DNA of 64,000 nt from Persephonella marina EX-H1 (GTDB lineage: Bacteria; Aquificota; Aquificia; Aquificales; Hydrogenothermaceae). Below, piece by piece: positions 1 through 64,000 of this stretch. The stretch lies in contig NC_012440.1 of assembly GCF_000021565.1 (NCBI RefSeq), positions 624,672 to 688,671 of the forward strand, given 5' to 3'. Made by a program: the position numbers and the translations under genes. The notes under the pieces are model-generated. The model saw only the letters and a program-made list of their open reading frames with translations, was not told the DNA's origin and did not search any database. Numbering within the stretch: position 1 is the first letter of the stretch; every line of letters begins with the position of its first letter.

Positions 1-1
1 A

Positions 2-1018
2 TGCTCAAAATGTGTGGATGTCTGTCCTGTAAAAGATGCCATATATTTTGATGAGGGAAAATTAAAGATAGATGATGAAAAGTGTGTTAACTGTGGTGCC
101 TGTTTTGGTATCTGTCCTACAGAAGCTTTCTCCGTTAATGGTTTCTCCCCAGAGAAATTACTGGATCATCTTGTAAAATCAGGAGAAACGGTTATAAGCT
201 GTAGGGTTAATGTTCCATGTATAGCAGCCCTCGATTCCCAGTATCTTATATCTCTGGTTTTAAGATCTGAGAAAGACATTTTTCTTGATATATCAAGGTG
301 TGATGAATGTGGTATATCATCATTAAAAGGAAGAATACAGGATATCGTAAATGAAACAAACTACTTCCTTGAATCAGCAGGTGTTGACAGAAAGGTTTTA
401 CTCAGCAGAGAGGATATACAGCTAAAAAGATCTGAAACTAAAGATAGAAGGGGATTTTTAAAAGATTTTGGTAAGATCTCAGCCGGTCTTGCATTCTGGG
501 CTTTAATGCCTGAGATTGACCATGAAGAGAAGGAAGAGGAGGATTTTAAAAATATAGTTGAGGAAAAGGTTCTTCCTGAGAAAAGGAAGATTTTAATAAA
601 AACATTAAAAAACTGTGGTGATGCCCTAGAAAATAGAGTTCTGGAAGTGGACAGGATCTCTTTCTGTTCTGATAAATGGATAGATAACAGGCTGTGTACA
701 AACTGTTCAGTATGTTACAACATATGTCCAACAGGTGCTTTAAAACCTGGAAGAGACAGACTCCAGATACTTTTTGAACCTTCACTGTGCGTAAAATGTA
801 AGATATGCCATGAGTCCTGTCCTGAGAACTGTCTTCATCTAGAGGAAAAGCTCAGCTTTGATACATTTCTAAATGGAATGAAAATTCTTGCTGAACATGT
901 GATGATACCATGTGAAGAATGTCTTGTTCCTTTTTCATACAAAGGTGATTCAACGGTCTGCCCGCGGTGTAAACAGCTTGATGACGAGATAAGGGATCTT
1001 CTTAAAATAGGAGACTGA
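2..1018 (+). CDS. Poly-[4Fe-4S] ferredoxin-like protein (5' end outside window)
   Basis: The frame is open from base 2, reading C-S-K-C-V-D-V-C-P, so the first cluster motif starts before the window and the GTG at 14 is not the true start. A second Cys motif follows (CVNCGACFGICP), and two more lie near the C-terminus (CTNCSVCYNICP, CVKCKICHESCP). The protein therefore probably carries four [4Fe-4S] clusters and acts in electron transfer. The last 40 residues hold a CxxC...CxxC pair (CEEC, CPRC) like a zinc ribbon or rubredoxin knuckle. In the middle, DRRGFLKDFG followed by a short apolar stretch resembles a Tat signal, although it is internal. Partner enzyme unknown; the upstream neighbours are not visible. 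Confidence 0.85.
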   Translation, partial: CSKCVDVCPVKDAIYFDEGKLKIDDEKCVNCGACFGICPTEAFSVNGFSPEKLLDHLVKSGETVISCRVNVPCIAALDSQYLISLVLRSEKDIFLDISRCDECGISSLKGRIQDIVNETNYFLESAGVDRKVLLSREDIQLKRSETKDRRGFLKDFGKISAGLAFWALMPEIDHEEKEEEDFKNIVEEKVLPEKRKILIKTLKNCGDALENRVLEVDRISFCSDKWIDNRLCTNCSVCYNICPTGALKPGRDRLQILFEPSLCVKCKICHESCPENCLHLEEKLSFDTFLNGMKILAEHVMIPCEECLVPFSYKGDSTVCPRCKQLDDEIRDLLKIGD

Positions 1019-1050
1019 TCTAATTAAGAATAATTATTAAAGGTTAGTAG

Positions 1051-1086
1051 TTGACAACCATGAATAATAACATATTTACTTATAAT
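1051..1086 (+). promoter_or_regulatory. Probable promoter of the FadL-type porin gene
   Basis: TTGACA at 1051-1056 is followed after 16 bases by TATTTA (1073-1078); a perfect TATAAT also occurs at 1081-1086 without a well-spaced -35. Either would start transcription about 60-65 bases before the ATG at 1155, leaving a leader that contains the inverted repeats at 1103-1142. Confidence 0.45.
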
Positions 1087-1102
1087 GGACATCTTAAATA
1101 CA

Positions 1103-1142
1103 TGAATATATATAAATATGTTTATTATAATAAATATATTCA
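1103..1142 (+). promoter_or_regulatory. Nested A+T-rich inverted repeats in porin leader
   Basis: TGAATATAT (1103-1111) is perfectly complementary to ATATATTCA (1134-1142), and inside this pair is a perfect 14-bp palindrome, TTTATTATAATAAA (1121-1134). The right arm touches the AGGAGG ribosome binding site (1142-1147). It could be a repressor operator or an RNA hairpin that limits ribosome access; sequence alone does not decide which. Confidence 0.45.
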
Positions 1143-1154
1143 GGAGGTAGCCCT

Positions 1155-2489
1155 ATGAAAAAAGTAGTTGGTTTAGCAGCAGTTTTAAGCTCAGCGTTAC
1201 TCACCACATCAGCTTTTGCAACCAATGGAGACAACATGATCGGTGTTTCTCCAGCTTCAAGAGCTATGGGTGGAATTGGTGTTGGTATGTGCGTAGGCCC
1301 TACAGATGCGATCTTCAGGAACCCAGCATGGCTCAGCAGAGAAAAAGGATTCAATGTTAGCTTTGGTGGGATATTATTTATGCCTCATGTGAAGGGAAGA
1401 TCAAAGGGATACTTTGATACAGATCCTGCCAATCCAGGTGGAGTTGTTTCTACAGATACAGGGTATGTGACAAGTAAGGCTGATACATTCATGATTCCTG
1501 AGATAGCTATCACGAACCAGATAAGTGATAACGTGGTTATAGGTATAGGTGCGTATGGTGTTTCCGGAATGGGTGTTGATTACAGGGACAAAAATCTTGC
1601 CCTTGGACCTGATGGAAAGTATCATAACGGACTTGCAAAGATGCACACTACACTCCAGTTCATGAGAATAGTTCCTGCAGTAGGGTATAAAGTCAATGAA
1701 GCTCTCACGGTAGGTGGAGCATTACATCTCGCATGGGGATCTTTGGATCTTGGAGCTGAACTCGGTTATGACTCAGATGGAGATGGAATTCCTGATACAT
1801 TCTTTAATGCTGGTGGTGGTCAGTCACAGTCCTACGGTATAGGAGCATCATTAGGGATAAACTTCAAACCAACTGAGAATATCTGTATTGGTGCTTCATA
1901 CCAGTCTTCAGTAAAAATGACATATAAAAATGTTTTTGATTCAAATGGTGATGGAAAGTTTGAAGACCTTAAACTTGAGCAGCCTCAGGAGTTCGCTGTA
2001 GGTGTAGGTTACAGACCTGTTGAAACATTTAAGATAGGATTTGATGTTAGATGGATTAACTGGTCAGATGCTGATGGATATAAGCAGTTCAAATGGGAAG
2101 ATCAGTGGGTATTTGCTGTAGGTGGAGAGTACAAGGTAACACCAAAACTTGCTTTAAGAGCAGGTTATAACTACGGAAAAACTCCTATAAAGAGTAAATC
2201 AAACCTGAATACAGCAAACGCAAACAACATTCCTGACTTTTCACAGCCATTCCCAGACTACAACGTAGAATGGTTTAACCTCATAGGATTCCCTGCTATA
2301 GCAGAACAGCATATAACTTTAGGTTTTGGGTATCAGTTTACAGAAAAGTTCACATTAAACATGTCTTATGTGAGAGCGTTTGAGAAAAAAGTTGAGTCTT
2401 CAGCAAGTGTGATGGCTTCAAAAGATCTTATAGCTGGAGCTAAAAATGCACAGGATTCTATAGGAATATCTTTAGACTGGCATTTTTAA
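1155..2489 (+). CDS. FadL/OmpP1/TodX-type outer membrane transporter
   Basis: The 444-residue protein has a clear Sec signal peptide (cleavage after SAFA, about residue 22). The mature N-terminus TNGDNMIGVSPASRAMGG...AIFRNPA is typical of the FadL/OmpP1/TodX family, whose N-terminal hatch plugs a 14-strand beta-barrel importing hydrophobic compounds. Alternating aromatic strands and a C-terminal Phe (DWHF) fit BAM-dependent insertion. Two Asp-rich loops (DSDGDGIPD and DSNGDGKFED) look like EF-hand or thrombospondin-type calcium loops. The AGGAGG site 7 bases upstream supports the ATG. The substrate cannot be read from sequence; the family includes fatty-acid and aromatic-hydrocarbon transporters. 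Confidence 0.88.
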   Translation: MKKVVGLAAVLSSALLTTSAFATNGDNMIGVSPASRAMGGIGVGMCVGPTDAIFRNPAWLSREKGFNVSFGGILFMPHVKGRSKGYFDTDPANPGGVVSTDTGYVTSKADTFMIPEIAITNQISDNVVIGIGAYGVSGMGVDYRDKNLALGPDGKYHNGLAKMHTTLQFMRIVPAVGYKVNEALTVGGALHLAWGSLDLGAELGYDSDGDGIPDTFFNAGGGQSQSYGIGASLGINFKPTENICIGASYQSSVKMTYKNVFDSNGDGKFEDLKLEQPQEFAVGVGYRPVETFKIGFDVRWINWSDADGYKQFKWEDQWVFAVGGEYKVTPKLALRAGYNYGKTPIKSKSNLNTANANNIPDFSQPFPDYNVEWFNLIGFPAIAEQHITLGFGYQFTEKFTLNMSYVRAFEKKVESSASVMASKDLIAGAKNAQDSIGISLDWHF

Positions 2490-2518
2490 GATAGACCATA
2501 TCTGACGGAGGAGAAAAT

Positions 2519-3010
2519 ATGAAAAAGGCAGTGGCAGGATTTATATCCATACTTACAGTAGTTCAGATCTCATCTGCACAGGTGAAATTTATGGATCAGG
2601 AATATGCAAAACAGTTCTGTGATCTATGGAATCAGACAGGTGAGTTAACAGAAGGTTTATCAAAATGGTCTAAAAATACAGGAAATAAAGGATACAGAAT
2701 TATCAGATTTTACAGACAGGACTGTGGAGGACCTGAAAAAGCTATAGAAGTCCACATAGCACCTAAGGACGGAAAAGCTGTCTGTATTTATGGTGGGAAA
2801 GCGACAGATCAGAAAGCTGATTTTCTGATGTTTGCGACAGATGAAAACTGGAAATCTCTTGCAAAAGGTGAATTTGGATTTATGGGAATGGGAATTATGT
2901 CAAAGATGACATTTGAAGGATCAAAATGGGAAGCTATGCAGAATATGGGTCCTTTCAAAGCCTTCCTTCTTAACCTTGATAAGGTTCAGCATACAATGGA
3001 ATGTCCGTAG
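2519..3010 (+). CDS. Exported SCP2-like small protein
   Basis: A 163-residue protein with a Sec signal peptide (cleavage probably after ISSA, about residue 20). The mature part includes a segment (KADFLMFATDENWKSLAKGE...MGMGIMSKMTFEGSKWEAM) that resembles the SCP2 sterol-carrier fold, a lipid-binding domain; this is pattern recognition and not certain. Four Cys residues could form disulfides. It starts 29 bases after the FadL-type gene behind a GGAGG site and ends at a strong terminator, so the two are probably cotranscribed and may act together in hydrophobic-compound uptake. Confidence 0.7.
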   Translation: MKKAVAGFISILTVVQISSAQVKFMDQEYAKQFCDLWNQTGELTEGLSKWSKNTGNKGYRIIRFYRQDCGGPEKAIEVHIAPKDGKAVCIYGGKATDQKADFLMFATDENWKSLAKGEFGFMGMGIMSKMTFEGSKWEAMQNMGPFKAFLLNLDKVQHTMECP

Positions 3011-3034
3011 CTGTGAGCGTCTTCCACCTATCCT

Positions 3035-3059
3035 GGCGGGCTTTTGCCTGCCCTTTTTT
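3035..3059 (+). terminator. Rho-independent terminator after porin operon
   Basis: A 7-bp stem, GGCGGGC (3035-3041) with GCCTGCC (3046-3052), has one G-T pair and a TTTT loop, and is followed by C and six T residues (3054-3059). It lies 25 bases after the preceding stop codon. Confidence 0.85.
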
Positions 3060-3157
3060 ATTTAAAAATTAAATAAATCTATAAAAATAATCTATTGGAC
3101 TGATCACAGCTTGCTCATTTATTATCCATATACTAAAAAATTTTTGAAGGAAATAAA

Positions 3158-4177
3158 ATGAAACAGATAATTCCAGGTCTTACAGTAACAGTTTTAATAG
3201 CTGTATTTTCAACATTTTTAGCTCAGACAGATTTTATAAAAGAGACCGTTAAGTTCAGTCCTCTCATAATAGCTATTTTGACAGGTGTTATCGTTGGAAA
3301 TCTTTTCAAATTTTCTGAAAAGTTCAAGCCAGGCATTGTTTTTTCGCTTAAAAAGATACTCAGAACAGCCATAGTATTCTTAGGTTTTAGACTTACATTC
3401 CAGAATGTTGCAGAGGTTGGATTAGAGGGACTTATTGTTGACAGTATCATGCTTATAGGAACATTTCTTTTAGGTGTTTTTGTATCAACAAAGATATTTA
3501 AACTTGACAGCTCAATGGGTTATCTACTTGCTTCTGGAAGTTCTATATGTGGAGCTTCAGCTGTTCTAGCAACGGCACCTGTAGTAAAAGCACCTATGCA
3601 TCACGCAGCAATGGCTGTTGCAACAGTAACAATTTTTGGAACATTATCTATGTTTTTATATCCAGTTGTTTATAAAGCAGGACTTCTTTTAGATTTTGAT
3701 GATCTCCTTTACGGTCTGTTTACAGGTGCAACAGTTCACGAGGTTGCACAGGTTGTAGCCGCCGGTTTTGCCATATCAGATCCTGCAGGAAATACAGCAA
3801 CAATAGCAAAGCTTACAAGGGTTATGATGCTTGCACCTCTACTTATAGTTTTAAGTTTTTACCTTGCGAAAAAGCATGCAACACATGGAGCTGGTGTAAC
3901 ACTTAGAGACATTCCCATACCTTACTTTGTTTTTGGATTTATAGCTATGGTAGGTGTAAACTCAACAGGCTTTATCCCTGCAGATATCACACAGAAAATA
4001 AATGTTATAGATGGCTTTTTACTTACAGTTGCTATGGCAGCCATGGGTATAGAGACCAACATAAATAAGATGAAAGGTGTTGGTATGAAACCTATTTATG
4101 TTGCGTTCATAATGTTCCTCTTTCTGTTCTTTGGTGGTATAGCTGTTGTAAAGGTTGTTCACGAGATTATAGGATAG
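3158..4177 (+). CDS. yeiH: YeiH/UPF0324 family membrane protein (putative sulfate exporter)
   Basis: A 339-residue polytopic inner-membrane protein with about ten hydrophobic segments. Family-typical stretches include IIAILTGVIVGN near residue 40, FLGFRLTF near 75, GSSICGASAVLA near 127 and GATVHEVAQVVAA near 190. The family is described as putative sulfate or sulfonate exporters, but the substrate is rarely proven. A GAAGG site lies before the ATG. It is a single gene between a terminator and ssrA. Length is as usual for the family. Confidence 0.85.
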   Translation: MKQIIPGLTVTVLIAVFSTFLAQTDFIKETVKFSPLIIAILTGVIVGNLFKFSEKFKPGIVFSLKKILRTAIVFLGFRLTFQNVAEVGLEGLIVDSIMLIGTFLLGVFVSTKIFKLDSSMGYLLASGSSICGASAVLATAPVVKAPMHHAAMAVATVTIFGTLSMFLYPVVYKAGLLLDFDDLLYGLFTGATVHEVAQVVAAGFAISDPAGNTATIAKLTRVMMLAPLLIVLSFYLAKKHATHGAGVTLRDIPIPYFVFGFIAMVGVNSTGFIPADITQKINVIDGFLLTVAMAAMGIETNINKMKGVGMKPIYVAFIMFLFLFFGGIAVVKVVHEIIG

Positions 4178-4186
4178 ATTATAATA

Positions 4187-4214
4187 TTGACAACATAACT
4201 TTTGAGACTAAATT
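4187..4214 (+). promoter_or_regulatory. Promoter of ssrA
   Basis: A consensus TTGACA (4187-4192) is followed after 16 bases by TAAATT (4209-4214). Transcription would begin near 4221, some 13 bases before the mature tmRNA 5' end, leaving a short leader for RNase P to remove. Confidence 0.6.
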
Positions 4215-4233
4215 TAATAATCCAGCAGAATAA

Positions 4234-4585
4234 GGGGGCGATTCGGGTTCGACGGGAACGGTTACGCCGGGCCAGCAGGCCGGAGAAGGATACTCCGTAA
4301 AAAACCAAACAACAACAATTCCCGAACGCGAAATCGCACTCGCTGCTTAATTAACGCAGCGACGTCCTCCTGAGCTTGCCCGTGGGCTTGGGAAGGGCGT
4401 AAGACACACGGGATAGGACAGGGCTGACCGCCCTGTAGGCTCTGTCCGAAACTTTACAGGGCTGGCCTGCAGATACCCTGCCTGTGGGGTCGCTGCAGGT
4501 GAGAGCTAAAACACAGGCTGAGCCTGGAGAAAGCCCGAGCAACGGCCGTTCTCGGACGGGGGTTCGATTCCCCCCGCCTCCACCA
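4234..4585 (+). ncRNA. ssrA: tmRNA (ssrA)
   Basis: The RNA rescues stalled ribosomes with SmpB by acting first as alanyl-tRNA and then as mRNA for a degradation tag. The 5' end GGGGGCG (4234-4240) pairs with CGCCTCC (4575-4581, one G-U), giving the tRNA-like acceptor stem, and ACCA is encoded (4582-4585). The conserved 5' stretch GATTCGGGTTCGACGGG and the T-arm GGTTCGATTCC are both present. The tag reading frame ends EREIALAA-stop at 4348-4350, after the A-rich stretch near 4297-4320; reading back in frame gives VKNQTTTIPEREIALAA, with the exact resume codon uncertain. The rest forms G+C-rich pseudoknots. One-piece gene, not permuted. Confidence 0.96.
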
Positions 4586-4620
4586 AAAGAAAAGGTTGGG
4601 CGAACTAAAATAAATCCTTG

Positions 4621-4645
4621 ATATCTTAAACGAGAGATATTTTTA
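4621..4645 (+). terminator. Possible weak terminator after ssrA
   Basis: ATATCT (4621-4626) and AGATAT (4635-4640) form a 6-bp A+T-rich stem with an 8-base loop followed by a T-run. It is weak but correctly placed 36 bases after the mature tmRNA end. The rest of 4586-4788 is A+T-rich with no gene; a poor promoter-like TTGATA is seen at about 4712. Confidence 0.35.
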
Positions 4646-4788
4646 TTTCAAATTTCATCAACATCTGCTGTCTTATCTATGTTTTCTATGTATCTTTAAT
4701 ATTCTTGCTCAAACTTTTAGGTTGATAATTATGGTATCATTAATGCAATATAGAGAAAATATAATGAAGTAAAAATACAAAAATTCAA

Positions 4789-5892
4789 ATGCGTGAATCT
4801 AGAATTTTAAGAAGATTTATTGAGAGGGAGTCAAAATACGCTTCTTATAAGTTTGCCTTATTGAGGGGGATTATTGAAATAATACAGGAGTATGATCATC
4901 TGAAGATTGAATCTGGTGATGAAAAAATTTTATTTCCATTTGGACTTTTGATTGAAAAATGGATTTTTTACTATTACCCTCTCATTGAAAATAATATCCC
5001 TCAGATACATGGACAAAAGGATATCTCATTCAGAAAAGAGCTAGAGTTTTTTATTGAAAAATATAGAAATAACGGAGGTTTTTTACAGTTTTATAATGAT
5101 TACAGGCATTCAAAACTTAAAATAAATGAGATTAAAAAGCTTTTTTATAAAATTAAAAATGCAATATACAATGGTCCAATGAAACACTTGGGTTATTCTT
5201 CTAATAGAAGCTATTACTCAATCTTTGAATATGAAAAAATCAGGAGTAGAAAAGTAAATATTAAGAGTGAGAATTTTAACTTACGAGAATACCTAATAAA
5301 TAATTACGGCTTTGTAAAGTTTGATAAAAATCTTTATATGCTCTTAAATGAGTTTGGATCTTTCATAAATGGAACGGAATCCATTATATTCAAGTGGGCG
5401 TTATTCTCATCAAACATTAATAAGACATTGGATACAGAAAAGATCATCTTTCTTCTGAGAAAAAGTACAGAAGTTCAGCGGGATGTATATGATGCTAAAA
5501 AAGTTTATGACAGATATATTAGGGATTTAAGATGTGTATGGTCTAATAAAAGATTAGACTTTGCAAATTATGAAGTGGATCACGCATTACCTTTCTCGGT
5601 TACTTTCATAAATGATCTTTGGAATCTATTACCTGCACACTATGAGATAAACAGAAAGAAAAGTGATAAAATTCCGACAGCAAATCTAATAGAAAAGAGA
5701 AAAGAATATATTAAAAATTATTGGGATGTACTTTTTAAAGAATATAAAAATAGATTTTTAAAAGAGATGGAAATTGGATTGACAGGTGTTTCAGGTGGAG
5801 ACAAAAAGGATTTATTTAATTTTGGCATCGAAAAATTAAAACAAAAAAGTAAATTTCTTATAGATCAGGGTTATGAGCCGTGGGAAATTTAG
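4789..5892 (+). CDS. HNH endonuclease-domain protein
   Basis: A 367-residue protein with no recognised N-terminal domain. The last third carries an HNH fold: YEVDHALPFS (catalytic-type D264-H265), then NDLWNLLPAHYEINRKKSDK supplying the Asn and distal basic/His residues. Paired zinc CxxC motifs are absent. Codons are more A+T-rich than in neighbours, and no strong ribosome site precedes the ATG, so the start is uncertain. It overlaps the HIT gene by 13 bases, implying a joint operon. HNH nucleases of this layout are common in restriction and other defence loci, but the partner genes here do not identify a known system. Confidence 0.75.
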   Translation: MRESRILRRFIERESKYASYKFALLRGIIEIIQEYDHLKIESGDEKILFPFGLLIEKWIFYYYPLIENNIPQIHGQKDISFRKELEFFIEKYRNNGGFLQFYNDYRHSKLKINEIKKLFYKIKNAIYNGPMKHLGYSSNRSYYSIFEYEKIRSRKVNIKSENFNLREYLINNYGFVKFDKNLYMLLNEFGSFINGTESIIFKWALFSSNINKTLDTEKIIFLLRKSTEVQRDVYDAKKVYDRYIRDLRCVWSNKRLDFANYEVDHALPFSVTFINDLWNLLPAHYEINRKKSDKIPTANLIEKRKEYIKNYWDVLFKEYKNRFLKEMEIGLTGVSGGDKKDLFNFGIEKLKQKSKFLIDQGYEPWEI

Positions 5893-6257
5893 ATTGTCCT
5901 TTTTGTAAACCTTCACCAGACGAAATAGTCTTAAAAAATGAGTTATGCTATGCCAGATTTGACAAATTCCCTGTCAATAAAGGTCATATTCTCATTATCC
6001 CTTTTAGACATTTTAATAATTATTTTGATGCAACAAAAGAAGAAAAAATTGCTATTATTGAGCTAATAGATGAAGTTAAAGAGTATCTTGATAAAAATTT
6101 TAAGCCGGATGGGTATAATGTAGGAATAAACGTTGGAGAATCTGCGGGGCAGACTATTTTTCACGTGCATGTACACGTTATTCCAAGATATAAGGGGGAT
6201 ATGGATAATCCTAAAGGTGGCGTTAGAGGTGTAATTCCTGAAAAGAGAGTATATTAA
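5880..6257 (+). CDS. HIT-family nucleotide hydrolase/transferase
   Basis: A 125-residue histidine-triad protein. An N-terminal CPFC knuckle is followed by NKGHILIIPFRHF and the active-site triad HVHVHV (His95, His97, His99). Such proteins cleave nucleotide phosphoramidates, dinucleoside polyphosphates or similar nucleotidyl bonds, using the middle His as nucleophile. The C-terminal NPKGGVRGVIPEKRVY is a subgroup signature I have seen described without a defined function. The start is a GTG inside the end of the HNH gene; no in-frame ATG is available. Close coupling to the nuclease suggests joint function, for example nucleotide processing or DNA-end repair. Confidence 0.85.
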   Translation: MGNLDCPFCKPSPDEIVLKNELCYARFDKFPVNKGHILIIPFRHFNNYFDATKEEKIAIIELIDEVKEYLDKNFKPDGYNVGINVGESAGQTIFHVHVHVIPRYKGDMDNPKGGVRGVIPEKRVY

Positions 6258-6276
6258 ATTTGGGGAGGGTAGGGTA

Positions 6277-6938
6277 ATGAAAACTTTACTATATCCGTGT
6301 TGTGGAACGGAAGATCTGTATTACTTTCTATATAGATTTATGGATGATGTAGATAGATTTATTTTTGCTGATCTAAATTTCAGAAGGTATTTTTACATAG
6401 ATGCAGTAAATAAAGTCAGTAAGATTGGTAAAGTTATAAAAACAGAAAGACAGGGTAGATTTTATTTATCAAGGGAAAAAGGCTATCTGGAAGTTGAGCC
6501 TGAATATTTTTACATAACGTTTATATATAAAGGAAAAGGAAATTTTATTTAGAAGAGGTTGTGCTCAGTTTGCTTTATTGGAATTAGAAAAAAGTTCTCT
6601 GGATTATTTTATTCATCGGGGTGATAGCGGTGGTGAAGGAGGAAGTCGTATATACTTTCTGTCAAATTTGAATCCTGATTATAAACCTATTTCAAGACTA
6701 TATGATAAACTTTTGTATAGGCTTAAGCCAGATGGATATATAATATCTGATGGTTCAAATGTTCGATTTAAAAAACCTGATAAAGTTCTATAAGAGTATT
6801 TACCATAAAAGTCAGGAAGAAGTTCTCGATATTTTTCCTGTCGAAATGGAACTTCCAAATTCAAAACTAATATCAGTAGATATTCTGAACAGAAGGTATA
6901 ACCATATGATTGTCTGGAAAGTAAAAAAATATGATTAA
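6277..6938 (+). pseudogene. Frameshifted gene, third member of HNH/HIT patch
   Basis: Three successive reading frames join into one sensible protein of about 220 residues. The first (from ATG 6277 behind a GGAGGG site) runs to 6552, starting MKTLLYPCCGTED and containing RFIFADLN. The second continues from about 6545 as LFRRGCAQFALLELEK, then RGDSGGEGGS and LKPDGYIISDGSN, to 6793. The third continues from about 6770 as LIKFYKSIYHKSQEEV and ends NHMIVWKVKKYD at 6938. The breaks fall near an A/T-rich stretch (6540-6552) and an A-run (about 6771-6776). The layout resembles a Rossmann-type protein, but no function can be assigned. Either a decayed gene or two sequencing indels. Confidence 0.7.
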
Positions 6939-6940
6939 AA

Positions 6941-7011
6941 GGCGGGGGCGGGAATCGAACCCGCGTATAAGGGATTTGCAGTCCCCTGCCTTACCACTTG
7001 GCTACCCCGCC
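6941..7011 (-). tRNA. tRNA-Cys (GCA)
   Basis: On the minus strand the 71-base sequence folds as a full cloverleaf: acceptor GGCGGGG with CCCCGCC, D arm GCCAAGTGGTAAGGC, anticodon loop CTGCAAA (anticodon GCA) and T arm GCGGG-TTCGATT-CCCGC. CCA is not encoded. Its 3' end faces the HNH/HIT patch. Confidence 0.96.
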
Positions 7012-7023
7012 ATGGGAAGATAT

Positions 7024-7032
7024 ATTATAGCA
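7024..7032 (-). promoter_or_regulatory. Extended -10 promoter of tRNA-Cys
   Basis: On the minus strand TGCTATAAT (7032 to 7024) is a consensus extended -10 box, with start near 7017, a few bases before the tRNA. The -35 region is poor (CTGGAA at 17 bases). Confidence 0.55.
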
Positions 7033-7053
7033 CAGTTTTGTTTTATTTCCAGA

Positions 7054-7443
7054 TCAGTCAAGAACGTGTTTTTCAGTGATCACACAGTAGAACTTTCCTG
7101 AGAAAACTATCTGATCTGACTCATTTTTTCCTATAACCTCTACAGTTCTTTTTCTTCCTTCTCTTTCCAGAACTGTTCCCTCAAATATGATACTTTTTCC
7201 TACCTTTACAGGTTTTATAAACTTTACCTCTGCTTTTGCAAGGACTACATTCGGATGGTTTACACTGATCATAGCACAGTAATCTGCAGCTCCGAATATA
7301 AATCCACCATGTACAAGCCCTTTTTCATCTGCAGCCATTTCCTCTTCTGTTTTTAGAACAACTGTTGCGTATTTATCTGTTTCAACAGCTATAGGCTCAC
7401 CGCAGAGTCTTTTGTTTATCTTAAGGTGAGTTTTTAACTGCAT
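7054..7443 (-). CDS. Hot-dog fold thioesterase (PaaI-like)
   Basis: A 129-residue hot-dog protein. The central helix motif GLVHGGFIFGAADYCAM and the following strand KAEVKFIKPVKVGKSIIFEGTV are typical of acyl-CoA thioesterases of the PaaI/4-hydroxybenzoyl-CoA group. I chose the ATG at 7443 because GGAGG sits 5 bases upstream; an ATG at 7455 lies upstream of that site. The gene starts within the end of ftsI and is the last of the envelope/division operon; a link with cell division is not implied. The physiological acyl substrate is unknown. Confidence 0.8.
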   Translation of the reverse strand: MQLKTHLKINKRLCGEPIAVETDKYATVVLKTEEEMAADEKGLVHGGFIFGAADYCAMISVNHPNVVLAKAEVKFIKPVKVGKSIIFEGTVLEREGRKRTVEVIGKNESDQIVFSGKFYCVITEKHVLD

Positions 7444-9136
7444 AGCTTCCTCCATTTTTGTCAGGTTTTTCCTTTATATAAAACATAAGTCTATCAACGA
7501 GGGCTTTAAGAACAGGTGAGGAGACGGATCCTCCTCCAATTCTTTCCCATCTGTATATCTTCTGTGGTTCGTTTGCAAATATAACAACGGTGAATTTTGG
7601 ATTTTCTGCAGGGAAGTATCCTGCAAACCATGTGTAGAATTTTTCATTTGATAGGGCTTTTATCTTTGGATCGTACTTCTGTGCTGTTCCTGTTTTTCCT
7701 GCTATAGTAAAGTATTTAGATTTCCCTTTTTTTGCTGTTCCTATCTCAACGACCTTTATCAGAACTTCCCTCAGTTTTTTTAAGCTTTTATCACTTAATA
7801 CCTTACCTACAACCTCTTTTTTAAATTCCTTTTTCTCTCCTGTGAAAGGATCAACGATCTGTTTAACGAGTCTTGGTTTGAGGAGATATCCACCATTTGC
7901 TATAGCTGAGTATGCGAGTGCTATCTGGATAGGTGTTGCCGTCCATGACTGACCGATTGATGCGTATGCTATCTGGACAGGTCTGTAATCCGGTCTTAAT
8001 ATACCTGATGCTTCTCCAGGAAATGTTTTTGTTGATCTTCCAAAGCCGAGACTGAACAGTTTTTTGTAGAACTTTTTAGGATCAAGTTTTAATGCAAGCT
8101 TTATAGCCCCAACATTTGATGAGTAGATTATTATCTCCTCTGCTGTCAGCATCTTGAATTTCTTATGATCTCTTATCTTTTTCCCGTCAACAACTATCTT
8201 TCCTTCCCCACAGTAATACCTTCTGTTAAAGTTTACAACTCCCTCATCTATAGCCTCAGCTAAAACAAACGGTTTTGCAAGTGATCCAGGCTCATATGCA
8301 CTGTGGAATGTTATGTTTTTGTGATTTCTGTAAAGCCAGTATCTGTTTGGATCGTATGTTGGGTAAGTTGCGTTTGCGAGAATCTCCCCTGTGAATGGGT
8401 TCATTATTATTATTGCAGCTTCTTTCGGTTTTCTCTCCCTGACAAAATCTCTCAGTATCTCCTCTGTTATGTACTGTATATTGCTGTCTATAGTCAGAAC
8501 GAGATTTTTTGGATCTGTTTTTTTAATCTCCTTTTCTATAGTAAATGGGTTTCCTGTTGCATCTTTCATTAAAAGTATCTTTCCGATACCCCCTCCTAAA
8601 ATCTTGTTGTACTTGTACTCAAGACCTTCAAGACCTATACCTTCTTTTCTGCTCACAAAACCTATCGTACTTCCTGCTACGGATTTTAAAGGGTAGTATC
8701 TTATACTGCTCTCTATTATTCCTATATTCCATTCTTTCAGCATCTTTTTTAGATTCTGTATTCTTGGTTTTAATGATTTGTCAACATTCTCAGCAAGGAC
8801 TACATATCTGCTGTGGTTGTATAATTTTTTGAGGAGTGTTCTTTCCGGAATTTTAAGTATTTTTGACAGGTTTTTTGCTACCTCTTTTTTATTTTCAATA
8901 TACCTTGGAATAGCGTATATACTTATTGTTGGTACACTGATGCCGAGAATTTTACCGTTTGAGTCAAATATTGTTCCCCTGGGCAGGACTATATTTTCTT
9001 TTGTGTAGTACTGTTTTTGTATGTATGAAAGAAACTCATCCCTCTTGTATATCTGGAAGTATGCAAGTCTGAGAACAACGAGAAGAAGACCGATTATTAT
9101 CAGACCAGAAAATATGTATACTCTGGTTTTATTCAT
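7421..9136 (-). CDS. ftsI: Peptidoglycan transpeptidase FtsI (PBP3-type)
   Basis: A 571-residue class B penicillin-binding protein that cross-links septal peptidoglycan. One N-terminal membrane helix (about residues 7-27) is followed by the dimerisation/pedestal region (PRGTIFDSNG near 52). The transpeptidase motifs are all present: SLAK (catalytic Ser285, Lys288), SSN (339-341) and KTGT (481-484). It follows ftsL and rsmH as in the classical dcw order, but the mur genes are not adjacent. The length is usual for FtsI. Confidence 0.93.
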   Translation of the reverse strand: MNKTRVYIFSGLIIIGLLLVVLRLAYFQIYKRDEFLSYIQKQYYTKENIVLPRGTIFDSNGKILGISVPTISIYAIPRYIENKKEVAKNLSKILKIPERTLLKKLYNHSRYVVLAENVDKSLKPRIQNLKKMLKEWNIGIIESSIRYYPLKSVAGSTIGFVSRKEGIGLEGLEYKYNKILGGGIGKILLMKDATGNPFTIEKEIKKTDPKNLVLTIDSNIQYITEEILRDFVRERKPKEAAIIIMNPFTGEILANATYPTYDPNRYWLYRNHKNITFHSAYEPGSLAKPFVLAEAIDEGVVNFNRRYYCGEGKIVVDGKKIRDHKKFKMLTAEEIIIYSSNVGAIKLALKLDPKKFYKKLFSLGFGRSTKTFPGEASGILRPDYRPVQIAYASIGQSWTATPIQIALAYSAIANGGYLLKPRLVKQIVDPFTGEKKEFKKEVVGKVLSDKSLKKLREVLIKVVEIGTAKKGKSKYFTIAGKTGTAQKYDPKIKALSNEKFYTWFAGYFPAENPKFTVVIFANEPQKIYRWERIGGGSVSSPVLKALVDRLMFYIKEKPDKNGGSYAVKNSP

Positions 9137-9146
9137 AAGTTATCTC

Positions 9147-9452
9147 TTAATTAAGATCTATAAAGTGAACCCTTGAGTAATCCACCGCTTTCATTTTAAG
9201 CCTCTTTTTTGCTATATCAGATATCCTTTCAGGGGATGAAAGTCTGGTTATCTCCTTTTTTAGCTGGAGGTTCTTTGCTTCAAGGTAGTTTTTCTTGTTA
9301 ACAAGCTGTGTTATATCTCTCTCCGTTTTAAAATAAAGACTGTTGTACATAACGAGACCAAATGTTACGGAAATTATTATTATCCAGTATTTAACATATT
9401 TTTTTATTACAGCCAGGTCTTTCTTCAGTTCTAACCCTAATGCCCTTCCCAT
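9147..9452 (-). CDS. ftsL: FtsL-like septum protein
   Basis: A 101-residue bitopic protein with one membrane helix (WIIIISVTFGLVMY) followed by a leucine-zipper-like coiled coil, ending SSPERISDIAKKRLKM, the usual FtsL C-terminal motif. FtsL joins FtsB and FtsQ to activate FtsWI. I chose the ATG at 9452, one base after the rsmH stop, because GAGGA lies 7 bases upstream; a TTG at 9470 would overlap rsmH. Primary sequence is weakly conserved in this family, so position between rsmH and ftsI is the main support. Confidence 0.8.
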   Translation of the reverse strand: MGRALGLELKKDLAVIKKYVKYWIIIISVTFGLVMYNSLYFKTERDITQLVNKKNYLEAKNLQLKKEITRLSSPERISDIAKKRLKMKAVDYSRVHFIDLN

Positions 9453-9453
9453 T

Positions 9454-10335
9454 TTAAATCCTCTTCGCAACTCTCAGTTTAGCACTACGGGAAGGAGGAT
9501 TTTCTCTTATCTCCTCAGTCCCCGGTGTAATAGGTTTTTTCGTCAGAATCTCAATATCCTTTAATCTTTTCCTCTCCCTGTAAATATTTTTTACAATTCT
9601 ATCTTCAAGTGAGTGAAATGAGATTACAGCAATGATCCCTCCTTTTTCAAGTAGATCTATACCTTTATTTACACCTTCTTTAATCTCCTCAAGCTCATTG
9701 TTCACCTCTATCCTTATCGCCTGAAAAGTTTTTGTTGCTGGATGTATTCTGCCCCTTCTTAATGGTGGTGGATATACATTATAAACTATCTGTGCAAGCT
9801 CCTTTGTGGTCTCAATTCTCTTTTTCTTTCTTGCTTCAACAATGGCTGAGGCAATTCTCCTTGCAAACTTTTCCTCACCATAATCCTTTATTATCTTTTC
9901 AAGTTCTATCTTTGTGTATCTGTTTACAACATCAAAGGCTGTTTTTTTCTGTGTTCTATCCATTCTCATATCAAGGGGTTCTTCCCTCTGGAATGAGAAA
10001 CCTCTTTCAGTTTTTAGCTGGAATGTTGATACTCCAAGATCAAAAAGGACTCCGGATACGTATTTTATGTCCATTGAATGAACAATCGTATCTATATCTT
10101 TAAATGATCCTTTTATAAGTCTGAATCTTCCTTTAAATGGTGAGAGTTTTTCCTCGGCCTTTTCTAATGCGTAATCATCTTTGTCAATCCCAATAAGGAA
10201 TGTTTCAGGTAGGTTTTTTAAAAGGAGGAAGGAATGTCCCCCTCCACCTACCGTCGCGTCAACTATATATCTTCCTTTTATATTTTTGAAAAAACTGAGT
10301 ACTTCCCTGTGAAGAACAGGGTAATGTTCTACCAC
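9454..10335 (-). CDS. rsmH: 16S rRNA (cytosine-1402-N4)-methyltransferase RsmH
   Basis: A 293-residue SAM-dependent enzyme that methylates N4 of C1402 in the ribosomal P site (formerly MraW). The N-terminal HYPVLHREVL, the SAM-binding VDATVGGGGHS (about 26-36), LFDLGVSTFQL, the RGFSFQREEPLDMRMD segment and SFHSLEDRIVK are all family hallmarks. The start is a GTG with an AAGG site about 8 bases upstream, two bases after the ODP gene stop. It starts the dcw-like rsmH-ftsL-ftsI run. Confidence 0.95.
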   Translation of the reverse strand: MVEHYPVLHREVLSFFKNIKGRYIVDATVGGGGHSFLLLKNLPETFLIGIDKDDYALEKAEEKLSPFKGRFRLIKGSFKDIDTIVHSMDIKYVSGVLFDLGVSTFQLKTERGFSFQREEPLDMRMDRTQKKTAFDVVNRYTKIELEKIIKDYGEEKFARRIASAIVEARKKKRIETTKELAQIVYNVYPPPLRRGRIHPATKTFQAIRIEVNNELEEIKEGVNKGIDLLEKGGIIAVISFHSLEDRIVKNIYRERKRLKDIEILTKKPITPGTEEIRENPPSRSAKLRVAKRI

Positions 10336-10337
10336 AG

Positions 10338-11114
10338 CTAACCTTCAAAATGTGATGATGGGATTTTATATATCTCCTCCATAAGATCTATACCACACTG
10401 GAGATCTTCCAGCCAGTCAAAGAACTTATTGACTATCTCTTTTCCTCTCATAATGGCTCCATGCTGTGGAGCTATAGTTTCTATATCAAGCTGTCTTGCC
10501 ATTCTCACCCAGGCTTTAAGTATCCTGTTGGATGGTATATACCTTTTGTGGAAACCTTCCATATACTGAACATGTTCATCAAAGTTCTCAACATATATAT
10601 AATCCTGTCCTAAAGATGCTCCAAGATCTCCTGAGTATAATGTTTTTGATACAGGATCGTAAACCTGGAAGTTTCCTGGGGCATGCATAAAATGGGCAGG
10701 AAGTATATAAAGCTCAGAGTTTCCTAATTTTATGATGGTTCCCTCATCACCTATACCTTTTATCCTGTTTACAACAAGTCTGTCAACACCAAAATGTGGA
10801 ATGAATCTTATCCATAGAACAGGTGCTATAGCTGTTGCCTTTGTGGTCATAAGCCATCCGTTTATTGCTGCAACAATGTCCGGATCCTGGTGTGAGAGGA
10901 AGATATACTTGAGATTATCAACACCTATAAGGCCACCTATCTCAGCAAGAAGATGTTTGAAAACCTTGTGTCCGCCAGGATCAAGGATCATACCTTCACC
11001 GTTATCAACTATGAGATGGACGTTCGCCTGTACCATCTCCCCATGTCCAAAATCCTCAAGAAGTATGTTCTGATGAGATCCATTATCAAAAACCTTTCTC
11101 TCCTCAGGTACCAT
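10338..11114 (-). CDS. ODP-type metallo-beta-lactamase-fold protein
   Basis: A 258-residue MBL-fold protein of the oxygen-binding di-iron (ODP) type, the domain found in flavodiiron proteins but here without a flavodoxin part. Metal-site motifs are SHQDPD near 76 (HxxDxD-like, with Gln where many have Glu), PAHFMHAPGNFQVYDP and YSGDLGAS, then the distal QHGAI. Possible roles are O2, NO or ROS sensing or reduction, fitting a microaerophile. I prefer the ATG at 11114 (GAGG 5 bases upstream) to the GTG at 11120. It overlaps the previous gene, indicating coupling. Confidence 0.8.
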   Translation of the reverse strand: MVPEERKVFDNGSHQNILLEDFGHGEMVQANVHLIVDNGEGMILDPGGHKVFKHLLAEIGGLIGVDNLKYIFLSHQDPDIVAAINGWLMTTKATAIAPVLWIRFIPHFGVDRLVVNRIKGIGDEGTIIKLGNSELYILPAHFMHAPGNFQVYDPVSKTLYSGDLGASLGQDYIYVENFDEHVQYMEGFHKRYIPSNRILKAWVRMARQLDIETIAPQHGAIMRGKEIVNKFFDWLEDLQCGIDLMEEIYKIPSSHFEG

Positions 11115-11574
11115 CTTCACCTCTCTTCTTTTTTAATTGTTTATAAATTTTATCATCAAATTTATATAGATTTTCAAATATTGTTATTTCTAGATCTGGC
11201 TTTATTCTTTTTTTCTTAAATAAAAAAGGTATTATCTCAGGGTAATCTTTTATCTTTTCGTAACATTCTCTTTTTGTATAAACACTGCAGAAACCATTCA
11301 TTAAGATCGCTGTAAGTAAAAGGTCTATATCTATCTCAGGATAATTATCATACATACATAAAGCCAGTGAGAGAACCGATGCTGTCTTTTCCAACATTCC
11401 CCCTCTGTAATCTCTTCCTTTTCTGTCCTTCTTTTCCTCAAATTTTTTTCTTATTTCAGGATCTTTTAAAAATCTTTCCAGCAGATCTCTGTACCTTTTC
11501 TTTCTGACCTCATAAAATCCTTTCTCAATCTGTTTCCAGAGAAAATCGTAAGCGTAAGGGGTTTCTTTCCTCAT
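11104..11574 (-). CDS. Degenerate HD-domain protein (YhaM-like)
   Basis: A 156-residue protein. The central part (LLERFLKDPEIRKKFEE, then GGMLEKTASVLSLAL, then YPEIDIDLLLTAILMNG) follows the HD-phosphohydrolase domain of YhaM-type 3'-5' exoribonucleases, in which the corresponding motifs are GGLLEHT and LLHDIGK. Here the first metal His is Lys and the HD doublet is Asn-Gly, so metal-dependent hydrolysis is unlikely. Family assignment is by eye. It lies between the foldase and ODP genes with short overlaps. It may be a binding or regulatory protein. Confidence 0.6.
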   Translation of the reverse strand: MRKETPYAYDFLWKQIEKGFYEVRKKRYRDLLERFLKDPEIRKKFEEKKDRKGRDYRGGMLEKTASVLSLALCMYDNYPEIDIDLLLTAILMNGFCSVYTKRECYEKIKDYPEIIPFLFKKKRIKPDLEITIFENLYKFDDKIYKQLKKKRGEDGT

Positions 11575-12956
11575 CTAAAAATCCGCTCGTTCCTAATAAT
11601 TTCAGCATCTTTTCTCAGTTTGTCTATGTACATCTGAACGAGTGTGTTGTACTTTTCATTTTTAAGTAGCGGTTCGACAAGTTTTTTCAGCTCCCCGGAT
11701 TCTTCATCTGTTGGTGGCGTTACTTTATCAATCTTATAAACGAGAATACCATCTTTTAAAGGTATTATACCTTCTCTGTCTTTAATAAACAGCTTCATAT
11801 ATTCAGGTGTTAGACCGTATCTTACTATCAGGTCTCTTACGGTCTCATCCTTTATCTTCTCAAGTTTACCATCATACTTTTTCATAAGGCTCTGTATACC
11901 TTTATCACTTTCCTTTGATATCTTTTCATAAAGTTCTTTTACAGCTCGTTTTTCGTAGTCCTCTTTTAGTTTTGAGTATATCTCATCTTTTACTTTTTCA
12001 TACGGTAGAGGTTCTTTTACAGCTCTTATAAATCTGGAAAGGTAGTATGCATCATCCGTTTTAACAAATATTATATTTTTATCAGGGGATATCTCCTTAA
12101 GCTTCTTTTTAAGCTCCTCAGGTATATTTGAGATACTGTCTGTGTCATCATAAATAACATCTTTGAAGATTATTTTTATATCCTCATTTTTTATCTCTGT
12201 TTCACCTTTTTTCAGTCTTAAGAAAAGATCCTTTGCGAGCTTCTCAGACTTCTCCTGATTGTTTTTATCAATATCTATCCTGTATATGATAACCTCTTTA
12301 CCTTCCTTTCCTGTGTACTCACTTTTGTGTTTTTCGTAGTATCTTTTTGCCTCTTCTTCTGAGATCTTTAAAGGCTGAGGTTTTATGTAAAGAAAATCAC
12401 CTGAAAGTTTTGATAGCTGTTTGTATACATACGAGTTTATCTCCTCATCTGATAGATAAAATGATGCATCTAAGAATGTGAAAAGATGCTGGGCTGAGAG
12501 ATCTTTCCTTACTATCTCCTCAAAAAGCTGTGGGGATATATTCATTCCAGAGAGTAATGCTATATATCTATCCTTTGAAAAACGTCCATCTTCCTTAAAT
12601 GCCTCGACATCAAGTATCGCCCTTTTTACCTCTTCTTTTGTTGCTGCGATACCTTCCTTTTCAGCTTCCTGGTATAAAAGCTCCCTGTCTATAACAGCCT
12701 CAAGAGCCTGATCGTATATCTCTTTTTTTAGAGGTGCTGTGTCTACCCCCTGATTTTCAAGTCTGTTCTGTATAACATTAACCTGGTAGTAAAACTCCTG
12801 CAGTGATATCTCCCTGCCGTTTACAACGGCAGCTCCTGTTATATTCCCTGCGAATTTGTATATCACAATGGCTACGAAGGCTGTTCCAACAAAGGCAAAT
12901 GTTGTTATAAAAAGAACAAATTTCATCCATTTTGATTCAGCTATCTTTGCAAACAT
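11571..12956 (-). CDS. Membrane-anchored SurA/PpiD-like periplasmic foldase
   Basis: A 461-residue protein with an N-terminal membrane anchor (about residues 12-34), then a SurA-type N-terminal chaperone module (VNGREISLQEFYYQVN, ELLYQEAEKEGI). A central region (about 200-320) sits where PpiC-type rotamase domains occur, but the rotamase motif is poorly conserved. The layout is that of PpiD, which assists folding of secreted proteins at the inner-membrane periplasmic face. It follows the ABC ATPase gene after 14 bases; the stop codon overlaps the next gene. Confidence 0.8.
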   Translation of the reverse strand: MFAKIAESKWMKFVLFITTFAFVGTAFVAIVIYKFAGNITGAAVVNGREISLQEFYYQVNVIQNRLENQGVDTAPLKKEIYDQALEAVIDRELLYQEAEKEGIAATKEEVKRAILDVEAFKEDGRFSKDRYIALLSGMNISPQLFEEIVRKDLSAQHLFTFLDASFYLSDEEINSYVYKQLSKLSGDFLYIKPQPLKISEEEAKRYYEKHKSEYTGKEGKEVIIYRIDIDKNNQEKSEKLAKDLFLRLKKGETEIKNEDIKIIFKDVIYDDTDSISNIPEELKKKLKEISPDKNIIFVKTDDAYYLSRFIRAVKEPLPYEKVKDEIYSKLKEDYEKRAVKELYEKISKESDKGIQSLMKKYDGKLEKIKDETVRDLIVRYGLTPEYMKLFIKDREGIIPLKDGILVYKIDKVTPPTDEESGELKKLVEPLLKNEKYNTLVQMYIDKLRKDAEIIRNERIFR

Positions 12957-12970
12957 CTAAAAACCTCTTT

Positions 12971-13642
12971 TTAGTCAATTATTTTACCATCTTCAATCCT
13001 TATAATTCTATCTGCAATACCTGCAACTTTTGGATCGTGTGTTACAACTATGATAGTTTTTCCCTCTCTGTTAAGTTCTTTGAATATATCCATAATCTCT
13101 GAGGCTGTTTTACTGTCAAGGGCTCCTGTTGGTTCATCAGCAAGTATTAAATCCGGATCATTTATAAGAGCTCTTGCTATAGCTACCCTCTGCTGCTGGC
13201 CCCCTGAAAGCTGGTTTGGTTTGAATGAGAGCTTCTCCTCAAGTCCAACCCTTTCAAGAAGTTTTTTAGCTTTATCCTTCGGGTTTTCAGGTGGTTTTCT
13301 GGAGTATATTGTTGGGACAATTACATTTTCCAGAACTGTAAGATAGTTTATAAGATAAAACTGCTGGAATACGAAACCTATATACTCATTTCTTATCTCT
13401 GAAAGTTTATCATCATCAAGATCTGAAACATCCATTCCCTCAAAGTAGTACTTTCCGGAGGTTGGTGTATCAAGACAACCTATAATATTCATCAGTGTTG
13501 TTTTTCCTGATCCTGAAACACCCATAATTGAGACAAACTCACCTTTTCTGACTGTCAGATCAATACCTTTTAAAACCTTTGTTCTTATTCCAAAGCTTTC
13601 GTACTCTTTAACTATATTTTCAAGTTTTATAAGTATGCTCAT
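12971..13642 (-). CDS. ABC transporter ATPase, MacB/LolD type
   Basis: A 223-residue ATPase with Walker [11 protein letters not shown]-loop [12 protein letters not shown], signature [15 protein letters not shown], Walker [13 protein letters not shown] and switch His (VVTHD). The sequence is closest in style to MacB and LolD ATPases, which drive efflux or lipoprotein release through periplasm-facing permeases. Its start overlaps the adaptor stop (ATGA). The permease expected with it is not present: the next gene downstream encodes a foldase. The permease is probably elsewhere in the genome. Confidence 0.9.
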
Positions 13643-14877
13643 CTTTTTTCTGGAAGTTTCTTTGTTTTTATTGGGATTATAACCTCTGTTGCTACAGTAT
13701 CTCCCTCTTTTAATCCTTCAATAACCTCTGTGTATCTCTCAGAGATCCATCCTGTTTTTACATAAGTTTTTACAGGTTTTCCGTTTACTATCTTGAATAC
13801 ATACTGTCTCCCTTTTTCAAACTTTAAAGCTCTGTTTGGAACTAAGATAGCGTCTTCCTTAACACCTGTTATGATCTTTGCATAAACTGTCATCTCAGGC
13901 TTCAGATACTTTGCGTACTTCTTTTTTACATTTACTATGGTCATGTAGTAAACGATATTCTCCCTTACAACAGGTTCAGGGTATATCTTTGATATAACAC
14001 CTTCAAAAACCTTATCAGGATATGCATCTGCGTAGTAAAAGACCTTCTGTCCAACCTTCACCTTACCAATGTCTGTCTCATCCGTGTATATCCTTACCTC
14101 AAGCTTTGAAGGATCAAGTATTGTTATGAGATTTGCAACCTGAAGACCTGCAACAACAGTCTCACCTTCCCTTGCTGCTATCTTTGATACAATCCCATCT
14201 ATAGGTGAGTATATCTGTGTATATGTCAGTCTTATCTTATTTTTTTCAAGTACTTTTTCTGCGTACTCAACTTCTTTCTCTGCCCTTTCCAGTTTTGTTA
14301 CAAACTCCTTCTTTATCCTCTCAAGTGTTGCTTCTGCAAGCTCAAGCTCTGCTTTAGCCTTATCAAGCTCCCTTTTTGCTATCTCAAAGTTTTCCTCAGT
14401 TGTGAACTCCTTTTTTAGGAGCTCCTCTTCTCTTTTATACTTCCAGAGAGCATATCTGTATTTTGCCTTTGCTGAGTTTACCCTCTTTTCTGCCTCTTTT
14501 ATCTTTAACGGGTATGTTTCCCTTATCTCACTCAGATTTGCTTTTGCTTTTTTTAGATCTGCTTCTGATTTTTCTATATCTTTCAGTATCTCCCTCTGAT
14601 CTATTATAGCTATAAGCTCACCTTTTTTAACATGATCTCCGATATCTACATTCATCTTCTGGATCTTTCCTGTTGCCCTTGCCCCAACTTTCACATAGGC
14701 GTTTACCTGTGTCTTTACGATAGCTGTCGCCTCAATAACATCCTCTATCTTACCTCTTATAACTTTCTCGGTTTTTAATACCTTTATTCCCTCTTCCTTT
14801 TTTCCAAATTTCATATAACCTAAGAATGCAAAAAAAACAGATATAACTATCAAAGTTGCGAATATAAGTTTCTTCAT
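13639..14877 (-). CDS. macA: MacA-type periplasmic efflux adaptor
   Basis: A 412-residue membrane-fusion protein. It has an N-terminal anchor (LIFATLIVISVFFAFLGYM), a lipoyl-like half motif (GKIQKMNVDIGDHVKKGELIAIID), a long alpha-hairpin (about 105-225, coiled coil), the second lipoyl half (IYSPIDGIVSKI) and beta-barrel/MP domains. It would link the ABC ATPase/permease to TolC. The ATG at 14877 overlaps the tolC stop by 4 bases and has GGGG upstream; an ATG 12 bases earlier is also possible. Cargo unknown. Confidence 0.88.
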   Translation of the reverse strand: MKKLIFATLIVISVFFAFLGYMKFGKKEEGIKVLKTEKVIRGKIEDVIEATAIVKTQVNAYVKVGARATGKIQKMNVDIGDHVKKGELIAIIDQREILKDIEKSEADLKKAKANLSEIRETYPLKIKEAEKRVNSAKAKYRYALWKYKREEELLKKEFTTEENFEIAKRELDKAKAELELAEATLERIKKEFVTKLERAEKEVEYAEKVLEKNKIRLTYTQIYSPIDGIVSKIAAREGETVVAGLQVANLITILDPSKLEVRIYTDETDIGKVKVGQKVFYYADAYPDKVFEGVISKIYPEPVVRENIVYYMTIVNVKKKYAKYLKPEMTVYAKIITGVKEDAILVPNRALKFEKGRQYVFKIVNGKPVKTYVKTGWISERYTEVIEGLKEGDTVATEVIIPIKTKKLPEKR

Positions 14878-16136
14878 CGGCTGCCCCATACCTTGTTAAT
14901 ATCTTCCACCCCTAACTCCCTTTCTATGGATATCTTTGTTATCGCAAGCTCAAGTATGGACTGAACGTAGGTTTCATGAGCTGAGGCTAATGAACTTTCT
15001 GCTGTTAAAAGTGCTATTATATCGCTTGTTCCTGCCTTATACTCACCAAGAACCTGTTTATAGTTTATCTCAGCCTGTTCAAGTATAGTTCTTGCAAGCT
15101 CAAGTTTTGTGTACGCTGTCTTCAGATCTTCATTTTTCTTGAAAAGGTTAAGCTCAATACTTCTTTTGAGTTCTTTCAATGCGTACCTGTTGTACCTTAC
15201 CTTCTCCTTTGATGATAGATAATCATAGTATCTTTTCAGTCCTGAAAATATGACCCAGTCCAGTGTTATTCCGTAAGAGCTGTATCTGTCCTTACCAAAA
15301 TAGCCTGAATAGCTGTTGTTGATAGAGTAGAAAACGTTTACAGAAGGTGTATACTGGAAAATGTATATCTTACTGCTCTCCTCATAGGCCTTTACTGTCT
15401 CCTTAAGACTTTTTATCTCTGGTCTTACACTGAAGGCTATCTCTTTCAGTTTTTCAAAATCAGGAAAGTTGTTCTCTGTGTATTTATCCAGAATGGATGT
15501 GTCTATCTCTGTATCATTTTTTAAGGGAAGACCTATAAGACTGTTCAGCTCTGCCACCGATTTTCTGTACTCATTCTCAGCCTGTACAAGACTGTACTTG
15601 GCGTTCTCAAATCTAACCTTTGCCTGAAGAACATCAGATCTTTTAACAAGACCTAACTTTTTTTTGTCAATAGCAAGCTCATAATCGGCTTTTGCTGCCC
15701 TGAACTGTATCTTCCTGAATTTAAGTCTCTCCTTTGCTGCAGCCGATTTAAGATATGCGTACTTTACCTGAAATACTATATCAAGGATGATCTCATCCAG
15801 TGAGTACTCTGATGCTCTGTACCTGTGAAGTGCTGATCTGTAATCAAAGTATCTGTAACCGCTGTTGTATATGCTCCAGCTAAGTGATAATGAGTGTGTT
15901 CTGCTGAAGTAGTTAAAAGGCTTTTTATCACTGTACCTTGTATAGCTGAACCCGTAGCTCAGTGATGGGAAAAACTGGGAGACTGATGATCTGTAAGCAT
16001 AAAAGTAAGATCTGAAATCAGATAAACCCTGGTAGTAAAGGGGAAGATTTTCCTTGGCTCTTTTTATAGCTTCCTCAACTGTTATACCGTAAGATATATT
16101 CACAAAAAGCAGTATAAAAAGAATGTATCTTTTCAT
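14874..16136 (-). CDS. tolC: TolC-family outer membrane efflux protein
   Basis: A 420-residue protein with a Sec signal peptide (cleavage near residue 17, NISYG). Two repeats of long amphipathic helices flank beta segments rich in Tyr and Ser, and each half carries the typical YELAIDKKKLGLVKRSDVLQA / YKQVLGEYKAGTSDIIALLTA type motif. Trimers form an outer-membrane channel continued by a periplasmic alpha-tunnel. It lies between the Spy-like and macA genes. Length is as expected for TolC. Confidence 0.9.
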   Translation of the reverse strand: MKRYILFILLFVNISYGITVEEAIKRAKENLPLYYQGLSDFRSYFYAYRSSVSQFFPSLSYGFSYTRYSDKKPFNYFSRTHSLSLSWSIYNSGYRYFDYRSALHRYRASEYSLDEIILDIVFQVKYAYLKSAAAKERLKFRKIQFRAAKADYELAIDKKKLGLVKRSDVLQAKVRFENAKYSLVQAENEYRKSVAELNSLIGLPLKNDTEIDTSILDKYTENNFPDFEKLKEIAFSVRPEIKSLKETVKAYEESSKIYIFQYTPSVNVFYSINNSYSGYFGKDRYSSYGITLDWVIFSGLKRYYDYLSSKEKVRYNRYALKELKRSIELNLFKKNEDLKTAYTKLELARTILEQAEINYKQVLGEYKAGTSDIIALLTAESSLASAHETYVQSILELAITKISIERELGVEDINKVWGSR

Positions 16137-16138
16137 TT

Positions 16139-16630
16139 TCAGAACACTTTACTCTCTGCAAGCTCTAAAACTTTTTTCCACTGACTTTCTGTTAATGCGT
16201 TCTGTATAGCCCTTACCTCTTTTATGTTGTAAATTGTCAGTTCAGCTTTAAGCTTTGCTATATCAACTATAAGCTGTTTTATCCTTTTAGCATCACCACC
16301 TTCAAGTACTAGTTTTTTTAGCTCATCTTCCTTTTCTTTTATCTCATTTGCCTTTTCAACCATAAGGTTGTAGTAATCCCTGTAGAACTTCTTTATCTCT
16401 TCCATCTGCTCTATTGTAATGCCTATCTCTTCAGCCTTATCTCTTATTACAGGAAGAAAATTGAATCTTTCCACCAGAAAGTATCTGTTCATATAGCTGT
16501 CATCTTCTGAAGGCAGCTGATACTCCGTTACAGGTGTTTCCTCTTCCTGGCTTTCCACATTTTCCTGATTCTGACCGAATGAGATCCCAACGGTTAAGAA
16601 TATAGCCGATATGATGATTAACTTCTTCAC
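16139..16630 (-). CDS. Spy/CpxP-like periplasmic protein
   Basis: A 163-residue protein with a Sec signal peptide (cleavage after SFG, about residue 19). A Glu/Gln-rich linker is followed by a helical domain (about 55-160) in which IRDKAEEIGITIEQMEEIKKFY and ALTESQWKKVLEL recall the LTxxQ repeats of Spy/CpxP chaperones and metal-resistance proteins. The start is a GTG behind GGAGG. It heads the efflux operon, suggesting an envelope-stress or metal-sensing role; inference only. Confidence 0.65.
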   Translation of the reverse strand: MKKLIIISAIFLTVGISFGQNQENVESQEEETPVTEYQLPSEDDSYMNRYFLVERFNFLPVIRDKAEEIGITIEQMEEIKKFYRDYYNLMVEKANEIKEKEDELKKLVLEGGDAKRIKQLIVDIAKLKAELTIYNIKEVRAIQNALTESQWKKVLELAESKVF

Positions 16631-16706
16631 AGTTCCCTCCTTATTTTTTGTTTAACAGAAATAGTATATCAGATCAGCTTAATTTTATTAGTTGTAGGAT
16701 TTGGCT

Positions 16707-16712
16707 TATAAT
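16707..16712 (+). promoter_or_regulatory. -10 box probably serving ileS
   Basis: A perfect TATAAT lies 46 bases before the ileS start; the -35 region at 17 bases is only TTTATT. The 128-base gap between the divergent Spy-like gene and ileS shows no T-box or other leader structure that I can recognise. Confidence 0.35.
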
Positions 16713-16758
16713 ATTTGTTCTGTAGATTTTTTAGTAAACCTTAGGAGGTTTTATCACG

Positions 16759-19602
16759 TTGGAATGGAAAGATACACTGAACCTGCCGAAAACAGCATTT
16801 CCTATGAAAGGTAATCTGCCAAATAAAGAGCCTGAGATAATCAAAAAATGGGAAGAGATAGACCTGTATAAAAGGTTAAGGGAAGAGAGGAAAGGCAAAG
16901 AGAAATATATACTTCATGATGGACCTCCTTATGCAAACGGGAATATACACCTTGGACATGCCCTAAACAAGATACTGAAGGATATACTTGTAAAGTATGA
17001 AAGTATGAAAGGGAAGGATGCCCCTTTTGTTCCAGGATGGGACTGTCACGGTCTTCCTATAGAACAGCAGGTTGAAAAGCTTTTGAAAAAGGAGAAAAAG
17101 AGAAAGGAAGATCTTTCTAAATCAGAGTTCAGAAAGCTCTGCAGGGAGTATGCCCTTAAATATGTAAATATCCAGAGGGAAGAGTTTAAAAGGTTAGGGA
17201 TAATAGGAAACTGGGAAAAACCGTACCTGACAATGAGACCGTCATACCAGGCTCAGGAGATAAGGGAGCTTGGGAAGATATTCAGAAAAGGGATAGCTTA
17301 CAGAGGAAAAAAACCAGTTTACTGGTGTATATACGACAAAACAGCCGAGGCTGAGGCTGAGGTTGAGTATAAGGAGAAGAAAGATCCGTCCATATATGTT
17401 GCCTTTGAGCTTGTTGAATCCCCTTTTGATATAAAAGAGAAGGTGTACGCTGTTATATGGACAACAACCCCGTGGACGCTCCCTGCAAACCTTGGAATTA
17501 TGGTTAATCCTGATTTTGATTATCTGTTTTTAAGATCTGAAGATAAGGTTTATATCGTTGCAAAGGATCTTCTTGAGAGCTTCAGTGAGAAAACAGGTAT
17601 TGAAGGTGAGGTTATAAAAGAGGTTAAAGGAAGGGAGCTTGAGTTTTTAGAGTACAGACATCCATTTATAGACAGGGTTTCAAAGATATACCTCTCAGAG
17701 TTTGTAGAGCTTGGAACAGGAACAGGTCTTGTTCATATGGCACCTGGACACGGTCAGGAAGACTACATCATTGGACAGAGATACGGTGTTGAGGCTTTTG
17801 CCCCTGTTGATGATGAGGGAAGGTTTACAGATGAAGCACCTGAGTTCATACAGGGCTTAAGAGTCTTTGAGGCTAATGAGAGAATTGTTGAGAAACTGAG
17901 GGAAAATGGTGTACTCCTCCACCATGAGACTGTAAAACACTCCTACCCACACTGCTGGAGATGTAAAAATCCTGTTATATTCAGGGCGACCCCACAGTGG
18001 TTTATATCAATGGATGGGATAACTGAGAAAGGAGAGACACTCAGAGGAGAGGCTTTAAAAGAGATAGAAAGGGTTAAATGGATTCCCCACTGGGGTGAAA
18101 ACAGAATAAAGTCTATGATTGAGAACAGGCCAGACTGGTGTATATCAAGGCAGAGAAGCTGGGGAGTTCCTATAGCCGTTTTCTACTGTAAGAGATGTGG
18201 AAATATTATAGATGATGAAAAGGTTTTTGAGCATATAGCAGACCTTGTTGAGAAGGATGAGTTTGGAGCTGATATCTGGTTTGAGAGAGAGGCTGAGGAG
18301 CTCCTTCCGGAAGGTTACAGATGCCCAAAATGTGATGGTGAGGAGTTTAAGAAAGAAGAGGATATACTTGATGTATGGTTTGATTCAGGTGTCTCCCATG
18401 CTTCTGTATTAAAGTCAGGTTTCTGGGATGAGTTAAAATGGCCTGCGGATATGTATCTTGAAGGGTCGGATCAACACAGGGGATGGTTCCAGTCATCACT
18501 TCTTGAAGGTGTTGCTTCCTATGGGAGAGCTCCTTATGATGCTGTTCTGACTCACGGTTTTATACTTGATGAGAAAGGAAACAAGATGTCAAAATCTCTG
18601 GGAAATGTTATTCCCCCAGAGAAGATAATAAAGATGTATGGGGCTGATATCTTAAGACTGTGGGTTGTCTCAGAGGATTACACAGAAGATATAAAGATAG
18701 GTATGAACCTTCTGAAGAGCATAGCTGATGATTATAGAAAGATAAGAAACACATTCAGGTACTTCCTCGGCAACCTTTACGATTTTGATGCTAATAAGGA
18801 CAGAGTTCCTTATGAAAATCTCCTTGAGATAGACAGATGGATGCTTTCAAAACTCCAGAGATTGATAGACAGATCCCACTCGGCTTACAGCAATTACAGA
18901 TTTCACAAGATATACCATGAGATAAAGAGATTTGTTATTGTAGATCTTTCTGCTGTATACCTTGATATTCTTAAAGATAGACTTTACGTTTATGCTCCTG
19001 ACAGCCTTGAGAGAAGATCTGCACAGACAGTTCTTTATGAGCTTCTTGATTCGCTTACAAAACTGCTTGCACCTATACTTTCCTTCACAACTGAGGAGAT
19101 ATGGGGTTATGTTAGAGAGATCAATCCATCAGTAAAGGAGAGTATCCATCTTGAGGAGATGCCTGTTGTAAATCAGGACTATATAGATCCTGAACTTGAA
19201 GAAACCTACGAGAAACTTATGAAAGTCAGGGATGATATCCTTAAAGCACTTGAAGAGGCAAGAAGGTCAGATATTATAAGACATCCTTATGAAGCTAAGG
19301 TTGTACTTTCGTTACCTGATGAATACAGATCGGTTGTTGAGAAAAGGATAGACTGGATTAAGTTTTTCTTTACAGTAAGTCAGGTTGAACTCTCAGATCA
19401 GGCTGAAGGTGATGTTATTATAGGTGGTGAGAAGGTTGAAGGTGGTAAGATAGCTGTGAAAAAAGCCTCTGGTGAGAAATGTCCAAGATGCTGGATATAC
19501 GATGAATCAGTTGGAAAGGATGGTCAGCCGGTTTGTGACAGATGTATGGAACAGTTAGAAAGGATGGAAATAAAAATATCTGATATAGAGGAGGCTAAAT
19601 GA
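16759..19602 (+). CDS. ileS: Isoleucyl-tRNA synthetase
   Basis: A 947-residue class I synthetase charging tRNA-Ile. It begins with the usual EWKDTLNLPKTAFPMK. The HIGH motif appears as HLGH (64-67), the CP1 editing domain includes WTTTPWTLPAN and GTGTGLVHMAPGHG, and KMSKS is at 609-613. A C-terminal zinc site is formed by CPRCW and CDRC near 908-930. The TTG start is supported by AGGAGG 10 bases upstream and by homologous N-termini. The HU-like gene overlaps its end by 4 bases. Confidence 0.97.
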   Translation: MEWKDTLNLPKTAFPMKGNLPNKEPEIIKKWEEIDLYKRLREERKGKEKYILHDGPPYANGNIHLGHALNKILKDILVKYESMKGKDAPFVPGWDCHGLPIEQQVEKLLKKEKKRKEDLSKSEFRKLCREYALKYVNIQREEFKRLGIIGNWEKPYLTMRPSYQAQEIRELGKIFRKGIAYRGKKPVYWCIYDKTAEAEAEVEYKEKKDPSIYVAFELVESPFDIKEKVYAVIWTTTPWTLPANLGIMVNPDFDYLFLRSEDKVYIVAKDLLESFSEKTGIEGEVIKEVKGRELEFLEYRHPFIDRVSKIYLSEFVELGTGTGLVHMAPGHGQEDYIIGQRYGVEAFAPVDDEGRFTDEAPEFIQGLRVFEANERIVEKLRENGVLLHHETVKHSYPHCWRCKNPVIFRATPQWFISMDGITEKGETLRGEALKEIERVKWIPHWGENRIKSMIENRPDWCISRQRSWGVPIAVFYCKRCGNIIDDEKVFEHIADLVEKDEFGADIWFEREAEELLPEGYRCPKCDGEEFKKEEDILDVWFDSGVSHASVLKSGFWDELKWPADMYLEGSDQHRGWFQSSLLEGVASYGRAPYDAVLTHGFILDEKGNKMSKSLGNVIPPEKIIKMYGADILRLWVVSEDYTEDIKIGMNLLKSIADDYRKIRNTFRYFLGNLYDFDANKDRVPYENLLEIDRWMLSKLQRLIDRSHSAYSNYRFHKIYHEIKRFVIVDLSAVYLDILKDRLYVYAPDSLERRSAQTVLYELLDSLTKLLAPILSFTTEEIWGYVREINPSVKESIHLEEMPVVNQDYIDPELEETYEKLMKVRDDILKALEEARRSDIIRHPYEAKVVLSLPDEYRSVVEKRIDWIKFFFTVSQVELSDQAEGDVIIGGEKVEGGKIAVKKASGEKCPRCWIYDESVGKDGQPVCDRCMEQLERMEIKISDIEEAK

Positions 19603-19886
19603 AAAAGTCAGATCTTTTAAACTATCTGATTGAAAGATTTCCTTACCTGAAGAAAAAGGATCTGCACACGATACTTAATGGAACATTTGAGGCTATGACA
19701 GATGCACTTTCAAAAGGAGACAAAGTAGAGATAAGAGGTCTTGGCTCATTCAAGGTTAAGGTGAAGAAGAGCAGAAAAGCAAGAAATCCTAAAACGGGTG
19801 TTGTGGTTGAGGTTCCTGAGAAAAGGGTCGTTCATTTTAAGATGGGTAAAGTTCTTAAGAAAAAACTTTTCTCCAGACCGGTTTAA
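19599..19886 (+). CDS. HU/IHF-family DNA-bending protein
   Basis: A 95-residue histone-like protein. The N-terminal helix KSDLLNYLIERFP is followed by the DNA-binding arm region GDKVEIRGLGSFKVKVKKSRKARNPKTG, with the conserved Pro at the arm tip. The style is nearer to IHF-beta than to HU. It overlaps ileS (ATGA), so it is translated with it, and ends at a bidirectional terminator. Confidence 0.93.
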   Translation: MKKSDLLNYLIERFPYLKKKDLHTILNGTFEAMTDALSKGDKVEIRGLGSFKVKVKKSRKARNPKTGVVVEVPEKRVVHFKMGKVLKKKLFSRPV

Positions 19887-19910
19887 AAGGGGGCTCAATA
19901 GCCCTCTTTT
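19885..19910. terminator. Bidirectional terminator between HU-like gene and gmhB
   Basis: An 11-bp stem, AAAAGGGGGCT (19885-19895) with AGCCCTCTTTT (19900-19910), has one G-T pair and a CAAT loop, with A-run and T-run at the ends so it can serve both strands. It overlaps the stop codon regions of both convergent genes. Confidence 0.8.
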
Positions 19911-20455
19911 AGTATAAAGTTTTCTACAACATCCAGTATGTTCTCACCAACAAAATCAGCCTCTGTATTATCAATATACTTCAGGCCCTGTCCCGTTTTA
20001 ACAAGAGCAGCTTTTATCCCTTCTTTATGAGCGGCCTTAATATCGTTCTCCTTGTCACCTATGAGGAATGATCTTGAAGGATCAATACTGAATTCTTCTA
20101 TTCCCTGTTTTATCATACCACTTTCAGGTTTTCTGCAGTCACATACCATTCTTAGTTCAGGTACAACTCCATCTGGATGGTGGGGACAGTAATAAACCTT
20201 ATCAATCTTTATACCGTTTTTACTGAAAATATCAAGCATATACTCTGTTAATTTTAGGAAATCTTCCTCAGTATAATAGCCTACAGCTATTCCTGACTGG
20301 TTTGTAACGATTAAAAGTTTAAATCCAGCATCCTGAAGTTTTTTTAAAGCTGGGAAGACCTCAGGGTATATCCTGAAATCCTCAATCCTGTGAACAAAAC
20401 CGTAATCCTCATTTATAACGCCATCCCTGTCTAAGAAAACAGCCTTATTTTTCAT
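19895..20455 (-). CDS. gmhB: D-glycero-D-manno-heptose-1,7-bisphosphate 7-phosphatase
   Basis: A 186-residue HAD-family phosphatase. The nucleophile motif is FLDRDGVINEDYG (Asp9, Asp11), then VTNQSGIAVGYYTEEDF, the zinc-binding loop CPHHPDG...CDCRKP, and motif IV GDKENDIKAA. GmhB removes the 7-phosphate in ADP-heptose synthesis for LPS inner core, consistent with the Gram-negative envelope. It starts directly after the stop of the upstream gene (20456). Related histidinol-phosphatases share the fold, but the zinc loop and lack of a dehydratase domain favour GmhB. Confidence 0.92.
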   Translation of the reverse strand: MKNKAVFLDRDGVINEDYGFVHRIEDFRIYPEVFPALKKLQDAGFKLLIVTNQSGIAVGYYTEEDFLKLTEYMLDIFSKNGIKIDKVYYCPHHPDGVVPELRMVCDCRKPESGMIKQGIEEFSIDPSRSFLIGDKENDIKAAHKEGIKAALVKTGQGLKYIDNTEADFVGENILDVVENFILKEGY

Positions 20456-20941
20456 TTACAACCCCAGTAGAAATGCTACATCTTCAGGTGTTTTCCCTTC
20501 TAATATGTAGTAAAAAGCCTGAAGACCTTTCTGGTCTATTGATATATAAAGGGCTTTATCCCCTGATTGGAATGGAACAACAAGGACCGGAACCCTCCAT
20601 GTCTGTATAAACCTCTTCCATTCAGGCCTGAAATCGGCCATAAGAAGCTGTGCTTCCCTTCTTTTTCCTATTATAAAATTAACCACTGCGAACATATACT
20701 TTGCTTCAGGTATTTTTGATGCAGCTTTTGCAAGCTCTCTTCTTGATCCCTTTATATCCCCATCTATGTATTTGTTAAACCCTTCTATAAACGCCTTTTC
20801 CTCCTCAGGAAGTTCAAGATAAAACTCAAAAGGGATCTCTATATATGTTTCTATATTATCAAACTCAAATAAAGGTGCCACCTGGGTTTTAAACTTATCT
20901 GGATGCCTTTTGTATATAAGTATTGAAGGTTCTTTTTTCAT
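20456..20941 (-). CDS. Conserved-looking hypothetical protein upstream of gmhB
   Basis: A 161-residue soluble protein I do not recognise. No signal peptide or membrane segment is seen. The middle third (about 60-120) is helical and resembles a single TPR-like hairpin (RRELAKAASKIPEAKYMFAV); the C-terminus YISIDQKGLQAFYYILEGKTPEDVAFLLGL could be a strand-helix cap. It directly abuts gmhB, so the two are cotranscribed. No function is proposed. Confidence 0.65.
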   Translation of the reverse strand: MKKEPSILIYKRHPDKFKTQVAPLFEFDNIETYIEIPFEFYLELPEEEKAFIEGFNKYIDGDIKGSRRELAKAASKIPEAKYMFAVVNFIIGKRREAQLLMADFRPEWKRFIQTWRVPVLVVPFQSGDKALYISIDQKGLQAFYYILEGKTPEDVAFLLGL

Positions 20942-20991
20942 CAGATCCTCTCAGATTTTTTGAGAAAATTATAATACAGAGGTTTTTTTTA

Positions 20992-21153
20992 TCAGTGATT
21001 TATGTCATCATTTTTATCTTTCTGGTAGTACTTCCTGTCTCTCTCATCAACAACTGTGTTGTTCTTTGACCAGTATACCATGAGGCCTACTATCACAATA
21101 ACAGCCAGTAAAAATATAACTACAGTAAAGATAAGCTCAACCGTTTCGTTCAT
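20992..21153 (-). CDS. Small single-span membrane protein (53 residues)
   Basis: A short gene starting ATG 21153 with GGAG 6 bases upstream. The protein has one membrane helix (about residues 7-27: LIFTVVIFLLAVIVIVGLMVYW) trimmed here to its core VVIFLLAVIVIVGLMV, and a charged C-terminal tail with DERDRKYYQKDK. It resembles small accessory subunits of respiratory complexes in layout only; no family assigned. It is followed by the gene at 20941 after about 50 bases. Confidence 0.55.
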   Translation of the reverse strand: MNETVELIFTVVIFLLAVIVIVGLMVYWSKNNTVVDERDRKYYQKDKNDDINH

Positions 21154-21196
21154 CACCTTCTCCGAATGCTGATTTTCCTCATTTTAATTTAGCAGG

Positions 21197-21202
21197 TATA
21201 AT
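21197..21202 (+). promoter_or_regulatory. Possible -10 box for ftrB
   Basis: TATAAT 55 bases before the ftrB start codon; TTTTCC lies 18 bases upstream as a poor -35. The leader then contains an A-rich stretch and GGAGG just before the ATG. Confidence 0.3.
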
Positions 21203-21256
21203 ATTACCTTATCAGTATAAAAAAATAAATATATCTTTAAAATATGGAGGAAATAA

Positions 21257-21742
21257 ATGAAAGATGTTAAGCCTGAAATATTGGAAAAAATGAAAAAGTT
21301 TGCAGAGAACTTCTCAAAAAAATCCGGAACTGTAGTTAATCCTAATAAAGAAGCTGCAGAGGCAGTTATTAGCGGTCTTGCCTCACACGTTGAGGAACTT
21401 GGAAAACCATTATGTCCATGTAACTTCTACCCTGATAAACAGGAAGAAGTTAAAAGGAGAAGATGGATATGTGCCTGTGACGAGATGCAGGTATTAAAAT
21501 ACTGCCACTGTCTTCTCTTTACCACGGAGGAAGGACTCCCAATAACGGAGTATCTGCCAGAGTGGCATGAAGGAAGACAGATTTATGGACTTGTGAAAGA
21601 TCCAACACCTGATAAAGGAAGAGCCCTTGGAAAGGTTGATAAGATAATAAACCTGCTTAAAGATTATGTTAAGGAACATAATCTTGATATACCAGAAGAA
21701 GAAATCGTGGAATGGGCCCAAAAGGTTGCAAGGAAAAAATGA
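21257..21742 (+). CDS. ftrB: Ferredoxin:thioredoxin reductase catalytic subunit
   Basis: A 161-residue protein with the six-Cys signature of FTR in exact spacing: CPC (53-55), 16 residues, CAC (72-74), 8 residues, CHC (83-85). These Cys hold a [4Fe-4S] cluster and the redox-active disulfide that passes ferredoxin electrons to thioredoxin. The middle motif is CAC instead of the common CPC. A C-terminal extension of about 75 residues follows. A GGAGG site supports the ATG. The following membrane-protein gene overlaps it by 4 bases. Confidence 0.9.
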   Translation: MKDVKPEILEKMKKFAENFSKKSGTVVNPNKEAAEAVISGLASHVEELGKPLCPCNFYPDKQEEVKRRRWICACDEMQVLKYCHCLLFTTEEGLPITEYLPEWHEGRQIYGLVKDPTPDKGRALGKVDKIINLLKDYVKEHNLDIPEEEIVEWAQKVARKK

Positions 21743-21981
21743 TGAGATTTGTTTTAGGATTTTTCTTTCTAATAATAGGTATTCTTGGGATAATACTTCC
21801 TGTTATTCCGGGGGTACCTTTCCTTGTTCTGTCAGGTTTCCTATTAGGTATCATATCTGACAGGACGGTTGTAAAAACGCTGAAAAAATTCAAGGTTAAA
21901 GACGGTAAAAACAGACTGTGGGACAGGGTTATAAATTACGTTATTATCAGGTATATACACAGAAAAAAAGCTGTTAACTGA
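21739..21981 (+). CDS. DUF454-like small membrane protein
   Basis: An 80-residue protein with two hydrophobic helices separated by a PGVPF turn (GIILPVIPGVPFLVLSGF), the pattern of the DUF454/YbaN family of inner-membrane proteins of unknown function. ATG 21739 or ATG 21742 could be the start; AAGGA lies 5-8 bases upstream. It is coupled to ftrB by overlap and its end overlaps the convergent hydA by 8 bases. Confidence 0.7.
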   Translation: MMRFVLGFFFLIIGILGIILPVIPGVPFLVLSGFLLGIISDRTVVKTLKKFKVKDGKNRLWDRVINYVIIRYIHRKKAVN

Positions 21982-23260
21982 TCTTTTTCCCTCTTATCTC
22001 TCCGATCTTCAGAAAATGTGTAGCACAGGAGATACAGGGATCAAAGTTTCTTATAACTTTTTCTCCAGTTTTTAGGATCTCCTCAATATTTTCCCTGTTC
22101 ATAATCATATTTCTAACAGATACCTCCATAATATCCTGGTTCTGTGAGGTGGGAGGTACTATATCCGCCTTTTTTATTTTTCCTTCACTGTCAAAGCTGT
22201 ACTTGTGCCATAGTATTCCCCTTGGTGCTTCGGATACACCGTAACCTGTCCCCTCTTTAACTGTGTAATCGGCATTTTTCAGGCTCTCTTTTCTGTAGTC
22301 TTTTATCAGATCTATTGATCTTTCAAGTGAATGGATGATCTCAACCATTCTAATAAGTATTGTTTTAAAACTGTTTTTGATCGGTGGATAAAGATCTATA
22401 TCTTTTGAAGATTTTAATGCCATATATGAAAGTTTTTCATAGCTGTTGTTGAATCTTGATATAGGTCCAACTATGTATAAATCCCTTCCGTAAAGCTTTG
22501 CTCTTTTTGCTGTTGAGTGATCAACCTGATACTCTTTTATTACATTATCAAACTCCTCTTTTGTTAATCTAAGGCCTTTGTTTGATACTATATCCCCTTT
22601 GAGTATAGGGTACTCTTCTTCCTCAAGTGAGAGAAAATGTATATCAGGAATCTCATTATCCGGAAAGTTGAACTCAGAGAATCTTTTTAAAGCGTATACA
22701 GAAAGATCAAGTGCCTTCTCGAGAAGAGGAATGATACTTTTAAGGCTATCATCGTCTGCAAATTTGGTAAATCCTCCAACTGAGATAGATACAGGATGGG
22801 AGACTCTTCCTCCTATTTTCTGTATAATTTCGCTTCCGGCATTTTTTATTATTGTTCCTATTTTAAGGAATTCAGGGCTGTCCTTTCCAACCTCAAATAC
22901 GGATCCTTTATTAAGAAAATCAGGAAGATGGAGAAAGAAAACATGTACAGCGTGACTCTGTATCCATTCACCGAAGTAGTAAAGTCTTCTCAGTTTCTCA
23001 ATCTCACTGGAAACCTTTAAACCAAAAGCGTCCTCAATTGCCTGAACACCGCTTATCTGGTATGCTACAGGGCATATACCGCAGATACGGGATGTTACAT
23101 CTATAATCCTGTAGTACTCTTTACCTTTTAGTATTCCCTCTATAAATCTTGGAGGTTCAAATATGTTCAGTTTCACATCTTTAAGCGTTCCATTCTCATA
23201 AAAAAGAGATATAGATCCTTCTCCCTCTACTCTTGTTAAAAGATTTTCAATCTTTTTCAT
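21974..23260 (-). CDS. hydA: Group 3 [NiFe]-hydrogenase large (alpha) subunit
   Basis: A 428-residue catalytic subunit. Ni-Fe ligands lie in RICGIC near 58-64 and DPCISCATH near the C-terminus; the short tail after the His (FLKIGEIRGKK) would be removed by a maturation endopeptidase after Ni insertion. GVSEAPRG is also typical. The length equals the Pyrococcus sulfhydrogenase alpha subunit. With HydB, G and D it forms a cytoplasmic group 3b hydrogenase that couples H2 with NAD(P)H and can reduce sulfur in some species. The ATGA overlap with hydD indicates coupling. Confidence 0.92.
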   Translation of the reverse strand: MKKIENLLTRVEGEGSISLFYENGTLKDVKLNIFEPPRFIEGILKGKEYYRIIDVTSRICGICPVAYQISGVQAIEDAFGLKVSSEIEKLRRLYYFGEWIQSHAVHVFFLHLPDFLNKGSVFEVGKDSPEFLKIGTIIKNAGSEIIQKIGGRVSHPVSISVGGFTKFADDDSLKSIIPLLEKALDLSVYALKRFSEFNFPDNEIPDIHFLSLEEEEYPILKGDIVSNKGLRLTKEEFDNVIKEYQVDHSTAKRAKLYGRDLYIVGPISRFNNSYEKLSYMALKSSKDIDLYPPIKNSFKTILIRMVEIIHSLERSIDLIKDYRKESLKNADYTVKEGTGYGVSEAPRGILWHKYSFDSEGKIKKADIVPPTSQNQDIMEVSVRNMIMNRENIEEILKTGEKVIRNFDPCISCATHFLKIGEIRGKKIS

Positions 23261-24006
23261 ATCTTTTCCCTTATGTAAGGATGGTAAGCATTAAACCCCA
23301 TAAGGATGGACTCGTAGAACTCCTTCTGATCTAAACTGAGGAACTGAAATACCTCCTTTAATGTCTCAATCTGAGGATTTTTAACAGGACCAAAGCATCC
23401 GTAACATCCCCTGTTGTAGGAAGGACATACAGCTCCACATCCTGCAGATGTTATACTTCCAAGGCAGGGTTTTCCAAAAATTATCACACATGGGTTTCCC
23501 TTTCTCTTACACTCCATACATACAGGGTACTCAGGGTTATAGGGTTTCTTGCCGAGGATCACAGAGTATATTACCTCAAGGAGGGCTTCTTTATTTATGG
23601 GGCATCCTCTTATCTCAAAATCAACGTCTATATAATCTGAAACAGGTCTTGATCTCTCAAGAGATTTTATCATCTCAGGTTTTGGGTAAACAGAACAGAC
23701 TATATCTTTGTAATCTGAGAAGTTCCTTACAGACTGAATCCCCCCTGATGATGAACAGGCGCCAATGGTTACAACATACTCTGATACATCCCTTATCTTT
23801 TTAACCTTTTCCTCCTGCTCAGGTGTGGATACAGATCCCTCAATGAATGATATATCAAACCTTTCAAACTCATTTCTGTCCTGACCTTCAATGAAGTACT
23901 TTATCCTTACCTTTTCCTCAAGATGTGAGAGCATCTCTGAAATATCAAAAAATGAGATCTGACAGCCGTCACAGGAAGCAAACTTAAATATCCCTACCTC
24001 AATCAT
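23257..24006 (-). CDS. hydD: Group 3 hydrogenase small (delta) subunit
   Basis: A 249-residue subunit resembling complex I NuoB-type and hydrogenase small subunits. Proximal cluster ligands lie in CDGCQISFFD, GACSSSGG and RGCPINKEALL. A C-terminal Cys-rich segment (CMECKRKGNPC, CLGSITSAGCGAVCPSYNRGCYGCFGP) can bind two more clusters. It carries electrons from HydA to the flavin subunit. No Tat signal, as expected of a cytoplasmic enzyme. Overlaps both neighbours by 4 bases. Confidence 0.9.
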   Translation of the reverse strand: MIEVGIFKFASCDGCQISFFDISEMLSHLEEKVRIKYFIEGQDRNEFERFDISFIEGSVSTPEQEEKVKKIRDVSEYVVTIGACSSSGGIQSVRNFSDYKDIVCSVYPKPEMIKSLERSRPVSDYIDVDFEIRGCPINKEALLEVIYSVILGKKPYNPEYPVCMECKRKGNPCVIIFGKPCLGSITSAGCGAVCPSYNRGCYGCFGPVKNPQIETLKEVFQFLSLDQKEFYESILMGFNAYHPYIREKI

Positions 24007-24812
24007 ACCTCTTTCCTTTCAAAGAATTCCTTTATCTGTGAGTATCTGAATATTGGACCATCTTTACATACAAAGTATGGTCCAAACATACAGTGCCCAC
24101 ATGTTCCAACGGAGCATTTCATATGTCTTTCCATAGATACAAAGATATTCTCAGTTGATACCCCTTTTTTGCAAAGCTCAATAACTGAGAATTTAACCAT
24201 TGGGTCAGGTCCACACATAAAAACAACAGCATCCTTATCTATATCTGATTTTTTTATTAGCTCTGTTATAAGTCCAACATCTCCCTTCCATCTTTTATCT
24301 GGATGATCTATAGTTATTTTAAAATCTATCTGTGATGACCATTTTTCATAGTTATACCTGTAAAGGAGAGAGTCGTAACTTTTTGATCCGTAAAGGGACA
24401 GTATACCTCTGAATCTATCCTTCTGTTTTATAGCCTCTTCCATAATCCATTTTATGGCAGCGAGTCCAAGACCTCCTGAGATAAGAACAAGCTGTTTTCC
24501 TTCTGCCTCATCGAGATCCCAGCTATTTCCGTAAGGTCCTCTTATGTATACCTTATCACCTGCTTTGAGTTTCACGATATGTCCTGTTACATCACCGGCT
24601 GATCTCACTGTATGTTCTATTATTCCTTCTGATCTTCCTGCGATAGTTATAGGGGCTTCACCTAAACCGAATATATAGATCATATTGTACTGTCCGGGAG
24701 AGTAGTTTCTGTATGAAAGTATTCGCAGGGTGACGGTGTCTTCAGTCTCTTTAACAGTTTCAATGACTTCCATCTCAGTTAGACTGTAAGGATTGTCTAC
24801 CTTAAACATCAT
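24003..24812 (-). CDS. hydG: Group 3 hydrogenase NAD(P)/FAD (gamma) subunit
   Basis: A 269-residue FNR-like diaphorase subunit. FAD-binding SPGQYNMIYIFG and VRSAGDVTG are followed by the nucleotide motif LVLISGGLGLAAIKW and FMCGPDPMVK. A C-terminal [2Fe-2S] motif is CSVGTCGHC...FVC. It exchanges electrons between NAD(P)H and the Fe-S chain. ATG 24812 or 24809; both overlap the hydB stop. Dihydroorotate dehydrogenase electron-transfer subunits are similar, but the operon settles the role. Confidence 0.9.
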   Translation of the reverse strand: MMFKVDNPYSLTEMEVIETVKETEDTVTLRILSYRNYSPGQYNMIYIFGLGEAPITIAGRSEGIIEHTVRSAGDVTGHIVKLKAGDKVYIRGPYGNSWDLDEAEGKQLVLISGGLGLAAIKWIMEEAIKQKDRFRGILSLYGSKSYDSLLYRYNYEKWSSQIDFKITIDHPDKRWKGDVGLITELIKKSDIDKDAVVFMCGPDPMVKFSVIELCKKGVSTENIFVSMERHMKCSVGTCGHCMFGPYFVCKDGPIFRYSQIKEFFERKEV

Positions 24813-25893
24813 TTTCTCTCAAAAGGTTTATCTCGTTTCTTATATCTATTCCTGAAGGACACCATGTTATACACCTTCCACATCCAACACAGCCAAACGT
24901 CCCAAACTGATCTGTCCAGTAGGCGAATTTATGCATAAGCCACTGTCTGTATCTTGATGCTACACTTCCCCTCACATTGAATCTGTGTACTGTTGCAAAT
25001 GATGGATTGAAACATGAATCCCAGACAGCTTTTCTTGTTGAGCTCATTGATACAAGGTCATTTTCTTCAACTATATCAAAACAGAAACATGTAGGACAGA
25101 CCTGTGTACATGATGTACAGGCAAGGCAAGTTTTGTTAAATTTATCCCAGAAATCTGAGTCAATCTTGGTGTAAAGTATATCAGGGAGACCGTCTGTATC
25201 TATCCTGTTTTTAATCTTTTCCTCTGTTGATCTTATGATCCTTTCCTTCTCTTTCAGATCCTTATCTTCAGCTTTTCTGTGGGGAATATTTTTCATCAGG
25301 TCCATACCCTTTTCAGATCCAACATTAACGAGGAAATGATCTTTAAGTTCCGTAATTGATATATCAAAATTTTTTTCTGGAAAAGGTCTGTATCCAAAAG
25401 ATGTACAGAAGCAGGTATCAACGGGATTTATACATGTGTATGAAAGTACAAAGATATTTTCTCTGATGCTTCTGTAATAGATATCAGGATGGTCATTTTT
25501 ATTTATGAAAACATCATCAAGTATTGATAGGGCATTGAGATCACAGGGAGGAACACCAAAAAATGCGTATCTTTTTTCGGATTTTTCGTATATAAACTCC
25601 AGCTTTCCATTCTTCTTTTTAACTGTAAGGATATCAAACTCAGGGGGGTGTAAAAAGTTTTTTAAAGAGTTAACAGGTTTTGATATTGAGAAGAAGTAGC
25701 TGGAATCATCAATTCTATAATATCTTGAGTTCTGTACATCCTTTTTACCTGAAGCTATCTGATCAAATCTATCAACCTGACTGTAGGTTACTATACCGTC
25801 TTTATAAACCGGGGCTATAAGATCATAATTATCCTTTAAAATCAGGAATATATCTTTTAAAGACTCCTTGCTTATAAGCAGGTTTACATCCAT
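24802..25893 (-). CDS. hydB: Group 3 hydrogenase Fe-S (beta) subunit
   Basis: A 363-residue subunit related to anaerobic sulfite reductase A and HydB of sulfhydrogenases. Two [4Fe-4S] motifs are visible near the C-terminus: CLACTSCTQVCPTC and CVGCGRCITWCP. The N-terminal half includes FFGVPPCDLNALSILDDVF and FVLSYTCINPVDTCFC. It is the first gene of the hydBGDA operon; GGGGG lies 5 bases before the ATG. Confidence 0.9.
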   Translation of the reverse strand: MDVNLLISKESLKDIFLILKDNYDLIAPVYKDGIVTYSQVDRFDQIASGKKDVQNSRYYRIDDSSYFFSISKPVNSLKNFLHPPEFDILTVKKKNGKLEFIYEKSEKRYAFFGVPPCDLNALSILDDVFINKNDHPDIYYRSIRENIFVLSYTCINPVDTCFCTSFGYRPFPEKNFDISITELKDHFLVNVGSEKGMDLMKNIPHRKAEDKDLKEKERIIRSTEEKIKNRIDTDGLPDILYTKIDSDFWDKFNKTCLACTSCTQVCPTCFCFDIVEENDLVSMSSTRKAVWDSCFNPSFATVHRFNVRGSVASRYRQWLMHKFAYWTDQFGTFGCVGCGRCITWCPSGIDIRNEINLLRENDV

Positions 25894-25912
25894 AAATTCC
25901 CCCTTATATTTA

Positions 25913-25941
25913 AAGTTAAGGAGGGATACTCAAAAAGTCAA
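25913..25941 (-). promoter_or_regulatory. Putative promoter of hydBGDA
   Basis: On the minus strand, TTGACT (25941-25936) and TAACTT (25918-25913) are spaced by 17 bases; the -10 is weak. The leader would be about 12 bases. Its -35 is only 5 bases from the -35 of the opposite promoter. Confidence 0.4.
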
Positions 25942-25946
25942 ACAGC

Positions 25947-25975
25947 TTGACATGGGAAGTTTGAGGTATTATCAT
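25947..25975 (+). promoter_or_regulatory. Promoter of the group 1 hydrogenase operon
   Basis: Consensus TTGACA (25947-25952), 17 bases, then TATCAT (25970-25975). The start would be near 25982, so the inverted repeat at 25989-26002 falls just downstream of the start site, a position typical of repressor operators. Confidence 0.65.
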
Positions 25976-25988
25976 CAATTTAATAACG

Positions 25989-26002
25989 AATGAATGTTCA
26001 TT
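25989..26002 (+). promoter_or_regulatory. Inverted repeat before the group 1 hydrogenase operon
   Basis: AATGAA-TG-TTCATT, a perfect 6-bp inverted repeat with a 2-base centre, located just after the predicted transcription start. The same half-sites occur with a wider centre before hypF (35809-35828). Confidence 0.45.
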
Positions 26003-26041
26003 AAATAGAAATAATTACCGTTATTATAGGAGGTTATGGAT

Positions 26042-27286
26042 ATGCAGCCTTTCAGCAGGGAGTATTTGAGGGAGATCTTTACGAAACCAACAAACTATAT
26101 CAACACAAACAGGGGAAAGGAGTATTACGACAGACTTTACGCAAAGATGGAGAAGAGACTCTCAGAGCTGAAAAAACAGAGGCCTCTTAGAGAGACTGAG
26201 ATCAGATTTGAAGAGCTTTTAGAAAGCTGGGAGCTTACAAGAAGAGATTTTCTGAAATGGGTTTCTGCAACAACAGCTATGCTTATGCTTCCTCCAAAGT
26301 TTGAACCTCTTGTTGCCCAGGCAGCTGAGGTTATGAACAGAGTTCCAATAATATGGATAAATATCCAGGACTGTGCTGGTAATACAGAGGCTCTGCTTAG
26401 AAGTGCATCTCCTACAGTTGATGAGCTCATACTTGAGTATCTCTCAGTTGAGTACCATGAGGTTATAATGGCTGCTGCTGGTGATCAGGCTGAAGCTAAC
26501 CTTGAGAAGGCTGTAAAGGATTTTGACGGTAAGTATATACTTTTTGTTGAAGGAGCTATACCTGTTGGGATGCCTGAAGCTTTCACAATAGGAAGACATG
26601 CAAAAACAGGTGTTGAGCATCTAAAACATCTTGCAGAACATTCAGCTGCTGTTGTTGCTGTAGGTTCATGTGCGGCATTTGGAGGTGTTCCAGCTGCATA
26701 TCCTAATCCTACAGGTGCTGTTGGTGTTATGGATATTGTTAAGGGTAAACCTGTTGTTAACATACCTGCATGTCCTGCAAACCCTGCGAACATAACTGGT
26801 GTTGTAATACATTACATACTGACAGGTGAGCTTCCAGAACTGGACTCACTTTTAAGACCTAAGTTTGCTTTCGGTTTCAGAATCCACGATAACTGTGAGA
26901 GAAGAGCCCATTTTGATGCAGGTGAGTTTGTTGAGGAATGGGGTGATTACGGTGCTAAAAACAGTTTCTGTCTTTACAAGATGGGCTGTAAGGGTCCTTT
27001 CACATTCAACAACTGCTCACTTATAAAGTACAACGAAGGAACAAACTGGCCTGTTGGTGTCGGTAGAGGATGTATAGGCTGTTCAGAGCCTGAGTTCTGG
27101 GATAAGTATGCAACAGAAAGACCTGTAGCAAGATCACCAATTCAACCACCTGCAGGAAGAGGCGTTGAGTCAGGTGTTGATGAGTTTGGTCTCGGGCTGC
27201 TTACGGCAGCTGCTATAGGTATAGGTATTCATGCTGTTGCGAGCGCTTTGGCTGGAAAGAGAGATCAAGTTAAAGATACTGAATAA
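26042..27286 (+). CDS. hyaA: Group 1 [NiFe]-hydrogenase small subunit
   Basis: A 414-residue electron-transfer subunit of a membrane uptake hydrogenase, exported folded by Tat: the twin-arginine motif TRRDFLKW is at 66-73, after an unusually long N-terminal region. Medial and distal cluster ligands are regular (HDNCERR, CLYKMGC, then FNNCSLIKY...GCIGCSEPEFW). At the proximal site the usual CxxC reads CAGN (Cys111, Asn114). A C-terminal hydrophobic helix anchors it to the membrane. I chose ATG 26042 because AGGAGG is 8 bases upstream; ATG 26036 would be only 2 bases from it. First gene of a three-gene operon. Confidence 0.93.
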   Translation: MQPFSREYLREIFTKPTNYINTNRGKEYYDRLYAKMEKRLSELKKQRPLRETEIRFEELLESWELTRRDFLKWVSATTAMLMLPPKFEPLVAQAAEVMNRVPIIWINIQDCAGNTEALLRSASPTVDELILEYLSVEYHEVIMAAAGDQAEANLEKAVKDFDGKYILFVEGAIPVGMPEAFTIGRHAKTGVEHLKHLAEHSAAVVAVGSCAAFGGVPAAYPNPTGAVGVMDIVKGKPVVNIPACPANPANITGVVIHYILTGELPELDSLLRPKFAFGFRIHDNCERRAHFDAGEFVEEWGDYGAKNSFCLYKMGCKGPFTFNNCSLIKYNEGTNWPVGVGRGCIGCSEPEFWDKYATERPVARSPIQPPAGRGVESGVDEFGLGLLTAAAIGIGIHAVASALAGKRDQVKDTE

Positions 27287-27306
27287 TTTATGTGGAGGTT
27301 TTAAAG

Positions 27307-29067
27307 ATGGGGAAGCATTTAGTAATTGATCCGATCACAAGAATTGAAGGTCATCTAAGGATAGAGGCTATACTTGATGAGAATAACACGGTGATAGATG
27401 CTTACAGCTCATCCACAATGTGGCGTGGTATTGAGATCATTATGAAAGGGAGAGATCCAAGGGATGTACCTCTACTTGCTATGAGAATATGCGGTGTATG
27501 TACAGGAACACATTACTACACAAGTACACAGACTGTTGAGCATGCACTTGGAATAGTCCCACCTAAGAATGCAAGACTTGTTAGAAATCTTATACAGGGT
27601 TCACTTTATATACATGATCATGTTGTCCATTTTTATCATCTACATGCCCTTGACTGGGTTGATATAGTTTCCGCTTTAAAGGCTGATCCTGCAAAGGCTG
27701 CGGCTGAGGCTAAAAAATGGGCTAATATGCTGACAGATCCTGTCACAGGTGCTACAATTCAGCCCTGGAACGCTGGGGAAGGACAGTTCAGAACTGTTCA
27801 GGAAAGGCTTAAAAAGTTTGTGAAAGCCGGAAGACTTGGACCTTTCGCAAACGCTTACTGGGGAAATAAGTCTTACAAGCTCACACCTGAGCAAAATCTT
27901 GTTGCTGTCTCCCACTATCTTGATGCACTTGAGATGCAGAGGGAGATGGCAAAGCTTATGGCTATTTTCGGTGGTAAAAACCCACATCCACAGTCACTTG
28001 TAGTTGGTGGTGTCACATGTGTTCTTGATATACAGAACCCTGCAAGAATAGGACAGTTCAAGGATATCCTTATGAAATCAAGGGAGTTTATATACAGAGC
28101 TTACCTTCCAGATCTTTTAATGGCGGGGGCTGTTTATGCTGATGAGGCACTGAAAGGTATAGGAAAAGGTCTTGGTAATTATATGGCTTACGGTGATTTC
28201 AGAATGGATGATAATGACTGGTATAAGGGAGAGCTTTTATTCCCACCTGGTGTTGTTTTAAATATGGATCTTTCTACCGTTTATGATCTTGACCAGTCAA
28301 AGATAACAGAGGATGTAACACACAGCTGGTATGAGTACAGTGTTAATCAGCCTTTACATCCTTATGAGGGGCAGACAAATCCTAAGTATACAGGTTTCAG
28401 AAAGGACGGGACCGTTGATCCTAAAGGTAAGTACTCATGGATAAAATCACCTATATACGATGATAAAAGGGTTGAGGTCGGACCTTTAGCAAGGATGATA
28501 GTTGGTTATGCACGGGGAAATGAGAGAATAAAACATTATGTTGACTGGCTTTTAAACTCTGGAAATCTTCCGGTTCAGGTTCTTTTCTCAACAGTTGGAA
28601 GAACTGCTGCAAGGGCTGTTGAGACAGCTTTAATGGTTGATGTTATGGTTGAGTGGGTTGATCAGCTTGCTAAAAATGTTGCATCGGGTGATCTGAGCAC
28701 ATGGACTGAGTTTGATTTTGAAAGACTGACTAAAGGAAAAGAGCTCAAAGGATACGGTCTTACAGAGGCTCCAAGGGGAGCTCTTGGACACTGGATTAAG
28801 ATAAAGGACGGAAAGGTTGAGAACTATCAGGCTGTTGTTCCATCAACATGGAATGCTGCTCCAAGGGATTATAAAAACAGAATGGGAGCTTATGAGGCAT
28901 CACTTATAGGAACAACACTTTCGGATCCTGATCAGCCCCTTGAGATACTCAGAACGATACACTCATTTGATCCATGTATAGCCTGTGCAGTTCACGTTAT
29001 AGATGCAAAAGGTAAAGAGCTTGGTGTTTATAAACTTGAACCTGTTGGAGGGGCCTGCAATGTATAA
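27307..29067 (+). CDS. hyaB: Group 1 [NiFe]-hydrogenase large subunit
   Basis: A 586-residue H2-activating subunit. Ni-Fe ligands are RICGVCTGTH (near 64-73) and DPCIACAVH near the C-terminus; the tail VIDAKGKELGVYKLEPVGGACNV (cut by a maturation protease) follows and is 23 residues long. It travels to the periplasm with the Tat-bearing small subunit. The ATG at 27307 has GGAGG 8 bases upstream; a GTG at 27292 is part of that site. Further family marks: VIDPITRIEGHLRIE at the N-terminus and GLTEAPRGALGHW near 480. H2 oxidation here would feed quinone through the cytochrome. Confidence 0.96.
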   Translation: MGKHLVIDPITRIEGHLRIEAILDENNTVIDAYSSSTMWRGIEIIMKGRDPRDVPLLAMRICGVCTGTHYYTSTQTVEHALGIVPPKNARLVRNLIQGSLYIHDHVVHFYHLHALDWVDIVSALKADPAKAAAEAKKWANMLTDPVTGATIQPWNAGEGQFRTVQERLKKFVKAGRLGPFANAYWGNKSYKLTPEQNLVAVSHYLDALEMQREMAKLMAIFGGKNPHPQSLVVGGVTCVLDIQNPARIGQFKDILMKSREFIYRAYLPDLLMAGAVYADEALKGIGKGLGNYMAYGDFRMDDNDWYKGELLFPPGVVLNMDLSTVYDLDQSKITEDVTHSWYEYSVNQPLHPYEGQTNPKYTGFRKDGTVDPKGKYSWIKSPIYDDKRVEVGPLARMIVGYARGNERIKHYVDWLLNSGNLPVQVLFSTVGRTAARAVETALMVDVMVEWVDQLAKNVASGDLSTWTEFDFERLTKGKELKGYGLTEAPRGALGHWIKIKDGKVENYQAVVPSTWNAAPRDYKNRMGAYEASLIGTTLSDPDQPLEILRTIHSFDPCIACAVHVIDAKGKELGVYKLEPVGGACNV

Positions 29068-29749
29068 AAAAGTTAAAAGAATGACAGCATCAATGAGGAT
29101 TTACCACTGGGCCAATGCTATAGCAATCGTTGTTGCTGTCATAACGGGACTTTATATAGCTGATCCTTACTACCAGGCAAAGATTGCGGAACCTGCTGCA
29201 TTCAAGTATATAATGGCATACAACAGGATATTACATTTTATTTCAGCGATAATTCTTGATGTTCTTTTTATAGTTATAGCTTACCTTTACTTCTTCAGCA
29301 GGTTTGAAAAACCTTACAAGAAGCTTATTCCTAACTACCAGAATGTAAAAGAGTTCGTTGAGGTCTTTTTAAATCTTATAACTTTAAACAGAAGGAAGAA
29401 TTTTGATACATCACACAGTGATAGCTTCAATGTTGTATGGTTTACAATACTGCATCTGTTACTTCTCCTTATGCTGTTTACAGGATTCCAGATGTATGTT
29501 GCAGGTCTTGCACATGGAACTTCTTCAATAGGACCCTGGTGGCCCTGGCTTTTACATGTTGCAACTGACTGGACACTTTACGTATTTGGTGGGTTACACG
29601 GTGTCAGGATAGTACATCATCTAACAATGTGGATAATTCTCGCATGGGTAATGTTCCATATATACTATCAGGTATGGAGAACGATATTCTGGAGAGAAGG
29701 AGATATAGCTATCGTTTTTGGTGGTTATAAGTTCAAGAAGATAAAGTAA
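29060..29749 (+). CDS. hyaC: Hydrogenase b-type cytochrome subunit
   Basis: A 229-residue integral membrane protein with four main hydrophobic helices and several conserved His for two b hemes (RIYHWANA near 11-18, RILHFISA, ILHLLLLLMLFTGF, HGVRIVHHLTMW). It accepts electrons from the small subunit and reduces quinone. The ATG at 29060 overlaps the large-subunit end by 8 bases behind GGAGG. A strong terminator follows, closing the operon. Confidence 0.93.
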   Translation: MYKKVKRMTASMRIYHWANAIAIVVAVITGLYIADPYYQAKIAEPAAFKYIMAYNRILHFISAIILDVLFIVIAYLYFFSRFEKPYKKLIPNYQNVKEFVEVFLNLITLNRRKNFDTSHSDSFNVVWFTILHLLLLLMLFTGFQMYVAGLAHGTSSIGPWWPWLLHVATDWTLYVFGGLHGVRIVHHLTMWIILAWVMFHIYYQVWRTIFWREGDIAIVFGGYKFKKIK

Positions 29750-29776
29750 GAGGGAGGGCTACCTCCCTTTCTTTTT
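29749..29776 (+). terminator. Terminator of the group 1 hydrogenase operon
   Basis: A 7-bp perfect stem, AGGGAGG (29751-29757) with CCTCCCT (29762-29768), GCTA loop, extended by weak pairs and followed by TTCTTTTT. Confidence 0.87.
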
Positions 29777-29787
29777 GATCTATGTAG

Positions 29788-29816
29788 TTGCATATCTTTT
29801 CTTAAATTCATATTTT
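29788..29816 (+). promoter_or_regulatory. Putative promoter of the Bat-like cluster
   Basis: TTGCAT (29788-29793), 17 bases, TATTTT (29811-29816). The start would fall almost on the ATG at 29824, which also lacks a clear ribosome site, so the message may be leaderless or nearly so. Confidence 0.4.
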
Positions 29817-29823
29817 TAAATGC

Positions 29824-30201
29824 ATGAACAGAGATTTTTTTTCAACATTTGAGATCTATCCAATTGTTATTGATTTTTACCAGATTATACTGATAATTTC
29901 TGGTCTGGTTTTACTGCTTATCTCTTTCTATCTCATCATCAGGTTTTTAAAACTGCCATCTTTTGAGCTTGTACCAAGGAAAAGGGAGGAAAAGATCTCA
30001 ATAAATTTAGAGGATCCTAAAGGAACAGCTTACAGTGTGACATTTCTTATTCACAGGTATGATACACCTTACAACGAACAGCTTCTTAAAAGGCTTGAGA
30101 GATTCAAGTATAGAAAAAAGGTAGACAGGCTGGATAGGGAGACTGTAGAGCTGATAGAAAAATTTATAGAGTATATAAAAGAGTATGGGCATAGAGTTTA
30201 A
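29824..30201 (+). CDS. Bat-cluster small membrane protein
   Basis: A 125-residue protein with one strong membrane helix (about 20-42) and a charged cytoplasmic-type C-terminal half (RKREEKISINLEDPKGTAYSV..., then a helical LLKRLERFKYRKKVDRLDRETVELIEKF). Its position ahead of a VWA gene matches the DUF4381-type small protein of Bat/MoxR operons, but similarity is too weak to name it. It overlaps the next gene by 17 bases. Confidence 0.65.
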   Translation: MNRDFFSTFEIYPIVIDFYQIILIISGLVLLLISFYLIIRFLKLPSFELVPRKREEKISINLEDPKGTAYSVTFLIHRYDTPYNEQLLKRLERFKYRKKVDRLDRETVELIEKFIEYIKEYGHRV

Positions 30202-31099
30202 GTATCTTTTTGCATCATTAATAGGGCTGATAGTTATAATCTGCGTGATTATATGCTCAATATATATAAAAAGTAGAAAGATTGTCCTTTTCCCCCATCT
30301 AAATCTTTTTGGAGAGCCGAAAAGGTTTATAGTCAGGTATATTCCTTTCCTTGTGATACTTTTAACAGTACTTGTGACTATCCTTGCGATGCACCCATTT
30401 GTTAAGGAACATCTGTACTCAGAGAAAAGGGTTTATAACATTATTATAGCCCTTGATGTGAGTAACTCTATGAAGGAGAAAAACAAACTGAAGATATCAA
30501 AGGAGATACTGAGGGATTTTCTGTTAAAAAGGGACGAGGAGGACAGAATAGGGATACTCGTTTTTGATAATCTCCCTTTCAGACTTATGCCTCTTACATC
30601 TGATAGAGGAGCTCTTTTAAGGGTTATATCCATAATAAGACCTGCTATGGTTGATGTTGGCGGAACAGCAATGTATGACGGACTTGTTGAGGCTCTGAAC
30701 ATGTTTATGAAAGATAGAAGGAACAAGATAATAATTCTCCTTACAGATGGTGGAGATATTAACAGTAAGTACACACTTGAGGATGTTGTGAGGTTCAATC
30801 AGGATATTGGGGCAAAGATATACACGATAGGTGTAAGCAGTGGTATGAACTTTTACGTTCTTGAGAGACTTTCCGAGGCTACTGGTGGGAAGGCATTTTT
30901 TGTTACAAAGGATTACCAGAAGGCTTTAAGATCTGTTTTTGATGAGATAAACAGACTTGAGCCTTCATACATTCAGGAATACAGGTTTGATGTTGAGAAG
31001 CCTGTCGATTTTTATATAAAGGTTGCTGCAGTTTTTGTTGTTTTTCTTATTTTATTAAAGATACTACTAACACCACTGAGAGAGAAGGTGAATGTATAG
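30185..31099 (+). CDS. BatA-like membrane VWA protein
   Basis: A 304-residue protein. Two N-terminal membrane helices (about 5-25 and 52-72) precede a von Willebrand A domain (about 90-275) with an intact MIDAS motif DVSNS and DGGDINS loop, and a C-terminal helix (about 280-297) returns to the membrane. This is the BatA/BatB plan, where the VWA domain faces the periplasm and works with a MoxR ATPase. Function of Bat proteins is linked to aerotolerance in Bacteroides but is not settled. Confidence 0.83.
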   Translation: MGIEFKYLFASLIGLIVIICVIICSIYIKSRKIVLFPHLNLFGEPKRFIVRYIPFLVILLTVLVTILAMHPFVKEHLYSEKRVYNIIIALDVSNSMKEKNKLKISKEILRDFLLKRDEEDRIGILVFDNLPFRLMPLTSDRGALLRVISIIRPAMVDVGGTAMYDGLVEALNMFMKDRRNKIIILLTDGGDINSKYTLEDVVRFNQDIGAKIYTIGVSSGMNFYVLERLSEATGGKAFFVTKDYQKALRSVFDEINRLEPSYIQEYRFDVEKPVDFYIKVAAVFVVFLILLKILLTPLREKVNV

Positions 31100-32603
31100 A
31101 TTTTTTGTATTACTTTTCCTTTTTATAACGTTTTTCTCCTATGGTGATGTTCTTGAGTACAGGAAGGACGGAAGGACATTTTTAAAGCTCTATGTTGTTA
31201 AAGAATATCCGGAAAAACAGAAGTTCTATGTTAAAGAGCCTGTTCATGTAAGGTTTATAATAGGCCTTTTAAAAACGGATATAAGATCTGTTGAGGAAAA
31301 TATTGATTTTATACTCCAGAATATAAAGATCCAGACATTGATATCTGAGAGGACTGTTATTTCTGATATACAGAAGAAGGTATCAGGTAAGAGGGTGATC
31401 GTTGATTATGTTGTTTACTTTATGAGGGATTATGATACAGATCTTCCATTTCTGATATCCATAGATACAGATAGATTAAAAGGGATGATTGATGATCCTG
31501 TTCTTGAAAGGCTAAAGGAGAGTTTTATAGTTAAAAGTGAGGATTACTACAGAATTGTCCCTGTTCCTAAGGATATAATCTATGTTGGATCGTTTGATAT
31601 AAAAACAAAGTTTGAGGACAGGAAAGGATTTGGAACATTTTATATCATCATTGAAGGGAGAGGTTTTCCCTATCTGCCTAAATACTCACTGGTTGTAAAA
31701 AACGGTTCTGCGAAAAAAACAGGGTATACATTTGATCACAAACTTGAGAATGTCAGATCTGTCCAGAAATACAAGGTTGTTTATATGGATGAGCTTGAGA
31801 TAAAACCTGTTAAGTTCAGGTATTTTGATCCATTTCAGGAGAAGATAGTTGAGAAAAAAACTGAGGAGTTTTTACTTAAGCCCGAGAAAAAAGAGGTTAA
31901 AAGTTACTGGGAGATGCTCTCCGAAGAGGAAAAGATGAGATACTACCTTTCAAGATTTAAGGAGCTTTACCCTGAGCAGTTCTATGAGGAAAGTCTTATC
32001 AGTAAGCTTTTCATATCCCTTTATAAGTATAGATATGAGATACTCGCATTTTTTGTTGTATTTCCTGTTTTTCTTCTCTTCTTTGTTGTCAGGTTTGGAA
32101 GGTATATATACCCTTCAGATATTAGAGAGATGATCTGTCTTAAAGGTAATAGAATTGAGGACTATAAAAAGGTTTACAGATATATCTCAAAGGATGTATA
32201 CAGCTTGAAGGATCTGATCAGGGAGCTTGATGCTGTTCTTTACAGATCAAGATGGGTTGTTGAAGGTAAAAAGTTAAAAAAGGCTGTTTATGAGGATATT
32301 GAGATATACCCTGATCAGATAAAGGATATATTCAGAAAGATAATGCTGATAATACTTGAGGAAAGATCTAAAGGTTTTTCAAAAGGAAAAAGGTATCTTA
32401 TGAAGGCTGTTTTTCTCGTTAGAGATTATGTTTATCTGATACTTCTTTTTGCATCCCTTATACTTATTTTTGGAGGAAGCTTTGTGCTTTCAGATATATT
32501 TTTCAGTTACAGGATGTTTATAATGATCTTTGCGTCTGTTTTATCGTTTTTTGTTGTGGTTTTCTTTTACTTTTTATCAAAACCAAGAATTAAGGTTGGT
32601 TAG
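31092..32603 (+). CDS. BatD-like exported membrane protein
   Basis: A 503-residue protein with a Sec signal peptide (cleavage after SYG, about residue 17). The periplasmic N-terminal part (about 20-250) is strand-rich, as in BatD immunoglobulin-like domains (FYVKEPVHVRF, then KYSLVVKNGSAKKTGY). It is followed by membrane helices near 315-335 and two near 445-495, with a cytoplasmic loop between. Its place between two VWA genes supports BatD. Overlaps the upstream gene by 8 bases and abuts the next. Confidence 0.65.
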   Translation: MYRFFVLLFLFITFFSYGDVLEYRKDGRTFLKLYVVKEYPEKQKFYVKEPVHVRFIIGLLKTDIRSVEENIDFILQNIKIQTLISERTVISDIQKKVSGKRVIVDYVVYFMRDYDTDLPFLISIDTDRLKGMIDDPVLERLKESFIVKSEDYYRIVPVPKDIIYVGSFDIKTKFEDRKGFGTFYIIIEGRGFPYLPKYSLVVKNGSAKKTGYTFDHKLENVRSVQKYKVVYMDELEIKPVKFRYFDPFQEKIVEKKTEEFLLKPEKKEVKSYWEMLSEEEKMRYYLSRFKELYPEQFYEESLISKLFISLYKYRYEILAFFVVFPVFLLFFVVRFGRYIYPSDIREMICLKGNRIEDYKKVYRYISKDVYSLKDLIRELDAVLYRSRWVVEGKKLKKAVYEDIEIYPDQIKDIFRKIMLIILEERSKGFSKGKRYLMKAVFLVRDYVYLILLFASLILIFGGSFVLSDIFFSYRMFIMIFASVLSFFVVVFFYFLSKPRIKVG

Positions 32604-33944
32604 ATGGAAGGTTTTGAGTTTTTAAAGGCTGAATATCTCTGGCTTATCATTCCTGTTTTTCTGCTGTACATAATCTATGTTCTTATAAAGGGGACTGAAA
32701 AAGTTGAGATGGCTGTGTTCTCAATTATAGCGGTTCTTATTATCTTTACACTTGCCCACCCTGTTATAAAGAAGGGGTACAAAACTATATACAAAAAAGA
32801 TACAGAGATAATGATCATGCTTGATCACTCTCTATCTATGGCTGTAGATGATATAAAACCTTACAGGTTTGAGGTTGCAAGGGAGAAGGTTATAAAGCTT
32901 ATAAAAAAACTTTATGACGAGAAGATAGGTCTTCTTCTATTCTCTGATAGATCAGATATAGTATTCATGCCATACGAGAAAAAGGAGAAGATCTTACAGT
33001 ATCTGAGGGATCTGAAGATACCTTTGAAGGGAAGTACAAACCTTTTAGATGCTTTCAGCAGTGCAAACTCTGCCCTTACAGGTAAGAGAAGGATCGTAAT
33101 CCTCGTTTCAGACGGCGGTGATGAGGATATATCAAAGATAGTTCAGCTTGTAAAAGGTTCACAGCTAACTGTTGTATACTACGGGATAGGAACTGTAAAA
33201 GGTGGCGGTATACCAGGTTTCAATGCTGTATCAAAGCTTAATCTAAGTCTTGAAAAGGTTGCAGAAGTGTCTGATGGTATAATGGTAAAGGTCTCAAAGG
33301 ACGACAGGGATATAAGGGAGATAACAGAGTTTATAAAAAAAATATCTGAGAAAACAAAGACAGAGCTTTTAAAGATACCTGATTATGCTGAGCTGACACC
33401 ATACATAGCATTCCTTATACTGGGGCTTATTATGCTAAACTCAGCCTTAAAAAGGTTCCTTGCAGGTTTTATGATTTTCTTTTTCCTTACCTCACCTTCT
33501 TACAGCGGTGATATAAAAGGGGTTTTTAACTATATTCTTGGTGATTATGAAAAGGCTGCTGTTGAGTTTCTCAAGGAGAAGGATCCTGTATCACAGTTCA
33601 ACGGTGCTGTCAGCTATATAAAAGCAGGAATGTGCGATAAGGCTCTCCCTGTCCTAAAAAATATTAAGACGGAGGATCTTGAGCTTGTTAAAAAGATTGA
33701 GTACAACATCTCATTCTGCTACATACTTGATGGGAAGTATAAAAAGGGAAGGGAGATACTTGATAAGCTTGTCCAGATATACCCTGAAGATCAGAAGATA
33801 AAAAAGCTTTACCTTTTTGCAAATATGGTTGTAAATTTAAATAAAAAGCCGGAGAAAAGGAAAACTGTAGTAGAGATAAAAGAAGACAAACCAAAAAGAC
33901 ATGAAAAATCCCAGATGGAGGTGGGAGACAGAAATCCGTGGTAA
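32604..33944 (+). CDS. BatB/BatC-like VWA protein with TPR tail
   Basis: A 446-residue protein: membrane helices at about 12-28 and 36-54, a VWA domain (about 72-260) with intact MIDAS DHSLS and SDGGDED, a second pair of helices (about 270-305), then TPR-like repeats (KAAVEFLKEKDPVSQFNGAVSYIKAG; KGREILDKLVQIYPEDQKIKKLYLF) and a basic/acidic tail. It looks like a fusion of BatB (VWA) and BatC (TPR). The ATG follows the upstream stop directly. Confidence 0.82.
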   Translation: MEGFEFLKAEYLWLIIPVFLLYIIYVLIKGTEKVEMAVFSIIAVLIIFTLAHPVIKKGYKTIYKKDTEIMIMLDHSLSMAVDDIKPYRFEVAREKVIKLIKKLYDEKIGLLLFSDRSDIVFMPYEKKEKILQYLRDLKIPLKGSTNLLDAFSSANSALTGKRRIVILVSDGGDEDISKIVQLVKGSQLTVVYYGIGTVKGGGIPGFNAVSKLNLSLEKVAEVSDGIMVKVSKDDRDIREITEFIKKISEKTKTELLKIPDYAELTPYIAFLILGLIMLNSALKRFLAGFMIFFFLTSPSYSGDIKGVFNYILGDYEKAAVEFLKEKDPVSQFNGAVSYIKAGMCDKALPVLKNIKTEDLELVKKIEYNISFCYILDGKYKKGREILDKLVQIYPEDQKIKKLYLFANMVVNLNKKPEKRKTVVEIKEDKPKRHEKSQMEVGDRNPW

Positions 33945-33947
33945 AAA

Positions 33948-33977
33948 TTGACCAATGTTAAAGAATAAGTTTATAAC
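33948..33977 (+). promoter_or_regulatory. Internal promoter before moxR
   Basis: TTGACC (33948-33953), 18 bases, TATAAC (33972-33977), in the only sizeable gap (59 bases) of the Bat-like cluster. It would allow moxR and the DUF58 gene to be transcribed apart from the VWA genes. Confidence 0.5.
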
Positions 33978-34012
33978 CTCGCATAAATTTAATCTTAAAA
34001 CAGGTGGAGAAG

Positions 34013-34978
34013 ATGGACAGTCTAAAAAAGATAAAAAATGAGCTGAAAAAGGCTATAATAGGCCAGGAAAAGATGATTGATGCCCTTCTTATAGGTCTTA
34101 TAACAGAAGGGCATATACTTATTGAAGGTATTCCAGGTGTTGCGAAAACAACAGCTGTAAAAACACTTGGTAAGATCCTTAACCTTGATTTTAAAAGGAT
34201 ACAGTTTACACCTGATCTTATCCCTTCAGATATACTTGGTGGGGAGATATACATAATAGAGAAGGATGAGTTCAGGGTTAAGAAAGGACCTATATTCACA
34301 AACCTTTTACTTGCAGATGAGATAAACAGAGCCCCTGCAAAGGTTCAGTCAGCTTTACTTGAAGCCATGCAGGAAAGGCAGGTTACGATAGGGGAACACA
34401 CATTCTATCTTGACAGACCTTTTCTTGTTATGGCAACACTAAACCCTATTGAAGAGGAAGGTGTCTACCATCTACCTGAGGCACAGCTTGACAGATTTAT
34501 TATGAAGGTGATCGTTGATTATCCATCAGATGAGGAGGAGTACGAGATACTAAAGCTCGTTGTCCAGAGGGAAGGTTTTGGAAATGAGGAAGGAAAAAAA
34601 CCTGAGGAACCCCAGCAGGTTGCAACAAAGGAAGATATATTGGAGCTGAGAGAGAGACTTAAATCTATCCATATAGACAGGGAGGTTGAACAGTATATAG
34701 TAAATCTAACTATGGCAACAAGAAATCCTGAAAAATATGGGATAAATAAAGAGTATATAAGGCTTGGACTGAGTCCAAGGGCTACAATAAATCTTTACAA
34801 GGTATCAAAGGCTGTTGCACTCCTTAATGAGAAGGATTACGTAACTCCCTCAGATGTTCTCATGTATGTGAAGGAGGTTTTTAGACACAGATTTCTTATA
34901 TCTTTCAAAGGTGAGGCTGAAGGCATAACAACAGATCATATTATAGATATGATTGTTGAGAAGGTTCCTATGCCATGA
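34013..34978 (+). CDS. moxR: MoxR-family AAA+ ATPase
   Basis: A 321-residue AAA+ chaperone-like ATPase. Walker A is GIPGVAKTT, Walker B is LLADEINRA, sensor 1 is MATLNPIEEEGVYHLPEAQLDRF and sensor 2 lies in RLGLSPRA. MoxR ATPases act with VWA proteins to insert cofactors or remodel complexes. I chose ATG 34013 with GGTGGAG just upstream; a GTG at 34004 is possible. The DUF58 gene overlaps its end by 4 bases. Between two hydrogenase loci, a maturation role is tempting but unproved. Confidence 0.93.
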   Translation: MDSLKKIKNELKKAIIGQEKMIDALLIGLITEGHILIEGIPGVAKTTAVKTLGKILNLDFKRIQFTPDLIPSDILGGEIYIIEKDEFRVKKGPIFTNLLLADEINRAPAKVQSALLEAMQERQVTIGEHTFYLDRPFLVMATLNPIEEEGVYHLPEAQLDRFIMKVIVDYPSDEEEYEILKLVVQREGFGNEEGKKPEEPQQVATKEDILELRERLKSIHIDREVEQYIVNLTMATRNPEKYGINKEYIRLGLSPRATINLYKVSKAVALLNEKDYVTPSDVLMYVKEVFRHRFLISFKGEAEGITTDHIIDMIVEKVPMP

Positions 34979-35781
34979 AAAAAGGCCGTCTTATAACAAT
35001 CAGGGCTAAACACAGAGCCTTAAGTCTTACAGAAGGTCTCCACAAAACATTTACCATCGGGGAGGAGGATGACCTTAAAAGTGTCAGGGAGTATACTTAC
35101 GGTGATGATATAAGGAAGATAAGCTGGATAATAACAGCAAAGGAGAGAAAGCCTCACATTGTTGAGAGGGAGGAGCTTAGAAGTCAGAATGTTATAGTTG
35201 TTATGCTACTTGATCAGGATATGCTTTTTAAAAATAAGATTGAGAAGGTGGCTGAGATTTACGCTCTTATAGGTTTCTCAGTTCTTTACCAGAAGGATAA
35301 ACTTAACACGTACATACTGACGGACAGTGTTGATTACTATATGAAGCATAAGAACACACCTGTTATAGTTGAGGATGCTGTTGAAAGGATAATGAGCTTA
35401 AAACTTAAGAAGAAAACACTTGATCTTTCAATACTCCCTCAGGTTTTGCTGAAACATAAAAGATCATATGTGATACTTATAGGGGATTTCTGTTATCCTG
35501 TTGATCTTCTCCATATATCAAGGAAGCACAGAATTGCGATAATAAAGGTAAGGGACAGGGAGGAGGAAAACCCTGAGAAGTACGAGAAATACCAGCTTAA
35601 AAGTTTTGATGGGAAGAGAAGAATCCCTTTTTTGAGAAGGGATATGATAGGTACATACATAAAAAATCTCCACAGGATAGATTCTGATCTCAGGGCCTTT
35701 ATGTTTAACAAAAGAATTCCCCACACAACAGTTTACACAGATGAGGATCCTTATATAAAACTCAAGATCATGTTTTCCTGA
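34975..35781 (+). CDS. DUF58 family protein
   Basis: A 268-residue protein with the DUF58 signature REYTYGDDIRKISWIITAK near 38-56 followed by PHIVEREELR. DUF58 proteins contain a VWA-like fold and are almost always paired with MoxR, as here. No membrane anchor is seen, unlike many relatives that have two N-terminal helices. Function unknown; it is translationally coupled to moxR. Confidence 0.87.
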   Translation: MKKGRLITIRAKHRALSLTEGLHKTFTIGEEDDLKSVREYTYGDDIRKISWIITAKERKPHIVEREELRSQNVIVVMLLDQDMLFKNKIEKVAEIYALIGFSVLYQKDKLNTYILTDSVDYYMKHKNTPVIVEDAVERIMSLKLKKKTLDLSILPQVLLKHKRSYVILIGDFCYPVDLLHISRKHRIAIIKVRDREEENPEKYEKYQLKSFDGKRRIPFLRRDMIGTYIKNLHRIDSDLRAFMFNKRIPHTTVYTDEDPYIKLKIMFS

Positions 35782-35808
35782 TCTGGATTTCGTATATATT
35801 TTCACTTA

Positions 35809-35828
35809 AAATGAATAATTATTCATTT
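35809..35828 (+). promoter_or_regulatory. 20-bp perfect palindrome before hypF
   Basis: AAATGAATAA followed by its exact complement TTATTCATTT, ending 13 bases before the hypF ATG. A TATATT-type -10 at 35795-35800 lies just upstream, so the site would sit at the transcription start. Half-sites AATGAA/TTCATT match those at 25989-26002. Confidence 0.5.
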
Positions 35829-35841
35829 ATTGGAGAAGGTG

Positions 35842-38085
35842 ATGAGAAAACATCTCAAAATTCATCTTACAGGAGCTGTTCAGGGGGTCGGTTTCAGACC
35901 TTTTGTTTACAATACAGCCTTAAGACACAACCTTAAAGGATATGTTATAAATGATACACACGGTGTTGTTATAGAGGTGGAAGGTGAGGAGGATGATATA
36001 AACAGATTTTTGATATCATTAAATACCGAGAAACCCCCTTTAGCCCATATATTTTCACAGGAGATAGAGGAGCTTCCCCTGTCAGGATTTGAGGAGTTCA
36101 CAATAAAAAAGTCTGAAAGTAAAGGAAAGAAAGAGGTCTTCATACTTCCGGATATATCGGTCTGTGACCAGTGTCTATCAGAGATGAATAATAAAAAGGA
36201 TAGAAGGTACAGATACCCTTTTATCAACTGTACAAACTGTGGACCGAGATTTTCCATAATTGAGAGACTCCCTTACGACAGACCTAATACGACCATGAAA
36301 AAGTTCAGGATGTGTCCTGATTGTGAGAGGGAGTATAAAGACCCATCAGACAGAAGGTTTCATGCACAGCCTAACGCATGTCCTGTATGTGGTCCGCATC
36401 TTTCACTTTACAGCTCAGACAGAAAGTTTATAGCAGAAAGGGAAGAGGCTTTAAAGATAGCTGTTGAACTTTTAGGGAAGGGAAAGATACTGGCCGTTAA
36501 AGGTATAGGTGGGTTTCATCTTGTTTGTGACGCAACAGATGATAAAGCTATAGATCTCCTTAGAGAGAGAAAGAGAAGAGGTGAAAAACCATTTGCGGTT
36601 ATGTTCAGAGATATAGATCAGATAAAGGATTATGCTGAGATAACACCATTTGAGGAAGCTGTTATTCTATCACCTGAAAGGCCTATAGTTATAGTAAGAT
36701 CAAAAAAAGAGACAGGTCTGAGTAAAGGTGTTGCCCCATATTTAGACAGGATAGGTGTTTTTCTCCCTTACTCTCCACTACATCACCTTTTACTGAATGA
36801 TTACGGTAAGCCTCTTGTTATGACATCAGCAAACCTTTCTGATGAGCCTATAGTGAAAGATAATGATGAGGCTTTTGAAAAGCTTTCAGTATTTACAGAT
36901 TACATTCTTGTTCACAACAGGGATATAAGAAACAGGGTTGATGACAGCGTTGTCAGGATAATAGACAAAAAGATATCATTTATAAGAAGATCAAGGGGGT
37001 ATGCTCCATTACCTGTAAAACTTCCTCTCAGACTGGAGAGGAAGGTTCTTGCTGTTGGCGGACACCAGAAAAACACCATAGCTATAGGATTTGATGATAA
37101 GGCCTTCTTGAGCCAGCATATAGGAGATCTTGAGACTTTAGATGCATGCAGGAATTTTGAGGAGATCATAAACAGATTTTTTGATCTTTACTCATTTCAG
37201 CCTGATGTTGTCGTTTCAGATATGCATCCAGCTTACCACTCAACGAGATGGGCAGAGGATTACACCGAGAAAAATAGTATTCCTCTCATTCAGGTTCAGC
37301 ACCATTACGCACATGCTCTCTCTCTGATGGCTGAGAGCGGGATAAGAGAAGGTAAATTCCTCTCTGTAAGCTGGGATGGGACAGGTTACGGGACAGACGG
37401 TAATATATGGGGTGGTGAGTTTCTGTTGTGTGATTATGAAGACTTTGAAAGGGTTTACCATTTTGATTACTTCAGACTTTTAGGAGGGGAGAAGGCTGTT
37501 AAAGAGCCAAGGAGGGTTGCCCTATCAATCCTGTTTGATATGTATGGAAAAGATATTTACAGACTGTCTGAGGTTCAGACATTAAAATCTCTAACAGATA
37601 AAGAGATGGAGATTATGTTCAGAGTATGGGAAAAAGGGGTAAACAGTCCCTTATCATCATCTGCAGGAAGGCTTTTTGATGCAGCAGCATCAATTATCGG
37701 GATAAGACAGACTCTCTCCTATGAAGGTCAGTCAGGGATGATAATGGAGAATTATTACAGGTGGGATATTGAAGATCACTACCCTGTAGATTTAAGGGAT
37801 GGTGTTATTGACTGGAGGCCTTTATTTGATGCACTTATAAATGACAGGTCTGAGATAGATATTAAGATCACGAGGTTTATAAACTCGCTTGGAAAGGTGG
37901 TATTAAGGATAGTTGATGAGTATAGTGATATACCTTCAGGTCTTACAGGAGGTGTTTTCCAGAACAGATTTTTAACAGAGAAGATACTGAGAATGGCAGA
38001 AAAGAGAGGGCTGAAGATCTTTACACATAAAAAGGTCCCTCCAAATGATGGAGGGATCTCACTTGGCCAGCTTTTAAAAGGTTAA
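35842..38085 (+). CDS. hypF: Carbamoyltransferase HypF (hydrogenase CN-ligand synthesis)
   Basis: A 747-residue protein. Domains in order: acylphosphatase (about 1-90, GAVQGVGFRPFVY), zinc finger pair (CDQCLSEM...CTNCGPRF; CPDCEREY...CPVCGP, about 105-185), YrdC-like domain (about 195-370, AVKGIGGFHLVCDA) and Kae1-like domain (from about 380, AVGGHQKNTIA, QHHYAHALSLMAE, WDGTGYG). HypF carbamoylates HypE, which makes the CN ligands of the NiFe site. It serves both hydrogenases nearby. ATG 35842 has GGAG 6 bases upstream; a TTG at 35830 is less likely. Other hyp genes are not in the window. Confidence 0.95.
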   Translation: MRKHLKIHLTGAVQGVGFRPFVYNTALRHNLKGYVINDTHGVVIEVEGEEDDINRFLISLNTEKPPLAHIFSQEIEELPLSGFEEFTIKKSESKGKKEVFILPDISVCDQCLSEMNNKKDRRYRYPFINCTNCGPRFSIIERLPYDRPNTTMKKFRMCPDCEREYKDPSDRRFHAQPNACPVCGPHLSLYSSDRKFIAEREEALKIAVELLGKGKILAVKGIGGFHLVCDATDDKAIDLLRERKRRGEKPFAVMFRDIDQIKDYAEITPFEEAVILSPERPIVIVRSKKETGLSKGVAPYLDRIGVFLPYSPLHHLLLNDYGKPLVMTSANLSDEPIVKDNDEAFEKLSVFTDYILVHNRDIRNRVDDSVVRIIDKKISFIRRSRGYAPLPVKLPLRLERKVLAVGGHQKNTIAIGFDDKAFLSQHIGDLETLDACRNFEEIINRFFDLYSFQPDVVVSDMHPAYHSTRWAEDYTEKNSIPLIQVQHHYAHALSLMAESGIREGKFLSVSWDGTGYGTDGNIWGGEFLLCDYEDFERVYHFDYFRLLGGEKAVKEPRRVALSILFDMYGKDIYRLSEVQTLKSLTDKEMEIMFRVWEKGVNSPLSSSAGRLFDAAASIIGIRQTLSYEGQSGMIMENYYRWDIEDHYPVDLRDGVIDWRPLFDALINDRSEIDIKITRFINSLGKVVLRIVDEYSDIPSGLTGGVFQNRFLTEKILRMAEKRGLKIFTHKKVPPNDGGISLGQLLKG

Positions 38086-38388
38086 ACAGGGATGGAGTCC
38101 TTCGGCCTTTCCCTCTAATTTTCTGTTACCTTCCTGAAGGTAGTATCTGATCATCCCTTTTGGTGTTCCTTCTATCTTTACCCTGTAACCTCTTCCATCT
38201 TTGTAAAGTTTTTCAGATTTCAGATTAAGAATTATCTCACCAGCTTTGTTCTCATTTTTGTCAAAAAGCTCTAGAAGAAGATGATCCTTCCCAAGCTGAT
38301 AGACCATAACACATCCATCTTTAAAAGATGGATACTCCTTTGAGACAACATCCTTAACAAAGACCTGGAGATCGTCTATCTTTTTCAT
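38074..38388 (-). CDS. Small hypothetical protein convergent with hypF
   Basis: A 104-residue soluble protein, not recognised. It is strand-rich (CVMVYQLGKDHLLLELFD, KAGEIILNLKSEKLY) with charged helical ends; no signal peptide. GGGAGG lies 6 bases before the ATG, and a TATAAT box is on the same strand at 38412-38407. Its last 12 bases overlap the end of hypF on the other strand, so any terminator is inside coding sequence. Confidence 0.6.
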   Translation of the reverse strand: MKKIDDLQVFVKDVVSKEYPSFKDGCVMVYQLGKDHLLLELFDKNENKAGEIILNLKSEKLYKDGRGYRVKIEGTPKGMIRYYLQEGNRKLEGKAEGLHPCLTF

Positions 38389-38406
38389 GACAGCCCTCCC
38401 TTTTTG

Positions 38407-38412
38407 ATTATA
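38407..38412 (-). promoter_or_regulatory. -10 box for the gene at 38388
   Basis: TATAAT on the minus strand, 19 bases upstream of the start codon; no good -35 at the usual spacing. It lies in the gap between flhB and this gene and would separate it from the flagellar operon. Confidence 0.35.
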
Positions 38413-38451
38413 AGAACAATATAAAGATTTTTGGGAAATTTTCTATTCCGA

Positions 38452-39501
38452 TCAGGCAGCTTTTCTTCTGTATATCTTTGCAAGTATCTTAGCTATCGCC
38501 ACATAAAGATTTTCAGGGATCATATCACCTATCTCACAGCTTGAGTAAAGTGATCTTGCTAAAGGGGGATCTTCAACAACAGGGATATCATATTTTTTTG
38601 CTATCTCTTTTATCTTCTGTGCTATATGGTTTTTACCCTTTGCTATCACCTTGGGTGCTGCCATCTTCCCTTTTTCATACTTGAGGGCTACAGCGTAGTG
38701 CTCAGGGTTTGTTATAACAACATCAGCCTTCGGAAGTTCTGCCATCATTCTCATCATAGCTATCTCTCTCTGTTTCTTCCTGATGGCGGCTTTCACATGG
38801 GGATTTCCCTCATACATCTTTCTCTCTTCTTTTATCTCATGTTTTGACATCTTTATATTTTCTTCATGCTCCCACTTCCTGTATATAAAGTCTATTATGG
38901 CTATTGGTATTGATATAACAGCAAATGCGAGTATTAACATAATTATGTATTTAAAAAGAAAGTATATCTCATGGTTTAAGGGGAGATAAGACATATTAAA
39001 ACTTTCAGATATTATCTTCATTAGGAGAAAGTATGCAACAACTGATGCGAAAAGAAGTTTTAAAAGATTTCTTACAAGCTCAAATAATGTTTTCATTGAG
39101 AATATCCTTCCAAGCCCTGAAACAGGGTTTAACCTATCTATCTTCGGGACCAGAGCTTTCCCAGATAGAAGAAACCCAAACTGGACAACATTTGAGAAAA
39201 CACCTATGGCAAGAAGTATAAGGAAAAATGGCAGAACGAGAATAGCAAGTACCTTAACAGACTCGTAAATAAAACCTCTGTTAAGATCAGGAATGAGATG
39301 AAAAGGGTTTGAGAATGTGTGGTGGAAGTACTCTGTAAGAATGTTGTATGAAAAAGGGATGTATGCAAACATCATAACAGCAACTATGAGAAGTGATGCA
39401 GCTATGGGAATATCCTGACTTCGGGCAACCTGACCCTCTTCCCTTGCCTTCTGCCGCCTTCGGGGGGTGGCCTTTTCCGTTTTTGAAGGATCTTTAGCCA
39501 T
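38452..39501 (-). CDS. flhB: Flagellar export gate switch protein FlhB
   Basis: A 349-residue protein with an N-terminal DPSKTEKATPRRRQKAREEGQ, four membrane segments (about 28-210) and a cytoplasmic domain. The autocleavage site, normally NPTH, reads NPEH (near residue 264), keeping the Asn-Pro pair that is cut. FlhB switches secretion from rod/hook to filament substrates under FliK control. Its start abuts the fliR stop. Last gene of the flagellar run. Confidence 0.95.
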   Translation of the reverse strand: MAKDPSKTEKATPRRRQKAREEGQVARSQDIPIAASLLIVAVMMFAYIPFSYNILTEYFHHTFSNPFHLIPDLNRGFIYESVKVLAILVLPFFLILLAIGVFSNVVQFGFLLSGKALVPKIDRLNPVSGLGRIFSMKTLFELVRNLLKLLFASVVAYFLLMKIISESFNMSYLPLNHEIYFLFKYIIMLILAFAVISIPIAIIDFIYRKWEHEENIKMSKHEIKEERKMYEGNPHVKAAIRKKQREIAMMRMMAELPKADVVITNPEHYAVALKYEKGKMAAPKVIAKGKNHIAQKIKEIAKKYDIPVVEDPPLARSLYSSCEIGDMIPENLYVAIAKILAKIYRRKAA

Positions 39502-40284
39502 CTACTTACCCATCACAGTTACAGCTTTTATATACTCTTCGGACAGCCTTTCTATAACTGAAATGGAGAAATATATGATAAGAGATGTTCCTATAGCAAG
39601 TGATGCAAGTCCCACAAATATCTGTAGGGGAAGACCCACAATGAAAACATTTATCTGGGGTATAAGCCTGTTAATGAGAGCCAGAGCAACATTTACAATA
39701 AGAAGTATGAGAACAAATGGAAATGCTATCTTTAAAGCAAGATAAAAAAGTATCGGGAGTTTTTCAAGAAGATGTGGAAATATATCTGTGTTAATGTAAA
39801 GCTTCCCTACAGGCATTATCTTAAATGTCATAAAAAGTGATCCAAGTACTATCTGGTAAGCTCCCGTTATGAAAAAAAGAAGGTAAAAAAGGAGAATGAA
39901 AAATCTGTCAAGTACCGATATCTGACCAAATGTTGGATCAAAAAGGTTGACTATTGTAAATCCCATAAAGTAGCTTATGATCTCAGCTGCGTAGGAAAAT
40001 GCTGATATAAAAAGGTTTACAAGAAGTCCAAGTAAAAATCCCATCAGAAGTTCTTTGAGCACAAGGAGGAAGTAAAGCAGAACTGAGAAGTTTTCAGGTG
40101 ATATACCGGCGTTTATACCAAATATCTTCATAATATAAAATGATAGTGATACAACAAGTAGAATCCTCACATTTGCAGGTATAAGTCCTGTATTGAGAAG
40201 GGGAAAGCTCAGAAATATACCGATTATCCTTGATAAAACAAGACCAAACGTTATCGCAATTTCAGGTGTTATTAATGGGTTCAT
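39502..40284 (-). CDS. fliR: Flagellar export gate protein FliR
   Basis: A 260-residue integral membrane protein with about six hydrophobic helices and family patterns FGLVLSRIIGIFLSFPLL at the N-terminus and LPLQIFVGLASLAIG near 205. FliR assembles with FliP and FliQ to make the helical export gate inside the MS ring. Order fliP-fliQ-fliR-flhB is the common one. Confidence 0.93.
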   Translation of the reverse strand: MNPLITPEIAITFGLVLSRIIGIFLSFPLLNTGLIPANVRILLVVSLSFYIMKIFGINAGISPENFSVLLYFLLVLKELLMGFLLGLLVNLFISAFSYAAEIISYFMGFTIVNLFDPTFGQISVLDRFFILLFYLLFFITGAYQIVLGSLFMTFKIMPVGKLYINTDIFPHLLEKLPILFYLALKIAFPFVLILLIVNVALALINRLIPQINVFIVGLPLQIFVGLASLAIGTSLIIYFSISVIERLSEEYIKAVTVMGK

Positions 40285-40286
40285 CT

Positions 40287-40556
40287 TCAGGATATCAGAA
40301 CTATTATATTTTTTAATACTTCCTGTGTGTACTCAACAAGCTGTCTGAACATCCATGATCCAAAAATGATAAGTGCAACAATAGTGGCAACTATCTTTGG
40401 TATGAATGTTAATGTCATCTCGTGAATCTGTGTTGCTGCCTGAAATATACTTATAAGAAGACCAACAATAAAGGCTATAAGTATAACAGGGCCTCCAACC
40501 ATAAGTGATGTGAAAAGCATCCCCTGCATCAAGTTTATAGCCTGATCTACAGTCAT
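40287..40556 (-). CDS. fliQ: Flagellar export gate protein FliQ
   Basis: An 89-residue protein with two membrane helices; GGPVILIAFIVGLLISIFQAATQIHEMTLTFIPK is family-typical (shown core: FIVGLLISIFQAATQI). Four copies pack around the FliP ring in known systems. Starts 7 bases after fliP. Confidence 0.93.
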   Translation of the reverse strand: MTVDQAINLMQGMLFTSLMVGGPVILIAFIVGLLISIFQAATQIHEMTLTFIPKIVATIVALIIFGSWMFRQLVEYTQEVLKNIIVLIS

Positions 40557-40563
40557 AACACAC

Positions 40564-41286
40564 CTACTGGTAACTCTGTATTAAAGCTTTTGTTAAAAGC
40601 TCAAAACCGTCGGCAAGAACGAAAAGTATAAGCTTAAAAGGAAGAGATATGAGCATTGGTGGAATCATCATCATACCCATGGACATCAGTATACTCGCAA
40701 CAAGCATATCTATTATAAGAAATGGCAGAAATATTATAAATACGATCTCAAATGCCGTTTTTATCTCACTTATCATAAATGCAGGTATGAGGGAGACCAT
40801 ACTTACCTCATCAGGTGATTTGGGCTTTTCTCCAGCTATATCTAAAAACAGTTTAAGATCTTCCTTTCTTGTATTTTTAAGCATAAACTTTTTTACAGGC
40901 TCCTTTGCCCTTTCAATAGCTTCCATATCTCCTATCTCTTTTTTTAGATAGGGCTGTATAGCATTACCGTTTATATCGTCAAAAACAGGTTTCATCACAA
41001 AAAATGTAAGGAAGAGGGAAAAAGCTATTATAACCTGATTTGGAGGGGACTGAGGGATACCGAGGGCATGTCTTAAAAGAGACAGAACGATAACTATCCT
41101 TACAAACGCTGTAACTGTGATAAGTATTGAAGGGGCAAGGCTGAGTATAGTAATGAGGAAGAGAATCTTGAGTGTTATATCGAGATTGTTAAGCTGTGCC
41201 AGCGTATCGTTCACAGCATCAGTCTGTCCCAAGGATGTATAAGTTATGATAAGAAAGCTAAGGATTATTATTCTCATCTTTTTCAC
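40564..41286 (-). CDS. fliP: Flagellar export gate protein FliP
   Basis: A 240-residue protein with a cleavable signal sequence (cleavage near residue 20, TSLG), then helices separated by a periplasmic loop. SLLRHALGIPQSPPNQVIIAF and FLPFLIIDMLVASILMSMGMMM are hallmark stretches. Pentamer core of the export gate. The start is a GTG overlapping fliO by 29 bases, with GGAG 9 bases upstream. Confidence 0.95.
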   Translation of the reverse strand: MKKMRIIILSFLIITYTSLGQTDAVNDTLAQLNNLDITLKILFLITILSLAPSILITVTAFVRIVIVLSLLRHALGIPQSPPNQVIIAFSLFLTFFVMKPVFDDINGNAIQPYLKKEIGDMEAIERAKEPVKKFMLKNTRKEDLKLFLDIAGEKPKSPDEVSMVSLIPAFMISEIKTAFEIVFIIFLPFLIIDMLVASILMSMGMMMIPPMLISLPFKLILFVLADGFELLTKALIQSYQ

Positions 41287-41569
41287 TTAATGAGTCTCCG
41301 GTATTGATTGTATCCCACTCTTTTATAACCTTTATCTCTTTTTCATCAAAAGAGATAAGGAAAAACTGCCTGTTCGCCTCAATTATAGCAAATCCTTTTC
41401 CCTTTGATATATACCTGATGTCCAGAATTTTGATAAGTCCTTTCTTTCCTGGTATAAGCCCTTTTCCGTAGTTATTCACAAAGTAATAAATGGCGTACAG
41501 AAATATGATAATGATAACAAAAGAGGAAATAAACTTCAGATAGTCTGTGTACTCAAGCAAGATCCACAA
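41258..41569 (-). CDS. fliO: FliO-like export gate assembly protein
   Basis: A 103-residue protein with one N-terminal membrane helix (about 12-30) followed by a small strand-rich domain (LIKILDIRYISKGKGFAIIEANRQFFLISF), the FliO pattern. FliO helps FliP ring assembly. Start codon uncertain: TTG 41569 or TTG 41560, both overlapping fliN. Position directly before fliP is strong support. Confidence 0.82.
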   Translation of the reverse strand: MWILLEYTDYLKFISSFVIIIIFLYAIYYFVNNYGKGLIPGKKGLIKILDIRYISKGKGFAIIEANRQFFLISFDEKEIKVIKEWDTINTGDSLSEKDENNNP

Positions 41570-41792
41570 CCCTTATGCCGTATTTCTCGTTTGCTACGAT
41601 AAGTTCACCAACGGCAAACAGCTGATCTTTTACATAAAGTTCAACATAATCCTCTATATGTTTATCAAGCTTTATAATGTCCCCTTCTTTAAGGGTAATT
41701 ATCTCTATAAAAAGTTTTTTGACTCTACCTACCTCTCCTGTTACCTTTACTGTAACATCCTTCAAGAAAGATATATCGTGCTCCTGTGACAT
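41553..41792 (-). CDS. fliN: Minimal FliN (SpoA domain only)
   Basis: A 79-residue protein consisting of one SpoA/FliN surface-presentation domain (FLKDVTVKVTGEVGRVKKLF...LKEGDIIKLDKHIEDYVELYVKDQLFAVGELIV). FliN tetramers form the lower C-ring with FliM and dock FliH. It lacks the N-terminal region present in the second, 190-residue FliN encoded at 62200-62772. The next gene fliO overlaps it by 17 bases. Confidence 0.85.
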   Translation of the reverse strand: MSQEHDISFLKDVTVKVTGEVGRVKKLFIEIITLKEGDIIKLDKHIEDYVELYVKDQLFAVGELIVANEKYGIRVVDLA

Positions 41793-41800
41793 GTCAGCAC

Positions 41801-42313
41801 CTACGCTGTCTGTATTACAAAATCTGTAAAGTAAACATTCTTTACACCGCCTAAAGGTAGTATAGCATTTACCCTCTTTATTATCTCTTCCTTTAAAAGC
41901 TCTATACCTTCAGCTGTTTTGAGCTCCCTTGAGTTTTTTGTAAAAAGAAGTGTTGTTATAGCATCCTTTATCTGTGGAAGTCTCTTTTCCACTTCCATCT
42001 TTACCTGCTCGTTCTCTATCTCAAGTATTACTGTAACTTTCAAAAATCTATCAGCATCCTTGTCCGCAAGGTTAACTATAAATGTACCAACCTCAAACAT
42101 AATCCCGAGGTTTTCTATATCCTTTATCTCTTCCTGAATCTTCTCTGCCTTGTTTTCCTGTTTTTCTTCCTTCTGTTTGTCAAGGACTAAAAATTTATAA
42201 GCTGCCCCTCCTCCACCTGCGAGTATAACAAGGAGGAGGACAGCTATTATAAGTAGTTTTTTCTTCCCACCTTTCTTCTCTTCCTGTTCCTGCTCTTTAT
42301 TTTCCTCAGCCAT
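41801..42313 (-). CDS. fliL: Flagellar basal body-associated protein FliL
   Basis: A 170-residue protein: a short Glu/Lys-rich cytoplasmic start, one membrane helix (about 18-37), a charged linker and a periplasmic domain with FIVNLADKDADRFLKVTVILEIEN and KDAITTLLFTKNSRELKTAEG, typical of FliL. It strengthens stator engagement at the basal body. Confidence 0.92.
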   Translation of the reverse strand: MAEENKEQEQEEKKGGKKKLLIIAVLLLVILAGGGGAAYKFLVLDKQKEEKQENKAEKIQEEIKDIENLGIMFEVGTFIVNLADKDADRFLKVTVILEIENEQVKMEVEKRLPQIKDAITTLLFTKNSRELKTAEGIELLKEEIIKRVNAILPLGGVKNVYFTDFVIQTA

Positions 42314-42335
42314 CTATCACTCCAGATTTATTTGT

Positions 42336-43958
42336 TTACCTTTTTATGTTCATTGTTTCCTGTAGAACCTGATCTGATGTTGTTATAGTTCTTGCATTTG
42401 CCTGGTATGCTCTCTGTGCTGTTATAAGGTTTATAAACTCTCTTGATATATCTACATTTGAAAGCTCTAAAAATCCACCTCTGATTTTAGATATAACACC
42501 TCCGGGAACTATTATCGGTGTGTAGGTCTGACTGTTAGGAAGGAAAAGGTTATTTCCTTTTCTTATCAGAATCTCCTTGTCATTAAATGTTGCTATAGCT
42601 ATTCTTGCCCAGTCCTTAACCTGTCCGTTTGAGTAGACACCTCTTACAAGACCGTCTTCACTGACTGATACTGAAAGAAGATCACCTTTCGCATAACCAT
42701 CCTGTTCTGCGTAAAATATGAATTCAGACTCAACCTGCTTCATATTCTGTATGTCTAAAGTAAACTGGATAGGGTTACCTCCAGTGTTTAATGTTGCAGA
42801 GTTTGGATTGTTAACAGGTATAGGGACTATTGATATGCTGTCTGGAGGAATAGTGTTTGTTGACACTGTAGTATCATATGTTTTATAGCTTCCTGCCGTT
42901 AATGTTTCCGTAGCTCCATTTCCAGCAAACTGGTTTATAAAAACAGTCCCATCATCGTAGCTTATACTTCCAACAACCCTGTTGTCATTGTTAAGGTCTA
43001 TGATGTTTCCGTGTCCATCGTCTATCCAGTTCACATTGTAAGTTGTCGCCCCATCCGTATACTGTGTTATAACAACTGAGCCAGGAAGAACAGGTGTGTT
43101 ATTTAATGTGAACTGTCCAAGATCACCTGACTCGGTTTCTGTTCCTGCACCTGTAATTGTCTGATCCGTGTTTATTCCATAACCAAATACCCTGTTTATC
43201 TGTCCAACACCGTTAAACTCAACAACCAGTGCATCGTATGTGTTTGCATCACCTGGAACATTGAACTGGATCGGTTCATCATCCATTAATCCAAAAACTC
43301 TCCACTGGTTAGGGCCTGTGTGAACAAAATAGAGCTGTGCCTCGTGAGGAACGCCTAATGAGTCATAAACTGTTATGGCATTAACATAGCTGTAAGTTCT
43401 TGCGTCACTTGTATCAAATACACCTGTTACCAGTTCTGATCCAGCGTCAAGATTTGTAGGTTCTTTTAGTGCGAGTTTTGTTGTTACATGGGGAGGCATG
43501 TCATTTGGTATGTTTATGGCACCTATCGCACCTGCAATATTCCCAGCATCATCTAACTGCCACCCTAAAAGTTTCATCCCGTTAAGATTTATGAGGTCAC
43601 CGTTAGCATCAGTTCTGAACTGTCCTGCCCTTGTGTAGTATGTAACATCCTGTGCATCCCTTACCATAAAGAATCCTTCGCCATCAAGAGCCAGGTCTGT
43701 TGGTGTATTTGTGTTCATCAAAGCACCCTGGGAGAAATCCTTTGTTGTACTTCCTACAAATGAACCACCGCCTATCTCCATATTTTTAGGTGAGTTGTTT
43801 GCAAATGTTGTGAGACTGCTTGATATGAGATCCTCAAAGTTTACCCTCTCAGCCTTAAAACCTATCGTATTAACATTCGCTATGTTGTCTGAGATCACTG
43901 AGAGCCAGTTTTTATTTGCATTTAAACCTGCATTCCCTGTGTAAAATGATTGAATCAT
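42336..43958 (-). CDS. flgE: Flagellar hook protein FlgE
   Basis: A 540-residue axial protein. The N-terminal helix FYTGNAGLNANKNWLSVISDNIANVNTIGFK and C-terminal ANARTITTSDQVLQETMNIKR region are the coiled-coil core of rod/hook proteins (cited motif: DNIANVNTIGFK). It is longer than the roughly 400-residue enterobacterial hook, with extra surface domains in the middle (about 180-400). It follows flgD, the hook cap, in the operon. FlgF/FlgG are excluded by size and by the neighbours. Confidence 0.92.
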   Translation of the reverse strand: MIQSFYTGNAGLNANKNWLSVISDNIANVNTIGFKAERVNFEDLISSSLTTFANNSPKNMEIGGGSFVGSTTKDFSQGALMNTNTPTDLALDGEGFFMVRDAQDVTYYTRAGQFRTDANGDLINLNGMKLLGWQLDDAGNIAGAIGAINIPNDMPPHVTTKLALKEPTNLDAGSELVTGVFDTSDARTYSYVNAITVYDSLGVPHEAQLYFVHTGPNQWRVFGLMDDEPIQFNVPGDANTYDALVVEFNGVGQINRVFGYGINTDQTITGAGTETESGDLGQFTLNNTPVLPGSVVITQYTDGATTYNVNWIDDGHGNIIDLNNDNRVVGSISYDDGTVFINQFAGNGATETLTAGSYKTYDTTVSTNTIPPDSISIVPIPVNNPNSATLNTGGNPIQFTLDIQNMKQVESEFIFYAEQDGYAKGDLLSVSVSEDGLVRGVYSNGQVKDWARIAIATFNDKEILIRKGNNLFLPNSQTYTPIIVPGGVISKIRGGFLELSNVDISREFINLITAQRAYQANARTITTSDQVLQETMNIKR

Positions 43959-43962
43959 GATT

Positions 43963-44610
43963 TTAACCTCCTATCTGGACTATTGAGTTTAGATCAACAT
44001 TTATGTCATCAAATAAAACCTTTATTCCATCACTTTCCCTTACTACACTTTCAACGAGGCCTAAACTCTTCACAGAGCTTTTTACAGGACTCCCGTCTTT
44101 TGTGGCCTCTATATACACTGTGTAGTAACCGTCTGTTAAATTCGGGTTGTCTATCTCAAATGGGTAATCAACACCTCCCTGAAGGTTTGAAAAACTTTCT
44201 GTCTCAACAACATTTCCCTGTTTGTCCATTACAGTAACAGTAACTATATCAGCGTTGTCATCAAGTCTGAACGATACTGATGATCTACCATTTTCTACAA
44301 ATGTCTGGTTTCCCTCGTAGACGACTTTCTTACCTATAAGTCCTGATGCGTATAAAAGTGAGTTTGCCTCATTTGTCTCCTTTAGAAGTTCAACGGTTTC
44401 CTGAAAGCTGTTTAATACCTCCATCTCTCTGAGCTTTACTGTATTCTGGATGAAATCTGTTATATCGTTTGCCTGAAGTGGATCCTGCCACTGGAGATCT
44501 GCAAGTAAAACCTTTAGAAAGTCCTCATTTTCCATCTTTGAGTTATCATAACCTGCTTCTACTATCCTCACCTCATTTTTCTGTATATCATAAATCCCAG
44601 CTGATTCCAT
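43963..44610 (-). CDS. flgD: Flagellar hook-capping protein FlgD
   Basis: A 215-residue protein. The N-terminal part has MENEDFLKVLLADLQWQDPLQANDITDFI (core: LKVLLADLQWQDPL), typical of FlgD, and the C-terminal half is FlgD-Ig/FlgD-Tudor-like. It caps the growing hook. I chose ATG 44610, 6-7 bases after GGAGGTG; an upstream ATG at 44634 lies before that site. It overlaps fliI by 23 bases, leaving no room for fliJ. Confidence 0.92.
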   Translation of the reverse strand: MESAGIYDIQKNEVRIVEAGYDNSKMENEDFLKVLLADLQWQDPLQANDITDFIQNTVKLREMEVLNSFQETVELLKETNEANSLLYASGLIGKKVVYEGNQTFVENGRSSVSFRLDDNADIVTVTVMDKQGNVVETESFSNLQGGVDYPFEIDNPNLTDGYYTVYIEATKDGSPVKSSVKSLGLVESVVRESDGIKVLFDDINVDLNSIVQIGG

Positions 44611-45919
44611 ATTTTTCACCTCCTTCTTTAACAATCAGATCTATAAGTTCCTCCAGCTGTTTAAAAGATTCATTCAGGGTTACTTTTTTATGCATATCCT
44701 GTTTTATGAAGCCTTCCATCCTGCTGTGCATCTGTATCGCAAGATCTACCTTGGGTGTGGTTCCTTTCTTATATAATCCAAGATTGATCATATCCTCAGC
44801 TTCTCTGTATATACTCTCTATCTCTGTAAATATTCCCTGATATTTTAATATATCGTCAGATACTATCTGTGGCATTAACCTGCTTACACTTTTTAGAACA
44901 TCTATCGCGGGAAACACCCTTTTGTTTGCAAGCTCCCTTGAAAGGACTATATGACCATCTAAAAATCCCATCGCTGCATCAGCCACTGGATCCATTGTTA
45001 TATCATCACCTTCAACCAAAACTGTGTATATTCCCGTTATACTTCCCCTGTTGTAAAAATTACCGGCCTGCTCTATGAATTTTGGGAGCAGGGCAAATAC
45101 TGAAGGTGTGTAGCCTTTTGTTGTTGGTGGTTCACCAACTGCGAGACCTATCTCCCTCTGTGCCATAGCAAGTCTTGTGAGGGAGTCAAGGAGGAAGAGA
45201 ACATTTTTTCCCGAGTTTGAGAAAAATTTTGCAACAGCTATAGCCGAGTATGCGGCTCTTATCTTTGCTAGAGGAGTCTGGTCTGATGTTGCAACGATAA
45301 CAACAGACTTTTTCAGTCCTTCCTCTCCAAGGTTGTCCTCAATAAACTCTCTGACCTCTCTTCCCCTTTCACCTATAAGTGCTATAACGTTAACATCAGC
45401 CTCTGTAAACCTTGAGATCATACCGAGGAGTGTACTTTTACCAACACCTGCCCCTGAGAAGATACCTATCCTCTGTCCCTTCCCTATTGTAAGAAGTGCA
45501 TTTATTGATCTCACCCCAACATCAAGGGGTTCTTTTATCCTTTCTCTGTCAAGGGGATTTATCGTTGCATTTTTCAGGTAGTAATGGTGTGAAGGATTTA
45601 TCCTGTCTTTATTTAAAGGTTTTCCAAAAGGATCAAGAACAGTTCCTAAAAGCTCCTCACCAACCTCTATACTTACAGGTTCCTGCCTTGCCTCAACCCA
45701 GCTCCCAACTCTGATTCCTATAGTGTCATCAAAGGCCATAAGCAGGGTTTTCCCATCTTTAAAACCTACAACCTCAGCCTCAAGTCCATTTTCAAGAATA
45801 CAGGCATCTCCTATAGATACCTTGGGGAGAACAGCCTCTATGACGGGACCAACAACACCTGTTATCTTCCCCTTAACCTTATATCTTGGAATGCTTCTTA
45901 ATCTCTCTTTTAATCTCAT
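44588..45919 (-). CDS. fliI: Flagellar export ATPase FliI
   Basis: A 443-residue ATPase related to F1 beta. Walker A is GIFSGAGVGKSTLLG (near 165), Walker B VLFLLDSLTRLAMAQRE, and the export-type signature GYTPSVFALLPKFIEQAG is present. With FliH it energises and regulates entry of export substrates at the gate. The start overlaps fliH by 41 bases with no good ribosome site, suggesting translational coupling. Confidence 0.95.
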   Translation of the reverse strand: MRLKERLRSIPRYKVKGKITGVVGPVIEAVLPKVSIGDACILENGLEAEVVGFKDGKTLLMAFDDTIGIRVGSWVEARQEPVSIEVGEELLGTVLDPFGKPLNKDRINPSHHYYLKNATINPLDRERIKEPLDVGVRSINALLTIGKGQRIGIFSGAGVGKSTLLGMISRFTEADVNVIALIGERGREVREFIEDNLGEEGLKKSVVIVATSDQTPLAKIRAAYSAIAVAKFFSNSGKNVLFLLDSLTRLAMAQREIGLAVGEPPTTKGYTPSVFALLPKFIEQAGNFYNRGSITGIYTVLVEGDDITMDPVADAAMGFLDGHIVLSRELANKRVFPAIDVLKSVSRLMPQIVSDDILKYQGIFTEIESIYREAEDMINLGLYKKGTTPKVDLAIQMHSRMEGFIKQDMHKKVTLNESFKQLEELIDLIVKEGGEKYGISWDL

Positions 45920-46556
45920 CTTTCAGTATCTGCATCTTCTCCTTAAAGTTACTTTCAAGCTGTATATCTTCAATATTTATTCTGAAATCACCTTTTACAA
46001 GTGTTTTATCTATGGACACATCAAAGTTTTCCTTCTCAAGCATTTTTGCTACATCTTCCATATCAGGTGAGAGCGTTATCTTAAGTTTTGGGTAGTTTCT
46101 GAACTCATTTATCACCGAGATTATCTGCTGAGATAAGAATTTCTCGTTTTCCGGTGATATATAAAGGTAGTTTAACATCTCCTCAAGTGCTGAGAGTATA
46201 AGATCGTTTATATGGTCTATATACTCCTGGTAGGCTTTTTTTAAAGATTCTGAGAGCTCGTTTATCTCATTTTTAAGGGCTTTTATCTTTGATTCGTACT
46301 GATCTTTTATTTTTTTTATCTCTTCATCAAGTTTTTTTTCGAGCTGATCTGAAAACTCCTTTTCCGCTTCTTCCTTTCCCTTCAGGTATCCTTCTTTAAA
46401 TGCCTTTTCTTTTTCCTGCTGTATTCTTTTTTTAAGCTCTTCTTCTATCTTTTTTATCTTTTCCTGGTAGAACCTTTCTATCTCTTCTTTTGATATCTTT
46501 TCTAAGTCAGGTTTTTCCTCACCACTGCCAAAATCATCAAGCTCAAGCCTCGCCAT
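45879..46556 (-). CDS. fliH: FliH-like export ATPase regulator
   Basis: A 225-residue protein, acidic at the N-terminus, then a long highly charged coiled coil (about 20-120) and a C-terminal globular part (PENEKFLSQQIISVINEFRNYPKLKITLSPDMEDVAKML) matching the FliH/HrpE stator-like domain. FliH links FliI to FliN at the C-ring. Sequence is variable in this family; position between fliF and fliI settles it. Confidence 0.85.
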   Translation of the reverse strand: MARLELDDFGSGEEKPDLEKISKEEIERFYQEKIKKIEEELKKRIQQEKEKAFKEGYLKGKEEAEKEFSDQLEKKLDEEIKKIKDQYESKIKALKNEINELSESLKKAYQEYIDHINDLILSALEEMLNYLYISPENEKFLSQQIISVINEFRNYPKLKITLSPDMEDVAKMLEKENFDVSIDKTLVKGDFRINIEDIQLESNFKEKMQILKDEIKREIKKHSKI

Positions 46557-46557
46557 A

Positions 46558-48147
46558 CTATCTTCCTTCTTCTTTCATCCATTTTGTTATAAGTTCTGCT
46601 ATAAGTTCTGGGTTTTCCTGTGCAAGATCAACAAGTTTTCTGTATATAGGTTCCCTCTCAAGCTGGAACTCTTCCATCTCCTTTTCATGTATGGCATAGG
46701 CTGCAGCTGCCTCTGGAGATATTCCAGGTGGAACAGCTTCCGGTACTTTTTTCTTTCCCTTCAGGACTTTTACAAGAATGATCGCAGCAACTGCGAGAAC
46801 GGCAAGTCCAAGTATTCCTATAGCAACGAGAAGTATTATATCCTCAATCTTTCTCTCTTCAGCAACAGCAACTTCAGGTTTTGCCTCAAAAGGAACGCTT
46901 ACAACGGTTACCTGATCCCCTCTTTTTGGATCGTATCCTATAGCACTCTTTACAAGTGATTCGTATACCTTAAGCTCCTCTTCTGATCTTGGTATGAACC
47001 TGTATTTTTCATTACCCTCTTCATCTTTGACCTTCTCATACTTTCCATCTATAAGAACACCTACACTTATCTTTTTTATGTTGAATATAGGCTTCTGTGT
47101 GTTTACAAGGGATTTTGTTACGTTATAGTTCTTTGTTGTGTCTTTCCTCTCTTTCTGTTTGATAATACTTCCCTGTCCTGTCTCGTCTATAACAGGTGGA
47201 ACATTTGTAGGTGTTCCAGGTGGTAGAGCTTCCTGCTGTTTAAACTCCTTTTCTTTTTCCTGTATCTTCCTTTCACTTACAACAGCTGTTCTGTCAGGAT
47301 CGTATATCTCATCCTGCTGTTGAAGTTTTCCTGTTTCTATCTCAACTGTAGCTCTAACAACAACCTTTCCCTCACCTAAGGCTCTTGAGAGCATTGTCTG
47401 GACATTTTTCTCAATCTGTCTCTCAAGTTTCCTTTTTATCTCAACATTTTTGTCTGAGACTGCTGTTACCGTGTCTTCCTCAAGTATATCTGAAAGAACT
47501 CTCCCCCTGTTATCAACAACGGTCACATTTTCAGGCTTAAGTTTTGGAACAGCATGTGAAACGAGAAATACAACAGCCTTAACCTGTTCTTTTGTGAGAT
47601 CCTTCCCCGGCCAGAGTTTCAGTATTATGGATGCTTTAGGTTCATCCTCTTCCCTTACGAATATGCTCTCCTTTGGAAGGGCTATATTTACCTTGGCGTC
47701 CCTCACTGGGTCAAGCTGTCTTATCGTTCTTGATAGCTCACCTTCTAGGGCTCTCAGATAGTTAACATTTTCCTGAAACTGTGTTATTCCCATCTTTGGT
47801 TCTTCAAAAATCTCAAATCCTACGGTCTTTCCTGATGGAAGTCCTTTGGCAGCGAGTTTCAGTCTTATCTCATGGACTTTATTTCTTGGAACAAGTATTA
47901 TGCTTCCATCTCCCTCAACTTTGTACGGTATGTTTTCCTCCTGAAGAACAGATAGAATACTTCCTGCGTCATCAGGGTTTAGATGTGTGTATAAAACACC
48001 ATACTCTTCCTTTGTTACCGTTTTGAAGGCTATAATCCCAAGGAATGTTATCAGGAGAAGTCCTGCAATTATTAATGCTATATTTCTTGGGTTTAGATTT
48101 TTTTTAATAAACTCTGAAGTTTTTTTAAGAATCTCGTTAAAATCCAA
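46558..48147 (-). CDS. fliF: Flagellar MS-ring protein FliF
   Basis: A 529-residue protein with two membrane helices (about 23-42 and 430-452) enclosing a large periplasmic region. Ring-building motifs include YGVLYTHLNPDDAGSILSVLQEENIPYKV, LEGELSRTIRQLDPVRDAKVNIALP (core LSRTIRQLDPV) and SILKLWPG-like KASIILKLWPGK. The C-terminal cytoplasmic tail that binds FliG is conserved. fliG is not adjacent here but lies upstream of fliM. Confidence 0.95.
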   Translation of the reverse strand: MDFNEILKKTSEFIKKNLNPRNIALIIAGLLLITFLGIIAFKTVTKEEYGVLYTHLNPDDAGSILSVLQEENIPYKVEGDGSIILVPRNKVHEIRLKLAAKGLPSGKTVGFEIFEEPKMGITQFQENVNYLRALEGELSRTIRQLDPVRDAKVNIALPKESIFVREEDEPKASIILKLWPGKDLTKEQVKAVVFLVSHAVPKLKPENVTVVDNRGRVLSDILEEDTVTAVSDKNVEIKRKLERQIEKNVQTMLSRALGEGKVVVRATVEIETGKLQQQDEIYDPDRTAVVSERKIQEKEKEFKQQEALPPGTPTNVPPVIDETGQGSIIKQKERKDTTKNYNVTKSLVNTQKPIFNIKKISVGVLIDGKYEKVKDEEGNEKYRFIPRSEEELKVYESLVKSAIGYDPKRGDQVTVVSVPFEAKPEVAVAEERKIEDIILLVAIGILGLAVLAVAAIILVKVLKGKKKVPEAVPPGISPEAAAAYAIHEKEMEEFQLEREPIYRKLVDLAQENPELIAELITKWMKEEGR

Positions 48148-48159
48148 GTTTTCCTACCT

Positions 48160-48444
48160 CTACACCTGCATTCTCATTATTTCCTGATAGCTTTCCAGAG
48201 CTTTGTTTCTTATCTCAGTTATAAGTCTCAATGATATATCAGATTTTGCTATCTGGTACATAAGGTTTTCAAGGTTTTCAACCTCACCTGCAGCTATCTT
48301 TCTTTCAGCTTCTTTTGCAACCTTCAGATCGTAATTAACATCTGCCACAAACTCCTCTAAAACCTCACTGAAAGGTTTTACCTCCTTTTCATTCTTCTGT
48401 TTACTGACAAGTGATGTAAAATCATTTAGACCTTCAATTCTCAT
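48160..48444 (-). CDS. fliE: Flagellar MS ring-rod junction protein FliE
   Basis: A 94-residue protein; the C-terminal half NLENLMYQIAKSDISLRLITEIRNKALESYQEIMRMQV (core SLRLITEIRNKALESYQEI) is FliE-specific. It joins the MS ring to the proximal rod and is probably among the first exported proteins. It lies between flgC and fliF. Confidence 0.93.
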   Translation of the reverse strand: MRIEGLNDFTSLVSKQKNEKEVKPFSEVLEEFVADVNYDLKVAKEAERKIAAGEVENLENLMYQIAKSDISLRLITEIRNKALESYQEIMRMQV

Positions 48445-48465
48445 AACAGATCCCCCTGCTCCTTA

Positions 48466-48876
48466 TTAGACTCTTATCAGCTCAAGAGATTTTAAAAGCA
48501 TATCCTTATGTGTATTGAAAGCTGTCAGGTTTGCCTCGTATGTTCTTATAGCTGACATCATATCAACCATCTCCCTTAAAGGATCAACATTCGGGTATGC
48601 CACATAACCGTTCTGGTCAGCATCAGGATGTGAAGGGTCAAACTTTAGTTTGAATGGTGAAGGATCTTCTATAACCTCAGGTATTTTCACCTTGTAAACT
48701 GGTGTTTTTGTCTGGTTATCAAGTACAGCCTGAAAGACAGGAACCTTTCTTCTGTAAGGCTGTCCGTCCTCAGTTCTTGTTGAGTTTACATTTGCAAGAT
48801 TACTTGATGTTATATCAATCCTTATTCTCTGTGCAGCCATCCCTGTTACTGAAACCTCAAGTCCTTTGAATATCAT
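48466..48876 (-). CDS. flgC: Flagellar proximal rod protein FlgC
   Basis: A 136-residue rod protein with the N-terminal motif RIDITSSNLANVNSTRTEDGQPYRR and the FlgC-type YVAYPNVDPLREMVDMMSA (core YPNVDPLREMVDMM) before a C-terminal helix. Exported axial protein, no signal peptide. Gene order flgB-flgC-fliE is standard. Confidence 0.95.
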   Translation of the reverse strand: MIFKGLEVSVTGMAAQRIRIDITSSNLANVNSTRTEDGQPYRRKVPVFQAVLDNQTKTPVYKVKIPEVIEDPSPFKLKFDPSHPDADQNGYVAYPNVDPLREMVDMMSAIRTYEANLTAFNTHKDMLLKSLELIRV

Positions 48877-48890
48877 CTTACTCCCTCCGA

Positions 48891-49268
48891 TTATCTACCA
48901 GTTATAGCATACTTAAGTTTTGCCATCTCTTTTTTCATTGATTCTAAAAGTGTTTTGTACATTATTGAGCTTTCTGCAAGTTTGGCCAGTTCTTCCTCCA
49001 CATTAACCTGATTCTGATCGTAACCTGTAAGCTTTCCCTGTTCAACCAGTTTGATTGATGATCTTTCCTCAGGAAAAGGGTCTATATGTTTTGGGTCTGT
49101 TTTCTTTAGTTTTATCTGCTCTGTTAAAACCTTCTCAAAAACGAGATCCTTAGGCTTGTAAAAAGGAGTATCAGCATTCGCTATATTACTCTGTATAACC
49201 TTTGTCCTTTCTAAAAAGTATGATGCCTTCTCTTCAAGTCTATCTATATGGGAAAAAAGCTCACTCAT
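48891..49268 (-). CDS. flgB: Flagellar proximal rod protein FlgB
   Basis: A 125-residue rod protein with QSNIANADTPFYKPKDLVFE near 24-43 and a C-terminal helix LAESSIMYKTLLESM. Its start overlaps the stop of the TPR gene (ATGA), so the two are translationally coupled. Confidence 0.94.
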   Translation of the reverse strand: MSELFSHIDRLEEKASYFLERTKVIQSNIANADTPFYKPKDLVFEKVLTEQIKLKKTDPKHIDPFPEERSSIKLVEQGKLTGYDQNQVNVEEELAKLAESSIMYKTLLESMKKEMAKLKYAITGR

Positions 49269-51217
49269 CTTGAGACCTCCTTCATAAGGATGCTGTCCTC
49301 ATATACATTTTTAGCCACTGAAGACCATGAGGTATCACATTTTTCTATCTTTTTCATATATTTTTCAGTTTCCTCTGATCCAGTTCTTACCATACTGATC
49401 AACAGCCAGCTGTTAATGTTGCAGTCATCTAACTTTTCGGATACAGGTAGGAGTATGTTTAACACATCACTGTATCTGTTTTCAGATATAGATCTGGTGA
49501 TTATACGTGAGATATATTTTCTGAAGAAAGGGTCAGAATAGAATCTGTATAGATCATCCTTTATCTTTGATAGTGTTTTAATAGAACTGTCTAAATTCCC
49601 GGATCTAAAATAAAGTACGGCTTCTAAAAGTAAAGCCTCCTTATCATTTTTACAGGTATTTAGTATCTCTGAGCTTTTTCTGGTATCTCTGTCGAGCTCT
49701 ATTATATTCTTTGTGTACAGTTTTGCGTAGTTACAGTTTCTGTTTTTCATCTTTGACAGGACTTCAAGAGATTTTTTAAACTTGTTCTCCTCAAAGTAAA
49801 CCTTCGCAAGAGCAAGTCTTGAGATATCATCATTCCATTTCTTCAGTATCCATTCTGCAAGATCGATCCTGTCCTTTCTCATATTACATTTTTTCAGGTC
49901 TTCAACTATCTTTAATAGGACTTTTCTGTCAAATATGTTTTTGAAAAATCTTCTGTTTGTCCTGTAAAGCTCACAGATTTTATCCGGCGGCAGTTCCAAT
50001 AATCCTTTATCCCAGAGCTTTCTGATATACTCCTTCTGCTCGTAAAGCATCCTCTCCGGATATATAAGGGAAAGCTCTTTAACAAGTTCTGAAAAAAGTG
50101 ACTCGTTCTTCATATCAAAAACCATCTTCCCAAAGTTTCCTATGGCAAAATTTCCTATGTACGAATTTCTGTTTGACACAAGCATCCTGTAAACGAATCT
50201 TAAAGGTTTTTCAAAATCTTTATCCTTTTTCTTAAGTAGATATATCTTTTCCTTTATCCTTCTATCATCTTCCATACTTAAGATCTTGAGTTTTGCAACC
50301 TTTGCTTCCTGTGAATCGGGGTATTTCTCAACTATTGAGTAGTAATAATTAAAGGCCGTTATCTTATCTCCTTTTATGTTGAAGATATCTCCAAGTCTGA
50401 GAAGTGATCTTCTTATTATCTCCTCATCCTTTATCAGACTTATTATCCTTCTGAAAAGCTGTTTTGAGAACTCGTACTTTCTTATCCTGTATGTGTTTTC
50501 TGCAAATATGTAGTAGTAGTATGGATTTTCTATAAGGTAAGGCTCATACTCTTTGTAAACCTTTGAGAGGTATTCATATGCCTTCTCGTAATTACCTTTC
50601 TGGAACTCTAAAAGACCTTTTATAAACTCAAACTCTTTTTTCTCCTCATGTGAAAGCTCTTCAACATTCACAAAAACTATATACCTTGTCACAAGATCCA
50701 TCTTGTGAGTCCATGCTGCTGTTCTCAGTATCGCTGCTATCGTTTTGAACTGCTGTTTCTTTGTCAATGCTCTGTAGAAAGCCAATTTATAAAGAGCAAG
50801 GGCCCTTTCATACATGTATAGATTCTCATATATATTTCCCTTTGTGTAATAAAAATCCCAGTTTTCAGAGTTTTTAGCCATATATGAGTATTTGTTTATA
50901 TAGTTCAGAGCTTTTAAGATAAGTGATTTTTTTCCTGTCTTTCTCCCAAGTTCAAGATATATCTTTGCTGTTAGAAAAAGTGCGTCAGAGTAATGTATAT
51001 TATCCCTGTGGGTTATAAGTTTTGTAAGAAGGTTGAGGGCTGAGTAGTAGGACTTCCTTCTGTACATCTGGATGGCTTCTCTATATATCTGTGAGGCCTC
51101 TTCTTCAGAAAGGCTTTTAAAAGGACTCTCCTGCTGGTTTAAAACAGTTTTTTCCTCTGCAAAGGAGGGAGATATTATTATTAAAAGAACCGTTAAGATC
51201 AGTTTAAACCCTGACAT
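49265..51217 (-). CDS. Exported TPR-repeat protein in flagellar operon, unknown
   Basis: A 650-residue protein with a Sec signal peptide (cleavage after SFA, about residue 20) followed by helical repeats nearly to the end. At least five TPR-like hairpins can be seen (for example YSALNLLTKLITHRD, ERALALYKLAFYRAL, GNYEKAYEYLSKVYKEY, ITAFNYYYSIVEKYPDSQEA, KKSLEVLSKMKNRNC). No enzyme motif. It overlaps fliK upstream by 14 bases and flgB downstream by 4, so it is firmly part of the flagellar unit. A periplasmic scaffold role for rod or ring assembly is an inference; I do not recognise an equivalent in model flagella. Confidence 0.75.
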   Translation of the reverse strand: MSGFKLILTVLLIIISPSFAEEKTVLNQQESPFKSLSEEEASQIYREAIQMYRRKSYYSALNLLTKLITHRDNIHYSDALFLTAKIYLELGRKTGKKSLILKALNYINKYSYMAKNSENWDFYYTKGNIYENLYMYERALALYKLAFYRALTKKQQFKTIAAILRTAAWTHKMDLVTRYIVFVNVEELSHEEKKEFEFIKGLLEFQKGNYEKAYEYLSKVYKEYEPYLIENPYYYYIFAENTYRIRKYEFSKQLFRRIISLIKDEEIIRRSLLRLGDIFNIKGDKITAFNYYYSIVEKYPDSQEAKVAKLKILSMEDDRRIKEKIYLLKKKDKDFEKPLRFVYRMLVSNRNSYIGNFAIGNFGKMVFDMKNESLFSELVKELSLIYPERMLYEQKEYIRKLWDKGLLELPPDKICELYRTNRRFFKNIFDRKVLLKIVEDLKKCNMRKDRIDLAEWILKKWNDDISRLALAKVYFEENKFKKSLEVLSKMKNRNCNYAKLYTKNIIELDRDTRKSSEILNTCKNDKEALLLEAVLYFRSGNLDSSIKTLSKIKDDLYRFYSDPFFRKYISRIITRSISENRYSDVLNILLPVSEKLDDCNINSWLLISMVRTGSEETEKYMKKIEKCDTSWSSVAKNVYEDSILMKEVSR

Positions 51218-52895
51218 TTATTTCACTTCTACTGTAGTAGTTTTCTCCGGATTTTCTGTTCTCTAAATATGTTTTTTTATCCTTTGTTTTCAGTCTCAGA
51301 TTAAACTGTTCAAAGCCTGACTCTTTAAGTATATCACCTATCTGGTTTTTAAGCTGTTCCAGGGATGCTGTTGTCTGGTTGTGGAATATAACTGTCATAT
51401 TAAGAAAGTTTCTGTTGAGCTTTACGTTCATATTAAGATCTTCAAGTTTTATATTCATTGTAAAATGTCTGTTGAAGTTCTGGGTTTCGTTTTCTGGGAT
51501 ATTTTCGTCAAAACTGATGTAGGAAAAGCCCTCTTTATTCTCACCGTTACTGAAATTCTGATCGCTGTAAGAATGTTTACTTCCCCCTGATTCCTCTACA
51601 TTGATGAAAAGATCCCTGTTGATGATTGTCTCAGTTTTTCTGTTTGTTTCAGGGTTTCTGTTCTCTTTTTGATTCAGAGTGATCTGCAGGTTGTCCTCAA
51701 GTCTGTCAGGTATCTCATTTTGATCGGGGAAGATCTTTGTATCTTTTTTTTCAGTCTGTATTTTTTCTTTTGTGGAGGTTTTGGAAAGTTTGATCTGGGC
51801 GTTTTGTACTTCATTTCTGGTCTTTTTGTTTGATATTTCTTCCCTGCTATGTGAATTTTTGCTGGAAATTATCTCTTCTGTTTTTTTGTGAGTGTTTATA
51901 TTGAGTGTTTTACCGTTATCCGTCTTTGTATCTCTTTTAAATATAAAATACTGTTCACTGTTTTTGTTTTCCTGTACTTTTTTTCTGCTGTCTGTATTCA
52001 AAATCTCCTGACCGTTTTTTGATGTATAACCGGTTGATTTATAAAAATCAGTGTTTAGCTCAACATTTTTTTCTGTTTTCTGTGGTCTATTTTTTACTAT
52101 CTCTTTCTCTGTTTTTGCTGTTTCAGGTTGGGGACTCACGTATTTCGCTCTTTTCTCCCCTGTTCTCTCCTGACTTTTCAAAGGATGACTTTCAGCTTTT
52201 TTTATAAAATTATCTGGAGATGGCTGAATAGCTGTTTGTTTAGTACCGGATTCTTTTTCTTTAACGATTTTTTCTTTTATATGGTTTTTTTCGTCGTTGT
52301 TCTTAATAATATAAAAATGTCTGTTTTCCTTTTTCTCGGTTAGATATGTATGAGGATCTTCTGTTTTGACACTGTAATTTTTCTGCTGGTTGTATACACT
52401 CTTTACTTTTTCTTTTCCAATGGGGATCTCGATCTCAGATTTATCGTTCTTTGTCTGTTTTTTTTCGATCTGAAGATTCTTTTCAGTTGATTCCTGTAGA
52501 AAACTGTAATATTTTTTCGCTTTAGCTATTTCCTGCTCTGGTTCTTTTTTAGAAAGTTCTTCAGGATGGATGTTTAAATCCTGTCTGTGTTCATCAGATT
52601 TTAAACTTTTATCTCTCTCTCTGTTTTTTTGGAAATAGACTACTTTAAAAAACAACGGTATATGACTGTTCTCAACTTTTGTGGCATATGCTTCAGTTTT
52701 TGGTTCTGGTTTTTTTTCTGACTTTTCTGTTTTCTTTGTTATCTCTGATGAATTTTTGATTTTTTTATCATTTTTTATCATTTTTTCGGTTGTTTTTAGA
52801 AGAACGGATATGAAATCAACAGAGTTTTTCTTTTTTTTATTTTTTCCTTGCTTTACTCCTTTTATCTGTGCTGGATTCTCAACAGCTATTTTCAT
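51204..52895 (-). CDS. fliK: FliK-like hook-length control protein
   Basis: A 563-residue protein whose first 430 residues are low-complexity, rich in Lys, Glu, Asn, Ser and Thr (a flexible ruler-like region). The C-terminal domain (about 470-545: NIKLEDLNMNVKLNRNFLNMTVIFHN, then SLEQLKNQIGDILKESGFEQFNLRL) matches the FliK/Flg_hook domain that contacts FlhB to switch export specificity. No signal peptide, as for a type III substrate. A weak sigma-28-like promoter precedes it. Confidence 0.85.
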   Translation of the reverse strand: MKIAVENPAQIKGVKQGKNKKKKNSVDFISVLLKTTEKMIKNDKKIKNSSEITKKTEKSEKKPEPKTEAYATKVENSHIPLFFKVVYFQKNRERDKSLKSDEHRQDLNIHPEELSKKEPEQEIAKAKKYYSFLQESTEKNLQIEKKQTKNDKSEIEIPIGKEKVKSVYNQQKNYSVKTEDPHTYLTEKKENRHFYIIKNNDEKNHIKEKIVKEKESGTKQTAIQPSPDNFIKKAESHPLKSQERTGEKRAKYVSPQPETAKTEKEIVKNRPQKTEKNVELNTDFYKSTGYTSKNGQEILNTDSRKKVQENKNSEQYFIFKRDTKTDNGKTLNINTHKKTEEIISSKNSHSREEISNKKTRNEVQNAQIKLSKTSTKEKIQTEKKDTKIFPDQNEIPDRLEDNLQITLNQKENRNPETNRKTETIINRDLFINVEESGGSKHSYSDQNFSNGENKEGFSYISFDENIPENETQNFNRHFTMNIKLEDLNMNVKLNRNFLNMTVIFHNQTTASLEQLKNQIGDILKESGFEQFNLRLKTKDKKTYLENRKSGENYYSRSEINVRV

Positions 52896-52932
52896 ATATC
52901 TACCATTTAATTTTTATTTAAATCTAAAATCT

Positions 52933-52959
52933 TTTTCGTAAGTTTGCAAAAATTGTTAA
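52933..52959 (-). promoter_or_regulatory. Weak sigma-28-like promoter before fliK
   Basis: On the minus strand TTAA (52959-52956), 15 bases, TACGAAAA (52940-52933), matching 5 of 8 bases of GCCGATAA. As at the flgF promoter, the -35 overlaps the stop of the upstream gene. Confidence 0.28.
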
Positions 52960-53585
52960 TAACTGAATATACTCTTAAGTTTCCTCAGTGCTTCCGATTT
53001 TATCTGAGACACCCTTGAAACTGATATGTTAAGCTCGCTGGCAACTGTTTTAAAGTCAAGTTCTTCAAAGTAAAGCATCTGGAGGACTCTTTTTTCCTTT
53101 TCATTCAGCATATCTATAACTTTTATAAGTCTATCCTTGAGATCATCTTTTATGACTTCCTCTTCCGGTGTTTCTTTCTTAGATACAAGGGTGTCTATAA
53201 GTTTGAGACTTTCATCTTTTGTTGATAGGGCTTTTTCGATGCTTACCATTACAGCGGATGTTGAAAGGGGCATAGGTTCTTCTCTCTCGGCCTTTTCTTT
53301 TTTAATTCTGTCCCTTACAGTTCTTGGAACTATATCAAGACTTCTCAGATAATCAAGTATCTCTCCCCTTATCTTTATGTATGCGTAAGTTGAGAATTTT
53401 GCTTTGTCCTTGTCGTATCTATCTATAGCCTTCATAAGTCCGATGATCCATGTATTAACAAGGTCATCAAACTCTATATCCCCCTTAGGCAGTCTTGAGT
53501 ATATCTTGCTTGCCACCTTTTTAACAAGGGAGAGATTTTCAAGAACTATCTGCTCTTTGTTTTTTTTATCTATACTGTCTCCCAT
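52956..53585 (-). CDS. fliA: Flagellar sigma factor FliA (sigma-28)
   Basis: A 209-residue sigma-70 family factor. Region 2 is LVKKVASKIYSRLPKGDIEFDDLVNTWIIGLMKAIDRYD (core DLVNTWIIGLMKAIDRYD) plus FSTYAYIKIRGEILDYLRSLD; region 4 is EKEKRVLQMLYFEELDFKTVASELNISVSRVSQIKSEAL (core ISVSRVSQIKSEAL). It directs late flagellar promoters, such as the one found here before flgF. Slightly short for FliA. Four bases after flhG. Confidence 0.93.
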   Translation of the reverse strand: MGDSIDKKNKEQIVLENLSLVKKVASKIYSRLPKGDIEFDDLVNTWIIGLMKAIDRYDKDKAKFSTYAYIKIRGEILDYLRSLDIVPRTVRDRIKKEKAEREEPMPLSTSAVMVSIEKALSTKDESLKLIDTLVSKKETPEEEVIKDDLKDRLIKVIDMLNEKEKRVLQMLYFEELDFKTVASELNISVSRVSQIKSEALRKLKSIFSY

Positions 53586-53588
53586 CTA

Positions 53589-54446
53589 TCAATCTCTTCT
53601 TAAAAGATTTACCACCTTTTCCCAGAATCTTGTTTTTTCAGGTGGAGGTGGTTCTCCAAGCTCAGATGATGCGATAACCTTTAACTCTCTAACAAAATCA
53701 TCAGATGGGTATATCTCAGCAATAAGCTGTTTGTTCTTTACACTTTTTTTCATATTTTTAGTGTTCGGCAGAATGCCCAGCAGAGATAAATCTATCTCAA
53801 GGAACTTCTTTGCAGAGTTTTTTAGTTTCTCAAATGTATCAAAACCTTCATTCCTGTTTTTTACCATATTTACAACAATCCTGAACTCGGAGTAACCGAA
53901 TATCTTTTTTACAGATTTTATAAGGGCGTAAGCGTCTATTATTGCTGTTGGTTCCGGTGTTGTTATAACATAGGTTTTTGATGATGCTTTTATGAATGAT
54001 ACTATCCTGTTATCTATACCTGCTCCTGTGTCTATTATTATGTAGTCGTAGTTTTTTGATATATCATCAAGTGACTGAACAAGCCTGAGAACAGAGCTTT
54101 CCTCAACCTCCTCAAGCATATCTATACCTGAAAAACCCGGTAGTATATCTATTCCTCTTGTTGTGAATATAACCTCCTCAACAGGAACACCTGAGATGAT
54201 ATCTTTTAATGTTTTTTTTGTATCAACATTTACAAGGATGTGTACATTTGCCATTCCCATATCCGCATCTACTAAGAGAACCTTTTTGTTGTAAACGTTT
54301 GACAGGACGTAGGCAAAATTGACAGCAAAGTTTGTTTTGCCTACACCGCCTTTTCCGCTTGCCACCGTGATAAACTTTGTGTTTGATATATTTTCCTTAC
54401 TGCCTACAAGCTTGATAAGCTCTTTAGCCTGTTCCCCAACTTCCAT
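53589..54446 (-). CDS. flhG: Flagellar number regulator FlhG (MinD-like ATPase)
   Basis: A 285-residue ParA/MinD-family ATPase with deviant Walker A ASGKGGVGKTN, LLVDADMGMANVH and IIIDTGAGIDN. The N-terminal EVGEQAKELIKL may include the FlhF-activating helix. FlhG limits flagellar number and place together with FlhF. ATG 54446 has AGGGG 7 bases upstream; a TTG at 54467 would overlap flhF. Confidence 0.92.
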   Translation of the reverse strand: MEVGEQAKELIKLVGSKENISNTKFITVASGKGGVGKTNFAVNFAYVLSNVYNKKVLLVDADMGMANVHILVNVDTKKTLKDIISGVPVEEVIFTTRGIDILPGFSGIDMLEEVEESSVLRLVQSLDDISKNYDYIIIDTGAGIDNRIVSFIKASSKTYVITTPEPTAIIDAYALIKSVKKIFGYSEFRIVVNMVKNRNEGFDTFEKLKNSAKKFLEIDLSLLGILPNTKNMKKSVKNKQLIAEIYPSDDFVRELKVIASSELGEPPPPEKTRFWEKVVNLLRRD

Positions 54447-54456
54447 AACTACCCCT

Positions 54457-55581
54457 TTAATCGCCAAGTATGTAAGATGTAATATTCTCAGGTTTTAATA
54501 TCTTTATATCTTCCGGAACCCTCTGGCCTGTGCTTATGTAGGAAACAGGTATCTTTGTTTCAACAGGAAGATTTAAGAGAAGACCTGGTTTTGATGTCTC
54601 ATCTATCTTTGTAAATAGTAGGCTGTCTATATCAAAGAATGATGAGTATCTGTTTACAACCTCAAATGCATCCTCATTCTTGAAATTACAGCTTACAGTC
54701 AGGACTATATGCATATTCTCGCTCAGATCTCCAAGTATCTCCTTTATCTCACCAAGCCTCCAGTAGTCGTAATGGCTTCTTCCTACTGTATCTATAAGGA
54801 TGAAATCGTAGTTCTCAAGCTCCGATACAGTTGATTTCAGTTTCTTTGATTCAGATGCTGAGTAGAATGGGATATTAAGTATGTTTGCATAAATTCTCGC
54901 CTGCTGTGTTGCACCTACCTTGAATGTGTCTGTACTAATAACGGCGACCTTCATCTTCTGGTTTATAACGAAATGGGATGCTATCTTGAAAAGGTTTGTT
55001 GTTTTCCCCACACCTGTAGGACCAACAAATGTTAGTATCTTTAGTCCTTCTTTTTCCTGATCAAAAGGTCCTGTGAATTTTATATACTTTCTTATCCCTT
55101 TTATTAGAGCTTCTTTTGATGTTAATGTGTTTAGATCCCATCTGTTTGTGTCAATATCAAGACCACACCCTTCCTTAACAAGCTTCTTCGCTACGTCTGG
55201 AAGAACATCCCTGTTTAGAAGCTGGTTTATAAGCTCTAAAGCCTCACCTGTAAACTCGCTGAACTGTTCAGATACTAACTGCTGACTTTTTTCTGGATTC
55301 TGTATTACAGGGCTTGGGCTGTTTACCTTAGGTAATGTCTGCTGTATCTTTTTATCTATTATCTCTTCTATCTTCTCAAAGATATCTTCAAACTGGACAA
55401 CGGGCTCTTCAATCTCAGGCATCTCAACAAACAGCTTGTATCTTTTTTTACTCCCGAATAGAAACCATCTTCTCTCTGTTATTGTCTCATAATGAACTAT
55501 CTTTATATCCTCTCCAAGCTCCTCTTTTGCTTTCTGGATAAGCTCTTCAAGATTGTAACCCTCGTAAATTTTAATCTCCAT
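54457..55581 (-). CDS. flhF: Flagellar SRP-type GTPase FlhF
   Basis: A 374-residue protein: N-terminal basic B-like domain (about 1-90), N domain and SRP-GTPase G domain with G1 TFVGPTGVGKTTNLFKIA, VISTDTFKVGATQQARIYA, and G3/G4-like LIDTVGRSHYD. FlhF marks the flagellar assembly site, often a cell pole. It overlaps flhA by 11 bases. Confidence 0.93.
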   Translation of the reverse strand: MEIKIYEGYNLEELIQKAKEELGEDIKIVHYETITERRWFLFGSKKRYKLFVEMPEIEEPVVQFEDIFEKIEEIIDKKIQQTLPKVNSPSPVIQNPEKSQQLVSEQFSEFTGEALELINQLLNRDVLPDVAKKLVKEGCGLDIDTNRWDLNTLTSKEALIKGIRKYIKFTGPFDQEKEGLKILTFVGPTGVGKTTNLFKIASHFVINQKMKVAVISTDTFKVGATQQARIYANILNIPFYSASESKKLKSTVSELENYDFILIDTVGRSHYDYWRLGEIKEILGDLSENMHIVLTVSCNFKNEDAFEVVNRYSSFFDIDSLLFTKIDETSKPGLLLNLPVETKIPVSYISTGQRVPEDIKILKPENITSYILGD

Positions 55582-57658
55582 GGACTTCTACCATTCCAAG
55601 AACGTTTAGTTTAATTTTCGGATCAATCTCATTATAAGATAAAACGGCAAAGTTTGGTATGTAAGGCTCTATGATCTTTCTCACATACCTTCTAACAGCA
55701 GGTGATGTCAGAAGAACAGGTGTCGCCTGATTTAAAACGAACTGTTCCATATGCTTTGAGAGTTCGCCTATAAGCTTCTGAACGAATGTTGGATCAAAAG
55801 GTGGAAGTGCACCTTCATTCTCCTTAACCTTATCAAGTATAAACCTTTCCGTTGATGGTCCAAGTGTAACTGCAAAGATCTCACCATTCTTTGCATATAT
55901 TGATGATATCATCCTTGATAATGACTGTCTCACAAACTCTGTAAGTATCTCTGGATCGTTTGTTTTTATTATGTTGTCAGAAAGTGTCTCAATGATAGTC
56001 AGAAGGTCTTTAATAGGTATTCCCTCTCTCAGAAGGTTCTGTAAAACCCTGTGAAGTATGTTAAGTGGGACCTGCTCAGGAACAATATCCTTAACAATGG
56101 GGTATTTGCTGGATAGGTTGTCAACAAGCTCTTTTGTCTCGTTTCTTCCAAGTATCTCATGTGCGTATTTTTTGAGTATCTCAGAGAGGTGAGTCACTAT
56201 CACTGTAGGAATATCAACAACTGTGTAACCGAGCATCTTTGCCTTATCTTTCTGTTCCTCATCAATCCAGTAAGCATCAAGACCAAATGCTGGCTCTTTT
56301 GTTTTAACACCTTCTATCTTACCTTTTGTTGATCCTGTATCTATAGCCAGTAATTTGTCAGGTATTATCTCACCTTTAGCTACCTCTATATCCCTTATGA
56401 GAATTCTGTACTCTCCAGGTTTGAGCTCCAGATTATCCTTTATATGAATTAATGGGATTATAAGACCAAGCTCCTTTGAGAGCTGTTTTCTCAGAGATCT
56501 TATCCTTTTAACAACCTCACCGTTCTGTGATTCATCAACGTATGGAATGAGGGCATAACCTATCTCAAATGTTATTGTTTCGGGCTGTGGTATAAGCTCT
56601 TCAGGTTTTTCCTCCTTCTCAGGTGCAGAGAGAAGCTCTTTAGCCTTCTCTTCAGCCTCTTTTTTCTCCCTCTCTTTTATAAGGCTTGATATCATGTATG
56701 CTGTAAGTCCAAGTAGTGCTGATAGAAGCATAAACGGGAGAAAGGGCATTCCCGGAACGATACCCATCAGGAATATAAAACCTGACGCCATGTATAGAGC
56801 TTTGGGGAATGTGGTTAGCTGTGTAAAAACCTCCTTACCGAGATTCTCCTCAGATACAGCTCTCGTTACCATTAGACCTGCCGCTGTGGATGTTATCAGA
56901 GATGGTATCTGACTTACAAGACCATCACCTACAGTAAGAAGTGTGAAGTTTACAAGGGCTGTCTGAACGTCCATCCCATGCTGGAGAATCCCTATAGCGA
57001 GACCACCTAATATATTTACTATTGTTATTATTATCCCTGCTATAGCATCCCCTCTTATAAACTTACTCGCACCGTCCATTGCTCCGTAAAAGTCAGACTC
57101 TTTCGCAAGCTCCTGTCTTCTCCTCTGGGCTTCCTTCTCATCTATGAGACCTGCGTTAAGATCAGCATCTATGCTCATCTGTTTACCTGGTAATGCATCA
57201 AGTGTGAATCTTGCAGCAACCTCAGAGATCCTTTCTGTACCTTTTGTTATGACGATATAGTTTATCGTCACAAGTATAAGAAATACGATAAAACCTACAA
57301 TATAATTCCCTCCAACAACAAACTGTCCGAAAGCCTGTATAACATGACCGGCAGCATCAGGACCTTCATGTCCGTGAAGTAGAATTCTCCTCGTTGTTGC
57401 AACGTTAAGTGATAGTCTGAAAAGTGTTGCTATAAGCAGAAGTGATGGGAATGATGAAAGCTGAAGAGGGCTTTTAACATAAAGTGTTGACATTAAAAGA
57501 ACGATAGAAAATGTGATACTCCCTGTAAGAAGTATATCAAGAAGGAATGGTGGAACAGGGAGAACCATTGATGAGAGTATTATTATTATAAGAATAACAA
57601 CGATAGCGTCAGAATACTGGTTTACTTTATTGAAGAAGGCATTTAAGGTCTCACCCAT
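55571..57658 (-). CDS. flhA: Flagellar export gate protein FlhA
   Basis: A 695-residue protein with about eight N-terminal membrane helices (to about residue 325), then the large cytoplasmic domain that docks chaperone-substrate complexes. The FHIPEP signature is clear: ARFTLDALPGKQMSIDADLNAGLI (core DALPGKQMSIDADL) and GASKFIRGDAIAG. Length is normal. The promoter must lie upstream with flgF or further, as all gaps are tiny. Confidence 0.96.
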   Translation of the reverse strand: MGETLNAFFNKVNQYSDAIVVILIIIILSSMVLPVPPFLLDILLTGSITFSIVLLMSTLYVKSPLQLSSFPSLLLIATLFRLSLNVATTRRILLHGHEGPDAAGHVIQAFGQFVVGGNYIVGFIVFLILVTINYIVITKGTERISEVAARFTLDALPGKQMSIDADLNAGLIDEKEAQRRRQELAKESDFYGAMDGASKFIRGDAIAGIIITIVNILGGLAIGILQHGMDVQTALVNFTLLTVGDGLVSQIPSLITSTAAGLMVTRAVSEENLGKEVFTQLTTFPKALYMASGFIFLMGIVPGMPFLPFMLLSALLGLTAYMISSLIKEREKKEAEEKAKELLSAPEKEEKPEELIPQPETITFEIGYALIPYVDESQNGEVVKRIRSLRKQLSKELGLIIPLIHIKDNLELKPGEYRILIRDIEVAKGEIIPDKLLAIDTGSTKGKIEGVKTKEPAFGLDAYWIDEEQKDKAKMLGYTVVDIPTVIVTHLSEILKKYAHEILGRNETKELVDNLSSKYPIVKDIVPEQVPLNILHRVLQNLLREGIPIKDLLTIIETLSDNIIKTNDPEILTEFVRQSLSRMISSIYAKNGEIFAVTLGPSTERFILDKVKENEGALPPFDPTFVQKLIGELSKHMEQFVLNQATPVLLTSPAVRRYVRKIIEPYIPNFAVLSYNEIDPKIKLNVLGMVEVHGD

Positions 57659-57946
57659 CTATTCCTCAGTTGAGTATTTTTCGTAACTTTTTATAGCTTC
57701 AAGTATATAAGATTTTATACCAAGCTGATCAGATGAAGCGACAGCTTCAGATATCTGCATATCAAACATATCAAGATACATCTTTGATGAGAATGATGAG
57801 AAGAGACCTTCAGGAATGGATTTTCTGAACTCCTTCATCAGCATTCTTACAAATATAGCCTCAAACTCCTTGGCTATCTCTTCTTTACTTTTTATCTGTG
57901 ATATATCCTTAATATCCCAGTACGGTCTTATCTTTATCTCTTCCAT
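57659..57946 (-). CDS. flgJ: FlgJ-type rod-binding protein (no muramidase domain)
   Basis: A 95-residue protein matching only the N-terminal rod-binding/capping domain of FlgJ (AKEFEAIFVRMLMKEFRKSIPEGLFSS, then YLDMFDMQISEAVASSDQLGI). The C-terminal glucosaminidase of enterobacterial FlgJ is absent, so another hydrolase must open peptidoglycan. It follows flgI, as is common. Confidence 0.9.
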   Translation of the reverse strand: MEEIKIRPYWDIKDISQIKSKEEIAKEFEAIFVRMLMKEFRKSIPEGLFSSFSSKMYLDMFDMQISEAVASSDQLGIKSYILEAIKSYEKYSTEE

Positions 57947-57955
57947 AGCTCTACC

Positions 57956-59044
57956 TTACATAATTATTATCTTTGCGTGTAGTTTTCCCGCATTTTTTAT
58001 AGCCTGAATTATGGCTATAAGATCCCTTGGGGACACACCAAGGTCGTTTAAAGCCTGAACAAGATCCTTAAGTGAAGGGCTCTGTATGGAGAATATCCTC
58101 CCTTCTTCCTCTACAACTGTTGTCTCAACCTTCTCAGCAGTTACAGTCTCACCACCTGATAGTGGAGGCGGCTGTGATACTACAGGTGTTTTAAGAACGG
58201 ATACGTATATATTCCCGTGAGAGACGTATATAGGTGTGTCTATCTTTATATCCCCGCTCATTATAACAGTTCCTGTTCTCTCGTATATAACAACTGTTGG
58301 TTCATTATCAGACTCTATCTCAAGGTTCATTATCTGTGATGTGAACTCGACAGGATCTATCCCTTCAGGGAATTTTACCTTTACTGTTGTTGCATCTATA
58401 GCTTTCGCAAGCTGTTTTCCAAAATGTCTGTTTATAGCGTTCTGTATCTTTGTTGCCTTTGTAAAGTCAGGAATCTTTAATGTTAATGTTAGATCCTTCA
58501 TACTTTCAAAGCTGAAGGGAAGATCCCTTTCAATTATTCCACCGTTTAGAACAACACCTGTTGTTGGGAAGTTCTTTGTAACCCTTCCCCCTTTGTTTGA
58601 TTCTGAAAAACCTCCTCCAAGCGATACAGGTCCCTGTGCAAAAGCGTATATCTTTCCATCAGGACCCATAAGAGGTGTTCTTATAAGAACACCATTTTCA
58701 AGGCTTTTTGCATCACCAAGTGAGGAGACTGTAACATCAAATCTCATACCGTTTTTTGCAAATGGTGGCATTGATGCTGTAACAATAACAGCAGCGGCAT
58801 TTTTAGTTCTTACCTGTCTTGGATCAACATATATTCCCATCTTTTTAAGCATGTTTGCTATACTTATAAGTGTAAATCTGCTCGTTGTTCCATCTCCAGT
58901 TCCTTTCAGCCCAACAACTATACCGTATCCTGTAAGGTAGTTCTGTCTAACACCAACAACCTCAACCTCGTTTCCTATCTTAACCCTGTTTACCGCAAAT
59001 GCTATATCTACAATCAAAAGCAGGATGATAAGTGATCTCAGCAT
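57956..59044 (-). CDS. flgI: Flagellar P-ring protein FlgI
   Basis: A 362-residue periplasmic protein with a Sec signal (cleavage after AFA, about residue 17). GYGIVVGLKGTGDGT, NMLKKMGIYVDPRQVRTKNAAAVIVTA and SLGDAKSLENGVLIRTPLMGPDG are FlgI hallmarks (core SLGDAKSLENGVLIRTPL). It builds the peptidoglycan-level bushing, direct evidence of a Gram-negative-type basal body. Confidence 0.96.
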   Translation of the reverse strand: MLRSLIILLLIVDIAFAVNRVKIGNEVEVVGVRQNYLTGYGIVVGLKGTGDGTTSRFTLISIANMLKKMGIYVDPRQVRTKNAAAVIVTASMPPFAKNGMRFDVTVSSLGDAKSLENGVLIRTPLMGPDGKIYAFAQGPVSLGGGFSESNKGGRVTKNFPTTGVVLNGGIIERDLPFSFESMKDLTLTLKIPDFTKATKIQNAINRHFGKQLAKAIDATTVKVKFPEGIDPVEFTSQIMNLEIESDNEPTVVIYERTGTVIMSGDIKIDTPIYVSHGNIYVSVLKTPVVSQPPPLSGGETVTAEKVETTVVEEEGRIFSIQSPSLKDLVQALNDLGVSPRDLIAIIQAIKNAGKLHAKIIIM

Positions 59045-59053
59045 CTTACACCC

Positions 59054-59749
59054 CTAAAAAGGCCAGATTTTAACGAGAAATCTTGAGAGCCATCCAGGTT
59101 TCTGGTTGTCTGCTATAAACCCTTTACCGTTGTACTCAACGTACATATCGGATATTCTGTCTGAAAGAACAGAGTTGTCCTGCTCAATGTATGTTGGCTT
59201 TACAATACCTGATATCTTAAGTATCTGTTCATCCTCATTTATCTTCACTATCTTCTTTCCCACTATAAAAAGATTCCCGTTTGGGTAAACCTTAACAACC
59301 CTTGCTGATATTGTGGCTATAAGTTTAGCCTTCCTGTCAGTCTTTCCTGTTCCTTTAAAGTTGTTTTTTGATCCCGCTTTAAGACCTGCTATAGGTGATT
59401 TATTGGGAGTCTGCTTTCCCATTATTGTTGGTGATGGAAAATCAAGATCAACACTACTGTCCCTGCTTCCTGAGCTGTTTGCTGATCCTGATCCAGATAT
59501 ATTCTCCACAACCTTTATTGTTATTATATCTCCAACCTGGTATGCCTTATCGTCTGAAAAAAGATTTCCGTATCCTGTGTAAAGTGATCCGGCAGGTGGT
59601 TTTACCTGATCTTCAATGATCTCCGGAGGCTGTGGATTGAACGGTTTAAAAACTTCCTTCTCCTTCTGGGCACATGAAAATAAGAGTATAAAAGCTAAGG
59701 CTGCTGTCCACCTGTATATAAAACTGTATCTTTTCCAATAACCTTGCAT
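59054..59749 (-). CDS. flgH: Flagellar L-ring lipoprotein FlgH
   Basis: A 231-residue protein with a lipobox (LLFSC, lipidated Cys26) and FlgH motifs GSLYTGYGNLFSDDKAYQVGDIITIKVVENISGSGSAN (core KAYQVGDIITIKVVEN) and NGNLFIVGKKIVKINEDEQILKISG. It forms the outer-membrane ring. The ATG overlaps flgA by 55 bases with no better start and only a distant AGGG, so coupling to flgA translation is likely. Confidence 0.94.
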   Translation of the reverse strand: MQGYWKRYSFIYRWTAALAFILLFSCAQKEKEVFKPFNPQPPEIIEDQVKPPAGSLYTGYGNLFSDDKAYQVGDIITIKVVENISGSGSANSSGSRDSSVDLDFPSPTIMGKQTPNKSPIAGLKAGSKNNFKGTGKTDRKAKLIATISARVVKVYPNGNLFIVGKKIVKINEDEQILKISGIVKPTYIEQDNSVLSDRISDMYVEYNGKGFIADNQKPGWLSRFLVKIWPF

Positions 59750-60651
59750 ATTAACACTTTCCCTGAAGATATATTTTTAACCTTTATAAGATCTCCTAAC
59801 TTTCCATTTTCAAGGGCAACTCCCTGTATCTCTATTCTTATACTGTTTCGGCTGTATATAACTTTAACATAATCCTTCCTTTTCACCTTGTAGTCCGGTA
59901 TAACCATTCTTTCAGTGATAACATCATTTTCAGATATATCAATCTTTGCTGTTGATCCCACTATATCTTTTATATCTGTGAAGGGCTTTCTCACATTTTT
60001 ATCCGTTTTTATAAACCTGATATCTTCCTCTGTTATAATCTCTCCTTTTTTTATATACCTCTTGGCTGCTATAACCCTTCTCAGCTTCCTGTACTTTACA
60101 GATATCCTCAGCTTTTTTAGCTCAACGCCGTCTTTAAAAACTCTGTAGCTCAGGTATATGTATGATCCTGTTGAGTTTATCTCCCTGATCTCCCTCTCCA
60201 GTTTTCCATCAGTCTCTATACTGAATTTTGGTATGTTTATACTTACGATCTTAAGATCTCTGTATCTACTTTTTATAAATGATCTTATCTCATCCTCTAC
60301 AGATCTCTGTGTTATCCTGTGGATTTTCTTTCTGAGTAATGTGTTGTCAGCTCCTGTGAACACAATCCTTGAGAGATCTATATAGTTATTCTTAAGGACA
60401 TTTTTTATAAAATCCCTTGAGATCTTTTCCTTTCTCTTCTTTAACTTGTGTATCTTTATACCTGAGAGAAACTCTTCAAACTTCCTGTTGTCTGACTTTA
60501 TATCTGCTATATCTGAGAGGTATACTGTATCCCTCTCTAACTCAACCTCTTTTTTGAGTCTTATCTCCGTTTTACTTAATGCTGGAAGGGATATAAGTAT
60601 TATGAGAAAGATACTAACTTTTAAGCGTTCCAACAGTTCTGAGCATCTCAT
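59695..60651 (-). CDS. flgA: P-ring assembly chaperone FlgA
   Basis: A 318-residue exported protein with a hydrophobic signal (about residues 12-26). The C-terminal SAF-type domain is recognisable: RRVIAAKRYIKKGEIITEEDIRFI, then AKIDISENDVITERMVIP and a final LIKVKNISSGKVLICKVIG (core LIKVKNISSGKVL). It helps FlgI polymerise. The start is uncertain: ATG 60651 overlaps flgG by 38 bases without a clear ribosome site, and a TTG at 60633 is possible. Longer than many FlgA. Confidence 0.9.
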   Translation of the reverse strand: MRCSELLERLKVSIFLIILISLPALSKTEIRLKKEVELERDTVYLSDIADIKSDNRKFEEFLSGIKIHKLKKRKEKISRDFIKNVLKNNYIDLSRIVFTGADNTLLRKKIHRITQRSVEDEIRSFIKSRYRDLKIVSINIPKFSIETDGKLEREIREINSTGSYIYLSYRVFKDGVELKKLRISVKYRKLRRVIAAKRYIKKGEIITEEDIRFIKTDKNVRKPFTDIKDIVGSTAKIDISENDVITERMVIPDYKVKRKDYVKVIYSRNSIRIEIQGVALENGKLGDLIKVKNISSGKVLICKVIGKDTVLYTGGQQP

Positions 60652-61414
60652 CAGCTGTTATGATACCTTTTGAGTTTATCTCGTAGGCTCTCTGGGCAAC
60701 TATAAGATTTACCATCTCCTCAACTATATTCACATTTGAAGCCTCTAAAAATCCCTGTGCAAGCTTACCAAAGCCATCTGTGTTAGGATCTCCCTCAATA
60801 GGTTCACCTGAAGCTTCAGTGTACTTAAAAAGGTTCTCACCTATAGCTTTAAGTCCTGCAGGGTTTATAAACTTGTAAAGTTTTATATCTGTAAGCTCCT
60901 CTGTTGTCTGCTGACCTCCTTCATTTCTCACAACATAAACCTTACCGTTTGGACTAATTGATATGCTTACAAGTGTTTCAGGTGCTGATATCTGTATATT
61001 TGGTGATAGTCTGTATCCGTTTGGTGTCACTATATAACCTTCGTTATCTATCTGGAAGTTTCCTGCCCTTGTGTAAGCCTCTCCACCTCCTGGAAGTTCT
61101 ATCTTGAAAAATCCATCTCCCTGTATAGCTATATCAAGAGGTTTGTCTGTCTTTATAAGGCTTCCCTGTGTGAATATCTTGCTAACATCTGAAAGTTTAA
61201 CACCGAGACCTATCTGTATTCCTGACGGAACCCTCGTCTCGTTTGAGCTCATAACACCTGGATCTTTTATATCCTGATAGATAAGATCCTCAAAGTTTGC
61301 CCTGCTTCTTTTGAAGCCTACAGTATTAACATTGGCTATATTGTTTGATATTACATCAAGGTTTGTCTGCTGTGCTCCCATTCCTGAAGCTGATGTCCAT
61401 AAAGCTCTTATCAT
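60614..61414 (-). CDS. flgG: Flagellar distal rod protein FlgG
   Basis: A 266-residue rod protein. It has the N-terminal LWTSASGMGAQQTNLDVISNNIANVNTVGFKRSRANFEDL (core NNIANVNTVGFKRSR), a central domain with GDGFFKIELPGGGEAYTRAGNF, and the C-terminal EASNVNIVEEMVNLIVAQRAYEINSK (core EEMVNLIVAQRAYEINSK). The usual Q-x-x-x-x-N type FlgG length of about 260 fits. GGAGAGG precedes the ATG. Confidence 0.95.
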   Translation of the reverse strand: MIRALWTSASGMGAQQTNLDVISNNIANVNTVGFKRSRANFEDLIYQDIKDPGVMSSNETRVPSGIQIGLGVKLSDVSKIFTQGSLIKTDKPLDIAIQGDGFFKIELPGGGEAYTRAGNFQIDNEGYIVTPNGYRLSPNIQISAPETLVSISISPNGKVYVVRNEGGQQTTEELTDIKLYKFINPAGLKAIGENLFKYTEASGEPIEGDPNTDGFGKLAQGFLEASNVNIVEEMVNLIVAQRAYEINSKGIITADEMLRTVGTLKS

Positions 61415-61429
61415 CTTATCCTCTCCTTA

Positions 61430-62146
61430 TTAGGCTTTTCCTATCTCATTACTTTTTTGTTCCATCGCATCAAGGCTTCTCATAAGATTTCCATAAATCT
61501 CAAATCTTCTCTGTGCATTTATAAGTTCTATCATAGCCTCAATGCCGTTTGTGTTTGACTGCTCTAAAAATCCCTGTTTCAGGGAGTAATCGGCAGGTAC
61601 CTCCTGACCTTCACCCTGATAGTAAGAATGTCCTATATGTCTTATATTCTCGTAATTAACGATATTTATCCGGGCTACCTTTTTACCTTTCTGGAATATC
61701 TCACCATTCTGGTTTACTGTTATACCTGAGCTTTCCTCCAGTTTTATCCTTTTCCCTTCTCTGTCTAAAAGGTAGTTCCCGTTAGGATCAACTATATACC
61801 CATCACTGTTTAAAAGAAAATGTCCGCTTCTCGTTAGAAAAACGCCCTGTCCTGTTTCAATGGTGAAAAATCCAGATCCAAATATGGCTATATCAAGTGG
61901 GTTGTCAGTCTTTTTTAAGGCACCCTGTGACAGTATAACAGGTGTGTCCTGAAATCTTGGAAATACAAAGAGATGCTTTTTGTTTCCTTTATTTTCAGGG
62001 ATTGTCTGGCTCATCTCCCTCATTAAAAGTTTTTTAAATCCCGGGGTGTTAACATTCGCAAGATTGTTTGATGTTGTATCAAGCTGTTCTATAGCCCTTG
62101 CCCCGCCTGATGCTAAGATGTATATAGGTTGGAAGTTTATAGCCAT
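61430..62146 (-). CDS. flgF: FlgF-like proximal rod protein
   Basis: A 238-residue rod/hook-family protein with LDTTSNNLANVNTPGFKKL near the N-terminus, FGSGFFTIETGQGVFLTRSGHFLLNSDGYIVDPNGNYLL in the middle (core TRSGHFLLNSDGYIVDPNG) and GIEAMIELINAQRRFEIYG at the end. Shorter than FlgG and directly before it, as flgF is in most operons. A sigma-28-type promoter lies upstream, so it may begin a separate transcription unit. Confidence 0.9.
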   Translation of the reverse strand: MAINFQPIYILASGGARAIEQLDTTSNNLANVNTPGFKKLLMREMSQTIPENKGNKKHLFVFPRFQDTPVILSQGALKKTDNPLDIAIFGSGFFTIETGQGVFLTRSGHFLLNSDGYIVDPNGNYLLDREGKRIKLEESSGITVNQNGEIFQKGKKVARINIVNYENIRHIGHSYYQGEGQEVPADYSLKQGFLEQSNTNGIEAMIELINAQRRFEIYGNLMRSLDAMEQKSNEIGKA

Positions 62147-62175
62147 TTTTACTACCGTTCAGAGATTTTAGATAC

Positions 62176-62202
62176 TTTTCGGTCTGTGTTTTTTTTACTT
62201 TA
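62176..62202 (-). promoter_or_regulatory. Sigma-28 (FliA) type promoter before flgF
   Basis: On the minus strand TAAA (62202-62199), 15 bases, ACCGAAAA (62183-62176), matching TAAA-N15-GCCGATAA at all four -35 bases and six of eight -10 bases. It sits in the 53-base gap between fliN and flgF, the only sizeable gap in this part of the operon, and its -35 covers the fliN stop codon. Confidence 0.55.
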
Positions 62203-62772
62203 TTCCTGCTCTTCTGTGAGAAGTTTCATCCTTTCCTGAACTGTTATTATACTTGTTATTTTTATACCGAAATGATCCTCAACTGTGTAAAGCTCGCCTT
62301 TTGCTATAAGCTTTCCGTTAACCTTAAGATCAACAGGCTGGTTTATAAATTTGTCAAGCTCAACAATATTGTTCGGGTTTAGCTTAAGTATCTCCTCAAG
62401 TGGAAGGTGTGTACTTCCTATCTCAACAGATACCTCAAGGGGTATATCCATTAAGAGATCTAACTTTTCCTGCTCAAGTCCTGCAGGCTTTTCAAACCTT
62501 TCAACCGGTTTTTCTTCTGGCTTCTCCTCTTTTTTCTCTGCCATCTGTTCCCATTCTTTTGCAAGGGCCTCCTGGTCTACCTCTTCCTCTTTTTCCTCCT
62601 CAGACTCCTCAGCCATCTTGGCCCACTCTTCAGCAAGCTTTTCCTGATCTACCTCTTCTTCCTCTTCTTCCTTCTTCTCAGACTCTGCCATCTTAGCCCA
62701 TTCTTCGGCGAGGGCTTCCTGATCTATCTCTTCCTCTTTTTCTTCCTGCTCTTTCTTTTCTTCTTCACTCAT
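62200..62772 (-). CDS. fliN: FliN switch protein with triplicated N-terminal helix
   Basis: A 190-residue C-ring protein. The C-terminal SpoA domain (about 107-185) has LLMDIPLEVSVEIGSTHLPLEEILKLNPNNIVELDKFINQPVDLKVNGKLIAKGEL (core ILKLNPNNIVELDKFINQPV). The first 85 residues are three tandem copies of a roughly 24-residue unit, EEE(I/V)DQE(A/K)LA(E/K)EW(A/E)(K/Q)MAE, at about 13-30, 38-55 and 64-81, joined by Glu/Lys-rich linkers. Most FliN proteins carry one such helix. It overlaps fliM by 8 bases. A second, minimal FliN is at 41553-41792. Confidence 0.92.
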   Translation of the reverse strand: MSEEEKKEQEEKEEEIDQEALAEEWAKMAESEKKEEEEEEVDQEKLAEEWAKMAEESEEEKEEEVDQEALAKEWEQMAEKKEEKPEEKPVERFEKPAGLEQEKLDLLMDIPLEVSVEIGSTHLPLEEILKLNPNNIVELDKFINQPVDLKVNGKLIAKGELYTVEDHFGIKITSIITVQERMKLLTEEQE

Positions 62773-63736
62773 TTTCTGACTCCTTTTCCTCCTCGTAAAC
62801 TGGTTCTACGATCATTGCAGCATATTTATTGTTTACCTTACCAAGTTTTACATTAAATTTGTGTCTGTCCTCAACATATAACCTGAATATATCATCCTTT
62901 GTTACACCAAGATCTAACTCCGATCCTTCCTTCCAGCTGAGTATATCCCTTATCTTAAACTGTAACTTTGCTATCTCCATAGTAAGCTTAAGGTTCAGCT
63001 TTCTTATCTTCTCATCCAGATTCTTTTTCCATATAGGATCTTCAGACACAGAAACCTGTGTGTAAATGATCTCTTTTATAGGCAGGAACATACTTTGAGG
63101 GAAACAGAAGTAAAATGGTGCCTCATAACCATCTATATCCATTCTACACTCAACAACAACAACCTTCTCATTTGGGGAGACTATCTTTGCAAGGTTTGGG
63201 TTTAACTCAATTGATCTCAGCTCAATAACAACAGGGTATATACTGTTCCAGACAGACTCAAAAGATTTAAGAGCTGAGTTTACAAGATCCTCAACGATCT
63301 TTGTCTCTAACTTTGTGAACTCCCTTCCCTCTACCTTGAATGGTTTTGCCGGTCCTCCAAAGAGGACACTTATTATTGTAAAAACAAGTCTTGAGTCTAT
63401 TATTAAAAGGGCGTTTTCCTTTAGAGGTCTTATTGTGAATATGTTGTAACTTGATGGGAGAGGGATTTTCAGCATAAATGTGTTAAATCTTGTTATGTAT
63501 ATATTCTCCCTCCATACCATATTTATCCTTGGAGTTATCTTACGTACATCATCCCTGTATATCTTTATCCATCTTTCAAATATCATCTCAAGACCGGGAA
63601 GACCGCCTTTTTTAATATGTTCAACCTCAGAAAAATCAAAAGGGGCTATGTCAGACTTTACCTCTTCCTTTTTCTCCTCTTCACCACCACCTAATAAAGC
63701 ATCTATCTCTTCCTGGGAGAGAAACTCGTCCGACAA
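62765..63736 (-). CDS. fliM: Flagellar switch protein FliM
   Basis: A 323-residue C-ring protein. The N-terminal FLSQEEIDALLGGG is the CheY-P binding motif, the middle CheC-like domain includes GGLPGLEMIFERWIKIYRDDVRK, and the C-terminal SpoA domain ends the protein (LNLKLTMEIAKLQFKIRDILSWKEGSELDLGVTKDD; core LSWKEGSELDLG). The intact CheY site implies that the organism controls rotation by chemotaxis. It lies 11 bases after fliG. Confidence 0.95.
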   Translation of the reverse strand: MSDEFLSQEEIDALLGGGEEEKKEEVKSDIAPFDFSEVEHIKKGGLPGLEMIFERWIKIYRDDVRKITPRINMVWRENIYITRFNTFMLKIPLPSSYNIFTIRPLKENALLIIDSRLVFTIISVLFGGPAKPFKVEGREFTKLETKIVEDLVNSALKSFESVWNSIYPVVIELRSIELNPNLAKIVSPNEKVVVVECRMDIDGYEAPFYFCFPQSMFLPIKEIIYTQVSVSEDPIWKKNLDEKIRKLNLKLTMEIAKLQFKIRDILSWKEGSELDLGVTKDDIFRLYVEDRHKFNVKLGKVNNKYAAMIVEPVYEEEKESENE

Positions 63737-63747
63737 GATAAAGCCTC

Positions 63748-64000
63748 CTAGATAAGTTCTTCACCGGCCCCGTACTCAATAACCCCTTTCTCTATAAGAC
63801 CTTTTATGGTTGCTATTATCTTCTTCCTTGCCTTCTCAACTTCTGATTTCTTAATAGGTCCTAAAACTTCCATATCTTCCATAAACATCTGTGCAGCTCT
63901 TTTTGACATATTTGAAAGGAATTTGTCCATTATCTCCTGAGGTGCTCCTTTCAGTGCAACAAGCAGATCGTTCTTATCAACAACTTTAAGTATCTCTATT
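63748..64000 (-). CDS. fliG: Flagellar motor switch protein FliG, C-terminal end (partial)
   Basis: Only the last 83 codons are inside the window; the frame stays open to base 64000. The visible part, starting IEILKVVDKNDLLVALKGAP and continuing MSKRAAQMFMEDMEVLGPI, then VEKARKKIIATIKGLIEKGVI, is the FliG C-terminal domain with the charged helix region that meets the stator. fliM follows 11 bases downstream. Confidence 0.93.
   Translation of the reverse strand, partial: IEILKVVDKNDLLVALKGAPQEIMDKFLSNMSKRAAQMFMEDMEVLGPIKKSEVEKARKKIIATIKGLIEKGVIEYGAGEELI

Follow-up and report, generated by a model that had tools for sequence, protein, structure and literature searches.

The locus examined here raises a question about the flagellar C-ring: why does one FliN protein carry a short helix repeated three times in tandem ahead of its SpoA domain, when a second FliN-like protein encoded in the same run of genes carries none, and what might the helices bind? 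The window, a stretch of 64,000 nucleotides from the Persephonella marina genome (1,983,966 bases, with a chromosome of 1,930,284 bases), holds both genes. The first, fliN1 (62200..62772, minus strand, as are its SpoA domain and units and the fliM, fliG, fliN2, fliL, fliO-like, and fliP genes below), encodes a protein of 190 residues with a C-terminal SpoA (FliMN_C) domain (62245..62457; PF01052, 84.6 bits, E=4e-24). FliN1 also passes the FliN test TIGR02480 (86.5 bits, above the cut-off of 84.05) and is encoded with fliM and fliG of the flagellar cluster. N-terminal to SpoA, the core DQE(A/K)LA(E/K)EWxxMAE occurs three times: in unit 1 (EIDQEALAEEWAKMAES, 62680..62730, Trp at residue 25), unit 2 (EVDQEKLAEEWAKMAEE, 62605..62655, Trp at residue 50), and unit 3 (EVDQEALAKEWEQMAEK, 62533..62583, Trp at residue 74), which lies nearest the SpoA domain. 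The initial annotation had described three near-identical units before the SpoA domain of a FliN, and this is confirmed by these coordinates and the PF01052 match, by a 75-base tandem array that TRF calls independently (score 219, period 75), and by shuffling, since the repeat identity of the N-terminus is 25 against a maximum of 19 in 200 shuffles of the same segment. A degenerate DNA pattern of the unit core matches the three fliN1 units and nothing else in the genome.

The units are not a recent product of replication slippage. Any two of them are identical at 12-14 of 17 residues, yet at the DNA level only 37-39 of 51 bases agree, and the synonymous divergence between them is near saturation (dS 1.05, 1.77, and uncomputable) with dN of only 0.16-0.19, indicating that they are old and have been maintained by selection. 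The segment that bears them, 102 residues long, is acidic, with a net charge of -30 and 42% Glu. In the AlphaFold model, predicted helices run through the units with low-confidence linkers between them (mean pLDDT 64). A CheC-like phosphatase domain of the FliY type was not found in FliN1: the search gave PF01052 only, and the first 100 residues consist of the units with their acidic linkers. An internal start that would give a short SpoA form of the protein was also considered and rejected, because the Met before DIPLE at the SpoA border is not conserved. The triplication is real, conserved, and functional-looking, and it makes the protein a variant form of FliN, not a system of a new kind.

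The source of the repeats is suggested by simpler relatives. E. coli FliN has one copy of the motif, AMDDLWAEALSEQ, before SpoA, and Aquificaceae FliN has a single copy at the same place (for example, ENLADMWAEALKEQ). Against the FliN_N family, PF16973, the match of E. coli FliN is strong and that of the single-unit Aquificaceae FliN weak (18.3 bits, cut-off 24; E=0.002); FliN1 gives no match to it at the gathering score. Judged by sequence likeness, then, the FliN1 repeats are tandem copies of the ordinary, ancestral N-terminal motif of FliN. Among Aquificota, FliN1 proteins have 0-4 copies with variable linkers, most carrying one to four, and 2, 3, and 4 copies all occur within the genus closest to the window, so that the expansion and contraction for which a check in relatives had been proposed is indeed seen. 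When 168 units from chemotaxis-bearing genomes are aligned on their invariant Trp, Gln at -7, Glu at -6, Leu at -4, and Ala at -3 are near-invariant. The distance from one Trp to the next varies (19-46 residues), a range more in keeping with individual docking peptides joined by flexible linkers than with a rigid rod. The idea of a multivalent arm, which also goes back to the initial annotation, is thus supported by the invariant core, by the Trp spacing, and, weakly, by the modeled helices with their linkers. Four-unit relatives end in a unit like the last one of P. marina (KEWEQM), and the expansion therefore seems to have taken place among the more N-terminal copies. An exact-pattern scan of GTDB genomes for tandem WE(E/Q)AL, in that spelling only, found none in FliN outside Aquificota; the other matches were unrelated proteins. 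A zinc-ribbon/DUF3426-type protein of Deltaproteobacteria (L249:4220-5764) has several WEEAL units, including AEEDLQAAWQEALKEQ, which closely resemble the FliN unit, although it is not a FliN.

The neighbors of fliN1 belong to both motility and chemotaxis. Its start lies eight bases inside the end of fliM (62765..63736), whose product has the CheY-binding motif LSQEEIDALL at residues 6-15. Next comes the C-terminal part of fliG (63748..63999), a gene that runs past the window end and has a complete che cluster upstream, where two MCP genes, cheY, cheV, cheW, cheA, cheZ, cheB, and cheR adjoin fliG-fliM-fliN1 immediately outside the window. An ORF of 219 residues between an MCP gene and fliG (L218:1447-2106) has no Pfam match and a PilZ-like look (RRFHRFSF..). 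Elsewhere in the window (45879-46556), the FliH N-terminus (MARLELDDFGSG) is without the pair of Trp residues by which FliN is clamped in Salmonella (PMC4443714).

Unit content was compared with the presence of CheW and CheY across 136 Aquificota genomes, with G031 (broken N-terminus) and G098 (contig end) set aside. At least one unit is kept in all 80 scorable genomes that have CheW, while 6 of the 20 without CheW have none (Fisher p=3e-5, uncorrected for kinship). These six genomes represent three lineages, all without CheW and CheY: genus g11, which we take to be Aquifex; G107 of family f3; and G135 of family f5. CheW was the first chemotaxis marker, and the CheY label was chosen post hoc, after the CheW-less genomes G046 and G047 proved to bear CheY. 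In each of these two a canonical CheY gene stands beside fliN (G046:C26:571-951 and G047:C7:7838-8212), and no CheW domain was found in either genome. With a matrix that leaves out the genus being tested, the median motif score is 23.1 in 76 genomes with CheY versus 6.4 in 19 without it. Permuting labels within genera gives p=0.012 for CheY and p=0.042 for CheW, a procedure that does not fully correct for phylogeny. Within genus g16, motifs are strong in two genomes that bear CheY without CheW and weak in three that lack CheY. SpoA scores are undiminished in the weak-motif genomes, indicating that the weakening of the unit is not part of a general decay, and SpoA is likewise intact in the zero-unit lineages. 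The chemotaxis link that had been proposed for the repeats is therefore supported in Aquificota as a strong overall trend of the unit to follow CheY, with clear exceptions. A good unit is kept in CheY-less genomes of g14, g18, and g19 and in G101, and a diverged unit persists in CheY-less f3 genomes. G101 still has MCP remnants, and its loss of CheY is likely to be recent. In addition, EIDALL of FliM, the proven CheY site, is undecayed both in G135 and in those g16 genomes that lack CheY; thus, a real CheY site need not decay when CheY is gone, and the unit may depend on some other component that disappeared along with CheY rather than on CheY itself.

What, then, does the arm bind? We give about an even chance to the reading that the units form a flexible, multivalent, chemotaxis-linked docking arm, built from tandem ancestral helices, whose likeliest partner would be CheY-P. 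The units would act as short docking peptides strung along an acidic, flexible arm that extends from the lower rim of the C-ring, with two to four docking helices per FliN1 serving the chemotaxis switch. The partner would be a chemotaxis component, most likely CheY-P, and with several copies per FliN1, CheY-P would be captured and rebound more often at the ring, close to the EIDALL site of FliM, with a possible effect on switching. FliN2 would supply SpoA subunits without docking peptides. Since the helix decays mainly in relatives that have lost CheY, it probably has a role in passing steering signals to the motor.

Published contacts count against the assignment to CheY-P. The initial annotation held that a single N-terminal helix of other FliN proteins is implicated in binding a partner or CheY-P, a premise that the papers cited here do not support. 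Instead, the literature places the CheY site of E. coli FliN in a SpoA patch, V113/V114/A115 (Sarkar 2010 as cited in PMC11087270), or, in the cryo-EM work on the Salmonella ring, sees no contact between CheY and FliN (PMC11528121). On the present data, a CheY-P site on the N-terminal helix is a fair hypothesis, not a known fact. Nor is the unit a copy of EIDAL beyond the effect of composition, a possibility that was considered and rejected: its SQEE start is like that of FliM and CheZ, but a FliM-derived matrix finds no excess of EIDAL-type sequence over shuffled N-termini, save in some LSQEELAKQW proteins.

Other partners would account for part of the same evidence. Instead of CheY-P, the units might dock another chemotaxis-linked protein, such as CheZ, CheV, or one of the PilZ type, or else a SpoA groove within the same molecule that is needed for switching only. 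The association is, after all, with the whole chemotaxis system, as CheY, CheW, and MCPs have mostly been lost together in Aquificota, and the Trp pair of FliH, which binds the SpoA thumb of FliN (PMC4443714), indicates that a Trp helix can dock on SpoA. In genus g16, however, it is the presence of CheY, not CheW, that separates good motifs from poor ones, and we regard these partners as rather unlikely. An arm for assembly or export, which would bind FliH-FliI or aid in assembling the C-ring, seems less probable still. FliN is a known partner of FliH (PMC4443714, PMC6946799), which the initial annotation had also named as a candidate, and some CheY-less genomes that bear flagellar genes have kept the unit. 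Yet FliH binds the SpoA surface of FliM-FliN (PMC4443714); G135, whose three sister species each have two good units, has kept FliM and its other SpoA proteins but no unit; and Aquifex aeolicus swims, mostly in straight lines (PMC4525482), without any unit, so that in this species the unit is dispensable for assembly, export, or rotation. As a main role, binding of FliH is thus improbable.

Finally, the repeats could be an acidic tail of low complexity that drifts, its copy number being of no consequence for function, as the richness in Glu and the variation in copy number within a genus might suggest. This is very unlikely, given that Q, E, L, and A near the Trp are almost invariant in the 168 units, and given the saturated dS and low dN between units, and a conservation that reaches E. 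coli. We return, therefore, to the chemotaxis-linked docking arm, and to the protein that lacks it.

FliN2, a SpoA-only protein of 79 residues without a unit or a C-terminal helix (fliN2, 41553..41792; PF01052, E=1e-17), is encoded directly downstream of fliL (41801..42313). Its end is overlapped by 17 bases by a fliO-like gene (41258..41569), named by position as it has no Pfam match, and fliP follows (40564..41286). The second minimal FliN of the initial annotation is thus present, but its placement in the same operon as fliN1 was loosely worded: the two genes lie ~20 kb apart, within an unbroken series of flagellar genes that are all on the minus strand and separated by no more than about 60 bp. 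FliN2 passes the PF01052 test and scores 68.0 bits against TIGR02480, below the NCBI cut-off for FliN, making FliN-like the careful name. In P. marina fliN2 occupies the site that fliM-fliN has in E. coli, and related loci of its group have fliL before and fliO and/or fliP after, the stretches examined at two of them being short, with fliP or fliO beyond their edge. In the SpoA tree, which has modest support and few columns, the FliN2 proteins of family f1 (that of the window) and family f5 (Desulfurobacteriaceae) form one group apart from FliN1, and none of the FliN2 proteins in this group has a unit or a C-terminal helix of the FliN1 type. Their dN ranges from 0 to 0.22 and their dS from 0.06 (near-copies) to saturation, with pairs such as 0.011 versus 0.63 and 0.12 versus 1.4. 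With dN so far below dS and with conserved flanks, FliN2 is a maintained paralogue under purifying selection, not the non-expressed relic that had been named as a refuting case. Two other short SpoA proteins (G120:C118:825-1037, L094, and G061:C18:28519-28731, L091) lie outside the FliN2 group, apparently with separate origins, and have no fliL or fliP neighbors within the stretches fetched. A fourth SpoA protein of P. marina, an ORF of 106 residues (PF01052, 28.6 bits), is encoded away from the flagellar cluster (L219:2435-3810; C2:1490434-1491809 of its own genome), after a 270-residue ORF without a family match (KLIPKEELDALF near its start) and before a histidine-kinase-like ORF; sister species have similar matches.

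The pairing of the two proteins invites the idea that the dosage of bait is divided between two C-ring subunits, so that expansion in FliN1 compensates for dilution by bait-free FliN2 and the ring mixes CheY-capturing with capture-free subunits. We consider this doubtful. FliN2-bearing families have a FliN1 with 2-4 units (52 CheW-bearing genomes), whereas Aquificaceae, mostly without FliN2, have one unit in 25 of 28 cases and two in 3 of 28. These counts suggest dosage compensation, although they amount to essentially one phylogenetic contrast, and genus g20 does not fit, having a second SpoA protein yet one unit. In the SpoA domain of FliN1 and its relatives, the position of E. coli V112 is Tyr in the FliN2-bearing families f1, f4, and f5 and mostly Val in the families mostly without FliN2 (f2 and f3; Aquificaceae FliN is mostly Val). 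FliN2 itself keeps a hydrophobic run, such as VVV, at the V112 patch. From such residues, the functions of patch and arm may be split between FliN2 and FliN1.

Contact between CheY-P and FliN is disputed, with pull-downs for it and the cryo-EM of the Salmonella ring against it. The N-terminus of FliN, on which the papers cited here say little, holds a motif common to Aquificota and E. coli; this motif weakens mostly in genomes that have lost CheY and is amplified in those that retain chemotaxis. Natural arrays, with 0-4 copies, provide a ready series for asking whether the arm tunes the sensitivity of the switch.

Several known systems share features with this pair. In injectisomes, the long and short forms of SctQ (Spa33, SpaO) are a full-length protein and a SpoA-only partner that occupy the same ring (PMC4832279); unlike them, FliN1 and FliN2 come from two separate genes rather than from an internal start. 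Campylobacter and Helicobacter also have two FliN-like SpoA proteins, FliY and FliN, one encoded with fliM and the other elsewhere, for which distinct roles within a common C-ring have been proposed (PMC6946799). Neither P. marina protein has a CheC-like domain, however; FliN1 has repeats where FliY has CheC, and FliN2 belongs to a separate Aquificota group. The CheY-binding peptides of FliM (EIDAL) and the CheZ C-terminus resemble the unit in being short helical peptides at a chain end, with a flexible tether and a tie to chemotaxis. Their similar-looking SQE(E/D)-hydrophobic start is not significant beyond composition, Trp replaces Leu-Leu in the unit, and the unit is only a putative CheY binder. 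FliN of E. coli and Salmonella (PF16973) has the same motif ahead of SpoA as FliN1, but in one copy, whereas FliN1 falls outside PF16973 and has three copies on long acidic linkers, in a genome with a second, SpoA-only FliN.
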